In this document: positions 1-32,056 of the stretch, piece by piece | Numbering within the stretch: the stretch's first letter is position 1 | How the letters are laid out: each line of letters opens with the position of its first letter | Assembly (NCBI GenBank): GCA_947631115.1 | Contig: CANRKB010000017.1 | Span: 1 to 32,056 of the forward strand | Direction of reading: 5' to 3' | Source: an uncultured Clostridia bacterium | GTDB taxonomy: Bacteria > Bacillota > Clostridia > Oscillospirales > Ruminococcaceae | DNA length: 32,056 nt | Translations under genes and position numbers: made by a program | The notes under the pieces: model-generated | Seen by the model: only the letters and a program-made list of their open reading frames with translations | Database searches by the model: none | What the model was told of the DNA's origin: nothing

Positions 1-123
1 AACGGAAAACCGCTGGAGGGGGAGCGGGGGAACCGGCAGGTTCCCTCCGCGGTTTGGTTTATCTACAGTGGAAAATGGAAGAAGCTCAAAATGGTTGAGC
101 GCGTTTCAGTCAAAGCAACATAA
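1..123 (+). CDS. C-terminal fragment of an unrecognised protein (partial)
   Basis: Frame 1 is open from the first base to a TAA at 121-123, giving 40 residues ending in ERVSVKAT. The translation has a plausible composition (basic and aromatic residues, for example SAVWFIYSGKWKKLKM) and is followed 1 nt later by a good intrinsic terminator, which is what the end of a rightward gene should look like. The start lies outside the window. I do not recognise the family and see no motif that gives a function. Confidence 0.55.
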   Translation, partial: NGKPLEGERGNRQVPSAVWFIYSGKWKKLKMVERVSVKAT

Positions 124-124
124 C

Positions 125-163
125 AAAAAAGGCGCACTCCTTTTGGAAATGCGCCTTTTCTTT
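125..163 (+). terminator. Rho-independent terminator
   Basis: Arms AAAAGGCGCA and TGCGCCTTTT surround a loop at about 137-148, and the right arm runs into a T-rich tail (TTTTCTTT). It sits directly after the stop of the truncated gene at the window edge and should end its transcript. Confidence 0.85.
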
Positions 164-170
164 AAAACCA

Positions 171-272
171 CTCAATAATGAGAGAATATTATTCCCGCTC
201 AAATGAGAGAATATCATTCCTGCTCAAATGAGAGAATATCATTCCTGCTCAAATGAGAGAATATCATTCCCG
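171..272. repeat. Four-copy 25-bp tandem repeat with TTGAGCGGGAA core
   Basis: Units lie at 171-197 (27 nt, diverged), 198-222, 223-247 and 248-272. Units 2-4 differ only by C/T at the penultimate base. On the minus strand each unit contains TTGAGC(G/A)GGAAT followed by GATATTCTCTCA, so each can fold into a small hairpin (GGAAT/ATTCT and TGAG/CTCA pairing). A further TTGAGCGGG-like copy lies at about 300-310. The units are contiguous with no spacers, so this is not a CRISPR. The same core motif recurs in repeat borders near 6.5, 10.2 and 24.0 kb. Confidence 0.9.
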
Positions 273-297
273 CTCAAAGGTTTTTTCATACTTAAAG

Positions 298-556
298 TTG
301 TTCCCCGCTCAACACCTCTCCTAGGATTGCCGTTTCAAAGCAAGGCTTTGAAACGGCAATGCGGGGAAAACTCTTGTTTTCCCCGCACCCTTTAGCGCCT
401 AGCTAGCGCCGTTTCGCGGCTTCGCCGCGACCAGAGGGGAAAAATTTTTTGAAAAAAATTTTTCCCCTCTGGACTCCCCTTTCAAAAAACTTTCGTGCGC
501 CGCTCGTTTTGTGGTTTTGATTTTAAACGTTGTTCGCCGCCCGTAACAGTTTCTAG
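298..556. repeat. Multi-hairpin intergenic repeat, copy 1
   Basis: Three strong hairpins in order. A is 326-360, with 16-bp arms beginning ATTGCCGTTTCAAAGC. B is 361-386, GCGGGGAAAAC / GTTTTCCCCGC around TCTT. C is 431-472, CCAGAGGGGAAAAATTTT and its complement around GAAA. A GC-rich spacer (387-430) separates B and C, and a conserved tail follows C (CCCTTTCAAAAAACTTTCGT from about 477, then CGCCGC-rich sequence). The same modules occur at 6.5 kb and, rearranged, at 9.9-10.2 kb. I see no coding capacity. The element fills most of the 443-bp gap between the first gene fragment and the S-component gene, and could end transcripts from both sides, although hairpin C lacks a clean U-tract. Confidence 0.85.
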
Positions 557-570
557 CCTCTAGCCTCTAG
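553..570. repeat. CTCTAG-type tract overlapping a gene stop
   Basis: CTAGCCTCTAGCCTCTAG is a short direct repeat (unit about CTCTAGC). On the minus strand it reads CTAGAGG repeatedly, and the TAG at 569-567 is the stop codon of the ECF S-component gene. Similar tracts occur at 2964-3100 and 6764-6796. Confidence 0.85.
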
Positions 571-1118
571 AAATCAAACGGCGTAAACTTCTTTACTACT
601 CTCGACCTTTGAAGTATTTCAGCTACAATAAGCCCTATTATTAAACCGAAAACGCCTTGAACAAGATTGCCGGGAATGCTCTCTACCGCGCCAACAAAGC
701 CGTTTCCGAGAAATACCGCCGCATAAAGATAATATCCCCCGACCATTATTATTTCCGCAGCAATGCCGCTCGTTAAAAATCCCACCGTATGAAGCTTATC
801 GCTTTTTTTCACAAACGCACGGTAGATTAAAACCGCCGCGACTGCCATTAAACCCTTTATCAAAAACGTTCCGGGAATATACTGCGTATAGCCCAAAGAC
901 AGATCCGCAAGCGCCGAGCCTATTCCCGCCGCGGCAAATCCGTATACGGGACCAAGTATCCACGCCGTCAGAAGCACAAACCCGTCGCCGATATTTACAA
1001 ATCCGCCGAGCGGCGAGGGTACGCTGATTATCATCGTCGCAACGCACGTAAGCGCCGCCAGCATTGCCGAAATGCAAACCTTTACAAGTGTTTCTTTCTT
1101 TTTAGTGTATTCGCTCAT
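567..1118 (-). CDS. ECF transporter S component (substrate-binding membrane subunit)
   Basis: 183 residues with several hydrophobic segments and the pattern of a group II ECF S subunit of the PF07155 type: an early helix (VKVCISAMLAALTCVATMII), then FVNIGDGFVLLTAWILGPVYGF and ALADLSLGYTQYIPGTFLIKG. Such proteins bind a vitamin or related small molecule in the membrane and share the EcfA-EcfA'-EcfT energising module, encoded just upstream here (2142-4856). The start is supported by AAGGAAAAGGAGAG about 5 nt upstream and by a consensus promoter at 1191-1219. The leader is only about 65 nt with no recognisable riboswitch, so the substrate cannot be named from regulation. The stop codon lies inside the CTCTAG repeat tract. 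Confidence 0.85.
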   Translation of the reverse strand: MSEYTKKKETLVKVCISAMLAALTCVATMIISVPSPLGGFVNIGDGFVLLTAWILGPVYGFAAAGIGSALADLSLGYTQYIPGTFLIKGLMAVAAVLIYRAFVKKSDKLHTVGFLTSGIAAEIIMVGGYYLYAAVFLGNGFVGAVESIPGNLVQGVFGLIIGLIVAEILQRSRVVKKFTPFDF

Positions 1119-1190
1119 ATAATCTCTCCTTTTCCTTAAAAACGCGGCTGCGAATCGTTATTCCGTAATTATTCTACGATTTATGAATTT

Positions 1191-1219
1191 ATTTTAACAT
1201 CTTTTGCAATTTTTGTCAA
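1191..1219 (-). promoter_or_regulatory. SigA-type promoter for the S-component gene
   Basis: On the minus strand TTGACA (1219-1214), a 17-nt spacer and TAAAAT (1196-1191). It lies between the radical SAM stop codon and the S-component start, so the S component can be expressed separately from the upstream ECF operon. Confidence 0.8.
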
Positions 1220-1257
1220 TGTAAATTATACACAAATATATTTAACAATTTACCTAT

Positions 1258-2139
1258 TCAATTAGTAGGCGTATAGTTAAAACGCTGCCCTTGATAAGTA
1301 TTATTTTGAGCCATTTTCTTGTCAATGCCGCCAAGAACGGCTATCTTGTCCCTGCTCCAGTCGGGAGCTACAAGAAGCCTTTTGTCGCCGTCACCCGTGA
1401 GCCGCTCGATTACCGTTTTTTTCGGCAACACCTCAAGCTGCTTTACAACTACGTCTATATAGTCTTCAAAGCTCATCGGCGCATATTCCCCGCTGTTGTA
1501 CATCTCTTCGAGCATAGTGTTTTTCATGACGTGGCAGGAATGTATCTTTATCCCGTCAATGCCGAGCTTTCCGAGAGTTTTCGCGGTTTCGACCATCATC
1601 TGCTTGTCCTCATTCGGAAGCCCGTTTATTATATGCACGCAAACGCGGATATTGCGCTGTTTCAACAGCCCAAATCCCCGCAGGAAATCCTCGTAAAGAT
1701 GTCCTCTCTGTATAAGCCTTGCGGTGCTGTCGTGGACGGTCTGAAGCCCGAGTTCGACCGTGAGCGGAAGTTTACAAAGGGAAAGCAGCTTCGCTTTTTC
1801 CTCGTCAATGCAGTCGGCGCGCGTTGCAATTGAAACGGAAAATGCGCCGAGAGTTTCGGCGGTTTCTATCATGCTCTGAAGCTTTTGCGGACTGCAGAAT
1901 GTATTTGTGCGCACGCCGAAATAAGCGCAAATTTTAGCGTTTGGATCTTTAAGAGAAATGCGCTGTTTTTCCGCTTTGAACTGTTCTTCTATCGCGAGCT
2001 TGCTTTTCGGTATCTGCGAGCAATAAATGCACTTCGGCTCGTTCGGACAGTTAAGCCCCGCGTCAAGAGTCGCCTTGTATATCCTACCGCCGAAAACGTC
2101 GTTGTTATAATCAAAAAGCGAATAATATCTCTTTGTCAT
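1258..2139 (-). CDS. TIGR01212-family radical SAM protein (YtqA/YhcC-like)
   Basis: 293 residues. The N-terminal YSLFDYNNDVFGGRIYKATLDAGLNCPN block followed by KCIYCS is the hallmark of the TIGR01212 radical SAM family; Bacillus YtqA and E. coli YhcC are relatives of poorly defined function. The 4Fe-4S cysteines are C31, C37 and C40. The spacing C-x5-C-x2-C is shorter than I remember for the family, where a Gly-rich DGTKGxGG stretch normally separates the first two. Later conserved blocks are present (VELGLQTVHDSTARLIQRGH; VCVHIINGLPNE; IKIHSCHVMKNT). The ATG begins 2 nt after the ecfT stop, so it is the last gene of the EcfA-EcfT operon. The link to vitamin transport is positional only. Confidence 0.87.
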   Translation of the reverse strand: MTKRYYSLFDYNNDVFGGRIYKATLDAGLNCPNEPKCIYCSQIPKSKLAIEEQFKAEKQRISLKDPNAKICAYFGVRTNTFCSPQKLQSMIETAETLGAFSVSIATRADCIDEEKAKLLSLCKLPLTVELGLQTVHDSTARLIQRGHLYEDFLRGFGLLKQRNIRVCVHIINGLPNEDKQMMVETAKTLGKLGIDGIKIHSCHVMKNTMLEEMYNSGEYAPMSFEDYIDVVVKQLEVLPKKTVIERLTGDGDKRLLVAPDWSRDKIAVLGGIDKKMAQNNTYQGQRFNYTPTN

Positions 2140-2141
2140 CT

Positions 2142-2954
2142 TTACGGTATAACGGGGAAGAAATTAAGCGTTATAACTCCCGCGAGAAGCGCCAGCATTA
2201 TAATCGACGCCACAATATCCCTCGGCGCTATTTTCAGCCGGCGCATACGCGTTCTTCCCTCTCCCCCTCTGTAGCAGCGGCACTCCATGGCGGTTGCCAG
2301 CTCGTTTGCACGCTTGAACGCCGAAAAGAAAAGCGGAATAAGAATGGGAATAAGCGCTTTGGCTTTCTGAGCGATATTTCCCGAATCAAGCTCCGCGCCT
2401 CTCGCCTTTTGCGCTGACATTATCTTGTCCGTTTCTTCTACAAGCGTAGGGATAAACCTAAGCGCGATCGTCATCATCATCGAAAGCTCGTGAACGGGAA
2501 AATGAAGTTTCTTAAGCGGCGACAGAAGTCTTTCTATTGCGTCCGTGAGCATAATCGGAGAAGTCGTATAAGTAAGCAGCGACATTCCGACAATGAGCGC
2601 TATTATTCTCAAAAGCATAAACGCCGACATTCTCAGTCCTTCGGGATATATTGAAATTATCCACCACTGAAAAAGCGGAGTTTCTCCTTTTATAAAAAGC
2701 ATATTCAATATCGCCGTGAATATCATCAGCGGCAATATGGGCTTTACGCTCTTTATTATCATAATGAGCTTTATTCCCGAAATTATATAGCATAGCGCCA
2801 TAAAAAACAGCCCTATGAAGATCCCCGTAAAGCTCTGCGAAACAAACAGTATAACAAGATATACAATATCCAGCAAGAGCTTTACACGGCTGTCCATTCG
2901 GTGTATGACCGAATTTCCCGGGAAATACTGCCCGACAGTAATGTCCTTTATCAT
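2142..2954 (-). CDS. ecfT: EcfT, energy-coupling factor transporter transmembrane protein
   Basis: 270 residues, a membrane scaffold that couples the two EcfA ATPase domains to exchangeable S components. The start block IKDITVGQYFPGNSVIHRMD followed by DSRVKLLLDIVYLVILFV is typical of EcfT. Several transmembrane helices precede two cytoplasmic coupling motifs: AQKARGAELDSG (about residue 180) and AMECRCYRGGEGRTRMRR (about residue 222). In the second, Cys replaces Ala and Gly of the common EARGY form, a conservative variant. The ribosome site AAGGAT lies just before ATG and borders the CTCTAG-type repeat. The gene is 123 nt downstream of the fused ecfA and 2 nt from the radical SAM gene. Confidence 0.93.
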   Translation of the reverse strand: MIKDITVGQYFPGNSVIHRMDSRVKLLLDIVYLVILFVSQSFTGIFIGLFFMALCYIISGIKLIMIIKSVKPILPLMIFTAILNMLFIKGETPLFQWWIISIYPEGLRMSAFMLLRIIALIVGMSLLTYTTSPIMLTDAIERLLSPLKKLHFPVHELSMMMTIALRFIPTLVEETDKIMSAQKARGAELDSGNIAQKAKALIPILIPLFFSAFKRANELATAMECRCYRGGEGRTRMRRLKIAPRDIVASIIMLALLAGVITLNFFPVIP

Positions 2955-2963
2955 CTTTTATCC

Positions 2964-3100
2964 TTCTAGAGGCTAGAGTATCAGAGGCTAGAGGCTAGAG
3001 TTATATTCAAACGTTATTATTCTGTTTGGGTGCGTTTGACTCTAACCTCTGACTTCTAACCTCTGACTTCTAACCTCTTACTTCTTACCTCTTACTTCTA
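2964..3100. repeat. Inverted CTCTAG/CTTCTAAC-type repeat tract between ecfA and ecfT
   Basis: The left part (2964-3001) is AGAGGCTAG-type repeat on the plus strand. The right part (3039-3100) is CTCTAACCTCTGACTTCTAA-type repeat, in effect the inverted version, around an AT-rich centre (about 3002-3038). The two halves could pair. The whole ecfA-ecfT intergenic gap consists of this tract. It also runs into ecfA: the TAA stop (3080-3078) and the last few codons (VRGKK) are repeat sequence. No gene is seen in it. Confidence 0.8.
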
Positions 3101-4856
3101 AAAGCGAAATTATTCGCTCTTTTGCCCTCTCAACCGTATAAATATCGTTTCCTATATCAACGCCCAAGGCTTTCAGCTTATGGGAAAATCTCGTTATCTG
3201 CGGAACGTCAAGACCTATGCTTGCAAGCTCGTCCGTTTGCTCAAATACCTTGTCGGTATAGTCGAAGCAGAAAACTTTTCCCTTGTTCATGACAAGCACC
3301 TTTTCGGCGTATTTTACTATGTCCTCCATTGAATGTGAAACAAGCAGCACCGTTTTTCCCGAAGTCCGCTTGTATTCTTTTATCAGGTCGAGTATCTTTT
3401 CCCTGCCCTTTGGGTCAAGTCCCGCGGCAGGCTCGTCGAGAATAAGAATTTCGGGATTCATTGCAAGCACTCCCGCAAGCGCGGCGCGGCGCTGTTGTCC
3501 GCCCGAAAGGTCGAACGGCGATTTTTCGAGAAGGTGCGTTATGCCCATACTCTGCGCGGCGGACTTTACGCGCTCTTGAATTTCTTCCTCGGAAAGTCCC
3601 ATATTTGTCGGACCGTAGGCTATATCCTTTGCGACGGTCTCTTCAAAAAGCTGATGCTCGGAATACTGGAAAACAATTCCGACCTTAAATCTTATGTCGC
3701 GGATATTTGCTTTCTTGTCGCGAATGTCCTTTCCGTCGATAAGCACAATGCCGCTCGTCGGCTTTATAAGCCCGTTTAAGTGCTGTATAAGCGTGGATTT
3801 TCCGCTTCCCGTATGACCGATAATGCCGATAAATTCCCCGCGCATTATTGACAATGTCACATCATCTACCGCTGTTTTTTCAAACGGCGTGCCTACGGAA
3901 TATTTATAGGTTATATGCTCCAGGCGCGCAGCTTCTTCGGTCTTTTCCTCGCGGACAATATCGGCTTTCTTCTCTGCGCTTGCCGTCTTTGATTTCAAGG
4001 GAAGCATTGAAACGGCTTTCGCACATTCTTCTTCAAAAATAATTTCCTCGGAAATATCCGCTCCGCCGGCTCTAAGCATTTCGCAGAGCTCCGTTACCTG
4101 CGGCACGTCAAGACCAATAGCGCGAAGCTCTTTTCCCCTTGCGAAGATCTTATGCGGCTCGCCGTCCATAAGCACCGAGCCTTTGTCCATGACGATTATT
4201 CTGTCAGCCTGCGCCGCCTCGTCCATATAGTGGGTTATAAGTATAACGGTTATTCCCTGCTCTTTATTGAGGCGCTTTATGGTTTTCATTACCTCGCGCC
4301 TGCCCTTGGGGTCGAGCATTGCCGTGGGTTCGTCCATGACGATACAGCGCGGCTGCATGGCGATTATTCCCGCAATGGCTACGCGCTGTTTCTGACCGCC
4401 CGAAAGCTGGTGGGGAGAATGTTCGCGAAACTCGTACATATCGACCTGTTTTAACGCTTCGTCCACGCGGCGTCTTATCTCCGTCGGCTCTATGCCGAGA
4501 TTTTCGGGAGCAAATGCCACGTCCTCTTCGACGATTGTCGCGACAAGCTGATTATCCGGATTTTGAAAGACCATGCCGACAGTTTTGCGAATGTCGTATA
4601 TCTTTTCTTCGTCCGAAGCGTCCATTCCGTCAACATAAACCTTTCCGCTTGAAGCGGTGAGAATGGCGTTAAAATGCTTTGCGAGAGTGGATTTTCCGCA
4701 GCCGTTATGTCCGAGAATTGCCAAAAACTGACCGTCGGGAACGGTAAAGCTCACGTTTTTTAAAGCCTCGGTCTTTTCGGTCACATTATCGTTTTCATCG
4801 AGCGTAACGTAATCATAGCAAAGATTTTCTACCTTGATTATATCCAAAAATATCAC
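3078..4856 (-). CDS. ecfA: Fused EcfA1-EcfA2 energy-coupling factor ATPase
   Basis: 592 residues with two complete ABC ATPase domains in one chain. Domain 1 has Walker [10 protein letters not shown] (K55), signature LSGGQKQR (151-158) and Walker B CIVMDEP (D175/E176). Domain 2 has Walker [10 protein letters not shown] (K353), signature LSGGQQRR and Walker [17 protein letters not shown]. Each ends in an IGLDVPQ(V/I)T block typical of EcfA proteins. A charged linker (about 270-308) joins them. Domain 1 resembles EcfA1 and domain 2 EcfA2, which many Firmicutes encode as two genes. It should energise several S components with EcfT. The start is uncertain: GTG at 4856 is only 2 nt from AGGA, and TTG at 4847 (11 nt away) is an alternative. 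Confidence 0.92.
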
Positions 4857-4892
4857 ATTCCTAAATAATTCTTATACATATAGTATACAAAG

Positions 4893-5025
4893 TTCAGACT
4901 GTATAAAAAGTCCTGCCTCAGACTGTAGAGAAAGTCTCAGATACGAGGAAGCGTTACTGCAACTAGCCTTAGTGGCTGTTGCAGTGACGCTGACGAAGTA
5001 GATGGGGCTTTATCTACAGTCTGAA
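4893..5025. mobile_element. MITE-like palindromic element in the ecf leader
   Basis: Perfect 11-bp terminal inverted repeats TTCAGACTGTA (4893-4903) and TACAGTCTGAA (5015-5025), with a second internal CAGACTGTA at 4919. The centre holds a long stem, GCGTTACTGCAAC (4951-4963) with GTTGCAGTGACGC (4978-4990), closed by AGCC/GGCT. It has no coding capacity. It lies between the leftward promoter at 5056-5085 and the ecfA start, so it would be transcribed as part of the leader. No clear target-site duplication was found, and a structured leader RNA is the alternative reading. Confidence 0.6.
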
Positions 5026-5055
5026 TTTCTCATTGCCTATAAAAATACATTTTAT

Positions 5056-5085
5056 ATTATACTACAAACCAAAGACCAAAGTCAA
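5056..5085 (-). promoter_or_regulatory. Promoter of the ecfA-ecfT-radical SAM operon
   Basis: On the minus strand TTGACT (5085-5080), an 18-nt spacer and TATAAT (5061-5056). The leader to the ecfA start is about 195 nt and carries the palindromic element at 4893-5025. Confidence 0.7.
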
Positions 5086-5116
5086 GTATTTTAAACAAAT
5101 TTTAAGCAAAAAATTG

Positions 5117-5145
5117 TAGACAAAAGAAAGAAAAAATGGTAAAAT
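5117..5145 (+). promoter_or_regulatory. Possible promoter of the methyltransferase gene
   Basis: TAGACA (5117-5122), 17-nt spacer, TAAAAT (5140-5145). It is divergent from the ecf promoter, about 30 bp away. Its transcript would have a leader of about 340 nt containing the GC-rich element at 5154-5405. Confidence 0.5.
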
Positions 5146-5153
5146 AAAAACGT

Positions 5154-5405
5154 GAATATACGAGCAGCTTGTATAAAAACCTATTTGCAGTTCTTTTCAA
5201 ACGTAGTTTGTTTAAATTGCGCTCACTCGCCCCTGCCCCCTTCCACGAAGGGGAATGGGGAGAATGCGGGGCGCCGGCGCGCCCCACGCCTCGCCTTGCG
5301 GGGACTCCGTCCCCGCAACCCCTGTTGGCGGTGTACGTATTTTCTGACTTTGGTGAATTACCATACAAAACTGATTAGGCTTTATATACAGTCTGTATAC
5401 GAGTA
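5154..5405. repeat. GC-rich palindromic insertion with imperfect terminal inverted repeats
   Basis: The left end (from TATACGAGCAGCTTGTATAA) and the right end (ending CTTTATATACAGTCTGTATA) are imperfect inverted copies. The right end shares the CTTTATxTACAGTCTG terminus of the element at 4893-5025. The inside is sharply GC-rich (about 5220-5335) with hairpins such as CCCCTTC/GAAGGGG near 5238-5254 and TTGCGGGGAC/GTCCCCGCAA at 5296-5318. No convincing gene is present in the 636-bp gap between ecfA and the methyltransferase beyond these elements and the divergent promoters. Confidence 0.5.
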
Positions 5406-5492
5406 TAGTTTCCTTTGGAAACTGTCAGGATAAGAAAACGCTGTTTTCGCCTGCAATTGATAATTAAACTAAAAAAAAGAACGGAGAAAATT

Positions 5493-6365
5493 ATGAGGAT
5501 CTCGGACAAATGGAAGGATTATGAGCTTTTGGACACTTCCGACGGCGAAAGGCTGGAGCGCTGGGGGAATGTCGTCCTTATACGTCCCGACCCGCAGATA
5601 ATCTGGAAAGACAGCAGGAAAGCCCCCTCATGGCAAACCGCAAACGCCCGTTATATACGCTCGCAGAGCGGCGGCGGGCAATGGGAATTTCGCGGAAAGC
5701 TACCCGAAAGCTGGCAGATAAACTACGGCGATCTGCGCTTTCTTGTAAAGCCAACGGGATTTAAGCACACGGGGCTGTTTCCCGAGCAGGCGGTGAATTG
5801 GGATTTATGCGCCGAGCTTATAAGAAAAGCTGACCGCCCGATAAACGTTCTGAATCTTTTCGCGTATACGGGCGGGGCAACGCTTGCGTGTGCGAATGCG
5901 GGAGCAAGCGTCTGCCACTGCGACGCGGTTAAAGGAATGGTTGACTGGGCGAGGACGAACGCGAAACTTTCGGGACTGTCCGAAAAGCCGATAAGGTGGA
6001 TAGTTGACGACGCGAACAAATTTATAAAGCGCGAGATACGCCGCGGCACGCACTATGACGGAATAATCCTTGACCCGCCGAGCTACGGACGCGGAACAAA
6101 CGGCGAGATGTGGAAAATAGAGGACTGCATATACGCGCTGATGAGCGACATAACGGAGCTTCTTAGCGACAAGCCGCTTTTCGTTATTCTTAACAGCTAC
6201 ACAACGGGGCTTTCGCCGTCGGTCATGGACTATCTAATGCAGATGACGGTTGGAAAGCGCTTTAAGATAACGATAAGCAGCGAGGAGATAGGGCTTCCCG
6301 TAACTCAGACGGGGCTTGCGCTGCCGTGCGGGAATACTTCGATAGCGAGGTTTGCAGGCAGTTGA
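5493..6365 (+). CDS. SAM-dependent RNA methyltransferase, RlmI/RlmL-like (PF10672 type)
   Basis: 290 residues from the ATG at 5493, preceded by ACGGAGA with 7-9 nt spacing; frame continues upstream but without a better ribosome site. The N-terminus (RISDKWKDYELLDTSDGERL and GNVVLIRPDPQIIW) is followed by a Rossmann methyltransferase core: VLNLFAYTGGATLACANAGA (SAM loop, about 119-138), an acidic HCDAVKGMVDWARTNA segment, and the catalytic-type motif DPPSYGRG (194-201). This arrangement matches bacterial 23S rRNA cytosine/guanine methyltransferase relatives that keep only the Methyltrans_SAM core. The exact target nucleotide cannot be read from sequence. It stands alone, divergent from the ecf operon. 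Confidence 0.85.
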   Translation: MRISDKWKDYELLDTSDGERLERWGNVVLIRPDPQIIWKDSRKAPSWQTANARYIRSQSGGGQWEFRGKLPESWQINYGDLRFLVKPTGFKHTGLFPEQAVNWDLCAELIRKADRPINVLNLFAYTGGATLACANAGASVCHCDAVKGMVDWARTNAKLSGLSEKPIRWIVDDANKFIKREIRRGTHYDGIILDPPSYGRGTNGEMWKIEDCIYALMSDITELLSDKPLFVILNSYTTGLSPSVMDYLMQMTVGKRFKITISSEEIGLPVTQTGLALPCGNTSIARFAGS

Positions 6366-6432
6366 CAGTGTACGCATTATGCGCTTCGCGCAAAACGCCG
6401 GGTACAGTATTCAGTAATTACAGAAAAGCAGT

Positions 6433-6760
6433 CTGCTCATTTATCACTTTTGAATAACATTAACGTTTTTCTTTCCCGCTCTTTTGAACATACACTTTAG
6501 ATGTTGTTCCCCGCACAAAACATCTCTGTAAGATTGCCGTTTTAAAAACACGGTTTTTAAAACGGCAATGCGGGGAAAACTCTTGTTTTCCCCGCACCCC
6601 AGATTCAATGCCGCAGGCATTTAACCTGATGCGCTTTTTTGCCGTTATTGAGGGAAAACTTTTTTGAAAAAAGTTTTCCCTCAAGCTCCCTTTCAAAAAA
6701 CTTTCGTGCGCCGCCCGTGCGGTGGTTTGATTATAAAACGTAGCTTGCCGCTCAAAACAG
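6433..6760. repeat. Multi-hairpin intergenic repeat, copy 2
   Basis: It begins with a border module (6433-6515, minus-strand form of the sequence at 10.2 and 24.0 kb, with GAGCGGGAAAGAAAAACGTTA). Hairpin A follows (6533-6569, arms ATTGCCGTTTTAAAAAC / its complement), then B (6570-6595, identical to copy 1), a spacer, hairpin C (6650-6682, GAGGGAAAACTTTTTTGAAA and the complementary arm) and the tail CCCTTTCAAAAAACTTTCGT. Order and orientation match copy 1. Hairpin A differs from copy 1 at compensating positions, so its pairing is preserved. It fills the 419-bp gap between the methyltransferase and TauE-like genes; no gene is seen. Confidence 0.85.
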
Positions 6761-6763
6761 TTT

Positions 6764-6796
6764 CTAGCCTCTAGCTTCTAGCCTCTAGCCTCTAGA
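6764..6796. repeat. CTCTAG-type tract overlapping a gene stop
   Basis: Repeats of CTAGCCT/CTAGCTT. The minus-strand TAG at 6787-6785 is the stop codon of the TauE-like gene, and its last three residues (SRG) are encoded by the repeat. The tract follows the tail of multi-hairpin copy 2 exactly as the 553-570 tract follows copy 1. Confidence 0.85.
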
Positions 6797-7171
6797 TGGG
6801 GTCCCCCTTGTTTTCTCCCCCGCCGTAAAGATTTCCCTCAATCCGAACGCAAGCAGAAACCCCGCGAACAACTTCCTCAGCAACGCGTTCGCAACTATCT
6901 GCGCGCCGAATGTTCCCACTGCCGCGCCGACAACTCCCCCGAACAAAAGCTCCTTTACAAGCTCTTTATTTATCAACCCGTTTTTGAGATGCATAACAAG
7001 CGCCGTGAACGCTATCGGCAGAAAAAACAACACGTTTATTCCCTGCGCCGTGCGCTGGTCTACTCCCATTACCAGCGTCAGCCACACCACAAGCACAAAT
7101 CCCCCGCCAAGCCCCATTGACGCAAGAACGCCCGTTAAAAATCCCGCTAATGCCTGTCCCAAAAAATTCAT
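6785..7171 (-). CDS. Half-size TauE/SafE (TSUP) family membrane transporter subunit
   Basis: 128 residues, about half the usual 240-260 of TauE/SafE proteins. The glycine-rich first helix (LAGFLTGVLASMGLGGGFVL) matches the TSUP repeat motif. It is followed by TAQGINVLFFLPIAFTALVMHLKNG and a Gly/Ala-rich helix pair, giving about four membrane segments. The ATG overlaps the stop of the upstream half-gene by 4 nt (ATGA, 7168-7171), so the two are translationally coupled and probably form one transporter. Family members export or import sulfite, sulfonates or other organic anions; the substrate here is unknown. The C-terminus and stop codon come from repeat DNA. Confidence 0.82.
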   Translation of the reverse strand: MNFLGQALAGFLTGVLASMGLGGGFVLVVWLTLVMGVDQRTAQGINVLFFLPIAFTALVMHLKNGLINKELVKELLFGGVVGAAVGTFGAQIVANALLRKLFAGFLLAFGLREIFTAGEKTRGTPSRG

Positions 7172-7512
7172 ACAAAAAACATCCTCACGGCGGCAACAGT
7201 GACAATGCCGCCAAAAATTCTTTTAAGCCAGACGGCTTGTATCTTCTTCAAGAAAAACGCTCCGCAAAGCGCACCCGCAAGTCCGAACGGAATGTAACCC
7301 CATGCCGCCTTGAAGTCAAGATTTCCCGAAAGCCCGTAAAACGCCGCGGTCACAAGGCTCAATATGAATATAACCGCAACGGACGTAGCGTGCGCCTCGT
7401 TCGTATCGCAGCCCTCTTTTTCCAGCACGGGAACGGCTATCACTCCCCCGCCCGATCCGAAAAATCCGTTTAAAAATCCGCACAATGTTCCCTCGAAAAA
7501 CTTTTTCATCAT
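7168..7512 (-). CDS. Half-size TauE/SafE (TSUP) family membrane transporter subunit
   Basis: 114 residues corresponding to one TSUP half: FEGTLCGFLNGFFGSGGGVI with VIAVPVLEKEGCDTNEAHATS is the classical N-terminal motif, followed by VAVIFILSLVTAAFYGLSG and two further hydrophobic segments. It precedes, and overlaps by 4 nt, the second half-size gene. Start: ATG at 7512 or the next ATG at 7509, which has better spacing from GGGGTGAT. Both halves have a complete glycine motif and sensible ends, so this looks like a genuine two-gene transporter rather than one gene broken by a frameshift, but a sequencing frameshift cannot be excluded from one sequence. Confidence 0.82.
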   Translation of the reverse strand: MMKKFFEGTLCGFLNGFFGSGGGVIAVPVLEKEGCDTNEAHATSVAVIFILSLVTAAFYGLSGNLDFKAAWGYIPFGLAGALCGAFFLKKIQAVWLKRIFGGIVTVAAVRMFFV

Positions 7513-7634
7513 ATCACCCCGAATTATTATGCGCAGGCTGTCGATTTATATCAATATTTGTATATGAAAACTGCACAAAAACTTTTTCCAAATTTGACTG
7601 AAAAATCGAAAACTGCCGATAAATAAAAATAAAG

Positions 7635-7663
7635 TTGACTTTAAGTTTAAGATGTGTTATAAT
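7635..7663 (+). promoter_or_regulatory. Promoter of ilvB-ilvN
   Basis: TTGACT (7635-7640), 17-nt spacer, TATAAT (7658-7663). The start codon of ilvB is only about 40 nt downstream, so there is no room for a T-box or leader-peptide attenuator. The rest of the 7513-7703 gap is AT-rich with no other feature I can support. Confidence 0.85.
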
Positions 7664-7703
7664 GAAATTTGTATAATTAAAGAAAAAGAGAGGTTTTGTT
7701 TCT

Positions 7704-9389
7704 ATGATTTTAACGGGTGCGGACATAATTGTAGAATGTTTGCTCGACGAGGGCGCGGATACGGTGTTCGGTTATCCTGGCGGCGCGGTCCTGAATATTT
7801 ACGACAGTATTTATAAATACAGCGACAGGATCCGCCACATCATCACTTCTCACGAGCAGGGCGCCTGCCATGCGGCGGACGGCTATTCGAGAGCGACGGG
7901 TAAAACGGGCGTTGTTATAGCGACTTCGGGTCCCGGCGCAACCAACCTTACAACGGGAATAGCTACGGCGTATATGGATTCTATCCCGCTTGTCGCGATA
8001 ACGGGAAACGTTTCCTGCGGGCTGCTCGGACTTGACAGCTTTCAGGAAGTTGACACAACGGGCATTACAATGCCCATAACCAAGCACAACTTTATTGTAA
8101 AGGACATAAACGAGCTTGCGAAAACCATTCACCTTGCGTTTAAAATTGCGGGCAGCGGCAGAAAAGGTCCTGTTCTTATAGACATTCCTAAGGACATAAC
8201 CGCTGCGAAAACCGAATATGTTTCGCTCGGGAAATCCGTTCCCGAATCGACGGGCGGTGCAAGTGAAGAATATATTGAAAAAGCGGTGCAGCTTATCGCA
8301 AATTCCGTCAGACCGTATATTTACGCGGGCGGCGGCGTTGTTTCTGCTGAAGCGGAAAGCGAGCTTGCTAAGCTTGCGGAGCTTTGCGACGCGCCCGTTT
8401 CCTGCTCTCTTATGGGGCAGGGAGCGTTCGACCAACGAAACAGGCGTTATATCGGTATGCTCGGCATGCACGGCACGGTAAAGGCCGCGGCGGCGCTCAA
8501 TGAATGCGACCTGTTTATAGGCATAGGAACGCGCTTTTCCGACAGAGTAATAGGCGAGCCTGCCGTTTTCGGAAGAAACGCAAAGATAATCCACATAGAC
8601 ATCGACCCTGCCGAATTTAACAAGAACGTAGAAGTTAACACGGCGATAAAGGGCGACGTAAAGAAAGTCCTTGCTCAGCTCTGCGAAAAGGTCGAGCAGA
8701 AGAAAAACGCATGGACGGCGGAAATTATCGAGCGCGACTGCAACGAACCCGTTCAGAAAGGAACGAGCGAATTTCCCGTAACGCCCGAGTCCGTTATAAG
8801 AAAGCTTGACGAGCTTACAAACGGCGAAGCGGTGATTGCTACCGAAGTCGGACAAAACCAGATGTGGGCGGCGCAATACTACACGTTTACAAAGGCGAGG
8901 AGCTTTATTTCCTCAGGCGGTCTCGGAACAATGGGCTATGGACTGGGCGCGGCTATCGGCGCAAAGGTCGGGTGTCCCGAAAAGACGGTAGTTAATATTG
9001 CGGGCGACGGAAGTTTTGCGATGAACTTAAACGAGCTTATCACGGCTTATGCTCACAAGATACAAATAATTGAAATTGTCATAAACAACAACGTTCTGGG
9101 AATGGTTCGTCAATGGCAGAGGCTTTTCTATGAAAAGCATTTCTCGCAGACGACTCTCGACAACCGTCATATCGACTATGTAAAGCTCGGAGAAGCGTTT
9201 GGGATAAAGGCGTTTGTAATTGCAAAGAACGAGGATATAGAGCCGGTATTAAAGCAGGCGCTTGAAATTTCAAAGACCGAGCCGGTCATGATAGAAGTAA
9301 AGATCGACAAGGACATAAACGTTCTGCCGATGATACCTGCGGGAAAGCCCGTTATAAATCCCATAACAGAGATAGATTTGGAGGCGTAA
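7704..9389 (+). CDS. ilvB: Acetolactate synthase large subunit
   Basis: 561 residues, the TPP-dependent enzyme that condenses two pyruvates, or pyruvate and 2-oxobutyrate, in the first common step of valine, leucine and isoleucine synthesis. The N-terminal TPP domain has VFGYPGGAVLNIYD and the catalytic Glu in TSHEQGACHAADGY (E51). A central domain follows, then the C-terminal TPP/Mg site GDGSFAMNLNELITA (from about residue 434) with VINNNVLGMVRQWQ. Length and motifs fit the biosynthetic, FAD-containing type. The ribosome site is GAGAGG about 10 nt upstream. ilvN begins 1 nt after its stop, and ilvC/ilvD are not in the window. Confidence 0.96.
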   Translation: MILTGADIIVECLLDEGADTVFGYPGGAVLNIYDSIYKYSDRIRHIITSHEQGACHAADGYSRATGKTGVVIATSGPGATNLTTGIATAYMDSIPLVAITGNVSCGLLGLDSFQEVDTTGITMPITKHNFIVKDINELAKTIHLAFKIAGSGRKGPVLIDIPKDITAAKTEYVSLGKSVPESTGGASEEYIEKAVQLIANSVRPYIYAGGGVVSAEAESELAKLAELCDAPVSCSLMGQGAFDQRNRRYIGMLGMHGTVKAAAALNECDLFIGIGTRFSDRVIGEPAVFGRNAKIIHIDIDPAEFNKNVEVNTAIKGDVKKVLAQLCEKVEQKKNAWTAEIIERDCNEPVQKGTSEFPVTPESVIRKLDELTNGEAVIATEVGQNQMWAAQYYTFTKARSFISSGGLGTMGYGLGAAIGAKVGCPEKTVVNIAGDGSFAMNLNELITAYAHKIQIIEIVINNNVLGMVRQWQRLFYEKHFSQTTLDNRHIDYVKLGEAFGIKAFVIAKNEDIEPVLKQALEISKTEPVMIEVKIDKDINVLPMIPAGKPVINPITEIDLEA

Positions 9390-9390
9390 T

Positions 9391-9864
9391 ATGGAACAGG
9401 AATATGTGCTTTCGGTCAAGGTAAACAACAACAACGGCGTTTTGCTGAGAGTTGCGGGATTGTTCAGCAGAAGATGTTTCAACATAAAGAGCCTTAATGC
9501 TGCGGAAACGGAAGAGCCGGACATATCGAGGCTTACGATAGTAGTAAAGGGCGATTTCAGGATAATCACGCAGATCAAAAATCAGCTTATGAAGTTGTAC
9601 GACGTACACGAAGTGAAGATATTGAACGATGCGGTAACGCGCGAGCATATTCTTATACGCGCGGGAAAAAGCGAAGAGGACAGGCATAAGATAATCGAGA
9701 TAGCGAATCTTTACCGAGCGAAGCCCGTGGACGTGGGAAAGGACAGCATTATGCTGGAGCTTACGGGAGAGCCTGTAAAGCTCGACAGCTTTATAGACCT
9801 GCTGAAGCCGTTCGGGATAATAAAGATGGTAAGGTCGGGAATTACGGCGCTGGAGCGCGACTAA
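9391..9864 (+). CDS. ilvN: Acetolactate synthase small (regulatory) subunit
   Basis: 157 residues, normal length for IlvN/IlvH. The N-terminal ACT domain (about 4-76: YVLSVKVNNNNGVLLRVAGL, then FSRRCFNIKSLNAAETEEPD) normally binds valine for feedback inhibition. The C-terminal ALS-ss domain (about 80-155) includes RIAGKSEEDRHKIIEIA-like sequence and ends in GIIKMVRSGITALERD. It starts 1 nt after the ilvB stop, with GGAGG in the end of ilvB as ribosome site, so both subunits are made from one mRNA. A strong hairpin follows 16 nt after its stop. Confidence 0.95.
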   Translation: MEQEYVLSVKVNNNNGVLLRVAGLFSRRCFNIKSLNAAETEEPDISRLTIVVKGDFRIITQIKNQLMKLYDVHEVKILNDAVTREHILIRAGKSEEDRHKIIEIANLYRAKPVDVGKDSIMLELTGEPVKLDSFIDLLKPFGIIKMVRSGITALERD

Positions 9865-9879
9865 AGTAACAAAGTACAC

Positions 9880-9915
9880 AAGGGGGAAAACCTTTTGAAA
9901 AAGGTTTTCCCCCTT
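9880..9915 (+). terminator. Strong hairpin after ilvN (module C of repeat copy 3)
   Basis: Arms AAGGGGGAAAACCTT (9880-9894) and AAGGTTTTCCCCCTT (9901-9915), loop TTGAAA. It is the first hairpin after ilvN and the C module of the dispersed repeat. No U-tract follows, so termination is plausible but unproven. Confidence 0.55.
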
Positions 9916-10258
9916 GAACCCCCTTACCAAAACTTTTACTTGCCGCCGCTTGCGCGGCGGACGAAAGCAAAACAGTGTTTCCACTCTCCAACCGCGCCGT
10001 AAGGCGCGGTATTTGGGTTTCCAAAGGGCGCATTGCGCCCTTTGGCGGGGGTGCGGGGGCAGCGCCCCCCGCAATCGCTTCTTAGCGCTAAAGGGTGCGG
10101 GGAAAACAAGAGTTTTCCCCGCATTGCCGTTTCAAAGCCGCGCTTTGAAACGGCAATCCTAAAACAAGTTTTAAGCGGGAAACCACCTCAAAAGTGAAAT
10201 AACTTTAGTGCGGGAAAGAAAAACGTTAAGGCTATAAAAAAGTGATAAATAAGCGGAC
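9880..10258. repeat. Multi-hairpin intergenic repeat, copy 3 (opposite orientation, expanded)
   Basis: Order on the plus strand: C (9880-9915); a tail (CCCCCTTACCAAAACTTTTA); several GC-rich hairpins (GCCGCC/GGCGGC near 9942-9960, CCGCGCC/GGCGCGG near 9991-10009, CCAAAGGGCGCA/TGCGCCCTTTGG near 10020-10044, and a G/C-rich stem to 10070); B (10096-10121); A (10122-10158, CCGTTTCAAAGC/GCTTTGAAACGG); and the border module (about 10165-10258) with AGCGGGAAA and GTGCGGGAAAGAAAAACGTT. A and B are nearly identical to copy 1 in reverse complement. With the inert stretch 10259-10363, this accounts for the 550-bp gap between ilvN and the MarR gene. Confidence 0.85.
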
Positions 10259-10363
10259 ATCTTTACCGCTCAACCTCTACCCTATTTTTGAAAGAAAAAA
10301 AGCATTAACTCTCAAAAGCTCCCCCAATAATTTTACCTCATATTTCTTGATACCTAGCCATAA

Positions 10364-10395
10364 AAAAATCGGCTGTAACATTACAGCCGATTTTT
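10364..10395 (-). terminator. Intrinsic terminator of the MarR gene
   Basis: Perfect 14-bp stem AAAAATCGGCTGTA / TACAGCCGATTTTT with loop ACAT, 19 nt beyond the MarR stop codon on the minus strand. A/T runs on both sides make it potentially bidirectional. Confidence 0.85.
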
Positions 10396-10414
10396 ATGCA
10401 ATTATAACAAATAA

Positions 10415-10873
10415 TTATTTGAAAGATAGGTTAATGTTCTCTTTCATTTTTTCGAGGACGGTTACAAGCGATTCAAGGTCGGTTTCCGATATATCTTTAA
10501 GGATCGCTTTGTCCGCTTTTTCAAGCGCGCTGAGTACCTTTTTGTAAAGCTTCTTGCCCTTGTCGGTAATATAGACGTGGGTTTCGCGGCGGTCGGTGCT
10601 GTTCTTCTCGCGGCGCACTATGCCGTCGTTTTCCATATTCCGAAGCGTAATGCTGACGGTCGGCGCTTTCTGTCCCGTAAGGTTTACAAGCTCCAACTGC
10701 GTAAGCGTTTTATTTTCCATAAGCGGTTTAAGAATGTGACGGTAAGAATACCGCATCCCTATCTTTTCCATATCACGGCAAACAAGCTCTCCATACAGAT
10801 AGCTGACCTCGTTCAGGCTCTCAACAAACCTGCTCCCGTCGCGGGATATAATGTTATTGTTCGACGCTTTCAT
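10415..10873 (-). CDS. MarR-family transcriptional regulator
   Basis: 152 residues, normal for MarR. The winged helix-turn-helix occupies about residues 45-112: ILKPLMENKTLTQLELVNLTG, recognition helix QKAPTVSITLRNMENDGIVR, then the wing REKNSTDRRETHVYITDKGK with the conserved DRR. Dimerisation helices flank it. GGGAGAGG lies about 8 nt before ATG. The gene is divergent from the hisS operon, and a 16-bp palindrome between its own -10 box and start codon suggests autoregulation. No ligand-sensing residue can be assigned; a single Cys (in LVCRDME) gives weak support at best for redox sensing. Confidence 0.9.
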   Translation of the reverse strand: MKASNNNIISRDGSRFVESLNEVSYLYGELVCRDMEKIGMRYSYRHILKPLMENKTLTQLELVNLTGQKAPTVSITLRNMENDGIVRREKNSTDRRETHVYITDKGKKLYKKVLSALEKADKAILKDISETDLESLVTVLEKMKENINLSFK

Positions 10874-10898
10874 AAGAATACCTCTCCCTAAATATCCG

Positions 10899-10914
10899 TG
10901 TAACCAAAGTTACA
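10899..10914. promoter_or_regulatory. Candidate operator of the MarR regulator
   Basis: Palindrome TGTAAC-CAAA-GTTACA, immediately downstream of the -10 box of the marR promoter and upstream of its ribosome site: the usual place for MarR autorepression. Binding is inference. Confidence 0.55.
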
Positions 10915-10929
10915 TATCTCTTTATTATC

Positions 10930-10957
10930 ATTATACAGAAATTTTTATAAATGTCAA
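10930..10957 (-). promoter_or_regulatory. Promoter of the MarR gene
   Basis: On the minus strand TTGACA (10957-10952), 16-nt spacer, TATAAT (10935-10930). Both boxes are consensus. Confidence 0.85.
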
Positions 10958-11109
10958 GACGAATTTGTATTCAATTCTATGTTTTGTCAAATCTTTGTAC
11001 AATATTATTACAATTAGTAATATAAACAATTTTTTCACTATGTTTTGTTCGATTATCGTCCGAGACGTTCACCCCGTTTCAAAAAAGTTTTTATCAATAG
11101 TGAAAATTA

Positions 11110-11138
11110 TTGACAATTACAATTAAAAATGATATAAT
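11110..11138 (+). promoter_or_regulatory. Promoter of the hisS-addBA operon
   Basis: TTGACA (11110-11115), 17-nt spacer, TATAAT (11133-11138): a perfect SigA consensus about 50 nt before the hisS start. No T-box is possible in so short a leader. Together with the marR promoter and operator it accounts for the 314-bp gap 10874-11187; the middle (10960-11100) is AT-rich with no other supported feature. Confidence 0.88.
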
Positions 11139-11187
11139 TTATTTATATTTAAATAAGTGATTTTTAATGTACAAAAAGGAGATAATC

Positions 11188-12399
11188 ATGAAAATAAAAT
11201 GCGTCAAGGGTATGAGGGATTATTTGCCCGAAGAAGCGGAACTTCGCGAGGAAATGCAGAACAAGATTTTCGAGGTCTACCGAAAAAACGGATTTTCAAG
11301 AATTATGACCCCCGCGGTTGAGGACGCTGAAAACCTCGACAAAAGCGACGGCGGCGATAACTTAAACCTTATCTTTAAGATATTAAAGCGCGGCGAAAAG
11401 CTCTCAAAGGCTCTTGAAACAGGCGGCGAGCTTTGCGACCTGGGGCTTAGATACGACCTGACGCTTCCGCTTACGAGATATTTCGCGGCGAACAGACAGA
11501 ACCTCACCATGCCTTTTAAAGCCGTTCAGACCGACAAGGTCTACCGCGCGGAAAACCCGCAGAAAGGCAGGCTGCGCGAGTTTATGCAATGCGATATTGA
11601 CGTTATAGGCGACGCCGAGCCCGAATGTGAGATCGAGCTTATCGCGGTTACGGCGCAGGCTCTCGAAGCGCTTGAAATTGGCGAGTTTACCGTCAGAATA
11701 AACGACAGGCGCGTTCTTAATTCAATGCTCATTAAATGCGGATTTAATGAAAACGAACTCGCTTCGGTCTGCATAAGCTTCGACAAGCTCGACAAGATAG
11801 GAGCCGAAGGCGTTGTCGCGGAGCTTAATGAAAAGGGTTTTGAAGCCGCCGCAATTGAAAAATTCGGGGATATACTCTCAAAGCTCCCGCTTGACATTCA
11901 GAAAATTATGGAGATAGTCGGCGAGGAAGAAACCGCTCGGCTCAAAAAGATAATTGAACAAAGCGAGATAATTGCAGACGGAAAATACAAGATAGTTTAT
12001 GACGCGTCGCTTGTTCGCGGACAGGGATATTATACGGGAACGGTCTTTGAAGTGAGGAGCGAGAAATTCGGAAGCTCAATCGCGGGCGGAGGGCGCTATG
12101 ACAAACTTATCGGAAAGTTTATAGGAGAGGATATTCCCGCCTGCGGATTTTCGATAGGGTTTGAGCGCATTTTCAGCATTTTGCGCGATATGAATAAAAA
12201 AGCGGGAACGAGAAAGAAAATCGCAATTCTTTATGATAACAGCTTTGCTGACGCTTATAAAAAGGCGGAGGAGCTGAGAAACGAATACGACGCGGCGCTT
12301 TTCAAAAAGCCCAAAAAGATGAAAGCGTTTCTCGACAGGCTTCAGAACAGCGGGTATGTCGGGTTTGCATACGAGGACGGAAACATTCGGAATTTTTAA
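11188..12399 (+). CDS. hisS: Histidine--tRNA ligase (divergent, short C-terminal domain)
   Basis: 403 residues. The start is set by AAAAAGGAG 7 nt before the ATG at 11188; an in-frame ATG at 11167 lacks such a site. Class II synthetase motifs are intact: motif 1 (GFSRIMTPAVE), motif 2 (KVYRAENPQKGRLREFMQCD, R120), the histidine motif (LVRGQGYYTGTVFE, 275-288) and motif 3 (GGGRYD, 300-305, with GFSIGFERI). HisZ, the non-catalytic paralogue, usually loses these, so a catalytic HisRS is more likely. Unusual points: RGQGYY where most bacterial enzymes have RGLDYY, and a C-terminal anticodon-binding domain of about 60 rather than 90 residues. It heads an operon with a sugar kinase and addBA. Confidence 0.85.
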   Translation: MKIKCVKGMRDYLPEEAELREEMQNKIFEVYRKNGFSRIMTPAVEDAENLDKSDGGDNLNLIFKILKRGEKLSKALETGGELCDLGLRYDLTLPLTRYFAANRQNLTMPFKAVQTDKVYRAENPQKGRLREFMQCDIDVIGDAEPECEIELIAVTAQALEALEIGEFTVRINDRRVLNSMLIKCGFNENELASVCISFDKLDKIGAEGVVAELNEKGFEAAAIEKFGDILSKLPLDIQKIMEIVGEEETARLKKIIEQSEIIADGKYKIVYDASLVRGQGYYTGTVFEVRSEKFGSSIAGGGRYDKLIGKFIGEDIPACGFSIGFERIFSILRDMNKKAGTRKKIAILYDNSFADAYKKAEELRNEYDAALFKKPKKMKAFLDRLQNSGYVGFAYEDGNIRNF

Positions 12400-12416
12400 A
12401 TTTAACGGGTGATATT

Positions 12417-13193
12417 ATGCGGAAAATTTTACTGTTCGGGAAAATTTCCGAACATGAAGGAAAGATATACGGAGCGGCGGCTTATGTCGCGGCGGGGCTT
12501 GTAAAGCTCGGACTTTGCGCGTGTGTTTTTGCAAAAGTAAACGAAAGCGAATATGACAAGGTGTGCGCGTTTTTTGACGAAAACGGGATAAATAAAGACA
12601 ACCTTTTTACCGATAAATACACGCTCGACGACTCGGGAATAAGCGCGGTTTTTGTGACGGGAGATTTTGTTTCGGACAATATGGGGCTTATAATTGACCT
12701 TTCGGACAAGTACAGGGCGCTCGAGATACCTATCATTTTCGACCCCGGAAGCGAATGTGAAGACGTTGAAAGCTTAAACGAAATAGCGAGGACTTCTACG
12801 GTTTTCGTGCCGTCTTCCGAAGACGCGCTGAGGCTTTGCAACATGACGGACCCGAAGAAAATTGCCGAGCATTATCTGTCGCTCGGGGCGCATAAGGTTG
12901 TCGTAACGCTCGACAAGCAGGGCGCTTATTACGAGAGCCGCGTTGAAAGCGGAACTGCGCCGACTTTCCGCGCGGACAACGTAATTGACACGACGGGCGC
13001 GGGCGACGCGTTTTCCGCGGGACTTATAAGCGGCATAGCGGACGAGCTTCCGCTGGGAGAAGCTGTCGTAAGGGCGAACGCCTGCGGCTGTATAGCTATC
13101 CAGCACGAGGGAGTTTATATGCCGAACGCCGCGGAGCTTAGAGAATATATGCTTTCGCATAGGTTTGTGGTGGACGGCTGTAAGGATTTCTGA
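12417..13193 (+). CDS. PfkB-family carbohydrate kinase
   Basis: 258 residues, shorter than the usual 300-320. The ribokinase-fold signature DTTGAGDAFSAG (191-202) carries the anion hole and the catalytic Asp (D197). The N-terminal substrate-side motif is degenerate: YGAAAYVAAGLVKLG (18-32) in place of GGxxxNxAxxxxRLG. IFDPGSE and VFVPSSEDALRL match the central part of the fold. It should phosphorylate a sugar or nucleoside-like hydroxyl using ATP, but the substrate cannot be named. It lies 17 nt after hisS and about 20 nt before the HAD-fusion gene; a kinase next to a HAD phosphatase hints at phosphosugar turnover, which is inference. Confidence 0.85.
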   Translation: MRKILLFGKISEHEGKIYGAAAYVAAGLVKLGLCACVFAKVNESEYDKVCAFFDENGINKDNLFTDKYTLDDSGISAVFVTGDFVSDNMGLIIDLSDKYRALEIPIIFDPGSECEDVESLNEIARTSTVFVPSSEDALRLCNMTDPKKIAEHYLSLGAHKVVVTLDKQGAYYESRVESGTAPTFRADNVIDTTGAGDAFSAGLISGIADELPLGEAVVRANACGCIAIQHEGVYMPNAAELREYMLSHRFVVDGCKDF

Positions 13194-13213
13194 GCTTTAC
13201 ACGGTGAATGTTG

Positions 13214-14779
13214 ATGACGCTTTATGTAACTGACCTTGACGGAACGCTCCTGAAAAACGACAAGACTCTTTCAAAGCGTTCCGTAAAAACGCTGAACAGG
13301 CTCATAAAAAGCGGCGCCGCCGTTACTTATGCGACGGCGCGTTCTTTTACGAGCGCAAGTCCGCTGATAAATTCAATCGACTTCAACTTCCCCGCTGTCA
13401 CTTTCAACGGGGTTTTTATAGTCGACCCGAAAAGCGGGGAGCATATAATTGAGAATATTTTCAGCAAGCAAGCGCTTAGAGCCGCAGAAAAGTTTATAGA
13501 GGAAAACGCTCTCGCGCCGCTCGTCTATTCGTACATAGACGAAAAAGAGCGCGTGTCTTATCTCGAAAACAGACTTAGGGACGTTTTTAATTATGTAAAT
13601 TCAAGGCGGGGCGACAAAAGGCTGAGAGCGGTTTCGGACTATAAAGAGCTTTTTTTCGGAAACGTTTTTTACATAACGCTTTTCAACGTCACGGACGCAG
13701 AAAAATGCGACGCGTTCTTTTGCGAGGAAAACGGATTTTCCCATAACGTTCAGGCTGACAACTATGACGACATGATATGGTATGAGATATACGGCAAGAA
13801 CGCGGGCAAGGAAAAGGCTGTTTTACAGCTGAAAAAGCTCTTAAATGCAAACGAGCTTATCTGCTTCGGCGACAGCTTTAACGATATGAAAATGCTGAAA
13901 CTCGCGGACGTCGGAGTTGCGGTCGAAAACGGCTGCGAAGAACTCAAAAAAGCGGCGGATGTTGTTATTGAAAAAAACGAAGACGACGCGGTAATAAGAT
14001 TTATAGAACAGCGTGAAAGTAAGCTCTTAGACCGAAACGAACGCTTTGACAAAGCGGTAAAAGCCGCGTTCGACCGCATAAAGGGCGCGCACGGCTCGGT
14101 CGGCACGCAGAATGAAAAGCTGATACACGCGGCGCTTAAAAACTACTACGCGCCGTTTTTTGACGAGCAGGAAATAAAGATCGCGAATTATTTCGCGGAC
14201 GCGGTTTCCGAGGACGGGATATTTGAAATACAGTCGAGGCAGTTTTACCGCCTTTGCGAGAAGCTGAAAGCGTTTCTGCCCGCGGCAAGGGTGAACGTTG
14301 TTTACCCGCTCGTTTGCGAAACAAAGACGGTGTATATAAATACCGAGAGCGGAGAAACGAAGGAAACTCCCAAAAGGAAAAACAATTCCCTGCTGAAAGC
14401 CTTTGAAGAAATTTACTCGATAAGGCGATTTTTACGCGACGAAAATCTGACGGTCATTATAGCGCGGATCGCCGCTGAAAAGAGAATTTACTACAATGGC
14501 GAACATATTCCCGACATCAGGAAAAAGTCGGAAAAGAAAAAGTGCATTATAGAAAACGTTCCCGTAAGGTTAGTAGAGGAGATAGTGTTTAAAGGGCGAA
14601 GCGGGTATAAAAAACTGCTCCCCGAAAACTTGCCCGAAGAATATACAAAAAAAGAATTTCTGAAAACAGCGGGAGACGCGAAAAGCTCTCTAAAACTTGA
14701 GATACTCAGAGAAGCGGGAATAATAAAACGCATTGGAAAAAGAGGAAAAGAATATCTGTATAAAACGGAGGACGTATGA
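13214..14779 (+). CDS. HAD (Cof-type) phosphatase fused to PD-(D/E)XK-like and winged-helix domains
   Basis: 521 residues from the ATG at 13214, which sits 6 nt after GGTGA; an ATG at 13208 is an alternative. Residues 1-265 are a Cof-type HAD hydrolase: motif I TDLDGTLL (D7/D9), motif II YATARS (T41), Lys in NAGKEKAV (K199), motif III/IV CFGDSFNDMKML (D220, D224). From about residue 300 a different domain begins: helix NEKLIHAALKNYY, then EQEIKIANYFADAV, EDGIFEIQSRQF and VNVVYPL. D329-x8-E338-x-Q340 resembles the active site of PD-(D/E)XK nucleases with a Gln variant (as in BglII). The end (about 478-517: YTKKEFLKTAGDAKSSLKLE, ILREAGIIKRIGKRGKEYLY) looks like a winged helix. Its stop overlaps the addB start (ATGA), so the two are translationally coupled. 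Nuclease activity is inferred. Confidence 0.8.
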   Translation: MTLYVTDLDGTLLKNDKTLSKRSVKTLNRLIKSGAAVTYATARSFTSASPLINSIDFNFPAVTFNGVFIVDPKSGEHIIENIFSKQALRAAEKFIEENALAPLVYSYIDEKERVSYLENRLRDVFNYVNSRRGDKRLRAVSDYKELFFGNVFYITLFNVTDAEKCDAFFCEENGFSHNVQADNYDDMIWYEIYGKNAGKEKAVLQLKKLLNANELICFGDSFNDMKMLKLADVGVAVENGCEELKKAADVVIEKNEDDAVIRFIEQRESKLLDRNERFDKAVKAAFDRIKGAHGSVGTQNEKLIHAALKNYYAPFFDEQEIKIANYFADAVSEDGIFEIQSRQFYRLCEKLKAFLPAARVNVVYPLVCETKTVYINTESGETKETPKRKNNSLLKAFEEIYSIRRFLRDENLTVIIARIAAEKRIYYNGEHIPDIRKKSEKKKCIIENVPVRLVEEIVFKGRSGYKKLLPENLPEEYTKKEFLKTAGDAKSSLKLEILREAGIIKRIGKRGKEYLYKTEDV

Positions 14780-17700
14780 TCAAATTCATCGAGAACAGCG
14801 CGGTCTATGACGTGTCGGGAAAAATGCGCGAGGAATTGTGCGGGGCGCTTTCAAAAACCGATGAAACGGTTTTTCTGATTGTGCCGGATCAGTTTGAATT
14901 CGAGACCGAAAAGACGGTATATTCCTTTCTTGAAAAGAGCGGACTGCTGACAGAACTTTGCAGGGTCAACGTCACTACGTTCACTTCCCTGTCGCGGGAA
15001 ATTCTCGAAAGCGAAGGCGAAAATATGCCGCCCGCGGACGATACGGTGAAGAACGTAATAATGAACAAAGCCGTCCGCGAGCAGAAAAATCTGCTCTGCG
15101 CCCTGGGAGGAGCCGCGGAAAAATCGGGCTTTTGCAGGAAAATGGTCGATACCGTCGGTCAGCTCAAGGCGGCGGGTATTAAAGCGGAAGATCTAAGCGG
15201 CGAGGGCGGTCTTTTTCTGTCCGAAAACAGCGGCATGACCGCCGTCATAAGAAAGCTTTCGGACGTCGGAAAAATATTCGCAAGCTACGACAGTATGCTT
15301 TCAAAATACGCGGACAGTCTCGATTATACAAAAAAGGCTTCGGAGATAATTTCAGATAAGGACAACAACTTTTTTGAGGGTTCATGGGTATTTGTCGACT
15401 GCTTTAACGACTTTACGGGAAGCCAGACGGAATTTATCCGCAGAATGATATCGAAAGCAGAAAACGTTGTGTTTGCGTTTGTAACGGGTGCAAAAGACGA
15501 CAAGCGCAAAAACGTTTTCGACAGGATACTTTCACAGCGAAGCAGGATTTGCGGCTATGCCGAGAGCGAAAACATCGAAACCGAAACGCAAAACGATAAT
15601 TTCGATAAAAGGCTTAGCGGAGCGCTGGGCGAACTCTCGGAAAAAATCTTCGGAAACGAAAAGAGTAAAGCCGACCCGAGCGGCTGTTTAGAACTTGTAA
15701 GCGCGCGCGGAGTTTACGAGGAGGCGGACTATACCGCTGCGAAAATAAAAGAGCTTTGCCTGGATAAAGGTTTTTTATACCGCGACATTGCGGTCTTGTG
15801 CGCGGACGCGGAAAACGGAAAATATATCCGCGACGCGTTTGAAAAATATGAAGTTCCGTTTTTCCTCGATATGCCCGAGCCTATACTTTACCGTCCGCTC
15901 GTAAACTTCTTTATCACGCTTTTGAAAGCGCTGATAAATTTCACCGCCGACAATGTTCTCATCTGCCTTAAAACAGGGTTTTACTGCAAGCGTTCCGACG
16001 ACGGCATAAGCGCTATTTCAAACAAGGAGATCGACACTTTTGAAAACTACGTTTTTGAATGGAATCTTTCGGCAAAACACCTGAAGAAAGAATTTACTTT
16101 CGGCAAAGAAAATAACTTCAACCGCCAGCAAGCCGAAACCGTAAGACAGGCTGTAGCCGTTCCTATTCTCGAACTTCGCGAAGAACTTAAAAACAAAGAC
16201 GGAGCGGGGATTACGCGCGCTCTCTATGATTTTGCCGTAAACAAAGCGGATATAGAAAGAGCGCTTCATTCGCGCTGTTACGACCAAAGCGGAAACTTCG
16301 ACAAAGAAGCCGTCGAGCTTAATCAGCAGGTCTGGAACTCTTTGGCGGAGATATTCGGCGTGCTTGAAGAAGAGCTTTCGGGAGAAAACATTTCGCTCGA
16401 AGAATACTACAGGCTGTTTTCGGATATTTGCGCTCAGACTTCCCTTGCAAAGCCGCCGCAATACCGCGACTGCGTTCTTGTCGGCGATATAAGCAGAACG
16501 CGCGCGGGAAACATAAAAGCCGCGTTTATTGTGGGCGCTTCTTATGAAAAGCTTCCCGAGGCTTCTTCGGGCATGGGTATCTTTTCGGAATACGAGGCTG
16601 AACTTGTCACAAACCTTATTAGAGAAAACACCGACAGCGACGATATACGCGCGCGGTCGCTGAAAGACATGAAAGACCAATACAACCTCTCGCTGTACAG
16701 AGCGTACAGGGCTGTTTCCCTGCCGACAGAATTTCTGAGCATAAGCTGCCCCGAATACGATTCTTCGGGAAACAAGATCTCTCGTTCGACTATCTTCGGC
16801 GACATAAAACGCATGTTCCCGAATATTAAGACAATAAAAGCCGAGGAGCTTGATTTTCTGTTTTACTGCCGCTCGATAAAAGCGACAAAACAGCGCTATG
16901 CCCAAAGCCTCGGTAAAAAAACGAAAGCTTTTTATGCCATGCGCAAATATCTCGAAAACAACGGAAACGAGGATTTCGTAAAAAATCTCGACGAGATAAG
17001 ACAAAAGCACGGTTCGGAAAACGCCGCCGTTTATACCGTATCGGAAAAATCATCAAAACAGTTGTTTAAAAATTCTCTCGGCAAAAACGGAGATATTGAC
17101 ATAGGCGCGACTCAGATAGAAAAGCTTATGCTTTGTCCGTTTTCGTTTTTCTGTACGAAAGAACTCGGTATCCGCGAGATAAATAAACGCGAGTTTAATA
17201 TTTTAAGCCGCGGCAATGCCATGCACTTTATCATGCAGAAAGTTTTTGAACAGTATAAAGGCAAGACCGAAGAGTTCTTAAAGCTCGAACATAGGGATCT
17301 TCTGAAGCTTTCGAGGGACTGTCTTTTTGAATTTCTGAAACTTAATACCAACGGCGATACCGAGGACGACAAGAGGACCGCTTTTCTTTTCGCAAACATC
17401 GCTTCTTCGGCTGCCGACCTGCTTCTCACCATGCAGACCGAGCTTTCCGTAAGAGAGTATTATCCCCAGTTCTTTGAGATGAACATTTCAAAAGAAAGCG
17501 AAAACAAGGTTGAGTTTAACGCGGCAAGCAAAAAAGAATTTACGCTTTTTTCCAAGCCTATAGCGATAGAAATTTCGGACGATACCGAAGTTCATATCGG
17601 AGGAAACGTTGACAGGCTCGACGCCATGTACGCCGAAAAAGACGGCAGACCGCGTATGTATCTCAGGGTCATCGACTATAAGTCAAGCGCGAAGTCGTTC

Positions 17701-18246
17701 AACAAAGAAGCCGCAAAAAGCGGCGTCCATGTACAGATGCTTTTGTATCTGACGGCGCTTTGCAAGGCTAACTCCGACAACAAAACGATAGACGTTTTCC
17801 CGGGCGAGATAAGCTATATCTCCTCTAAAAACGCCGGTACGGCAAAAACCCGGCAAGAGGCGCTGTATCTTCTCGAAATGAACTACCGTCCCGAGGGGCT
17901 TTACATAAACGACGAGATAATTGAAAGCGATCTTAAAAAACTTACAGAAAAGCTTATCTCCTGCATACAGACCGACGACGAAGAAAAAAAGCGGAAGATC
18001 GCCGAGAAAATAATCGGCTCGTTTTCTCTAGGCGAAGACAACTCCGTAGGTTCTGATGAATTTAAAAAGCTCGCGGACGAATGTATCAAAAACATAACCG
18101 AAAAGTTAAAGAAAATTTACGGCGGTGACGTAAGCGCCGTTTTGCTTGATCTTCCCGAGAAAGATCCAAACGGAAATAAGATCGACGCGCCGAACCCCTG
18201 CAAATACTGCGAATTCGGCGGTATCTGCCATAACCGCAGAGTATAA
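14776..18246 (+). CDS. addB: AddB subunit of the AddAB helicase-nuclease (RexB-like)
   Basis: 1156 residues, the usual AddB length. With AddA it resects double-strand breaks for RecA-dependent repair. The C-terminal RecB-type nuclease is intact: NAMHFIMQKVFEQ, VDRLD (D946), VIDYKSS (D967, K969) and HVQMLLYL. The four iron-sulfur cysteines that clamp this domain are present: C787 (LMLCPFSFF) and C1142, C1145, C1151 (CKYCEFGGIC). The N-terminus (IKFIENSAVYDVSGKMREEL, then VFLIVPDQFEFETEKTVY) aligns with AddB but has no Walker A GxGKT, so helicase ATPase activity should reside in AddA, as in lactic-acid bacterial RexB. GGAGG precedes ATG; the gene overlaps the HAD fusion by 4 nt and is 11 nt before addA. 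Confidence 0.93.
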   Translation: MIKFIENSAVYDVSGKMREELCGALSKTDETVFLIVPDQFEFETEKTVYSFLEKSGLLTELCRVNVTTFTSLSREILESEGENMPPADDTVKNVIMNKAVREQKNLLCALGGAAEKSGFCRKMVDTVGQLKAAGIKAEDLSGEGGLFLSENSGMTAVIRKLSDVGKIFASYDSMLSKYADSLDYTKKASEIISDKDNNFFEGSWVFVDCFNDFTGSQTEFIRRMISKAENVVFAFVTGAKDDKRKNVFDRILSQRSRICGYAESENIETETQNDNFDKRLSGALGELSEKIFGNEKSKADPSGCLELVSARGVYEEADYTAAKIKELCLDKGFLYRDIAVLCADAENGKYIRDAFEKYEVPFFLDMPEPILYRPLVNFFITLLKALINFTADNVLICLKTGFYCKRSDDGISAISNKEIDTFENYVFEWNLSAKHLKKEFTFGKENNFNRQQAETVRQAVAVPILELREELKNKDGAGITRALYDFAVNKADIERALHSRCYDQSGNFDKEAVELNQQVWNSLAEIFGVLEEELSGENISLEEYYRLFSDICAQTSLAKPPQYRDCVLVGDISRTRAGNIKAAFIVGASYEKLPEASSGMGIFSEYEAELVTNLIRENTDSDDIRARSLKDMKDQYNLSLYRAYRAVSLPTEFLSISCPEYDSSGNKISRSTIFGDIKRMFPNIKTIKAEELDFLFYCRSIKATKQRYAQSLGKKTKAFYAMRKYLENNGNEDFVKNLDEIRQKHGSENAAVYTVSEKSSKQLFKNSLGKNGDIDIGATQIEKLMLCPFSFFCTKELGIREINKREFNILSRGNAMHFIMQKVFEQYKGKTEEFLKLEHRDLLKLSRDCLFEFLKLNTNGDTEDDKRTAFLFANIASSAADLLLTMQTELSVREYYPQFFEMNISKESENKVEFNAASKKEFTLFSKPIAIEISDDTEVHIGGNVDRLDAMYAEKDGRPRMYLRVIDYKSSAKSFNKEAAKSGVHVQMLLYLTALCKANSDNKTIDVFPGEISYISSKNAGTAKTRQEALYLLEMNYRPEGLYINDEIIESDLKKLTEKLISCIQTDDEEKKRKIAEKIIGSFSLGEDNSVGSDEFKKLADECIKNITEKLKKIYGGDVSAVLLDLPEKDPNGNKIDAPNPCKYCEFGGICHNRRV

Positions 18247-18257
18247 AGGAGCAGAAA

Positions 18258-21200
18258 ATGAGTGAAAGTAAAAACGCCGGTAAAAAACCCACAAAAGAAC
18301 AAGAAGAAGCAATAAGCGCCGCCGTGTATGAGCCGTCGGTGGTTTCGGCTGCGGCGGGTACTGGAAAAACGACAATGCTCGTGGAAAGAGTGTTGAGGCT
18401 TATTTCCGATACCGAAAATCCCGTCAGAGCGGATTCGCTCGTTATACTTACATTTACAGTAAACGCAACGCAGAATATGCGCGACAAGCTCACCTCGGCG
18501 CTGGCTAAACGCATAGAAGAACTTGAAGACGTAAGCGAGCGCGACTTTCTCGCAGAGCAGTCTTCAAGGCTCAGAAACGCCTGTATCTCTACGATAAACT
18601 CGTTTTGTCTGGGAATAATAAGGGACAATATCGAAAAATTCGACCTGCCCGTAAACGTTGCTATTGCGGACGAAACGAAGATAGCGTCTATGAAAACGGA
18701 CGCTGTCGAACTTGCGAAAAAGGATTTTTACACGGGAGATACATTTAGCGAAGACGAAAGAAAGCTTCTTTTCTATTCGTTCGATTTCGAGGACGACAAA
18801 GCGCTTTTTGACACCGTAGTTTTCGCCCAAGACAAGCTCAGTTCTTATGCCGACAGCGAAAAGTGGCTCAAAGACGCGGTTTCGGCTTATGACGGCATGG
18901 ATACTCTTATAGAAGCGTATATGCCCGTTTATACGGCGTTCGCGCAGGAACAATACGACAGAGCTTTGCACTATCACGAAAAGCTTTCGGAATGTTATAA
19001 AAATTATAACGCGCAGTATGAAACGGAAGCGGACAAGAAAAAGAAAGAAAAAAAGCAAAATGTCTTAAACTCAATGTCCGATTATCTGGACTGCCTTTCA
19101 AACATAGAAAAACTTCTTTCGGACTTTTTAAACGCTCCTACGCTCGAAAATCTCGAAAAGCTTACTGTTGCCGCTCAGCTCGGCTCGCCGAAACTCGGCA
19201 GAGAAGACCCGAAGAGCGACGCTAAAAAAGCCTTTACTTTAAACAAAAATTATGCGGATACGGTATTCGACGAACTGGGAAAGATCGCTTGTTCAAAAGC
19301 CGAAGAGGAAAACAACCTTTCCCATAACAGAACGGTAATTTCGGCGTTTGTAAAGCTGCTTAAAATTTACGAAAAGTATTTTAGAGATATAAAACGTTCG
19401 GCGGGATATATAGACTTTTCCGACTGCGAACTGCTTTTGCTTGACAAGCTGAAAAATGACGACGGTTTCCGCGAGCTTCTCTCAAAGAAATTTTCATGCG
19501 TAATAGTAGACGAGTTTCAGGACTGCAACGACGTTCAGGCGGAAATTTTCAGGCTCATGGGAAAAGACCGTCAGTTCTATGTCGGCGATATAAAACAGTC
19601 TATCTATGCCTTTCGCGGAGGCGATCCCGAAATAATGGCGGGGCTTTGCAAGGGCGAATACGGCTTTAAAGAGTATTTGCTTACGAAAAATTTCCGAAGC
19701 AGACAGTCTGTCATAAACACCGTAAACGACGCTTTTTCGGGGCTTATGACCGAAGAACACGGCGGCGTTGATTATGGAGAAAAGACAAAGCTCGTCTACG
19801 GAGCGGATTATCCCGACGCGGAGGACAACTCCGTTTACGACTCGGAAATTTATTCGGTAAACTCAAAGGAACAGCCGCAGTTTGTCGCTCGGAAAATTCA
19901 AGAGCTTATGAACGACGAAAACTTTAAGATAACCAAAAACAAAGAGCTTTGCAGACCGAATTATTCGGACTTTGCCATTCTTATGAGAAACAACAAAAAG
20001 TCCGCCGAATATCGTGAAGCGCTCTCTCAGCTCGGTATATCGTCCGTTGTTTCGAGCGGGAAAAATATCCTCGAATCCGAAGAAGCGGCGATGCTCGTAA
20101 GTTATCTTAAAGTTATAGACAACCCGCTTTGCGACAAAGAGCTTTTGCATATCCTCATGTCGCCGCTCTACGGAATGACCGCGGACGAGGCGGCAAAGAT
20201 GAAGCTCGGAACGCTCGGACTTTCGGATAAACTAAAAGATGAAGAAACGAAAGATATTTCGGAAAATCTCAGAAACTATGCGCTTTACGAATGTCTGAAA
20301 TTCTGCACGACGGAAAAAAACAATCCCTCGGAATATACTTCCGAAAAAAAGCAGAAAGCCGAAGAATGTGAAAGAAAGCTTTATGAAAAAGGCGAAAAAA
20401 GAAAAATAAACGAAAAGGCGCTCGCGGCAGAACGCGATATAGAACGCTTCCGCAGATTTATGAGCAACAACTCCGTCGTCGACCTTATACGGAAGATCTG
20501 CGCGGAAACGGATATTTATTCCGTCATCTGCGCTCTTGACGAAAGCGCAAAAAGAACGGCAAATCTAAGGCTCTTTGAAAGGACAGCGGAGGACTTTGTT
20601 GCCCGCGACGGCGGGACGCTCTGCGATTTTCTGAGGTTTTTAAAAAGGTCGGGAGAAACTCAGCGCGGCGAAATTGAAGAAGCGTCCGTTCCCGAAGACG
20701 CGGCAAACTCCGTCAGAATAATGACGTTTCATGCGAGCAAGGGGCTTGAAATTCCCGTTTGCATACTCGCCGAGCTTCAGACGGCGTTCAGCAATAAAGA
20801 CTATTCGGGAAAGTTCCTTATAAATCACGACAAGTATTTTTCGATTAACTATGTTGACCGTGACGCGCGGTTTAAGTCAGACACCTTTGCGCACAAAGCC
20901 TTAGGTCTTTTAAACAAGAAAAAACCCGTAGGCGAAGAATTAAGGCTTCTTTATGTCGCAATGACAAGAGCGATGGAAAAGCTTATTATGGTCGGGAATT
21001 TTAAAGACGAAGAAGATGTTCCGACATTTCTTCCCGACTTTTACAGCGGGACAATTCCGTTTAAGTGGATATTGAGAAAGCTTATCGAAAAAGGCTATAA
21101 GACAACTGCGGTTACAAACATAAAAGCCGAAGAAAAAGCGATAAGCGCCGCGCCCGAAACAGAAGAGGGCGTCGACATAACGGAAAATGAACTGAAAGAA

Positions 21201-21842
21201 ATAATAGACAAAAAATATCCAAACGAAGCCGAAACAGTTCGCCGCATAAAGTATTCGGTAACCGAGCTTGCGCATAGAAATGAACCAATGCCGTTCGTAC
21301 TTACAAAGCCTAAGTTTGCGGCAAAGTCCGAAGTTTTAGGCACCGACGTCGGAAACGCCTATCACCACACCATGGAGCATATTTCCCTTTCGGCTGTCCG
21401 CTCTTCTTCGGATATGAACGCCGCCGTAAAAGAAGCGGTGTCGGAATTATGCAAGACGGGAAAACTCACCGAAGAGGAAAGGCTGCTGGTAAACAGCGAA
21501 AGGATAGTTAAATTCTTCAAGGGCGACTTAGGGCAGAGAATGTTAAACAGCCGCCGCATTGAACGCGAACGCTCGTTTTACGCGGAAATCAGCGGCTCGG
21601 ATATTCCCGATATAGGAGAAAACGCAGCTATACAAGGGCAGATAGATATGTTTTTTGAAGAGGACGACGGAATCGTTATAGTGGATTATAAGTCCGACTC
21701 AAAGGAAAATTTAATAAAGGAAAAAGAGAATTATTCGCTTCAGGTGAAAATTTACGCGGCTGTCGCTCCGAAGCTTTTCGGAAAGCCCGTAAAAGAAATT
21801 TATCTCTATTCCTTTGCAAACGGAGAGGCAGTAAAGGTTTGA
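18258..21842 (+). CDS. addA: AddA helicase-nuclease subunit
   Basis: 1194 residues. A UvrD/PcrA-type superfamily 1A helicase: Walker A SAAAGTGKTTMLVERVLRLI (K37), motif Ia VILTFTVNATQNMRDK, Walker B VIVDEFQDCND (D418/E419), motif III YVGDIKQSIYAFRGGDP, motif IV-type LLTKNFRSR, motif V VRIMTFHASKGLEIPV, motif VI EELRLLYVAMTRAMEKL. The C-terminal RecB-type nuclease has HHTMEH, GQIDMFF (D1130), IVDYKSD (D1143, K1145) and SLQVKIYA. With AddB it forms the two-nuclease, Chi-regulated break-processing complex of Firmicutes. AAAGGAG lies 6-7 nt before ATG. The TGA stop overlaps the TTG start of the propeller gene. Confidence 0.96.
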   Translation: MSESKNAGKKPTKEQEEAISAAVYEPSVVSAAAGTGKTTMLVERVLRLISDTENPVRADSLVILTFTVNATQNMRDKLTSALAKRIEELEDVSERDFLAEQSSRLRNACISTINSFCLGIIRDNIEKFDLPVNVAIADETKIASMKTDAVELAKKDFYTGDTFSEDERKLLFYSFDFEDDKALFDTVVFAQDKLSSYADSEKWLKDAVSAYDGMDTLIEAYMPVYTAFAQEQYDRALHYHEKLSECYKNYNAQYETEADKKKKEKKQNVLNSMSDYLDCLSNIEKLLSDFLNAPTLENLEKLTVAAQLGSPKLGREDPKSDAKKAFTLNKNYADTVFDELGKIACSKAEEENNLSHNRTVISAFVKLLKIYEKYFRDIKRSAGYIDFSDCELLLLDKLKNDDGFRELLSKKFSCVIVDEFQDCNDVQAEIFRLMGKDRQFYVGDIKQSIYAFRGGDPEIMAGLCKGEYGFKEYLLTKNFRSRQSVINTVNDAFSGLMTEEHGGVDYGEKTKLVYGADYPDAEDNSVYDSEIYSVNSKEQPQFVARKIQELMNDENFKITKNKELCRPNYSDFAILMRNNKKSAEYREALSQLGISSVVSSGKNILESEEAAMLVSYLKVIDNPLCDKELLHILMSPLYGMTADEAAKMKLGTLGLSDKLKDEETKDISENLRNYALYECLKFCTTEKNNPSEYTSEKKQKAEECERKLYEKGEKRKINEKALAAERDIERFRRFMSNNSVVDLIRKICAETDIYSVICALDESAKRTANLRLFERTAEDFVARDGGTLCDFLRFLKRSGETQRGEIEEASVPEDAANSVRIMTFHASKGLEIPVCILAELQTAFSNKDYSGKFLINHDKYFSINYVDRDARFKSDTFAHKALGLLNKKKPVGEELRLLYVAMTRAMEKLIMVGNFKDEEDVPTFLPDFYSGTIPFKWILRKLIEKGYKTTAVTNIKAEEKAISAAPETEEGVDITENELKEIIDKKYPNEAETVRRIKYSVTELAHRNEPMPFVLTKPKFAAKSEVLGTDVGNAYHHTMEHISLSAVRSSSDMNAAVKEAVSELCKTGKLTEEERLLVNSERIVKFFKGDLGQRMLNSRRIERERSFYAEISGSDIPDIGENAAIQGQIDMFFEEDDGIVIVDYKSDSKENLIKEKENYSLQVKIYAAVAPKLFGKPVKEIYLYSFANGEAVKV

Positions 21843-23074
21843 AAAAGTTTTTAGGTTTAATTATTTTGCTGTTATTTACGGCAATTTTAAGCGTCGGAGT
21901 TTATGCCGAAAGCGCGGGATTTATGGGAGAAAGCAGCGTCTTAAACGCAAGAACGCCCTACGACAAGGGTTATGTGGAAATTCGCTTCAGCACGGGAGAA
22001 GCGGAAACAGCGGGCGTGCCTCTTGCGTATAAGGAATTTTTGCTCTCGCCGACGGGAAACAAAATATTCAAGATAAACGAAAAAACGGGCGAAACAAAAA
22101 TGACCGCGGAGCTTGACGAAAAGGTCTCGGAAAATTCGCGCGGCGTTATAATGAACGACGTTCTTTTCCAGGCGACAAGGACGAAGCTTTTCGCGGTCGA
22201 CCTTGAAAACATGACCGTCAAGCTTTCAAAACAATTCGGCGAGATTACGACCGACGTTGCGGCTGTAGACAACCTTTTATACTTCGGTGTGAAAACAGAC
22301 GAGGGTTATTCGTTTATCTGCGCCGATTACGGCAATAACTTCGACGCGGTATGGGAATACAAAAGCGAATACCCCGTTACTTCGGCGGGACTGTACGGGG
22401 ATTTTGCGGTGTTCGGTTCGGGGAACAAGCTCGTTGTTCATGGAAAAGACAGCTATTCCGAAAACGAAATCGGCGGGAATTTAAAATACGTTTATGCGGG
22501 AAAATACGCGGTGTTTATGACCGCGGAAAACGGAAAACTTTATAAACTGCGCCTTAACAGCGAAGGAGAAGCCGAAGATCTTTTCGAACTCGAAATAGGC
22601 GGCGGCATAAGCGCTCCCGCGGAGATAGATAATAAGCTGTTTGTTTCATCGGAAAACGGGTTTTACGTTATAGACGCGCTGAATATGGAAGTGACGAAAA
22701 CCTATCCCGAGCTTAAAAACGGATGTTCTCCCGTTATTACAACGGGAAGCGGTTTCAGGGCGTATGTTGTAAGCCCCGTTGAATCAGAAGGAAAATGGTA
22801 TCTTTATTCCGTTCTTTCAAACGAGGACGAACTGTCAGTGAACGAAATAGTGAAGATAATAGATTTTACGGACGGGAAAATCGCCGTATCGGAAAGCGGA
22901 ACGATGTTTTTTCGCGACGCAAAAGGGCAGATCTATGCTCTCGCAATACGGGAAAACGATATACTGACAATTGTTATAAAGCTGCTGTTGTTTTTAGCGA
23001 TAATAGTTTTCCTTGTTCTTATTTTAAGAGCGTGGATCAAAAAACATTCGGACAAAACGCCGAAATTCACTTGA
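21839..23074 (+). CDS. Membrane-anchored extracytoplasmic beta-propeller protein, function unknown
   Basis: 411 residues starting at a TTG that overlaps the addA stop (TTGA); GGAGAGG and AAAGG lie just upstream inside addA. The start MKKFLGLIILLLFTAILSVGVYA is a clear signal peptide. The body (about 40-360) holds repeated PQQ/WD-like blade sequences such as KIFKINEKTGETKMTAELD, KLFAVDLENMTVKLSKQFG, FYVIDALNMEVTKTYPELK and WYLYSVLSN. A single hydrophobic helix (LTIVIKLLLFLAIIVFLVLI, about 373-392) and a basic tail (RAWIKKHSDK) end it. This predicts a propeller outside the cell held by one C-terminal anchor. I cannot name the family further. Its link with addA is positional; no DNA-repair motif is seen. 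Confidence 0.78.
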   Translation: MKKFLGLIILLLFTAILSVGVYAESAGFMGESSVLNARTPYDKGYVEIRFSTGEAETAGVPLAYKEFLLSPTGNKIFKINEKTGETKMTAELDEKVSENSRGVIMNDVLFQATRTKLFAVDLENMTVKLSKQFGEITTDVAAVDNLLYFGVKTDEGYSFICADYGNNFDAVWEYKSEYPVTSAGLYGDFAVFGSGNKLVVHGKDSYSENEIGGNLKYVYAGKYAVFMTAENGKLYKLRLNSEGEAEDLFELEIGGGISAPAEIDNKLFVSSENGFYVIDALNMEVTKTYPELKNGCSPVITTGSGFRAYVVSPVESEGKWYLYSVLSNEDELSVNEIVKIIDFTDGKIAVSESGTMFFRDAKGQIYALAIRENDILTIVIKLLLFLAIIVFLVLILRAWIKKHSDKTPKFT

Positions 23075-23099
23075 TTTTTTCAGGCGGATGATGTATAAT
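23071..23099 (+). promoter_or_regulatory. Promoter of the epimerase-like gene
   Basis: TTGATT (23071-23076), 17-nt spacer, TATAAT (23094-23099). The -35 box overlaps the TGA stop of the propeller gene. No terminator separates the two, so read-through from the upstream operon may add to this promoter. Confidence 0.75.
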
Positions 23100-23137
23100 T
23101 GAAGTAGAAAATTTTTAAACTCAAGGAGGTTTATTTT

Positions 23138-23995
23138 ATGAAAATCGTTCTTAATTCAAAAAATTGTTCCGCGAGGATCTGCCAGAAGGGCGCGGAGCTG
23201 AAGTCGCTCGTTGTAAACGGCAGAGAGCTTATGTGGAACGCGGACCCCGAGTTCTGGGCGAACACTTCTCCGTTGCTGTTCCCGATGATAGGCACGCTTA
23301 AAAACAAAAAAACCGTTATAGGAAACGAAGAATACCGTATCCCGAAGCACGGATTTGCGCGTGATTTTCTGTTGACAAAAGAAAGCGAGAGCGAAAGCTC
23401 GGTCGTACTTTCGCTTACGCCGAATGAAACGACAAAGTCGGTATATCCGTTTGATTTTAAGTTTACGATAGCATACACGCTTACGGAAAACGGGATTGAA
23501 ATTACTCAGACGGTTAAGAACAACGGCGCTGAGGATATGCCGTTCTGTATAGGCGCGCACCCTGCGTTTGCCTGCCCGGGAGAATTTACGGACTATCATC
23601 TTGAATTTGAAAAGGAAGAAACGGCGGTTATTCCGAATTACAACACGAAGACGGGCGTTTACGAGCATGACAACCGCCGCACGATAATTGAAAACAGCAA
23701 GATAATGCCGCTTAATCATGATATGTTTATGAACGACGTTCTGCATATGGAACACCCCGCTTCGCGCGCGGTGAAGCTTTTAGATAAGGACGGAAAAGGG
23801 CTTTGCGTTAAGTTCCCGGATTTCACGGGGCTTGGGTTATGGCAGGCGAAGAACGCGCCGTTTTTGTGCATTGAGCCGTGGTGCGGCTCGCAGGATTATG
23901 ACGATTGCTCGGGCGTTTTTGCGGAGAAGCAGGGCGTTGTTATAGCGAAAGCGGGAGAAGAAAAGACGTTTACTTATACTATTGAGGCGGTTTGA
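23138..23995 (+). CDS. Aldose 1-epimerase family protein (LacX/galactose mutarotase-like)
   Basis: 285 residues, the usual size of LacX-type members. Typical features are the N-terminal GAELKSLVVNGRELMWNADP and FPMIGTL, H71 in IPKHGFARD, H141 in IGAHPAFACP, and E246 in FLCIEPWCG; the two histidines and the glutamate fit the acid/base pair of mutarotases. The enzyme probably interconverts anomers of a hexose or hexose phosphate; the sugar cannot be read from sequence. AAGGAGG lies 8-9 nt before ATG. It has its own promoter and is followed by a short repeat and a strong terminator. Confidence 0.88.
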   Translation: MKIVLNSKNCSARICQKGAELKSLVVNGRELMWNADPEFWANTSPLLFPMIGTLKNKKTVIGNEEYRIPKHGFARDFLLTKESESESSVVLSLTPNETTKSVYPFDFKFTIAYTLTENGIEITQTVKNNGAEDMPFCIGAHPAFACPGEFTDYHLEFEKEETAVIPNYNTKTGVYEHDNRRTIIENSKIMPLNHDMFMNDVLHMEHPASRAVKLLDKDGKGLCVKFPDFTGLGLWQAKNAPFLCIEPWCGSQDYDDCSGVFAEKQGVVIAKAGEEKTFTYTIEAV

Positions 23996-24001
23996 AAAGA
24001 A

Positions 24002-24098
24002 TAAGTTTTGAGCGGGAAATAACCTTAAAAATGAATTAACATTTGAGCGAGAAAGAAAAAACGATAAAGTTATTTAAAAGTGATAAATGAGCGAACCG
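24002..24098. repeat. Solo border module of the multi-hairpin repeat
   Basis: Contains AAGTTTTGAGCGGGAAATAA, then ATTTGAGCGAGAAAGAAAAA and AAAAGTGATAAATGAGCG. It matches the border of copy 3 (10165-10258) and, reversed, of copy 2 (from 6433), but without hairpins A-C. It begins 6 nt after the epimerase stop. No gene is present. Confidence 0.75.
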
Positions 24099-24102
24099 TG
24101 CA

Positions 24103-24137
24103 AAACAGGGGCTGTAAAATTTACAGCCCCTGTTTGT
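24103..24137. terminator. Bidirectional intrinsic terminator
   Basis: Nearly perfect palindrome: AAACAGGGGCTGTAAA (24103-24118) and TTTACAGCCCCTGTTT (24120-24135), with T/A runs on both sides. It ends the rightward epimerase transcript and, from the other side, the leftward TetR/small-protein transcript, whose stop codon is directly adjacent. Confidence 0.85.
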
Positions 24138-24263
24138 TTACTTTTTCTTCCTCGTAAATATCATCACAAGCACTATTGCAAGCGCAACCGCCGCAACCGA
24201 GATCAAAATACCCGCGTCGTCAAATCCCGTCGCAGGTATCTGCGCAGCTTCTAACATATCCAT
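24138..24263 (-). CDS. 41-residue small protein resembling a cell-wall sorting signal
   Basis: On the minus strand MDMLEAAQIPATGFDDAGIL is followed by the hydrophobic helix ISVAAVALAIVLVMIFT and a basic tail RKKK. This is the exact layout of an LPxTG-type sorting signal (IPATG, helix, positive tail), but with no room for a signal peptide or a secreted domain. It starts 10 nt after the tetR stop, with GAGG overlapping that stop as a ribosome site, and ends at the terminator 24103-24137. It may be a stand-alone single-pass membrane peptide or the surviving 3' end of a surface-protein gene. No sortase gene is in the window. Alternative starts: the second ATG at 24257. Confidence 0.6.
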   Translation of the reverse strand: MDMLEAAQIPATGFDDAGILISVAAVALAIVLVMIFTRKKK

Positions 24264-24273
24264 AAGCCCTACC

Positions 24274-24870
24274 TCAGCTAAGCTTGTTTAAAACTACCGC
24301 CTTAATACTCTCTTCCGCCGCCATGCTCGCATAGGTCGCAGCTTCTTCAAGCGTAGGTATCTTTTTGTTCTTCCACTCGAAAAATGCCGTGATAAATCCG
24401 CCGACCGCATACGTCGCGGCAAATCTCGCCTTTTCAAACGAAATATCGCCAACGCTCTTTACTATCTTTCCCGCAAGCTCGTCAATTATCTCGCTTACGC
24501 GTCCGACAAAAGCACCCTCCATGTCAAATCTCAGGTGGCGGAAATAATGTTCGAAATCAAACGTCACCATTTCGTTGAGCTTTATAAAAACTCCGTATAT
24601 ACACTCGCAGAAATTGTTGTCGCGGAAGTTCAGGACAATGCCCCTCAGAGCCTCTACAAGCTCAGTCTCTATCTCGTTTACAATATCCGTAATGCTGGTG
24701 TAGTGAGTATAAAATGTGCGCCTGTTTACTCCCGCCTTACGCGAAAGCTCGCTCACCGTTATACTCGCTATGTCTTTCGTTTCAGCTATCTCAAAAAGCG
24801 CGGCCCTTATAGCTTTTTTTGTGCGTGCAACCCTTTTGTCTACGCCGTGTCGATTTTTTCCGTATGGCAT
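24274..24870 (-). CDS. TetR/AcrR-family transcriptional regulator
   Basis: 198 residues from ATG at 24870, which has GGTGA about 5 nt upstream; an in-frame TTG at 24894 is less likely. The N-terminal helix-turn-helix is typical: TKKAIRAALFEIAETKDIAS then ITVSELSRKAGVNRRTFYTHYTS (about 38-60). The C-terminal half is the ligand/dimer domain, ending AATYASMAAEESIKAVVLNKL. Its promoter and a palindrome between promoter and start suggest autorepression. It is followed by the 41-residue membrane peptide, probably its co-transcribed partner. The inducer is unknown. Confidence 0.88.
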   Translation of the reverse strand: MPYGKNRHGVDKRVARTKKAIRAALFEIAETKDIASITVSELSRKAGVNRRTFYTHYTSITDIVNEIETELVEALRGIVLNFRDNNFCECIYGVFIKLNEMVTFDFEHYFRHLRFDMEGAFVGRVSEIIDELAGKIVKSVGDISFEKARFAATYAVGGFITAFFEWKNKKIPTLEEAATYASMAAEESIKAVVLNKLS

Positions 24871-24909
24871 AACAGTCACCGTCCTTTTCACCAACCGTCT
24901 TCGTCCGAT

Positions 24910-24930
24910 AAGTATTCAACTAAAATACTT
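24910..24930. promoter_or_regulatory. Candidate TetR operator
   Basis: Inverted repeat AAGTATT-CAACTAA-AATACTT, just downstream of the -10 box of the tetR promoter. The position fits autorepression; binding is inference. Confidence 0.45.
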
Positions 24931-24938
24931 TATACCTC

Positions 24939-24967
24939 ATATTATCATATTTTAAATTGTTCGTCAA
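24939..24967 (-). promoter_or_regulatory. Promoter of the TetR gene
   Basis: On the minus strand TTGACG (24967-24962), 17-nt spacer, TAATAT (24944-24939), in the gap between recQ and tetR. Confidence 0.65.
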
Positions 24968-25017
24968 GGACTTTAGACAATTTTCGGCATAATACACAAA
25001 AAAGCCTTAATTGTATA

Positions 25018-26811
25018 CTAAAAAGAAGCCGTTTTTTTGGAATATTCGTTTATAACCGAAAGGAATTTTTTTCCATATCGTTCCGCTTTCCTCATTCCTA
25101 CGCCCGAAACCCTCAAAAGTTCTTCGTGATTTTTCGGAAGAACCGCGCACATATCCAAAAGCGTTGCGTCCGTAAACACAACATAAGGCGGTACTCCCAA
25201 TGCAGCGGCAGTCTTTTTCCTGAGCGCTTTCAGTTTTTCAAACAGCTCGTTGTTTTCGGGAACGGGGCGTTTATTCTTTTCAAAACGCATTATGACAGTT
25301 CCCTTTTTCTTTATAAGCTCGTCGGCTTTTAAAGTGAGCAGGCATAACTGTCCGTCTTGCTCTATATATTCTTCTTTTAAAAGATAGTCCGCTATCAGCT
25401 GTAATCTTTCAGGCTTTACACTTTTCATAATGCCGAAAGTCGAAAGCGTTTCATAACCGTTTTCGGCAATACGGCTGTCGGATATTCCGAGGAGGATATT
25501 TTTTATAACGTTTATGTTCTCGGTTTTGCCGCGCTGCTTTAAGCGATAAATGCAGGACAATATCTTCTGTACTTCCACGGTTACGTCCTCAACCTCGACG
25601 TTGTTGACGCAATTTCCGCAGTTTCTGCAGTTATGCGGATAATTCTCGCCGAAATACAAAAGTATCTCTCTGCGCAGGCAGGCTGTTGTTTCGCAGTAAG
25701 CCGTCATTTTTTTAAGCCTCAGATAGTCGCGCTTTTTAAGCTCGTTCTGTTCTTCAAAAGACAACTCGCTGTCCTCGTGAGAATGTTCTATCATAAACTT
25801 TGCAATGGCAATATCGCTCTTGCTGTAAAGAAGAATACACCGCGCGGGAGAGCCGTCGCGCCCTGCCCTGCCCGCCTCCTGATAATAGCTTTCAAGGTCT
25901 TTGGGTATGTTGTAATGAACGACCAGCGGAACATTGCTCTTGTCTATTCCCATTCCGAAAGCGTTTGTCGCGACGATTACATCGACCCTGTCGTGAAGAA
26001 AATCTTCCTGGGCGGTCTTGCGTTGTTCGGACGAAAAGCCCGCGTGGTACGCCGCGGCTTTTATGCCGTTTCTCAAAAGCATTTGCCCGACATATTCGAC
26101 ATTCTTTCTCGTCGAACAATAAACGATTGCTCCCGAAACGTTCTTTAAAATTTTAAGAAGCTCGTCGTCCTTGACCTCGGGCTTTCTTACCTCGAAAAAC
26201 AGGTTCGGTCTGTCAAAGCCCGTGGTTATCGAAAACGGATCGTTAAGCTCCAGAAGCCGCTTTATATCGTTTTTTACAGCGGAAGTCGCGGTCGCGGTAA
26301 ACGCGGCGACAACAGGACGTTTTTTAAGCGTTCGGATAAATTCCGCTATCTTCAGATACGACGGTCGGAAATCCTGCCCCCAGTGCGAAACGCAATGCGC
26401 CTCGTCTATTGCTGCAAGCGGTATCTCAATTTCATCGCAAAGTTTTAAAAAGCTCTCGGAAGTAAGCCTTTCGGGCGCGGCATAAATAAGCTTCAGCTCT
26501 CCCGCGTATGCTCTGCGGCAGATGTCAAAATATTCCGCGCTGTCAAGCGAACTGTTTATGTACGCCGCGCTTACGCCGATTTCCCGCAGGTCCTCAACCT
26601 GACACTGCATAAGCGAAATGAGCGGAGAAATAACTATCGCCGTTCCGTTCATAACAAGCGCGGGTATCTGAAAACAAAGCGATTTTCCCGCGCCCGTCGG
26701 CATTACGCAAAGGCAATCCCTGCCGCTCAGGATATTGTCGACTATCTGCTCCTGCCCCTCGCGAAAACCGCTGTGACCGAAATACTTATGCAAGACTTCG
26801 TTTTTGTCCAT
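25018..26811 (-). CDS. recQ: ATP-dependent DNA helicase RecQ
   Basis: 597 residues, full length. The helicase core has the FGHSGFREGQEQIVDNILSG motif 0, Walker A MPTGAGKS (K43), DEAH (136-139) with CVSHWGQDFRPSY (the RecQ aromatic loop), FTATAT, and the motif VI-type QEAGRAGRDG (311-320). The zinc-binding cysteines are C378, C395, C398 and C401 (C-x16-C-x2-C-x2-C). A winged-helix RQC domain (about 410-510) and a C-terminal HRDC domain (about 517-592) follow. RecQ unwinds DNA 3' to 5' in recombination and fork repair. AGG lies 7 nt before ATG. It is transcribed leftward; the terminator of the ABC operon is just upstream. Confidence 0.96.
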   Translation of the reverse strand: MDKNEVLHKYFGHSGFREGQEQIVDNILSGRDCLCVMPTGAGKSLCFQIPALVMNGTAIVISPLISLMQCQVEDLREIGVSAAYINSSLDSAEYFDICRRAYAGELKLIYAAPERLTSESFLKLCDEIEIPLAAIDEAHCVSHWGQDFRPSYLKIAEFIRTLKKRPVVAAFTATATSAVKNDIKRLLELNDPFSITTGFDRPNLFFEVRKPEVKDDELLKILKNVSGAIVYCSTRKNVEYVGQMLLRNGIKAAAYHAGFSSEQRKTAQEDFLHDRVDVIVATNAFGMGIDKSNVPLVVHYNIPKDLESYYQEAGRAGRDGSPARCILLYSKSDIAIAKFMIEHSHEDSELSFEEQNELKKRDYLRLKKMTAYCETTACLRREILLYFGENYPHNCRNCGNCVNNVEVEDVTVEVQKILSCIYRLKQRGKTENINVIKNILLGISDSRIAENGYETLSTFGIMKSVKPERLQLIADYLLKEEYIEQDGQLCLLTLKADELIKKKGTVIMRFEKNKRPVPENNELFEKLKALRKKTAAALGVPPYVVFTDATLLDMCAVLPKNHEELLRVSGVGMRKAERYGKKFLSVINEYSKKTASF

Positions 26812-26837
26812 TTTTAAACCTGCTTTTAGTCAAAATA

Positions 26838-26873
26838 GTCGGTCTTAAAACACAACAGAGCTTTAAGACCGAC
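26838..26873 (-). terminator. Hairpin between the ABC importer operon and recQ
   Basis: Arms GTCGGTCTTAAA (26838-26849) and TTTAAGACCGAC (26862-26873), followed on the minus strand by TATTTTG. It lies 8 nt beyond the ATPase stop codon; the U-tract is short. Confidence 0.7.
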
Positions 26874-26881
26874 ATACAATT

Positions 26882-27655
26882 TTAGTTTCCGCATTCAATG
26901 CTTATCTCATTAAATTTTCCGAGAATATCTTCTACAACGAGCTTTTCTTTTTCTTCTCCCGAAATGTCCATGACCGCTTTTCCCTCGTGCAGCATTAAGA
27001 GCCGCGTTCCGTAGCTTACTGCGAAACGGAGATTGTGCGTTACCATAAGCGTCGTGTACTTCTTTTCGCTTATAACGCGCTTTGTTATCTCCATTAGCGT
27101 TTCGGAGGATTTGGGGTCGAGCGCCGCCGTATGCTCGTCGAGAATAAGCAGGTCGATGTCGGTCATTGTCGCGATTATAAGAGCAAGCGCCTGCCTTTGT
27201 CCGCCCGAAAGCGAACCCGCAAGCACGCCCAGACGGTTTTCAAGCCCCATGCCGCACATTTCGAGCAAGGTCTTATAATACTCCTCGCGCTGTTTATTGA
27301 CCGCTCTCGAAAGCCCGTAACGCCGATTTTTATTATCCGCAAGCGCTAAATTTTCAAGAATGGAAAGGCTCGCGCAAGTTCCCATTTTCGGGTCCTGCAA
27401 AACTCTGCCAATGCGCCTTGCGCGCTTGTATTCGGGAATGTCCGTGATGTCGTTTCCGTTGAAGATAACTCTTCCGCTGTCGGGACGGCTTGTTCCGCAG
27501 ACCATATTTAAAAGCGTTGTCTTGCCGCTGCCGTTTGAGCCGACTATCGCCACAAACTCCCCGTCGTTTACTTCGAGGTTGAAATCATTAAACAGTCTGT
27601 TTTCATCGACCGTTCCCGCATTGAACACCTTTTGGATATTATTCAGTGAGAGCAT
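26882..27655 (-). CDS. ABC importer ATP-binding protein (COG1101 type)
   Basis: 257 residues from the ATG at 27655, set by GGGAGGG 5 nt upstream; the frame continues further upstream but into the permease gene. ABC motifs: Walker A GSNGSGKTT (K45), Q-loop RVLQDP, signature SLSGGQRQ, Walker B LLILDEHTAALDP, switch VTHN. COG1101-like ATPases pair with COG4120 permeases and COG2984 binding proteins, the two upstream genes here. The start overlaps the permease end by 17 nt, so the operon is binding protein, permease, ATPase. Characterised relatives of this importer class carry tryptophan or tyrosine; the ligand here is not shown by the sequence. Confidence 0.92.
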   Translation of the reverse strand: MLSLNNIQKVFNAGTVDENRLFNDFNLEVNDGEFVAIVGSNGSGKTTLLNMVCGTSRPDSGRVIFNGNDITDIPEYKRARRIGRVLQDPKMGTCASLSILENLALADNKNRRYGLSRAVNKQREEYYKTLLEMCGMGLENRLGVLAGSLSGGQRQALALIIATMTDIDLLILDEHTAALDPKSSETLMEITKRVISEKKYTTLMVTHNLRFAVSYGTRLLMLHEGKAVMDISGEEKEKLVVEDILGKFNEISIECGN

Positions 27656-28601
27656 TTTTACCCTCCCTGTTCGTTTTATTTTTTCGGAATAGTTTTTTGA
27701 AAAATTCTCCGACATGCTTTCCGCCGAGAATAAGCGCAATAAGGAATATCGCCGCTTTTACGAAATTGTTCCACTCGGTCGGTATTCCGAGAGTCAATAC
27801 TATCTGATAAGAAGCCTTATAAATAATGCTTCCGAGTATCACCATCGTCGTGCCTTTCATAAAGCGAACGCGCTTGAAAAGGCTTATGCCGATTATTACA
27901 GACGCAAGACCGAGAACGACCATTCCCGTTCCCATCTGCTGGTCGGCGCTGCCTTTGTTCTGGGCAATTACCGAACCCGCGAGCGCCGCAAAGCCGTTTC
28001 CGAGCATAAGTCCGAAGATCTTTACAGAGCCGGGGTTTTTGCCGAGCATTGTCGTATAGCGCTCGTTGTCGCCCGTTGCGCGGAGCAGCAACCCGCTTTT
28101 TGTTTTAAGAAACAGGTCGAGCAGTATCTTGCACACAATGACAATAAGCAGCGAGATTAGCAGCGTTCTCAGAGCGAAGCCGCCCAGAGTTTTGGGGATA
28201 AGACCCGCGAGAGAGCTGTTGAAGATAGTGTCTTTTGTGAAGAACGAAGCTATCGCCATACCGTCTGTTCCCGTTTTTATAAGCACAAGGTTTACGGAGA
28301 GCATGGCGGTGTACATGATTATTCCGCAGAGAAGCGGGATAATGCCGAGCTTTACGTTCATAATGCCCGTGAGCATACCCGCAAGCATTCCCGCCGCAAA
28401 AGAAATAACAAGGCACAGCCACGGATCAACGCCGTTTACTATAAGCACGCCCGTAAGCACCGCGCCTAGCGGGAAAGTTCCGTCTACCGAAAGATCGGGA
28501 AAATCAAGAACGCTGTAGGAAATATACATTCCCAAAGCCAAAAGGGCGTACATCAGACCCTCTTCGCCTATTCCGATAAGAATATTTAAGAAAACAGTCA
28601 C
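27639..28601 (-). CDS. ABC importer permease (COG4120 type)
   Basis: 320 residues with about eight to nine hydrophobic segments. The BPD_transp_2-like permease pattern is seen in LGMYISYSVLDFPDLSVDGT, NVKLGIIPLLCGIIMYTAML, LLRATGDNERYTTMLGKNPG (coupling loop) and MLGNGFAALAGSVIAQNKGS. A lysine/arginine-rich tail (FFKKLFRKNKTNREGK) ends it. It starts 34 nt after the binding-protein gene and overlaps the ATPase gene. Together the three form a complete importer for a small organic solute, probably an amino acid by family resemblance. Confidence 0.9.
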   Translation of the reverse strand: MTVFLNILIGIGEEGLMYALLALGMYISYSVLDFPDLSVDGTFPLGAVLTGVLIVNGVDPWLCLVISFAAGMLAGMLTGIMNVKLGIIPLLCGIIMYTAMLSVNLVLIKTGTDGMAIASFFTKDTIFNSSLAGLIPKTLGGFALRTLLISLLIVIVCKILLDLFLKTKSGLLLRATGDNERYTTMLGKNPGSVKIFGLMLGNGFAALAGSVIAQNKGSADQQMGTGMVVLGLASVIIGISLFKRVRFMKGTTMVILGSIIYKASYQIVLTLGIPTEWNNFVKAAIFLIALILGGKHVGEFFKKLFRKNKTNREGKNALTE

Positions 28602-28635
28602 ATTTGCACGCCCTTTCGGTCATTTAATTCGGCTA

Positions 28636-29670
28636 TCAGCTGTTTGTGGTCACCTTTTCGGCGTCTTTATACGCTTCGGGAAGCGTGATGTTAAACTTCG
28701 CGAGAACTTCCGTATTGACAACGGGCGTTACATCGCTTACTTGTGTAACGGGCAATTCCGAGCATTTTGCTCCGCCGAGAACTTTGACCGCCATTTCGGC
28801 TGTTTTCTTTCCGAGCGCAACATAGTCGATAGACATTGAAGCGATACAGCCGTTCTTTACCTGCTCTACTTCGGAGCCGTATACGGGGATACCCGCTGCG
28901 TTTGCCTTTTCAAGAACTACAGAAAGGCTGTTTACAACGTTGTTGTCGGTGAAGTTGTTTATGCAGTCTACCTTTGAAGCAAGGTCTGCGGCAGCCTGGG
29001 GAATATCCGCCGAACCCGAAACGCCGCTTTCCACTACCTCTACGTTCTTTGCTGCGCAAAGCTCTTTGAACTTTTTCAGATGAGCTACGGAGTTCGCCTC
29101 GGTAGTCGTATAGAGAACGCCTATCTTCTTTGCGTCGGGCTGGCAGGCAAGAATAAGTTCAAGCTGTTCTTCGAGGTTTAAAATATCCGCCGTGCCGTTG
29201 CAGGTGTCAAGACCCGCGTCAAGGCTCGTAGCAAGTCCCGCCGCCACCGGCTCGGAAACCGCGCAGAAAATAACGGGAATATCCGTGTCCTTTGCCGCCG
29301 CATATGCGGAGATCGCCGCGGGAGTAGCTATGGCAAATATAAGGTCATAGCCGTTTGCAACCATATTCTTTGCATACTGGTCGCAGTTTTCGCCGCTGTT
29401 CTGTCCGTTCTGAAAATCAATTTCGTATTTGTCCTTATACTCGCTTTCTTCAAGACCCTGCTTTATTCCGTTGTAGCAGTTGTCGAGCGAGGGATGAGCG
29501 GCATACTGGATAACGCCGATTTTAAGCTTATCGGCGCTGACGCTGCCGCCGGAATTGCCGCCGGAGTTACCGCCCGCATTACCGCCGGTGCTGCCGCCGT
29601 TATTGTCGCAGGCGCAAAGCCCGAGCGTCATTGATAGCGCAAGAAACGCGCTTAATATTTTCTTTTTCAT
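28636..29670 (-). CDS. ABC importer substrate-binding lipoprotein (PF04392, TrpX-like)
   Basis: 344 residues. A lipoprotein signal peptide (MKKKILSAFLALSMTLGLCAC) has the lipobox LCAC with lipidated C21. A Gly/Asn/Ser-rich linker (about 24-44, GGN/GGS repeats reflected as a short DNA repeat near 29540-29600) leads to a two-lobe binding domain: LKIGVIQYAAHPSLDNCYNG, IPVIFCAVSEP, KKIGVLYTTTEANSVAHLKK, GIPVYGSE and CIASMSIDYVALGKKTAEMA. This is the ABC_sub_bind family. GGAGG is well placed before ATG, and promoter and operator-like palindrome lie upstream. Confidence 0.93.
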   Translation of the reverse strand: MKKKILSAFLALSMTLGLCACDNNGGSTGGNAGGNSGGNSGGSVSADKLKIGVIQYAAHPSLDNCYNGIKQGLEESEYKDKYEIDFQNGQNSGENCDQYAKNMVANGYDLIFAIATPAAISAYAAAKDTDIPVIFCAVSEPVAAGLATSLDAGLDTCNGTADILNLEEQLELILACQPDAKKIGVLYTTTEANSVAHLKKFKELCAAKNVEVVESGVSGSADIPQAAADLASKVDCINNFTDNNVVNSLSVVLEKANAAGIPVYGSEVEQVKNGCIASMSIDYVALGKKTAEMAVKVLGGAKCSELPVTQVSDVTPVVNTEVLAKFNITLPEAYKDAEKVTTNS

Positions 29671-29692
29671 TTATAATTTCCTCCTATATTAC

Positions 29693-29702
29693 TAACCGGT
29701 TA
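29693..29702. promoter_or_regulatory. Candidate LacI-family-type operator
   Basis: Perfect palindrome TAACCGGTTA between the -10 box and ribosome site of the ABC importer operon. The AACCGGTT core resembles operators of LacI/GalR-family repressors. No such regulator is in the window; the assignment is tentative. Confidence 0.4.
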
Positions 29703-29729
29703 CGTATTCTTTTTGTTGCATACTACACA

Positions 29730-29758
29730 ATTATACCACCTTTTGCGAATTTTGTCAA
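29730..29758 (-). promoter_or_regulatory. Promoter of the ABC importer operon
   Basis: On the minus strand TTGACA (29758-29753), 17-nt spacer, TATAAT (29735-29730): full consensus, about 60 nt before the lipoprotein start. Confidence 0.85.
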
Positions 29759-29870
29759 GTGGTTAAAAGCAAAAGGCAAGAATTTAAATTCTTACCCCTG
29801 TTGTCAATTGACAGTATACAATGTACAAGTATTCAGTAATAATCTAAAGGCTGTTTGCTGAATTTAACGT

Positions 29871-29900
29871 ATAAAAAGGCTAGAATTTAAACTCCAGCCT
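29871..29900 (-). terminator. Terminator of the sodium symporter gene
   Basis: Stem AGGCT...AGCCT (29877-29881 / 29896-29900), extended by GA/TC and AT pairs, followed on the minus strand by TTTTTAT. It lies 26 nt past the symporter stop. A second perfect palindrome, AAGAATTTAAATTCTT, lies at 29778-29793 without a clear role. Confidence 0.75.
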
Positions 29901-29926
29901 CTTTTTTATACTAATTGTTTTACGCT

Positions 29927-31477
29927 TTATCCAAGCTCTTTCTTGCAGTCCTCAAGGAGTTTTTCGTCCTTTTCAAGGTTCTTGTTCTTGGTAACTGCGC
30001 TTACCAGCGGGACGATTATCAGTCCGAAAAGCATTGCGATAGCGCCCGCGTTTATCGGAGAAGCGAGATTAAGCGGGAGCGAAGCTGCCGCTTTTGTCGC
30101 TTCGGGGAAGAAACCGAGGCTGAATATAAACATATGCGCAACGGTTATACCAACGCCCGAGATAAAGCTTGCCCAGACGGCGGCTTTTGTTATCTTCTTT
30201 GAGAACAGTCCGTAGAGGAAAGGCGCAAGGAACGCTCCCGCCAAAGCGCCCCATGAAATGGACATAAGGGTCGTAATATATGCGTTGGGGTTAAGGGCGA
30301 TTATTACGGATATAAGCAGGAACACCGCTATAAGAATTCTCATTATCAGAACCTGCTTTTTGTCGCTCATACCTTTCTTCATCATGGGCTTTATAAGGTC
30401 GATGGTGAGGGTCGAGCTTGAAGTAAGAACAAGCGAAGACAACGTCGACATTGAAGCCGAAAGCACAAGCACCACCACTACCCCTATCAGAAATTCGGGG
30501 AGCGCGTCTTTTAACATCTGCGGCACGATAGAGTCAAACGCAAGCTTTCCGTTTACGCTTTCAATAAGCGTTTCGCCGTTTGCGCCCGTTCCGTAGAGCC
30601 TGCCGAAGCCGCCCATGAAATACGAGCCGCCCGCTACTACAAGCGCGAATATAGTCGAGATTATAGTGCCGCGCTTTATCGCCGCGTCGTCTTTTATCGC
30701 ATAGAACTTCTGCACCATCTGCGGAAGTCCCCATGTGCCGAGAGATGTAAGAATTACAACGCCTATAAGGTTTATCGGGTCGGGACCGAAAAGCGTATTG
30801 AGAGAATTTGCGGGAACGTTTGTATCGGTTATCTGTCCGAGACCGTTCAGCGCTTCGGTAAATCCGCCCTTTCCGTTTATAACGCAGATAACGACCGCGA
30901 CAATTCCTATAAGCATGATTATTCCCTGTACAAAGTCGTTTATCGCGGTCGCGGTATAGCCGCCGAGAATAACGTATGCCGCCGTAAGCACCGCCATGCC
31001 TATAAGGCAGGCTTCATAAGGCAGATCGAACGCCATATTGAACAATCTAGAAAGTCCGTTATAAACAGACGCCGTATACGGGATAAGGAACACGAAAACA
31101 ATTATTGCCGCGACTATCTTCAGCGCCTTTGAACTGTAGCGCTTCTCGAAAAATTCGGGCATGGTAGACGCGTTTAACTGTTTTGTCATAACTCTGGTTC
31201 TTCTGCCCATTATTATCCACGGGAGCATTGAACCTATAATCGCGTTTCCTATGCCTATCCAGGTAGCCGAAACGCCGTAGCTCCAGCCGAACTGTCCCGC
31301 ATAACCTATAAATACGACCGCCGAGAAATAGGACGTTCCATATGCAAACGCCGTAAACCAGCCGCCGATGTTTCTTCCTCCGAGAACGAAATCTGACACG
31401 GAGGACGCTCTCTTACGGCAGTATATTCCTATTCCGATCATTACCGCAAGGTATACCGCCAGTATTACATATGTCAT
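29927..31477 (-). CDS. Sodium:solute symporter (SSS family, PutP-like)
   Basis: 516 residues from ATG at 31477, with AAAGGAT 6 nt upstream; a farther in-frame ATG lacks a ribosome site. About 13 membrane helices. SSS landmarks are SSVSDFVLGGRNIGGWFTAF near the start, YTATAINDFVQGIIMLIGI in the middle and the sodium-site region LSASMSTLSSLVLTSSSTLT (compare PutP AAVMSTLSCQLL). LGTWGLPQMVQKFYA is also typical. It brings a small organic solute into the cell with sodium; proline or a similar amino acid is possible, but the substrate is not proven. It has its own promoter and terminator, so it is a single-gene unit. Confidence 0.92.
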   Translation of the reverse strand: MTYVILAVYLAVMIGIGIYCRKRASSVSDFVLGGRNIGGWFTAFAYGTSYFSAVVFIGYAGQFGWSYGVSATWIGIGNAIIGSMLPWIIMGRRTRVMTKQLNASTMPEFFEKRYSSKALKIVAAIIVFVFLIPYTASVYNGLSRLFNMAFDLPYEACLIGMAVLTAAYVILGGYTATAINDFVQGIIMLIGIVAVVICVINGKGGFTEALNGLGQITDTNVPANSLNTLFGPDPINLIGVVILTSLGTWGLPQMVQKFYAIKDDAAIKRGTIISTIFALVVAGGSYFMGGFGRLYGTGANGETLIESVNGKLAFDSIVPQMLKDALPEFLIGVVVVLVLSASMSTLSSLVLTSSSTLTIDLIKPMMKKGMSDKKQVLIMRILIAVFLLISVIIALNPNAYITTLMSISWGALAGAFLAPFLYGLFSKKITKAAVWASFISGVGITVAHMFIFSLGFFPEATKAAASLPLNLASPINAGAIAMLFGLIIVPLVSAVTKNKNLEKDEKLLEDCKKELG

Positions 31478-31548
31478 AAAATATCCTTTCCGCTTTAACA
31501 GTTTTATGCATAAAAGCACGCAAGCGTTAAAGCAATGAAGTACAATTT

Positions 31549-31577
31549 ATTATAACACATAGTTATAAAAAAGTCAA
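31549..31577 (-). promoter_or_regulatory. Promoter of the sodium symporter gene
   Basis: On the minus strand TTGACT (31577-31572), 17-nt spacer, TATAAT (31554-31549). Confidence 0.82.
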
Positions 31578-31628
31578 GTAGTAATATAGGACGTTTCGAT
31601 AATTTTAAATAATATACACTTTGTATAA

Positions 31629-31672
31629 CAAAAACCGTGTAAAGCCTATGCAGATAAACGGGCTTTACACGG
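31629..31672 (-). terminator. Terminator of the Cys-rich small protein gene
   Basis: Perfect 12-bp stem CCGTGTAAAGCC (31635-31646) / GGCTTTACACGG (31661-31672), followed on the minus strand by TTTTTG. It lies 22 nt after the stop codon. Confidence 0.85.
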
Positions 31673-31694
31673 CTGTTTAATTGTTTTAATAAGC

Positions 31695-31871
31695 TTACCG
31701 GCGCTTTTTACAGGAGCTTTCGCCGCTATGGCATTTAGAGCAGTCGCCGCAGCACGAGCCTTTTCCCGAGCGCCTGTCCTTTACAAGTTTTACTGTTGCC
31801 GCGGCTAATGCCAATAATAACAGCGCGGCTACGACTATCGTTCCCCAATTCTCCGAAAGAAACTCCAGCAT
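31695..31871 (-). CDS. FeoB-associated Cys-rich membrane protein
   Basis: 58 residues: MLEFLSENWGTIVVAALLLL, continued hydrophobic to about residue 27, then KLVKDRRSGKG and a cysteine cluster SCCGDCSKCHSGESSC before KKRR. This is the layout of the PF12669 family of small membrane proteins that usually accompany feoB (ferrous iron uptake): one N-terminal helix and cytoplasmic cysteines (C40, C41, C44, C47, C54). AGGGAAG precedes ATG. It has its own promoter and terminator and no feoA/feoB gene beside it within the window, which is atypical for the family. Metal binding is likely from the cysteines but not shown. Confidence 0.88.
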   Translation of the reverse strand: MLEFLSENWGTIVVAALLLLALAAATVKLVKDRRSGKGSCCGDCSKCHSGESSCKKRR

Positions 31872-31891
31872 AATATCACTTCCCTGCTTTT

Positions 31892-31920
31892 ATTATATAC
31901 CGATTTTCCGTTTATGTCAA
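31892..31920 (-). promoter_or_regulatory. Promoter of the Cys-rich small protein gene
   Basis: On the minus strand TTGACA (31920-31915), 17-nt spacer, TATAAT (31897-31892). A second TTGACA lies just upstream (31929-31924), making a short direct repeat. I see no clear Fur box. Confidence 0.85.
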
Positions 31921-32015
31921 CATGTCAACGTAAAATTTCGCGGTCGGGTTTATTTTCCCGACAATGACGAAAATTTTAAAAATGTTATGATACAATAGAT
32001 ATGTTACAAAAAGAG

Positions 32016-32044
32016 AAGACAAACGACCTCAAATATGTTATAAT
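32016..32044 (+). promoter_or_regulatory. Possible rightward promoter at the window edge
   Basis: AAGACA (32016-32021), 17-nt spacer, TATAAT (32039-32044). It would drive a gene beyond the window. The -35 box is only a partial match. Confidence 0.4.
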
Positions 32045-32056
32045 GTTAATAGCTAC

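Follow-up and report, generated by a model that had tools for sequence, protein, structure and literature searches.

Why should a complete Cof-type HAD phosphatase be joined to a domain of an entirely different kind, and why should the gene for such a protein lie directly in front of addB and addA? These questions are raised by a fusion gene in the window, that is, the whole stretch of 32,056 nucleotides from an uncultured Clostridia bacterium analyzed here, where its neighbors are hisS, a PfkB-type kinase gene, addB, and addA. A sequence-only reading of the window had described the second half of the fusion as a PD-(D/E)XK-like nuclease followed by a winged helix, and had suggested a role in DNA repair or defense in step with AddB. 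The second half is a member of a chromosomal protein family whose nuclease-like active site is invariant and for which we found no model in Pfam, NCBIfam, PHROGs, or PADLOC, and its fusion to a HAD phosphatase together with its fixed place before addBA offers a concrete link to double-strand-break repair that can be tested. Among the matches listed in a search of open-licence papers by title and abstract, none describes this protein.

The fusion gene and its immediate locus

The fusion is encoded in a single frame with no internal stops (Table 1) and consists, as the sequence-only reading had it, of a complete Cof-type HAD domain and an unrelated second half, the CTD (residues 265–521). The proposed ATGA overlap with addB is also real, and is preceded by a GGAGGA ribosome-binding site. 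The products of addB and addA match their families over nearly their full length despite NCBIfam scores below the equivalog cut-offs. AddB contains the nuclease motif as well as the C-terminal cysteines, which presumably have an Fe–S role, while in AddA the Walker A motif was found by pattern and the nuclease motif by eye. The idea that the second half substitutes for a lost AddAB nuclease was dropped, because AddB (by motif) and AddA (by eye) have both kept theirs.

Two features of the flanking genes may be mentioned in passing. The PfkB-type kinase is only 258 residues long and may be shortened or diverged, since its Pfam match is confined to residues 104–236. Downstream, a 411-residue ORF with a TTG start (21839–23074, plus strand) overlaps the addA stop; its N-terminus looks signal-peptide-like by eye, and it has no family match above a cut-off.

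Table 1. Features of the fusion gene and its neighbors in the window (residues are numbered from the ATG at 13214)
Feature	Coordinates	Strand	Remarks
PfkB-type sugar kinase, upstream neighbor	12417..13193	+	PF00294, E 4e-27
HAD–(predicted) nuclease fusion ORF	13208..14779	+	523 aa from ATG 13208, 521 aa from ATG 13214
Cof-type HAD-IIB phosphatase domain, residues 1–264	13214..14005	+	D7, D9, T41, K199, D220, D224
Predicted PD-(D/E)XK core, residues 295–366	14096..14311	+	E301-x3-H305-x3-K309, E320, D329, E338-x-Q340
Candidate active-site half motifs	14198..14233	+	D329 and E338-I-Q340
Middle region, residues 367–465	14312..14608	+	Invariant E399; family consensus KSPKxG
Possible winged helix, residues about 470–518	14621..14767	+	Weak HTH matches
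addB ribosome-binding site GGAGGA and ATGA overlap	14767..14779	+	Fusion stop/addB start at 14776–14779
addB	14776..18246	+	TIGR02773, 325.6 bits, under its equivalog cut-off
addA	18258..21842	+	TIGR02785, 553.7 bits, under its equivalog cut-off

The HAD half

The HAD half matches Pfam Hydrolase_3 (PF08282) with an E-value of 2.4e-44 across residues 5–264 and NCBIfam HAD-SF-IIB with 75.1 bits (cut-off 41.8), and the presence of the full domain with motifs I–IV places it among the Cof-type HAD-IIB proteins; its score for the Cof-subfamily model TIGR00099 is 129.2, below the cut-off of 137, and gives no equivalog-level assignment. D9, T41, K199, D220, and D224 are identical in all 29 same-genus HADs, including that of the window, and D7 in 28, the remaining row having a gap; this row is probably L027, whose contig begins inside the gene.

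The closest solved relatives are HAD-like hydrolases and phosphatases, which we take to have small-molecule activity. Capped HADs, to which the Cof type belongs, act on small molecules, and the HAD half probably hydrolyses a small phosphate ester. Removal of 3′ phosphates from DNA, previously suggested for this domain, is therefore unlikely.

Conserved residues of the second half

A scan of the genome collection confirmed 173 relatives of the second half, of which 80 were kept; alignment A2 comprises 79 of these and the window's own sequence. Nine residues (G297, E301, H305, K309, E320, D329, E338, Q340, and E399) are invariant in all 80 rows, and 79 of these share the spacing E-x3-H-x3-K-x10-E-x8-D-x8-E-x-Q. 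D329, E338, and Q340, on which the sequence-only reading had based its nuclease assignment, lie where it had placed them and passed this conservation check, while its residue list had lacked the equally invariant E301, H305, K309, and E320. The active-site residues of PD-(D/E)XK nucleases, that is, E, D, and (D,E)-x-(K,Q), are all present in this order. Of 18 additional loci, one of them (L032) a duplicate of an A2 row, 17 also carry the core motif; in the remaining one (L293), an insert precedes EIQ. In the middle region, the window's own sequence departs from the family consensus.

In two comparisons, dN/dS was lowest for the core (0.017 and 0.030), which indicates purifying selection there, intermediate for the second half as a whole (0.092 and 0.086), and highest for the HAD half (0.138 and 0.158). 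One same-genus copy, recorded twice (L030 and L064), is interrupted by an internal TAG in the nuclease half and is possibly defective; L030, the contig of which begins beside the gene, was omitted from the alignments and the tree, and L064 from A2. Loci L287–L293 make up a more remote branch of the family, and most of its members seen carry motifs resembling NESSLH, EIQTxNF, RRKSPKKG, and GSWRRKG; L292 has no usable frame from the match start and was omitted from alignment A3 and the enlarged profile.

Searches of family libraries returned no assignment for the second half. That of the window has no Pfam match at E ≤ 1 and one chance-level match in NCBIfam (E 0.021). The 25 members scanned gave single-member matches only (Pfam E ≥ 0.026, PADLOC E ≥ 0.011, and PHROGs E ≥ 0.017), and nine more distant members had nothing above cut-off in Pfam or NCBIfam. 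Comparison of the second half and members with PDB sequences yielded nothing below E 0.09, the hits being at chance level or HTH-like, and a crude plot of secondary-structure propensity was mixed. The winged helix of the sequence-only reading persists as a hint: the best HTH match (E 0.0012) lies under its cut-off and comes from a distant relative.

The weakly HTH-like C-terminus, the atypical ExQ site, and the metabolic neighbors of many stand-alone copies (described below) would also suit a PD-(D/E)XK fold that, together with a winged helix, acts as a DNA-binding regulator instead of a cutter, in which case the adjacency to addAB would be regulatory or accidental. We consider this improbable, as the candidate catalytic residues are invariant in all 80 sequences, which would be unexpected for an inactivated nuclease core.

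Profile comparisons with nuclease families

Profile comparisons gave a mixed picture of the nuclease assignment. The second half was set against UPF0102/YraN, VRR_NUC, CoiA, and Mrr, as well as nuclease windows of AddB, by a home-made profile–profile alignment with column shuffles as the null. The reference profiles held 31 CoiA, 26 Mrr, 30 UPF0102, and 10 VRR sequences, four of 30 loci having been omitted for Mrr and five of 35 matches, which had no locus, for UPF0102.

UPF0102/YraN gave the strongest result, with a z-score of 4.47 (1 of 1000 shuffles as good) that became 5.04 with more diverse rows (1 of 2000), to be read as the best of four since four families were tried. VRR_NUC followed with 3.42 (3 of 1000) and 3.02 (14 of 2000). 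CoiA (0.90–1.28), Mrr (−0.13 to 0.23), and the three AddB nuclease windows (−0.79 to 1.53) did not rise above decoys, and reversed UPF0102 scored 1.15. The top z-scores of unrelated decoy windows were 2.98 in a set of 72 and 2.64 in a set of 76; the larger set includes AddA windows that perhaps reach the nuclease domain of AddA, before which the smaller set stops. In raw scores, UPF0102 (32.6) exceeds the best decoy (29.3), and VRR (21.3) falls below it. For known pairs, the same test against UPF0102 gave 7.42 for Mrr, 4.95 for VRR, and 2.86 for CoiA. The alignment of the second half with UPF0102 places D on D and EIQTR on EVKTR.

Against this, hhalign, run without secondary structure, found no match between the second-half family and the four PD-(D/E)XK families. 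Applied to these families themselves, it gave CoiA at most 1.4% with any of the other three, compared to 83.4% for Mrr–UPF0102 and 60.5% for UPF0102–VRR. The second half likewise has no match at E ≤ 1 to the Pfam models CoiA_nuc (PF06054) and PF02021, the latter a UPF0102 model with ExK; genome G000 has no PF06054 match, and a separate UPF0102 gene exists in the genome. The PD-(D/E)XK core of the sequence-only reading is favored by the YraN profile alignment and the residue pattern, while hhalign is silent. Judging from these sequence comparisons, we regard a nuclease fold as very probable and, with somewhat less assurance, an active nuclease as probable.

Fusion and gene order within the genus

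The second half is encoded in 30 of 37 genomes of the window's genus, a genus of uncultured gut bacteria (its own genome included), and in all 30 loci addB is the next matched gene downstream. Among the 29 loci that show both halves, the window's included, these are fused in 20 and encoded by adjacent separate genes in nine; in the remaining locus, L030, the start of the contig beside the gene leaves the state undecidable. An assembly error is therefore not the origin of the fusion. The seven genomes without the second half do not prove its loss from beside addB, because four also have no addB match and in the other three the addB match extends to within 84 bases of a contig end. Named records L040–L065, which largely duplicate the G-handle genomes, were kept out of these genome counts.

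In 25 of the 30 loci, the stop of the second half falls between −8 and +4 nucleotides relative to where the addB match begins, and in 13 it is at exactly −4; the other five distances are −35, +12, +170, +405, and +434, the last belonging to the copy with the internal stop.

Other traits of these loci would fit a more neutral arrangement, in which the HAD would work with PfkB on sugar phosphates and have no more than a transcript in common with the nuclease and addBA. A pfkB match lies upstream of the HAD in 25 of the 30 loci, the solved proteins nearest to the HAD are hydrolases and phosphatases as noted above, and fused and split forms alternate inside the genus, with five label changes on the best tree, of which starred branches force at least two (for the fused label). 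However, the two halves are linked in all 29 loci showing both; in L031, HAD and CTD stay together with pfkB unmatched; and HAD–CTD fusions occur in other genera with no addB beside them. Neutral packing is a tentative explanation, although one to be taken seriously.

Distribution beyond the genus

Of the genomes sampled, those with a member of the second-half family number 60 of 148 in the window's family and 13 of 398 across the phylum; the second-half family is chromosomal and mostly stand-alone. Among 24 genomes from the other families of the order, eight encode the protein, in stand-alone form. From 22 addB-bearing genomes of these families, 17 addB loci were fetched, two of which (L265 and L275) have less than 2 kb of upstream sequence, and in none of the 17 does a HAD or second half lie beside addB.

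Among 72 further loci, a HAD match was found in two, namely L095, as a fusion, and L073, on the opposite strand at a distance of about 3 kb. The genome of L095 carries addB and addA on another contig. The 41 second-half loci from other genera of the window's family include three HAD fusions (L324 and L325 from genus g354, and L326 from g436) and one weak HAD-profile match in a neighboring frame (L317), and addB lies beside the second half in none of the 41. Long upstream extensions in L323, L327, and L328 have no HAD match and were read as an apparently non-coding frame.

In a tree of 75 rows, which included 16 of the 30 same-genus loci, the 20 HAD-linked rows form one clade (support 100/99) with the window's genus nested inside (100/100). 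The bootstrap had not fully settled, and a quick tree of 94 rows agrees on the HAD-linked clade (98). Most simply, the link to the HAD would therefore have arisen once and earlier, and the link to addAB later. The coupling to addAB proposed by the sequence-only reading was seen in all 30 loci of the genus, and in none of the 17 addB loci of other families or the fusions of other genera. The constant association with addAB across the family that would mark an AddAB subunit was not seen.

Genomic neighborhoods, mobile elements, and defense

In a set of 54 loci (L066–L119, including the fused L095, with five dropped by the gene caller), no common partner gene was found. Twenty neighbor proteins were named by Pfam. 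Stand-alone relatives have mixed, mostly metabolic neighbors, including glycogen phosphorylase, a D-Ala-D-Ala carboxypeptidase, and miaB adjacent to or close by certain copies; hence the neighborhood provides no general link to repair. In individual loci, MutS2 lies three genes from L067, a PcrA-like helicase accompanies four loci at a distance of two to five genes, and the stand-alone relative in L286 (5062–5907, minus strand) abuts a gene (2645–5059, minus strand) for a helicase with DEAD_2 and Helicase_C_2 domains, which we take to be of the DinG type.

The sequence-only reading had also considered defense. A predicted nuclease joined to another enzyme beside a recombination machine could be an anti-phage or mobile-element accessory; one relative gives a weak match to PADLOC CARF_PDDEXK (E 0.011), and seven Ruminococcus-type loci (L083, L091, L092, L098, L099, L102, and L107) have genes for phage terminase and portal proteins on the opposite strand, at a distance of three to six genes. 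That PADLOC match is the best among 25 members, and the PADLOC matches are at chance level with one member each. Moreover, no match was found in 50,697 phage and 72,556 plasmid records, and a search of viral contigs with the window's sequence, which reaches close relatives only since this was the sole query, confirmed none. Neither a real match to a known defense family nor presence in mobile elements was thus found, and gene order is constant in all 30 same-genus loci. We consider a defense role highly improbable.

Discussion

Taken together, we favor, with some reserve, the view that the second half is an ExQ-type PD-(D/E)XK nuclease with a winged helix, joined to a HAD phosphatase and made in step with AddB; its most likely role is that of a recombination or repair nuclease. 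In our model, H305 and K309 would sit on the first helix of the core, as in CoiA, and the conserved middle region would follow, leading to a winged helix that may hold the DNA. The domain would most likely do housekeeping work as a nuclease, nicking or trimming the intermediates of recombination or repair, as has been proposed for YraN and CoiA. Its fusion to a Cof-type HAD phosphatase would date from an ancestor of the window's clade, and the phosphatase would probably act on a small phosphate ester, for example a sugar phosphate or a nucleotide set free by the nuclease. The pair would have moved to its place directly before addBA in the window's genus, and on the strength of this position we propose that its production keeps pace with that of AddB and that both act on the same broken DNA. 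Being read together with AddAB, the gene may encode an overlooked recombination helper.

A bolder version would make the fusion a third, genus-specific partner of AddAB, in which the ExQ nuclease processes ends or strands exposed by AddAB and the phosphatase recycles or senses the released nucleotides. We hold this to be rather doubtful; if true, the repair machine would have a metabolic arm built in.

Comparison with known systems

The HAD half is like Cof-type HAD-IIB phosphatases (PF08282 and TIGR00099) in having the full-length domain and every motif residue, and unlike them in being fused to a predicted nuclease. For the second half, three nuclease families offer themselves.

COG5482, as described in the portion of PMC1189080 devoted to it, is an uncharacterized protein of about 230 residues that combines an archaeal-resolvase-like nuclease with a C-terminal winged helix, which is the architecture predicted here. 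Its motif is E–CD–ELK, however, and it occurs mainly in Proteobacteria; our comparison is with that description.

CoiA (PF06054) has E-x3-H-x3-K on the first helix followed by E, D, and E-x-Q, in an order identical to that of the second half. It differs in its longer spacings (modally E-x3-H-x3-K-x16-E-x10-D-x12-E-x-Q, in 17 of 31 sequences, with the pattern used fitting 26 of 31), in QRPD and QC motifs of its own that the second half lacks, and in its C-terminal part. The CoiA entry of PMC1189080 gives it a PD-EXQ site as in BglII and links it with DNA uptake and recombination, and ExQ is also reported for YhgA-like proteins in the relevant part of PMC1913061.

UPF0102/YraN (PF02021), finally, is the best profile match and shares the order E (on a helix), D, E-x-(K/Q)-T-R, and then a helix and a strand, whereas the second half has EIQ in place of EVK, an extra middle region, and a C-terminal part. 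In the text of PMC12455585 that concerns it, YraN is described as a helicase-associated nuclease with a possible auxiliary role in recombination during natural transformation. The resemblance of the second half to YraN and CoiA raises the possibility that Clostridia have a recombination-shaping nuclease of this kind of their own.
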